A stretch of 9,230 nt of DNA from an uncultured Cellvibrio sp. (GTDB lineage Bacteria; Pseudomonadota; Gammaproteobacteria; Pseudomonadales; Cellvibrionaceae). Both the position numbers and the translations under genes were made by a program. Positions 1-9,230 of the stretch are shown here, piece after piece. The stretch is taken from assembly GCA_946482385.1 (NCBI GenBank), contig CAMLRI010000046.1, positions 1 to 9,230 on the forward strand, in the 5' to 3' direction. Position 1 is the stretch's first letter. Each line of letters starts with the position of its first letter. Under the pieces are notes generated by a model. The model had not been told where the DNA came from. It did no database searches and worked only from the letters and a program-made list of their open reading frames with translations.

Positions 1-29
1 GCAACGCATATATGTAATGCTTGCGCAGT

Positions 30-74
30 ACCGACAAAAAAATACCGCCCAGGTGGCGGTATTTTTTTGTCGGT
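30..74. terminator. Bidirectional intrinsic terminator
   Basis: A perfect 20-bp inverted repeat (30-49 against 55-74) encloses a 5-nt loop. The inner stem is GC-rich (ACCGCC/GGCGGT), and the outer stem is a run of seven A on the left and seven T on the right. Transcripts from either strand therefore give a GC hairpin followed by a U tract. It begins 13 bases beyond the stop of the leftward Sel1/TonB gene, so it most likely ends that transcription unit and also blocks readthrough from outside the window. Bases 1-29 show no other recognisable feature. Confidence 0.9.
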
Positions 75-86
75 AAGTTGTGCTTG

Positions 87-1466
87 TTAAATTTCTTCAC
101 GCCAGGGCTTTTTCGCCTCGTAGCTGGCCAGGCGCGCTTTGATTTGGGCATCTGGCAGCCCCAGCTTGGTAGCGTCTTTCAGGGTTTTTTGCTCCCATTT
201 CACAGCTTTTTTAAAGTCGCCATTTTCTGCTGCCACAGCGGCTTGTACTTGGAAGAGAGTTTGTTTATCCAAGTAGTCGTCTTCATCCATATCGGAAATA
301 TAATCCTGTGCCAACTTGCCATTACGTTTGTTTTGATCTGGGTGGGTGCTGAGCAGCCACGCCAGGCGTAAGCGTGCTGCCGGGTAATTGCTGGCCGCCT
401 TTTGTAGCCAGAAAAAACCGTGTTCTTCATTTTTTTCAAAATGGGCGCCACTGAAAGATTCAATCGCCAGGGTATAGCGCGCATCGGCAAGGTTATTTTT
501 GGCGGCTCTGAGCAACCAGGCCATGCTTTGTTGGCTGTCGGCGCTACACATGTTTCCATACAAAATGTTGCGGCCTAAAAAATAACTGGCTGTGGTATTT
601 CCCGCTTCTGCCGCTGCTGTGTACCAGGTGTTTGGGTTATCTGGCAATGAGTAGTTTTTAAGGAGCGAAGGAACAGTTTCCAGGGTAAAGGCATAGGCCA
701 GCTTTTCGGTATGGCTGCCTTTTTCTGCTTTTTCTTTAAGGGCTGTTAGTTGTTTGTCCACTTTTTTGTGGTCGTAGGCGCTGCCTTCCAATGCAAATAC
801 GAAGCGTCTTTTTACCCCGGTGCTTGTTACAGGTTTGCCTTCAACTTGCATGGGTTCGAATTGCCATTGGCGAAAGGCATTAATGGCGGCGCGACTAAAA
901 GCTTTGTCGGTACTGTAATAAACAATGTGGTCGCGGGTGGTTCCATCTTTTTCAATAGTGAAAATGATATCCACTATGCCATTTGCACCCGATTTGGCCA
1001 TGCTCGATGGATACTCGGGTATGGCCTGCTTGATGATTCGATAATTGGTGGCTTGGCTGTTGGTGCCAATATAAACAGGTGTCATTAATTTTTTAATGGC
1101 ATCCTCGCCATATTGTTGTTGTAGTTGCTGAAGGCGAGCATCTGCCTTTTTTTGATCATCCGGCGATAACTTTTGATAAATTTTTTTATGCAGTTCACCG
1201 CCTTTGGGGGTTTCTCCTAAGGCAATCCAGGCGAACCCCTCTATTTTGTTTTGGGGTACGAATTCACCGCGGTAATGCATTACGCCAATATTAAATTGCG
1301 CGTCCTGGTCGCCATATTTGGCTGCGTTCATGAATTGTTGGTAGGCGGCCTGGAATTCACTTTTATCGTAATACTGCATGCCCACTTCAAAGCTGGCAAA
1401 AACTGGAATGCTCCACAGCAAAGCACAAAAGGCAGTGAGTAACCGCCGTGGCTTGGGGTAATTCAT
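87..1466 (-). CDS. Periplasmic Sel1-repeat protein with internal TonB C-terminal domain
   Basis: Encodes 459 aa. The start at 1466 is chosen because AAGGAG lies 5 nt upstream; an in-frame ATG at 1490 adds 8 residues but has no such site. Residues 1-24 form a signal peptide (basic PKPRR, hydrophobic core, VFA end). Residues about 26-85 are a Sel1/TPR-like repeat (GDQDAQFNIGVMHYRG). Residues about 144-226 match the TonB C-terminal fold, with IPEYPSSMAKSG at the beginning and AFRQWQFEPMQVEGKPV near the end. Further Sel1-like repeats follow from about 280 to 375 (AAEAGNTTASYFLG; GFFWLQKAASNYPAARLRLA). Sel1 repeats bind protein partners, and TonB-C domains bind outer membrane receptors or cell wall. 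No N-terminal anchor helix beyond the signal peptide and no proline-rich spacer are visible, so it is unlikely to be a working ExbBD-driven TonB. It is co-directional with the lipoprotein gene, 25 nt downstream of that gene's stop. The exact role is unknown. Confidence 0.85.
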   Translation of the reverse strand: MNYPKPRRLLTAFCALLWSIPVFASFEVGMQYYDKSEFQAAYQQFMNAAKYGDQDAQFNIGVMHYRGEFVPQNKIEGFAWIALGETPKGGELHKKIYQKLSPDDQKKADARLQQLQQQYGEDAIKKLMTPVYIGTNSQATNYRIIKQAIPEYPSSMAKSGANGIVDIIFTIEKDGTTRDHIVYYSTDKAFSRAAINAFRQWQFEPMQVEGKPVTSTGVKRRFVFALEGSAYDHKKVDKQLTALKEKAEKGSHTEKLAYAFTLETVPSLLKNYSLPDNPNTWYTAAAEAGNTTASYFLGRNILYGNMCSADSQQSMAWLLRAAKNNLADARYTLAIESFSGAHFEKNEEHGFFWLQKAASNYPAARLRLAWLLSTHPDQNKRNGKLAQDYISDMDEDDYLDKQTLFQVQAAVAAENGDFKKAVKWEQKTLKDATKLGLPDAQIKARLASYEAKKPWREEI

Positions 1467-1491
1467 GATGGCTCCTTGTTGATCGATCATA

Positions 1492-2043
1492 TTAATTATT
1501 TAAAGGGGTGTAGCTATAGCTGCTTAGAGCGAAGTCGGCATTGTGGTTTTTTATTGAGAAGTATTTGATGGGGCGAGTTGTTTTAAAGGTAAATTTTTCG
1601 TCGTTAAGGCTTACAGTAACATTGCCATCCACTTGCCAGTCTACCTGCAAGGTAAATGGCTGGTTCCAATTAATTTTTGTTTTTGAGTAGATGCTGTAAA
1701 TGCTTTTGGGGGTATCCCAAAAGTTTATCTGTAGTTGATGTTGGCCTACACAATCGGCATCGCTGAAGGTGAGCTGTATCGAGCTATTGGCGTAGGTATT
1801 CAGTGAGTCCTTAAATACCAATAAGCTCCGGGTGGATGAGGCCAGGGAGCCTGTCAGCTGCATTTTTCCGGCGTCGGCCTTGAGTGGGGTATGCCACTCG
1901 TCGGCGTGTTTAAATGTGCGTGGTGTATTCAGTGAAGCTGCGGCGTCTGTTTTGGTATTTGGCAAACTACAACCGCTCTGCGTAGCCACAAACAATAACA
2001 AGACGAGTGCCAGCCATAGGTTGGGGGTAGTGGTTTTATTCAT
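1492..2043 (-). CDS. Putative lipoprotein, unknown function
   Basis: Encodes 183 aa and I recognise no family. The N-terminus has a short polar start, a hydrophobic stretch (LWLALVLLLFVA) and then TQSGC, so Cys25 is the likely lipidated residue. The lipobox is imperfect because Gln occupies the -3 position. The mature part is polar, rich in Thr, Ser and Asn, and has alternating patterns typical of beta sandwiches, for example near LQVDWQVDGNVTVSLND. AGGAAG lies 8 nt upstream of the ATG, which supports this start. The next gene (Sel1/TonB protein) starts 25 nt past its stop, so the two are probably co-transcribed and may work together in the periplasm. That partnership is inference. Confidence 0.75.
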   Translation of the reverse strand: MNKTTTPNLWLALVLLLFVATQSGCSLPNTKTDAAASLNTPRTFKHADEWHTPLKADAGKMQLTGSLASSTRSLLVFKDSLNTYANSSIQLTFSDADCVGQHQLQINFWDTPKSIYSIYSKTKINWNQPFTLQVDWQVDGNVTVSLNDEKFTFKTTRPIKYFSIKNHNADFALSSYSYTPLNN

Positions 2044-2143
2044 TGGGAATGCTTCCTGTGCATGTTTTATTCTGCGGCGCCATCTGGCCGGGGGCGTAGC
2101 TTAACGGCCTGTCAAATACTTTGCCATGGGCAGCCCAGGGTGG

Positions 2144-2896
2144 TTAATCCCTATTGCCTGCATTTTCCAATATCTGCGCATACTCCCCGGATTCCTGCAG
2201 TGCCATTAATCCCTGGTCCAGTTGTTGGGCAAACCAGCTTGCGTGCGGGTTCTTGCGTGAGAAGGCTACGTAGACGCCGCCGCTGTGGTTGAGGAAGCGT
2301 TTGTCCAGCGCCTCTTGTGCCAGGGTCATGTGTTGCAGGGCGTAGGCGGCCTCTTGTTCGAACATCAATACCGCATCAACACGCCCCTGTTTTAGCAGGC
2401 GGATCAGTTGGGTCTGTTGCGCTACACGCACTTCGCTAAAACGGTGGCGCTGGCTTTCATAGGCATCGCCGTATTCGTAGTCGAGGATAACCCCCACGCG
2501 GAAATTATCGGGAATCGCCTCCAGGGATTGGATATGTGTGTGGGCGCCTGGCAGGAAGTACCAGTGGGAACTAAGCGTGAGCAGCGGCACCTTGCCGAAG
2601 ACGAATTTTTTGCGCGTGCTCTTTTGCAGGGTGACGTTGTAGCCGCCGTCGATTTTGCCCGAGCTCAGGTCGTGTAATACCCGGGCGTAGGGTTGCACAT
2701 AAAAGCTGGGCTCTATGCCCTGGTGTTTAAAGGCGGCTTTGACCAGGTTGGTGGATATGCCCAGGCCGCGTTCGTCGGTGTAGGGGGGCCAGGAGTTTTC
2801 GGCGCCCAGGCGGATGGCGTGGGGTGATGAGCCTAGCGCAGGCAGGCTCAAGCCCAGGCATAGGCCCAGGCAGGCGTAAATCCAGAGTTTATTCAT
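2144..2896 (-). CDS. Family 3 periplasmic solute-binding protein
   Basis: Encodes 250 aa, the usual length for the SBP_bac_3 family (substrate-binding proteins for polar amino acids and related small molecules). Residues 1 to about 22 are a signal peptide (LWIYACLGLCLGLSLPALG). The mature protein opens with IRLGAENSWPPYTDERGLG, the typical first strand and ligand-binding loop. It continues with LSSGKIDGGYNVTLQKSTRKKF, the position of the family's conserved D-G segment, and LLKQGRVDAVLMFEQEAAYAL in the second lobe. No ABC permease or ATPase gene is adjacent, so it may be an orphan binding protein or a signalling type; the ligand cannot be read from sequence. No clear Shine-Dalgarno site or promoter is visible upstream of the ATG at 2896. 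It lies 100 nt upstream of the lipoprotein gene on the same strand, and whether it shares that transcript is uncertain. Confidence 0.85.
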   Translation of the reverse strand: MNKLWIYACLGLCLGLSLPALGSSPHAIRLGAENSWPPYTDERGLGISTNLVKAAFKHQGIEPSFYVQPYARVLHDLSSGKIDGGYNVTLQKSTRKKFVFGKVPLLTLSSHWYFLPGAHTHIQSLEAIPDNFRVGVILDYEYGDAYESQRHRFSEVRVAQQTQLIRLLKQGRVDAVLMFEQEAAYALQHMTLAQEALDKRFLNHSGGVYVAFSRKNPHASWFAQQLDQGLMALQESGEYAQILENAGNRD

Positions 2897-2978
2897 GTTG
2901 TGGTCGCTGAATATTTGTATTTTTGTGTTTTTGTAGTTATGACCCCAAGGCTAATCGCATTCTGTTACATCAGCAATA

Positions 2979-3017
2979 GCCCTTGCCGTTTTAGCGCTGG
3001 CCCTTGTCATTTTAGTC
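2979..3017. repeat. Imperfect direct repeat
   Basis: Two 18-bp copies (2979-2996 and 3000-3017) share the pattern GCCCTTGYCRTTTTAG and begin 21 bp apart. They abut the 12-bp tandem array that begins at 3018. The function is unknown. They lie in the divergent intergenic region, about 140 bp upstream of the receptor promoter. Confidence 0.6.
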
Positions 3018-3089
3018 GCGATCAGTACTGCGATAAGTACCGTGATAAGTACCTAGATAAGAACCTCGATAAGTACCGCGATTAGTCTC
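3018..3089. repeat. 12-bp tandem repeat, six copies
   Basis: Six consecutive 12-bp units run without gaps: 3018-3029, 3030-3041, 3042-3053, 3054-3065, 3066-3077 and 3078-3089. The consensus is GCGATAAGTACC. Units 2, 3 and 5 are nearly identical, and the outer units and unit 4 are more diverged. All six keep GAT at positions 3-5 of the unit. The array is non-coding in any convincing gene and sits 66 bp upstream of the -35 box of the receptor promoter. It could be a protein-binding array or a length-variable repeat; the sequence does not decide between these. Confidence 0.9.
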
Positions 3090-3139
3090 TGCCCTTCATG
3101 GTGCTCCCCATTCCCCCTAAAGTATAAACCAATCTCAAA

Positions 3140-3154
3140 TGATAATTGTTCTTG
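3140..3154. promoter_or_regulatory. Partial second Fur-like site
   Basis: This stretch begins TGATAATT, matching the left half and centre of a 7-1-7 Fur site, but its right half (GTTCTTG) matches poorly. It lies just upstream of the full Fur box at 3162-3176, so it could be a weaker site that extends Fur occupancy over the promoter. This is inferred from spacing and half-site identity only. Confidence 0.45.
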
Positions 3155-3183
3155 TTGATATTGATAATAATTATCATTAATAT
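3155..3183 (+). promoter_or_regulatory. Sigma70-type promoter for the iron uptake genes
   Basis: A -35 box TTGATA (3155-3160, 5 of 6 to consensus) is separated by exactly 17 bp from a -10 box TAATAT (3178-3183, 4 of 6). It points toward the receptor gene, whose ATG is 64 nt downstream of the -10 box. The spacer is AT-rich and contains the complete Fur box, which would place the repressor directly under RNA polymerase. The exact -10 is uncertain because the surrounding region is AT-rich. Confidence 0.65.
3157..3176. promoter_or_regulatory. Fur box (iron-responsive operator)
   Basis: Bases 3162-3176 read TGATAATAATTATCA, a perfect 7-1-7 inverted repeat that equals the classical Fur core. The 19-mer at 3157-3175 agrees with the consensus GATAATGATAATCATTATC at 17 of 19 positions. 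Fur with Fe(II) binds such sites and represses iron acquisition genes. The location inside the promoter spacer and the downstream siderophore receptor both support an operator for rightward transcription. Confidence 0.9.
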
Positions 3184-3247
3184 GCGTATGCAGCTGCTTT
3201 TTGGGTATTACTTCTATTTCAGGGCTAACCATTGATAAGGGCTCAGC

Positions 3248-5599
3248 ATGACCATACGCAAACCAGATTCCGGGCATATCCGTGCCAAAAAACGCACTCC
3301 CTCTACTCCCTTGATGGCCACGGCGCTGTCATCCGCCATGTTGTTGGCTGCGGCGCCCCTGCTGGCGGCCGATACCAATGCGCCGGCCGAGGGTAAAAAA
3401 CTGAAAACCGTTAGGGTTGAGGCGGAAGCTATTGCCCCTGTTTATAAAGCAGAAAAGGCCAGCTCCCCCAAACAAACCCAGCCATTGCTGGATACCCCCC
3501 AAACCCTGGTGGTGGTGAAAAAAGAGTTGTTCCAACAGCAGTCGGCTACCACCTTAAGCGAAGCCCTGCGCAACACTCCCGGCATTACCATGCAGATGGG
3601 CGAGAACGGCAACACTGCCACTGGCGATTCCATTTTTATGCGCGGGTTTGATACCCAGGGCAGTATTTATGTGGATGGTATCCGCGACCTGGGCAGCATC
3701 ACCCGCGACACTTTTAATACCGAGCAGGTGGAAATCGCCAAGGGCCCCGCTGGTTCCGATAACGGCCGCGGTGCCGCTTCCGGTTATGTCAACATGAGTT
3801 CCAAAGTGGCTAACCAGGAAGATGCAGCAACCGGCGCGGTGATTGGCGGAACTGCCGATTACAAGCGCGCCACTCTGGATGTAAACCGCACCCTGGGCGA
3901 ATCATCGGCACTGCGTGTGAACCTGCTGAAACAGGATGCCGGTGTGGATGGCCGCGATAAAGTCGAAAGCGATTTCCAAGGCTTTGCCGCCTCCCTGGGT
4001 TTGGGGTTGGGCACCGACACCCGCACCTACATCAATTACCTGAATATGCAGCAGTCCGGTATTCCCGATGGCGGCATAGCAACCATCGGTTTGGATGGTT
4101 ACTACAACGCGATTTTCAGCAGCACTGGCGCATTGGCCGGCGAAACCCCGGAGCGGGTGGATAGCGAAAATTTCTACGGCTCTAGCCGCGATTACAACGA
4201 TGTAAATGCCAATATGTTTACGGTGCGTGTTGAGCAGGATTTGGCTAAAGATGTTGTGCTGCGCAATACCTCGCGCTATGGCCGTACCAACCAGGACCAA
4301 GTATTAACCGGCGTTAATGCCATTACCTTTACCACCCCGGAAGATCCCTCCAGCTGGACACTGGCACGCAGTCGCCAAGGGAAAGATATCAGCACGCAAA
4401 TCCTCACCAACCAAACCAACCTCACCGCCACCTTTATGACCGGCGGGTTGCAGCATGAGCTGTCATCGGGTGTGGAATTTATTTATGAAAACCAGGTGAG
4501 TTTTGGTGTGGGCCTGCCCTATACCGCGGCTGATTCCGCCACCCGCGTCACCCAGGCGCCAGCCAATCTCTACAACCCCAGCACGGGTGATCTATTCCAG
4601 CCGGTGGTGCGCGATGGCACCAAGATTGATGGTGAGGTAACCACTTACAGCCTCTACGCGCTGGACACCATTACCTTTAACCCGCAATGGGAAATGAACC
4701 TGAGTTTGCGCGCCGACCGCTTCCACGCCAACACCACCCAAATTACCCGCCAGGGTACAGGTGCGGATGTACCCGTGGGCACTTATTTGGGCAGCGAAGC
4801 GCATTTGGTCGATGAACTACTCAGCTGGAAACTGGGCGGCGTGTACAAGCCGGTAGACGATGGTTCCATCTACCTGGTTTACGCTAACACCGAATTGCCG
4901 CCTGGTGGCGCCAACCTGCAATTAAATACCACCAATGCCGTTAACAACCTCAACAACCCTAACCTGGACCCACAAAAAGGCACCAACCTGGAGCTGGGCA
5001 CCAAGTGGAATTTGTTGGGCGACAAATTGTTCTTCACGGCCGCTGTATTTAACAGCAGCAACGACAATGAAATTGCCACCAACCCCGATGGCACCAGTGT
5101 GCAAGTGGGTGAAACCCAAGTGAAAGGTATAGAGCTGGGTTTAGTGGGCGCTATTACCGAGCAATGGCAAATCAGTGCCGGCCTGGCCAAGATGGATAGC
5201 GAAATTGTGCGCGGCAATCGCACCTCGGCCAACAATGGCGCCAGCAATACCGAAGGTGGTGCGGTGCGCTTCTCGCCCGAACTGACCTTTACCCTGTGGA
5301 ATAGCTACACCTTTGGCAATGGTTTGATGCTTGGTGGTGGTGCGCGTTTTGTGGATACCCAACGCAACACCAGCTTAACCAGTGAGCAGGCGCTGGGTGG
5401 TAGAACCCTGTATGAAATCGACGACTACTGGGTGCTGGATGCCATGGCCTCTTACCCGGTGAATAAAAATGTCAGTGTGCAATTAAACCTGATGAACCTC
5501 ACCGATGAAGATTATGTGGCCAGCTTTAACAACAGCGGTGCCCGCTACTACCCGGGTGCACCCTTGGCGGCGCGCTTGGGGGTTAACTTCGCCTTTTAA
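3248..5599 (+). CDS. fiu: TonB-dependent catecholate siderophore receptor, Fiu-like
   Basis: Encodes 783 aa, a normal length for outer membrane siderophore receptors. It would bind a ferric siderophore and import it using TonB energy. A long basic N-region leads into a signal peptide with cleavage near LLAA (residues 38-41). A likely TonB box is KTVRVEAEA (53-61). The plug spans about 79-185, with TPQTLVVV, LSEALRNTPGI, FMRGFDTQGSIYVDGIRD and FNTEQVEIAKGP. The rest is a beta barrel with alternating aromatic strands, and it ends in NFAF, the C-terminal Phe signature of outer membrane proteins. Many stretches recall E. coli Fiu (GENGNTATGD, RDTFNTEQVE, YLNYL-like strands, LTNQTNLT, PPGG, LWNSY), which imports catecholates and monomers such as dihydroxybenzoylserine. 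AAGG about 8 nt upstream supports the ATG at 3248; Met23 has no ribosome site. It is under the Fur-box promoter and is followed by piuC, as fiu is by ybiX in E. coli. The exact siderophore is unknown. Confidence 0.92.
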   Translation: MTIRKPDSGHIRAKKRTPSTPLMATALSSAMLLAAAPLLAADTNAPAEGKKLKTVRVEAEAIAPVYKAEKASSPKQTQPLLDTPQTLVVVKKELFQQQSATTLSEALRNTPGITMQMGENGNTATGDSIFMRGFDTQGSIYVDGIRDLGSITRDTFNTEQVEIAKGPAGSDNGRGAASGYVNMSSKVANQEDAATGAVIGGTADYKRATLDVNRTLGESSALRVNLLKQDAGVDGRDKVESDFQGFAASLGLGLGTDTRTYINYLNMQQSGIPDGGIATIGLDGYYNAIFSSTGALAGETPERVDSENFYGSSRDYNDVNANMFTVRVEQDLAKDVVLRNTSRYGRTNQDQVLTGVNAITFTTPEDPSSWTLARSRQGKDISTQILTNQTNLTATFMTGGLQHELSSGVEFIYENQVSFGVGLPYTAADSATRVTQAPANLYNPSTGDLFQPVVRDGTKIDGEVTTYSLYALDTITFNPQWEMNLSLRADRFHANTTQITRQGTGADVPVGTYLGSEAHLVDELLSWKLGGVYKPVDDGSIYLVYANTELPPGGANLQLNTTNAVNNLNNPNLDPQKGTNLELGTKWNLLGDKLFFTAAVFNSSNDNEIATNPDGTSVQVGETQVKGIELGLVGAITEQWQISAGLAKMDSEIVRGNRTSANNGASNTEGGAVRFSPELTFTLWNSYTFGNGLMLGGGARFVDTQRNTSLTSEQALGGRTLYEIDDYWVLDAMASYPVNKNVSVQLNLMNLTDEDYVASFNNSGARYYPGAPLAARLGVNFAF

Positions 5600-5625
5600 T
5601 TCGGTGTTTGTTGTCGGCCAACCCG

Positions 5626-5660
5626 GCCGGATGCGCATTAGTTGCGCATCCGGCTTTATT
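5626..5660 (+). terminator. Hairpin after receptor gene, possible partial terminator
   Basis: A perfect 12-bp GC-rich stem (5626-5637 with 5643-5654) closes a 5-nt loop TTAGT and is followed by TTTATT. The U tract is short, so termination is probably incomplete. A partial terminator here would give more receptor than downstream enzyme mRNA. It could alternatively act as a 3' stabilising structure for the receptor transcript. Confidence 0.6.
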
Positions 5661-5661
5661 G

Positions 5662-5691
5662 CGAGAGAGCACCTTTCGAGAGAGCACCTTT
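5662..5691 (+). repeat. 15-bp perfect tandem duplication covering the piuC ribosome site
   Basis: CGAGAGAGCACCTTT occurs twice in a row (5662-5676 and 5677-5691), ending one base before the piuC ATG. Each copy carries the purine-rich GAGAGAG that would act as the Shine-Dalgarno element, so the site is duplicated. The downstream copy places GAGAG about 8-10 nt from the start, and the upstream copy is too far to serve it. Confidence 0.9.
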
Positions 5692-5692
5692 T

Positions 5693-6373
5693 ATGTTGAT
5701 TCATATTCCCGCCGTGCTAAGCAAACAGCAGGTGGCGGAATTTCGCGCGCAGCTGGCGCAGGCCGAGTGGGTGGATGGCCGCGCCACTGTAGGCGTGCAG
5801 GGCGCGCAGGTGAAAAAAAATCGCCAACTGCCGGTGGATGGCCCAGTGGCGCGGGCGCTGGGGGAAATTATTTTAAAAGCCCTCTACGCCAACCCGGTGT
5901 TTATGGCAGCGGCCTTGCCCTTGCGCATAGTGCCGCCACTCTTCAACGCTTACAGCGGTGGCGAGCACTATGGCTTCCATGTGGATGGTGCAATTCGCCT
6001 GCTGCCCAACAGTAATTTAAGCCTGCGCACCGATGTTTCCTCCACACTATTTTTATCGGAGCCAGATGAATACCAAGGCGGCGAATTAATCGTGCAGGAC
6101 ACCTACGGCAGCCATGAAGTAAAACTGCCCGCCGGCGATTTAATTTTGTATCCCTCCACCAGTTTGCACCAGGTGGCGCCGGTTACGGCGGGTGAGCGGG
6201 TATGCAGTTTTTTCTGGACGCAAAGCATGGTGCGCGACGATTGGCAGCGCAATTTGTTGTACGAATTGGATTGCAATATCCAATCCCTGCGGCAACGGCT
6301 TGGCGATTGCGATGAGCTGCTGGGTTTGACTGGCCACTACCATAACTTGCTACGGCAATGGGCGCAGGTTTAA
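5693..6373 (+). CDS. piuC: PKHD-type Fe(II)/2-oxoglutarate oxygenase PiuC (YbiX)
   Basis: Encodes 226 aa and is strongly reminiscent of E. coli YbiX in length and sequence ([49 protein letters not shown]). It belongs to the prolyl-4-hydroxylase-like 2OG-Fe(II) dioxygenases. The facial triad is His96-x-Asp98 and His159, and Arg169 sits where the 2-oxoglutarate carboxylate is held. No signal peptide is seen, so it is cytoplasmic. The substrate of the family is not firmly established; its constant linkage to catechol siderophore receptors suggests a role in siderophore or iron handling. The start at 5693 matches the conserved family N-terminus ([10 protein letters not shown]); an in-frame ATG at 5642 would add 17 residues read from the hairpin and the duplicated repeat and is rejected. 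The next gene begins 3 nt after its stop, implying co-transcription and possible coupling. Confidence 0.93.
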
Positions 6374-6376
6374 TCC

Positions 6377-6985
6377 ATGGCCAGCAAAGGTTTTTTTTAC
6401 ATGGGCAGCCTGCGCCAATGGCACTGGGTCAGCTCGGCAATTTGTTTAATTGGCATGCTGTTGTTTGCCATTACCGGTATTACCCTCAACCACGCGGCGC
6501 AAATTCCGGCGGAGCCGCAGGTCACTCATATTCAGGTGGAAGTGCCTGATCGCGTTTTAAAAGCCATAGCTATTCCCGATGCAGACAATGCGCCCCTGCC
6601 AGAGGCACTGCTGGACTGGTTGCAGTCCAGCCAGGGTATTGATGCAAAAAATAAAATGGCCGAGTGGAGTGAGGATGAGATTTATCTCTCGCTGCCGCGT
6701 CCCGGCGGCGACGCCTGGTTGAGTATTGATTTGCACAGTGGTGCGCTGGAATACGAACTGACCGAGCGGGGTTGGGTGGCGTTTTTTAACGACCTGCACA
6801 AGGGCCGCCACACAGGTGAAGCTTGGCGCTGGTTCCTCGATTTTTTTGCAATTGCCTGCATTATTTTTTGTATAACAGGTTTGTTGTTGTTACAGCGCTA
6901 TGCCGGTGGCCGCCCCGCTACCTGGCCAATGGTTGGCCTGGGTTTGGTGTTGCCCTGGGTGTTAATTTTGTTGTTTGTGCATTAA
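6377..6985 (+). CDS. PepSY-associated TM helix protein, putative electron-transfer membrane subunit
   Basis: Encodes 202 aa with three predicted membrane helices: about 18-36 (VSSAICLIGMLLFAITGI), about 153-174 (FLDFFAIACIIFCITGLLLL) and about 183-201. A periplasmic PepSY-like region lies between the first two helices (strand LSIDLHSGALEYEL, then WVAFFNDLHKGRHTG). His16 (RQWHW), His39 (NHA), His141 and His145 lie at membrane edges and are candidates for heme or metal binding, as proposed for PepSY-TM proteins of iron reductase systems. The last helix ends at the C-terminus. The start is uncertain: ATG 6377 has only a weak AGG upstream, while Met9 (6401) follows AAAGG with a 9-10 nt spacer, and both keep the conserved core. 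It sits 3 nt after piuC and 18 nt before the DUF2271 gene. The likely role, by inference, is carrying electrons across the inner membrane for siderophore-iron reduction. Confidence 0.82.
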   Translation: MASKGFFYMGSLRQWHWVSSAICLIGMLLFAITGITLNHAAQIPAEPQVTHIQVEVPDRVLKAIAIPDADNAPLPEALLDWLQSSQGIDAKNKMAEWSEDEIYLSLPRPGGDAWLSIDLHSGALEYELTERGWVAFFNDLHKGRHTGEAWRWFLDFFAIACIIFCITGLLLLQRYAGGRPATWPMVGLGLVLPWVLILLFVH

Positions 6986-7003
6986 AAAATTAGGATGAAA
7001 TTT

Positions 7004-7534
7004 ATGAAATTATCGTTAGCAAAAAACCTGGGCTTAGTGGCGCTGTGGCTGTGCAGCGGCCAGGTTGCCGCCACCAACCTGGATATCAGCCTGGAAATTC
7101 CCGCTTTAAAGGTGGCGGAATACCATCGCCCCTATGTGGCTATTTGGCTGCAAAACGACAAGGGCGAAAACATTAACCTGGCGGTGTGGTACCAGTTGGA
7201 AGAGCGCGGCCAGGTAAGTGATAAAGGTGAAGAGTGGCTGAAGGATATGCGCCAGTGGTGGCGCCGTATTGGCCGCAGTACAGATATGCCGGTAGATGGC
7301 GTGAGCGGCGCCACCCGTGCGCCCGGCAAGCACAGTATCCGTTTTACCGAAGGCAGCGCGCCCCTGGGCACATTGGCAGCGGGCAATTATGTATTGCTGG
7401 TTGAGGCCGCGCGCGAAGTGGGTGGCCGCGAATTGGTAAAAGTGCCTTTTACTTGGCCGGTAAAAAGTGCAACTGCCAGCAGCGCCAAGGGCAGCAGTGA
7501 GTTGGGCGAAGTGACATTAACCCTTAACCCCTAG
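7004..7534 (+). CDS. Periplasmic DUF2271 protein with candidate flavinylation motif
   Basis: Encodes 176 aa of the DUF2271 family. The start at 7004 is preferred because AGGA lies 8 nt upstream; for the in-frame ATG at 6995 the AGG abuts the start codon and cannot serve it. Residues 1-23 are a signal peptide ending VAA, so the protein is periplasmic. Family features are YHRPYVAIWLQN (40-51), INLAVWYQ (57-64), EWLKDMRQWWRRIGR (77-91) and DGVSGATRAPGKH (98-110). The last stretch resembles the D-x-x-S/T-G-A-T sequence whose Thr receives FMN from ApbE in NqrC and RnfG; here that Thr would be Thr104. DUF2271, DUF4198 and PepSY proteins tend to be encoded together, and an electron-carrier or reductase partner role fits that grouping. 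Flavinylation is a hypothesis, and no apbE gene is inside the window. Confidence 0.85.
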   Translation: MKLSLAKNLGLVALWLCSGQVAATNLDISLEIPALKVAEYHRPYVAIWLQNDKGENINLAVWYQLEERGQVSDKGEEWLKDMRQWWRRIGRSTDMPVDGVSGATRAPGKHSIRFTEGSAPLGTLAAGNYVLLVEAAREVGGRELVKVPFTWPVKSATASSAKGSSELGEVTLTLNP

Positions 7535-7574
7535 TAGCAGGGCATCAACATTTTTTAATTTACAGGAGTCAAAC

Positions 7575-8402
7575 ATGAAAAAATTATTGCAAGCTGCGCT
7601 GTGTGCGGCACTGGTGATGTCCCTGCCTTTAAGTGTGCAGGCCCATCGCGCCTGGCTATTGCCCAATGCCACCGTGTTGTCAGGCGATGATGCCTGGGTG
7701 AGTGTGGACGCGGCGGTATCCAACGATATTTTCCATGCCGACCACGCGCCCATGCGCCTGCAGGATTTACTGATTGTGGCGCCGGATGGCAAAAAATTGG
7801 CCGCACAAAATATGAGTACCGGCAAATACCGCAGCGTATTCGATGTGTAGTTGCCGCAAAAAGGCACCTACAAAATTGCCATTGCTTCCAGCGGCTTAAT
7901 GGCCACTTGGAAAACCGCCGAGGGCGAGCGCCGCATGTGGCCGGGGCGAGGTGAAAAAGCCAATCCCGCCGACTTTAACAAGATGGTGCCGAAGCAAGCC
8001 CAGGATTTACAGGTGTCGCAATTTTCCCGCCGTATGGAAACCTTTGTCACTGCCGGTTCACCAACGGATTCTGTGTTTAAACCCAGCAACCAGGGTTTGG
8101 AATTGCTGCCCATTACCCACCCCAATGATCTGTTTGCCGGCGAAGCGGCGGAGTTTCAGTTTTTAATGGATGGCAAGCCCGCTGCCGATGTAAAAATTAC
8201 TCTGATTCCCGGCGGTATGCGCTACCGCAATGCGCAAAATGCCATTGAAGTTAGCACCGATAAACAGGGCAAATTCAGCCTGGTTTGGCCGCACGCGGGC
8301 ATGTACTGGTTAACTGCCAACTACAGCGATAACAAAGCCAAAAAGCCCGCTACCCAGCGCCGCGGCAGCTACAGCGCTACTTTTGAAGTGCTGCCGGAAT
8401 AA
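7575..8402 (+). pseudogene. DUF4198 periplasmic protein interrupted by an in-frame amber codon
   Basis: Read through, this is a 275-codon DUF4198 gene, a normal family length. AGGAG lies 6 nt before the ATG at 7575. The signal peptide ends VQA (residue 23), and the mature protein begins HRAWLLP, the typical DUF4198 opening, whose N-terminal His could help bind a metal. At codon 92 (7848-7850) a TAG follows FDV and precedes LPQKGTYKIA. The same frame continues without a gap to TAA at 8400-8402, with family-like VLSGDDAWVS, ITHPNDLFAGE, DVKITLIPGG and HAGMYWLTANYSD. CAG to TAG is the simplest origin, since Gln fits FDV-x-LPQKGTY. It could be a real nonsense mutation, a suppressed amber or an assembly error. 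The rest of the frame has no decay, which argues for a recent event or an error. DUF4198 proteins are periplasmic, often near metal uptake genes, with no proven activity. Confidence 0.85.
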
Positions 8403-8430
8403 GTACTAGCGGAATAAGTGCTGCCGAAAT
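8386..8430 (+). repeat. 15-bp tandem repeat, three copies, across the DUF4198 stop codon
   Basis: Three 15-bp units run end to end: 8386-8400, 8401-8415 and 8416-8430, with consensus AAGTGCTGCCGGAAT. The first encodes the last residues of the DUF4198 protein (EVLPE). The following TAA recurs at the same place in the next two units, giving stops at 8400, 8415 and 8430 in one frame. It appears to be a local duplication of the 3' end of the gene. Confidence 0.88.
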
Positions 8431-8439
8431 AATTTCGGC
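8423..8439. other. Short hairpin formed by the last repeat unit
   Basis: GCCGAAAT (8423-8430) and ATTTCGGC (8432-8439) are perfectly complementary, giving at least a 7-bp stem with a 3-nt loop. No T tract follows, so it is not a terminator by itself. It directly precedes the stronger terminator-like hairpin at 8448-8487. Confidence 0.5.
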
Positions 8440-8447
8440 GATTGATA

Positions 8448-8487
8448 AAACAAAAACAGCATCCTTATGCAGGTGCTGTTTTTGTTT
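8448..8487. terminator. Bidirectional terminator-like hairpin before the flavoreductase gene
   Basis: A perfect 14-bp inverted repeat (8448-8461 with 8474-8487) has A-rich left and T-rich right arms (AAACAAAAACAGCA against TGCTGTTTTTGTTT). A T-G wobble and one C-G pair extend it inward, leaving an 8-nt loop. The T-rich arm gives a U tract in rightward transcripts. It would end most transcription after the DUF4198 gene, so the next gene may depend on readthrough or its own promoter. Confidence 0.75.
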
Positions 8488-8521
8488 GTGGCCTTGCTGT
8501 GAAAAAGATTGGGTGTTGCTT

Positions 8522-9230
8522 GTGAATGTTTTGTTCGCCTGCTTATTGCTAGTGGCTTATGTGTTGTTTTGTGGCTGGTGCTGGCGCCGTTACGCTTGGC
8601 AGGCAAGCGATATGCGCGGTGCCGCTGCCGCCGATTGCATTATTGGGTATGCCAGCCAGGGCGGCAGCGCCCTGCGTATAGCCCGGCAAACCCAGCAACA
8701 ATTGCAGCAGGCGGGGCAGGGCGCACTGCTCTTGCCGCTGAATCAAATTACCAGCGCGCAATTATTGCAGGCATCCACCTTGTTGTTGGTGGTAAGTACC
8801 TATGGCGAAGGCGAGGCGCCGGATAACGGCAATCGTTTTATTGCCAACAGCCTGGCGCCCTTGGGGAATCGCCAGCTGGCACATCTGCGCGTGGCGCTTT
8901 TGGCGCTGGGCGATTCCAGTTACCAAGATTACTGCGGTTTTGGCCGCCGCCTGCAACACCAATTGCATCAGCGTGGCGCGCAGTTGCTAAGCGACGCGAT
9001 TGAAGTGGATCGGCTCGATGCGAGCGCGCTGCGCCACTGGCAATATTATCTCGGCCAAATTAGTGGCCATTCGCAATTTAGCGATTGGTCAGCGCCCCGC
9101 TATAGCGATTGGCTGTTGCTGCGGCGCGCCTGCATCAACCCCGGCAGCCTGGGGGCGCCGGTATTTCACTTGCAACTGCAACCGGCAACCGGCGCTATCG
9201 CCATGGATAGCTGGCAAGCAGATCGGAAGA
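8522..9230 (+). CDS. Membrane-anchored CysJ-like flavoreductase, N-terminal part
   Basis: An open frame runs off the right edge (236 codons visible). Residues about 3-20 are a hydrophobic anchor (VLFACLLLVAYVLFCGWC) followed by WRRYAW, which suggests a cytoplasmic catalytic part. A flavodoxin-like FMN domain follows: phosphate loop IIGYASQGGSALRIA (40-54), STYGEGEAPDNG (92-103) and LLALGDSSYQDYCGFG (126-141), all hallmarks of the CysJ, P450 reductase and nitric oxide synthase reductase class. From about 195 the linker to the FAD/NADPH part begins. The family moves electrons from NADPH through FAD to FMN, and here the acceptor is probably the PepSY membrane protein. GTG 8522 is chosen because GGTG lies 6 nt upstream; GTG 8513 and TTG 8516 are alternatives. 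The final residues (DRK, 9221-9229) come from probable adapter sequence and are not trustworthy. Confidence 0.85.
   Translation, partial: MNVLFACLLLVAYVLFCGWCWRRYAWQASDMRGAAAADCIIGYASQGGSALRIARQTQQQLQQAGQGALLLPLNQITSAQLLQASTLLLVVSTYGEGEAPDNGNRFIANSLAPLGNRQLAHLRVALLALGDSSYQDYCGFGRRLQHQLHQRGAQLLSDAIEVDRLDASALRHWQYYLGQISGHSQFSDWSAPRYSDWLLLRRACINPGSLGAPVFHLQLQPATGAIAMDSWQADRK
9220..9230 (+). other. Probable Illumina adapter remnant at contig end
   Basis: The last 11 bases read AGATCGGAAGA, identical to the first 11 bases of the TruSeq adapter (AGATCGGAAGAGC). The protein frame here reads SWQA and then DRK. Flavoreductases of this class normally have a W-x-A-G-D type motif at this point, so homology seems to break exactly where the adapter match begins. 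Confidence 0.75.

Follow-up and report, generated by a model that had tools for sequence, protein, structure and literature searches.

Six genes lie on the plus strand of the window (the whole 9,230-nucleotide stretch analysed), encoding a Fiu-type receptor, PiuC, a three-helix PepSY protein, a DUF2271 protein, a DUF4198 protein, and a membrane-anchored flavodoxin-reductase; every coordinate below refers to this strand. The first-pass annotation had named the same six families and all are there, but the DUF4198 frame is broken by a TAG codon and the flavoreductase lies only partly within the window. Rfam gave no RNA family at the gathering threshold.

Upstream of the receptor gene is a Fur-like operator (3157..3181) made of two overlapping matches to GATAATGATAATCATTATC, which we take to be the Fur consensus and used for scoring: 17/19 at 3157 (site 3157-3175) and 16/19 at 3163. 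The 3157 site has the top score across the entire window, and a score of 17 was reached in 0/2000 sequences simulated with a first-order Markov model of the 351 bp upstream (simulated mean, 11.6). The best sites in the receptor upstream regions of loci L001, L002, and L003 reach just 13/19, slightly over that mean. The Fur-box control on other loci omitted 13 of them (a set with L058 and without L026); its random stretches were not AT-matched, and composition may account for part of the excess. The receptor annotated earlier as Fur-controlled does have a Fur-like box before it; the core itself is not bound to a single receptor.

The receptor itself (3248..5599) is a TonB-dependent outer-membrane protein of the Fiu/CciT type, scoring 766.8 bits against the NCBIfam Fiu equivalog NF007349 (cut-off, 686), which places it among the Fiu catecholate receptors. 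The next gene (5693..6373) encodes a PiuC/YbiX/CciO-type 2-oxoglutarate/Fe(II) dioxygenase, above cut-off for NF003975 (354 bits; cut-off, 180), NF003973, and NF003974, below it for the YbiX-specific NF003972, and with a PKHD_C match of 73.7 bits. As expected of a PKHD-type PiuC/YbiX protein, it carries H96-x-D98 and H159, presumably the metal triad of the dioxygenase (HxD...H). PiuC is cytoplasmic and had no role in the electron scheme first drawn for this locus.

The third gene (6377..6985) encodes a single-PepSY membrane protein of 202 residues, a candidate transmembrane cytochrome b, with three hydrophobic peaks and one beta region between TM1 and TM2. It matches PF16357 (281.8 bits) and PF03929 (41.4 bits), both above cut-off, as PepSY proteins of flavinylation systems do, and His16, His141, and His202 are invariant in its alignment (81/81; relatives from the best 80 of 191 loci). 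It had been likened to FpvG, and it is indeed a membrane PepSY protein with conserved histidines, but FpvG and FoxB each combine two PepSY domains with four TM helices (excerpts of PMC10866019), where this protein has one domain and three helices; strict membership of the two-domain FoxB/PiuB group was rejected on that count. A weak fold match of the PepSY model to FoxB is visible only on realignment: FoxB was absent among the 50 Foldseek matches listed, none of which reached E 0.001. PDB sequence searches with the PepSY and DUF2271 proteins gave no meaningful match.

Clustered with PepSY is a candidate flavinylation substrate, the periplasmic DUF2271 protein (6995..7534; PF10029, 159 bits), a candidate covalent FMN carrier with no TM peak and an N-terminus that is signal-like by eye. 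Alignment and motif matching place its SGAT in the flavinylation motif DGVSGAT, Asp101 to Thr107 (7295..7315); Thr107 is present in 108/108 alignment rows and the strict [ST]GA[ST] pattern in 77/108. ApbE links FMN covalently to the SGAT motif, and DUF2271 flavinylation has been shown experimentally in another species (excerpts of PMC8238504). The earlier proposal that DUF2271 carries electrons fits the published systems, but it left out the covalent FMN set by ApbE. Since the window stops inside the reductase, in-cluster ApbE, a frequent but non-obligatory trait of such systems, was judged on L001 and L003, the two complete Cellvibrio-type clusters. No ApbE match was found in the flanks of either, and a dedicated ApbE within complete clusters of this type was rejected; both genomes encode ApbE on other contigs.

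The DUF4198 gene (7575..8402) encodes a secreted protein whose PF10670 match falls into two pieces (48 and 140 bits) split where a TAG codon interrupts the frame at 7848-7850. As in IsDUF4198, the predicted mature protein begins with a histidine, in 101/102 rows (cleavage site by eye); candidate second His ligands, in window numbering, are His57 (87/102 rows) and His182 (99/102). By structure comparison, an intact relative shares the fold of Zcp (9MHx) and of IsDUF4198 (9GCB), the latter also having an N-terminal histidine after signal cleavage. A PDB sequence search with the L001 relative found Zcp entries at E 5.6e-05 and 9.8e-05, and one with the L012 relative found no match. In alignment A2, in which sequence positions only were compared, mature position 18, where His18 of IsDUF4198 provides its second nickel ligand, is not a histidine; nor are Zcp His29, His31, and His142 (mutated in one entry) obviously at the same places in DUF4198. 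IsDUF4198 binds Ni with a Kd of 18 nM (excerpts of PMC12537917), Zcp structures contain Zn, Cu, and Co (PDB entries), and zcp, which we assume to encode the Zcp of the PDB, has been used in gonococcus as a Zur-regulated control. The DUF4198 family is one of metal-binding proteins, a point missing from the first scheme.

Between the DUF4198 and flavoreductase genes, folding revealed a 16-bp hairpin (8448..8487; -27.1 kcal/mol for 8436-8500, z -5.2), a possible terminator or attenuator, so one uninterrupted operon is not assured. Another strong hairpin occupies the same place in L001 (z -5.2), and L003 has none in the 38 nt folded (z -0.04). A pattern scan did not pick out the 8448-8487 hairpin; with 7 terminator-like and 5 promoter-like hits against 9.5 and 5.5 in its shuffles, that scan supports nothing. 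The flavoreductase gene is represented by its 5' part (8522..9219, a GTG start being assumed), with a flavodoxin domain from about 8522 (PF00258, 82 bits). Its description as a membrane-anchored NADPH-type enzyme agrees with the TM segment and the flavodoxin half; the NAD(P)H half lies outside the window and was supplied from L001 and L003, whose reductases also carry an N-terminal hydrophobic segment. These full-length proteins score 209 and 205 on TIGR01931, far below its cut-off of 668, and CysJ identity was rejected on them, the piece in the window being too short to judge. By sequence, these relatives have CysJ-like domains but are not CysJ.

Closest described systems

PepSY-like flavinylation systems (Meheust et al. 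2021; excerpts of PMC8238504) likewise combine PepSY (PF16357/PF03929), DUF2271, and DUF4198 proteins, often with an NAD-binding domain, and iron reduction has been proposed for them. Complete Cellvibrio-type clusters differ in having no detected ApbE and in the Fiu receptor and PiuC joined in front. In Caulobacter, CC_3059-3063 (CCNA_03155-03159) likewise encodes PepSY, DUF2271, DUF4198, and a sulfite-reductase-type flavoprotein, but with ApbE between DUF4198 and the flavoprotein and with the receptor-dioxygenase pair at a separate locus. According to excerpts of PMC3751524 and PMC12004947, this cluster is Fur-regulated and aids growth under EDTA, insertions in it reduce EDTA fitness, and its PepSY protein is named a transporter in one paper.

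The receptor and 2-oxoglutarate dioxygenase form a pair of the CciT-CciO, Fiu-YbiX, and PiuA-PiuC kind, but here a full electron chain comes next on the same strand. Excerpts of earlier work describe PepSY_TM and Sel1 as the next commonest neighbors of the pair, in <25% of genomes (PMC12004943), a Stenotrophomonas Fur regulon in which pepSY, a receptor, Sel1, and piuC have nearby locus tags (PMC6240677), and a P. aeruginosa piuB of PepSY type that adjoins piuA (PMC10866019). In the membrane PepSY proteins FoxB, FpvG, and HiuB, conserved histidines at the membrane faces bind haem or have been proposed to do so; His16, His141, and His202 of the protein in the window are candidates for the same role. 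The electron donor of FoxB is described as unknown (excerpts of PMC13038864); in contrast, a candidate donor is encoded beside PepSY here. Published work on other bacteria already covers the core machine, and the cluster is a well-formed further example. The stretch, from a Cellvibrio-like bacterium, carries an iron-starvation cluster that most likely sends electrons through the inner membrane to free iron from carriers that have been captured. Our favored, and probable, reading is of an iron-acquisition locus under Fur control that joins two known parts, the PepSY-like flavinylation electron chain and the Fiu/PiuC (CciT-CciO) pair.

Linkage of the core and of the receptor-PiuC pair

Neighborhoods were compared in the best 80 of 191 confirmed loci, chosen for the similarity of their PepSY proteins, with many from Achromobacter and Stenotrophomonas. 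Beside PepSY, DUF2271 is found in 78/80 and DUF4198 in 79/80, the reductase in 67/80 and ApbE in 63/80. PiuC is present in 28/80, directly upstream in 13/80 (by start positions, in L026 and not in L058), and was not found within the fetched flanks, some of them short, in 52/80. Short contigs were kept in these counts, and some missing genes lie past contig ends; contigs are short, or end near the core, in L002, L005, L007, L015, L057, L060, and L071. Because of these counts, we regard the electron chain as a stable module and the receptor-PiuC pair as an optional attachment. The conserved neighborhood anticipated earlier holds for DUF2271 and DUF4198, but seldom extends to PiuC directly upstream. 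Rare co-occurrence, the outcome named beforehand as fatal to the scheme, did not arise for the core.

The 52 loci with no PiuC found and the 13 with it directly upstream also suit a chain that belongs to the Fur regulon and reduces ferric iron in the periplasm for many receptors in general, its place beside Fiu-PiuC reflecting co-regulation and no dedicated channel. We give this an even chance; it is compatible with the favored reading, and the two confidences overlap. On a tree of the loci, 5 changes are required to explain 'PiuC directly upstream' and 11 to explain a PiuC link of any kind, which again suits a general reductase; the tree is a quick build with several long branches that leaves out L007 and L060 (DUF2271 not found there), and its ApbE change count excludes L002, L005, L057, and L071. 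The Caulobacter modules lie at distant locus numbers (CCNA_00027-28 versus CCNA_03155-59, in the excerpts), and PKHD_C is weakly associated with DUF2271 (11/23 genomes with it, 11/38 without). Against a general reductase, PiuC lies <5 kb from DUF2271 in 5 of the 11 Cellvibrionaceae-group genomes having both, compared with a chance expectation that we estimate, taking 10 kb in a genome of about 4.5 Mb, at about 0.2% for each genome. Physical PiuC-DUF2271 linkage is far above chance, and the receptor-PiuC pair joins the core in more than one way: upstream, downstream, and on the opposite strand.

FecCD was found on the PepSY contig in 0/15 genomes, a weak result where contigs are short (9.2 kb in L002), and a nearby ABC importer was rejected on this search. 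The lack of an importer had been taken to fit periplasmic release. It does extend to relatives, but it is weak evidence, because many siderophore receptors have no adjoining importer.

Proposed electron route and further alternatives

The route first proposed, from flavoreductase through PepSY and DUF2271 to a periplasmic ferric complex, equals that of the published PepSY-like flavinylation systems (excerpts of PMC8238504), but lacked the ApbE-set FMN. Gene content, order, motifs, and linkage are observed; the part played by DUF4198 and every electron-transfer step, with its cofactors, direction, and substrate, we infer from them. When iron is scarce, the receptor would bring a ferric complex, probably of a catecholate, into the periplasm. 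The membrane-anchored NAD(P)H flavoreductase, facing the cytosol, would pass electrons via FAD and FMN to PepSY-bound haem, and PepSY would pass them to covalent FMN on DUF2271, attached by trans-encoded ApbE; DUF2271-FMN would then reduce periplasmic ferric iron or ferric siderophore. The divalent metal set free is probably bound by DUF4198, with its metal-binding fold and a histidine at the mature N-terminus, or escorted by it to an inner-membrane Fe(II) importer, e.g., Feo. PiuC would act on the cytosolic side.

More tentatively, the cluster might encode an entire wire from donor to ferric siderophore, with a metal escort: the NAD(P)H flavoreductase, a dimeric half-FoxB PepSY with a His16-His16' haem at the inner face and a His141/His202 haem at the outer face, DUF2271 with covalent FMN, and DUF4198 as a periplasmic Fe(II) carrier using its N-terminal histidine. 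Dimerization would be required because, within a single chain, the invariant His16 on the cytosolic side lacks a conserved partner. Such a wire would provide the electron donor missing for FoxB-type reductases. If the proposed scheme is right, receptor, donor, membrane cytochrome, flavin carrier, and putative metal escort are encoded together, a compact testable setting in which the electron source of PepSY siderophore reductases becomes answerable; since the general idea has been published before, the surprise is limited.

It is unlikely that the intact ferric siderophore instead reaches the cytosol through some permease, to be degraded or modified by PiuC with the PepSY chain as an auxiliary. 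Excerpted reports that CciT function strictly needs the cytoplasmic dioxygenase CciO, and that PiuC is proposed to metabolize an imported siderophore conjugate, speak for such entry; the absence of FecCD from the PepSY contigs of 15 genomes, and of detected PiuC from most core loci (best 80 of 191), speaks against it. Less likely still is a core that handles or reduces copper, nickel, or zinc rather than ferric siderophore. The metals bound by IsDUF4198 and Zcp would suit it, as would excerpted reports that the PepSY_TM protein CrpH supports copper oxidases and that CciT-CciO affects copper resistance, but the Fur-like box, the Fiu-type receptor, the Caulobacter homologues, which are Fur-regulated and show iron-chelation phenotypes (in excerpts), and a DUF4198 with no histidine at mature position 18 (A2, position by sequence) argue for iron.

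Finally, it is very improbable that the broken DUF4198 makes the cluster non-functional in its source organism: the TAG is in frame, but the receptor, PiuC, PepSY, and DUF2271 frames are unbroken, and a 275-residue database protein is 98% identical across the 183-residue second piece, so we read the TAG as a sequencing error or recent lesion. Residual adapter at the contig end also suggests an assembly that may contain errors. The contig's last 11 bases (9220..9230) read AGATCGGAAGA, which we take to be Illumina adapter and which was seen in 0/200 shuffles; the flavoreductase protein diverges from its L001 relative at these positions, and they look like an artefact of adapter read-through.

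Gene content of the cluster and two sequence defects

Six plus-strand genes occupy the window from 3248 to its end. The first, beginning at 3248, encodes a TonB-dependent receptor that scores 766.8 bits as a Fiu equivalog (cut-off 686). It is followed by genes for a PiuC-type dioxygenase, a PepSY membrane protein (PF16357), a DUF2271 protein, a DUF4198 protein (PF10670) and a flavodoxin-domain protein, the flavoreductase, which is incomplete. The PiuC-PepSY, PepSY-DUF2271 and DUF2271-DUF4198 gaps are 3, 9 and 40 bp, respectively. The gene set reported on one strand by the first-pass annotation is thus present, save for two defects. First, an in-frame TAG at 7848-7850 divides DUF4198. Both pieces match PF10670, the gene is stop-free in the 39 relatives of alignment A2, and a 275-residue full-length database protein is 98% identical over the second piece. 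Second, only half of the flavoreductase lies within the window. The last 11 bases (9220-9230, AGATCGGAAGA) match the start of what we take to be an Illumina adapter; the protein diverges from that of the related locus L001 where these bases begin, and any protein read into them is wrong. In relatives L001 and L003 the full flavoreductase is 500-502 residues long and comprises a flavodoxin domain and a NAD-binding domain; a single hydrophobic segment lies N-terminal to the flavodoxin domain.

The nearest loci, L001, L002 and L003, are Cellvibrio or Cellvibrio-like (PepSY 73-74% identical), and the window groups with them in a three-protein tree. In all three, as in the window (2147-2896, minus strand), a divergent SBP_bac_3-type periplasmic protein adjoins the cluster (56-57% identical). 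Farther out, a minus-strand gene at 87-1490 encodes a protein with both Sel1 repeats and a TonB C-terminal domain. The published frequent neighbors of CciT/CciO, a receptor-dioxygenase pair of the same kind, include Sel1 genes; a PepSY gene and a Sel1 gene are reported as the next best neighbors, in <25% of genomes (PMC12004943).

Linkage of the core and of the receptor-PiuC pair

Among the best 80 of 191 loci found by PepSY, DUF2271 is present in 78, DUF4198 in 79, flavoreductase in 67, ApbE in 63 and a receptor in 34. The second anchor was DUF2271 in 61 genomes from the family group to which G001, the genome carrying L001, belongs: it exceeds the cut-off in 23, and ApbE is present in 61/61. 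The flanks of 30 DUF2271 matches, including one below cut-off and two overlapping, hold PepSY in 23 cases and DUF4198 in 22. Because of these counts around both anchors, we conclude that the core is a firm module. Seven loci (L011, L036, L041, L052, L058, L068 and L069) have the core and ApbE with no flavoreductase detected, so an alternative electron donor may serve there. In four loci of ~3 kb (L098, L099, L100 and L106), which have no PepSY match, DUF2271 is fused behind an ApbE-like domain; the ApbE match of L106 is weak (37 bits), and ARPT or ARAT replaces the flavinylation motif in the other three.

The receptor-PiuC pair is linked to this core above chance, but in a minority of loci and in several arrangements. 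PiuC occurs in 28 of the same best 80 of 191 loci, and in 13 of these its gene, lying upstream, ends no more than 350 bp before PepSY begins; on the tree, the directly-upstream state needs 5 label changes and any link 11. PKHD_C, the domain of PiuC-type dioxygenases, is found in 22 of the 61 genomes. Its association with DUF2271 is weak at the level of presence (11/23 genomes with DUF2271 versus 11/38 without), and the two lie ≤5 kb apart in 5 of the 11 genomes having both (G001, G041, G047, G062 and G065).

Fur-like sites and intergenic hairpins

Two overlapping Fur-like sites lie upstream of the receptor gene, with 17/19 matches at 3157 and 16/19 at 3163. When the 351 bp upstream were simulated 2000 times with a first-order model, no run reached 17 (mean 11.6); in L001, L002 and L003, the best match ahead of the receptor gene scores 13, slightly above that mean. 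Scores of ≥13 within 420 bp around the PepSY start occur in 10 of the 57 core loci outside our first list of PiuC-linked loci, versus 19 of 1140 random stretches from the same loci, their AT content not matched to the 420-bp regions. Between DUF4198 and the flavoreductase, folding gives a strong hairpin at 8448-8487 and a different strong one at the same place in L001 (about 10103-10168); the 38 nt folded in L003 contain none. Such hairpins could possibly act as attenuators, so that less of the reductase than of its periplasmic partners would be made.

Prior work and iron exit

The pieces of the array and their pairing are already published. PepSY-like clusters with DUF2271, DUF4198, ApbE and NAD-binding domains are described and iron reduction is proposed (Meheust 2021); Caulobacter homologues are among Fur-regulated genes (PMC3751524), with EDTA fitness defects reported alongside the CciT-CciO pair (PMC12004947); iron-responsive receptors are adjoined by DUF4198/DUF2271 pairs (PMC7190382); one Stenotrophomonas Fur regulon includes pepSY, receptor, Sel1 and piuC (PMC6240677); and a TBDT is connected with the FoxB-like HiuB (PMC12424826). 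In the open-licence literature, we found no study treating the receptor-PiuC-PepSY-DUF2271-DUF4198-flavoreductase array as one unit. The mechanism first proposed, in which electrons would pass from flavoreductase through PepSY and DUF2271 to the ferric siderophore, releasing Fe(II) in the periplasm, appears largely right but incomplete. FeoB_C, our test for an Fe(II) importer, is found in 8/15 genomes, among them 3/3 of Cellvibrio type. FecCD, the ABC importer test, has no match on the PepSY contig in any of the 15, some of these contigs being short, and matches on other contigs in 13. This distribution is compatible with periplasmic iron release and does not prove it. In two Cellvibrio-type genomes, an ApbE gene and FeoB are ~6.5 kb apart (G001:C1 1466632-1474131 and G003:C71 184887-192231).
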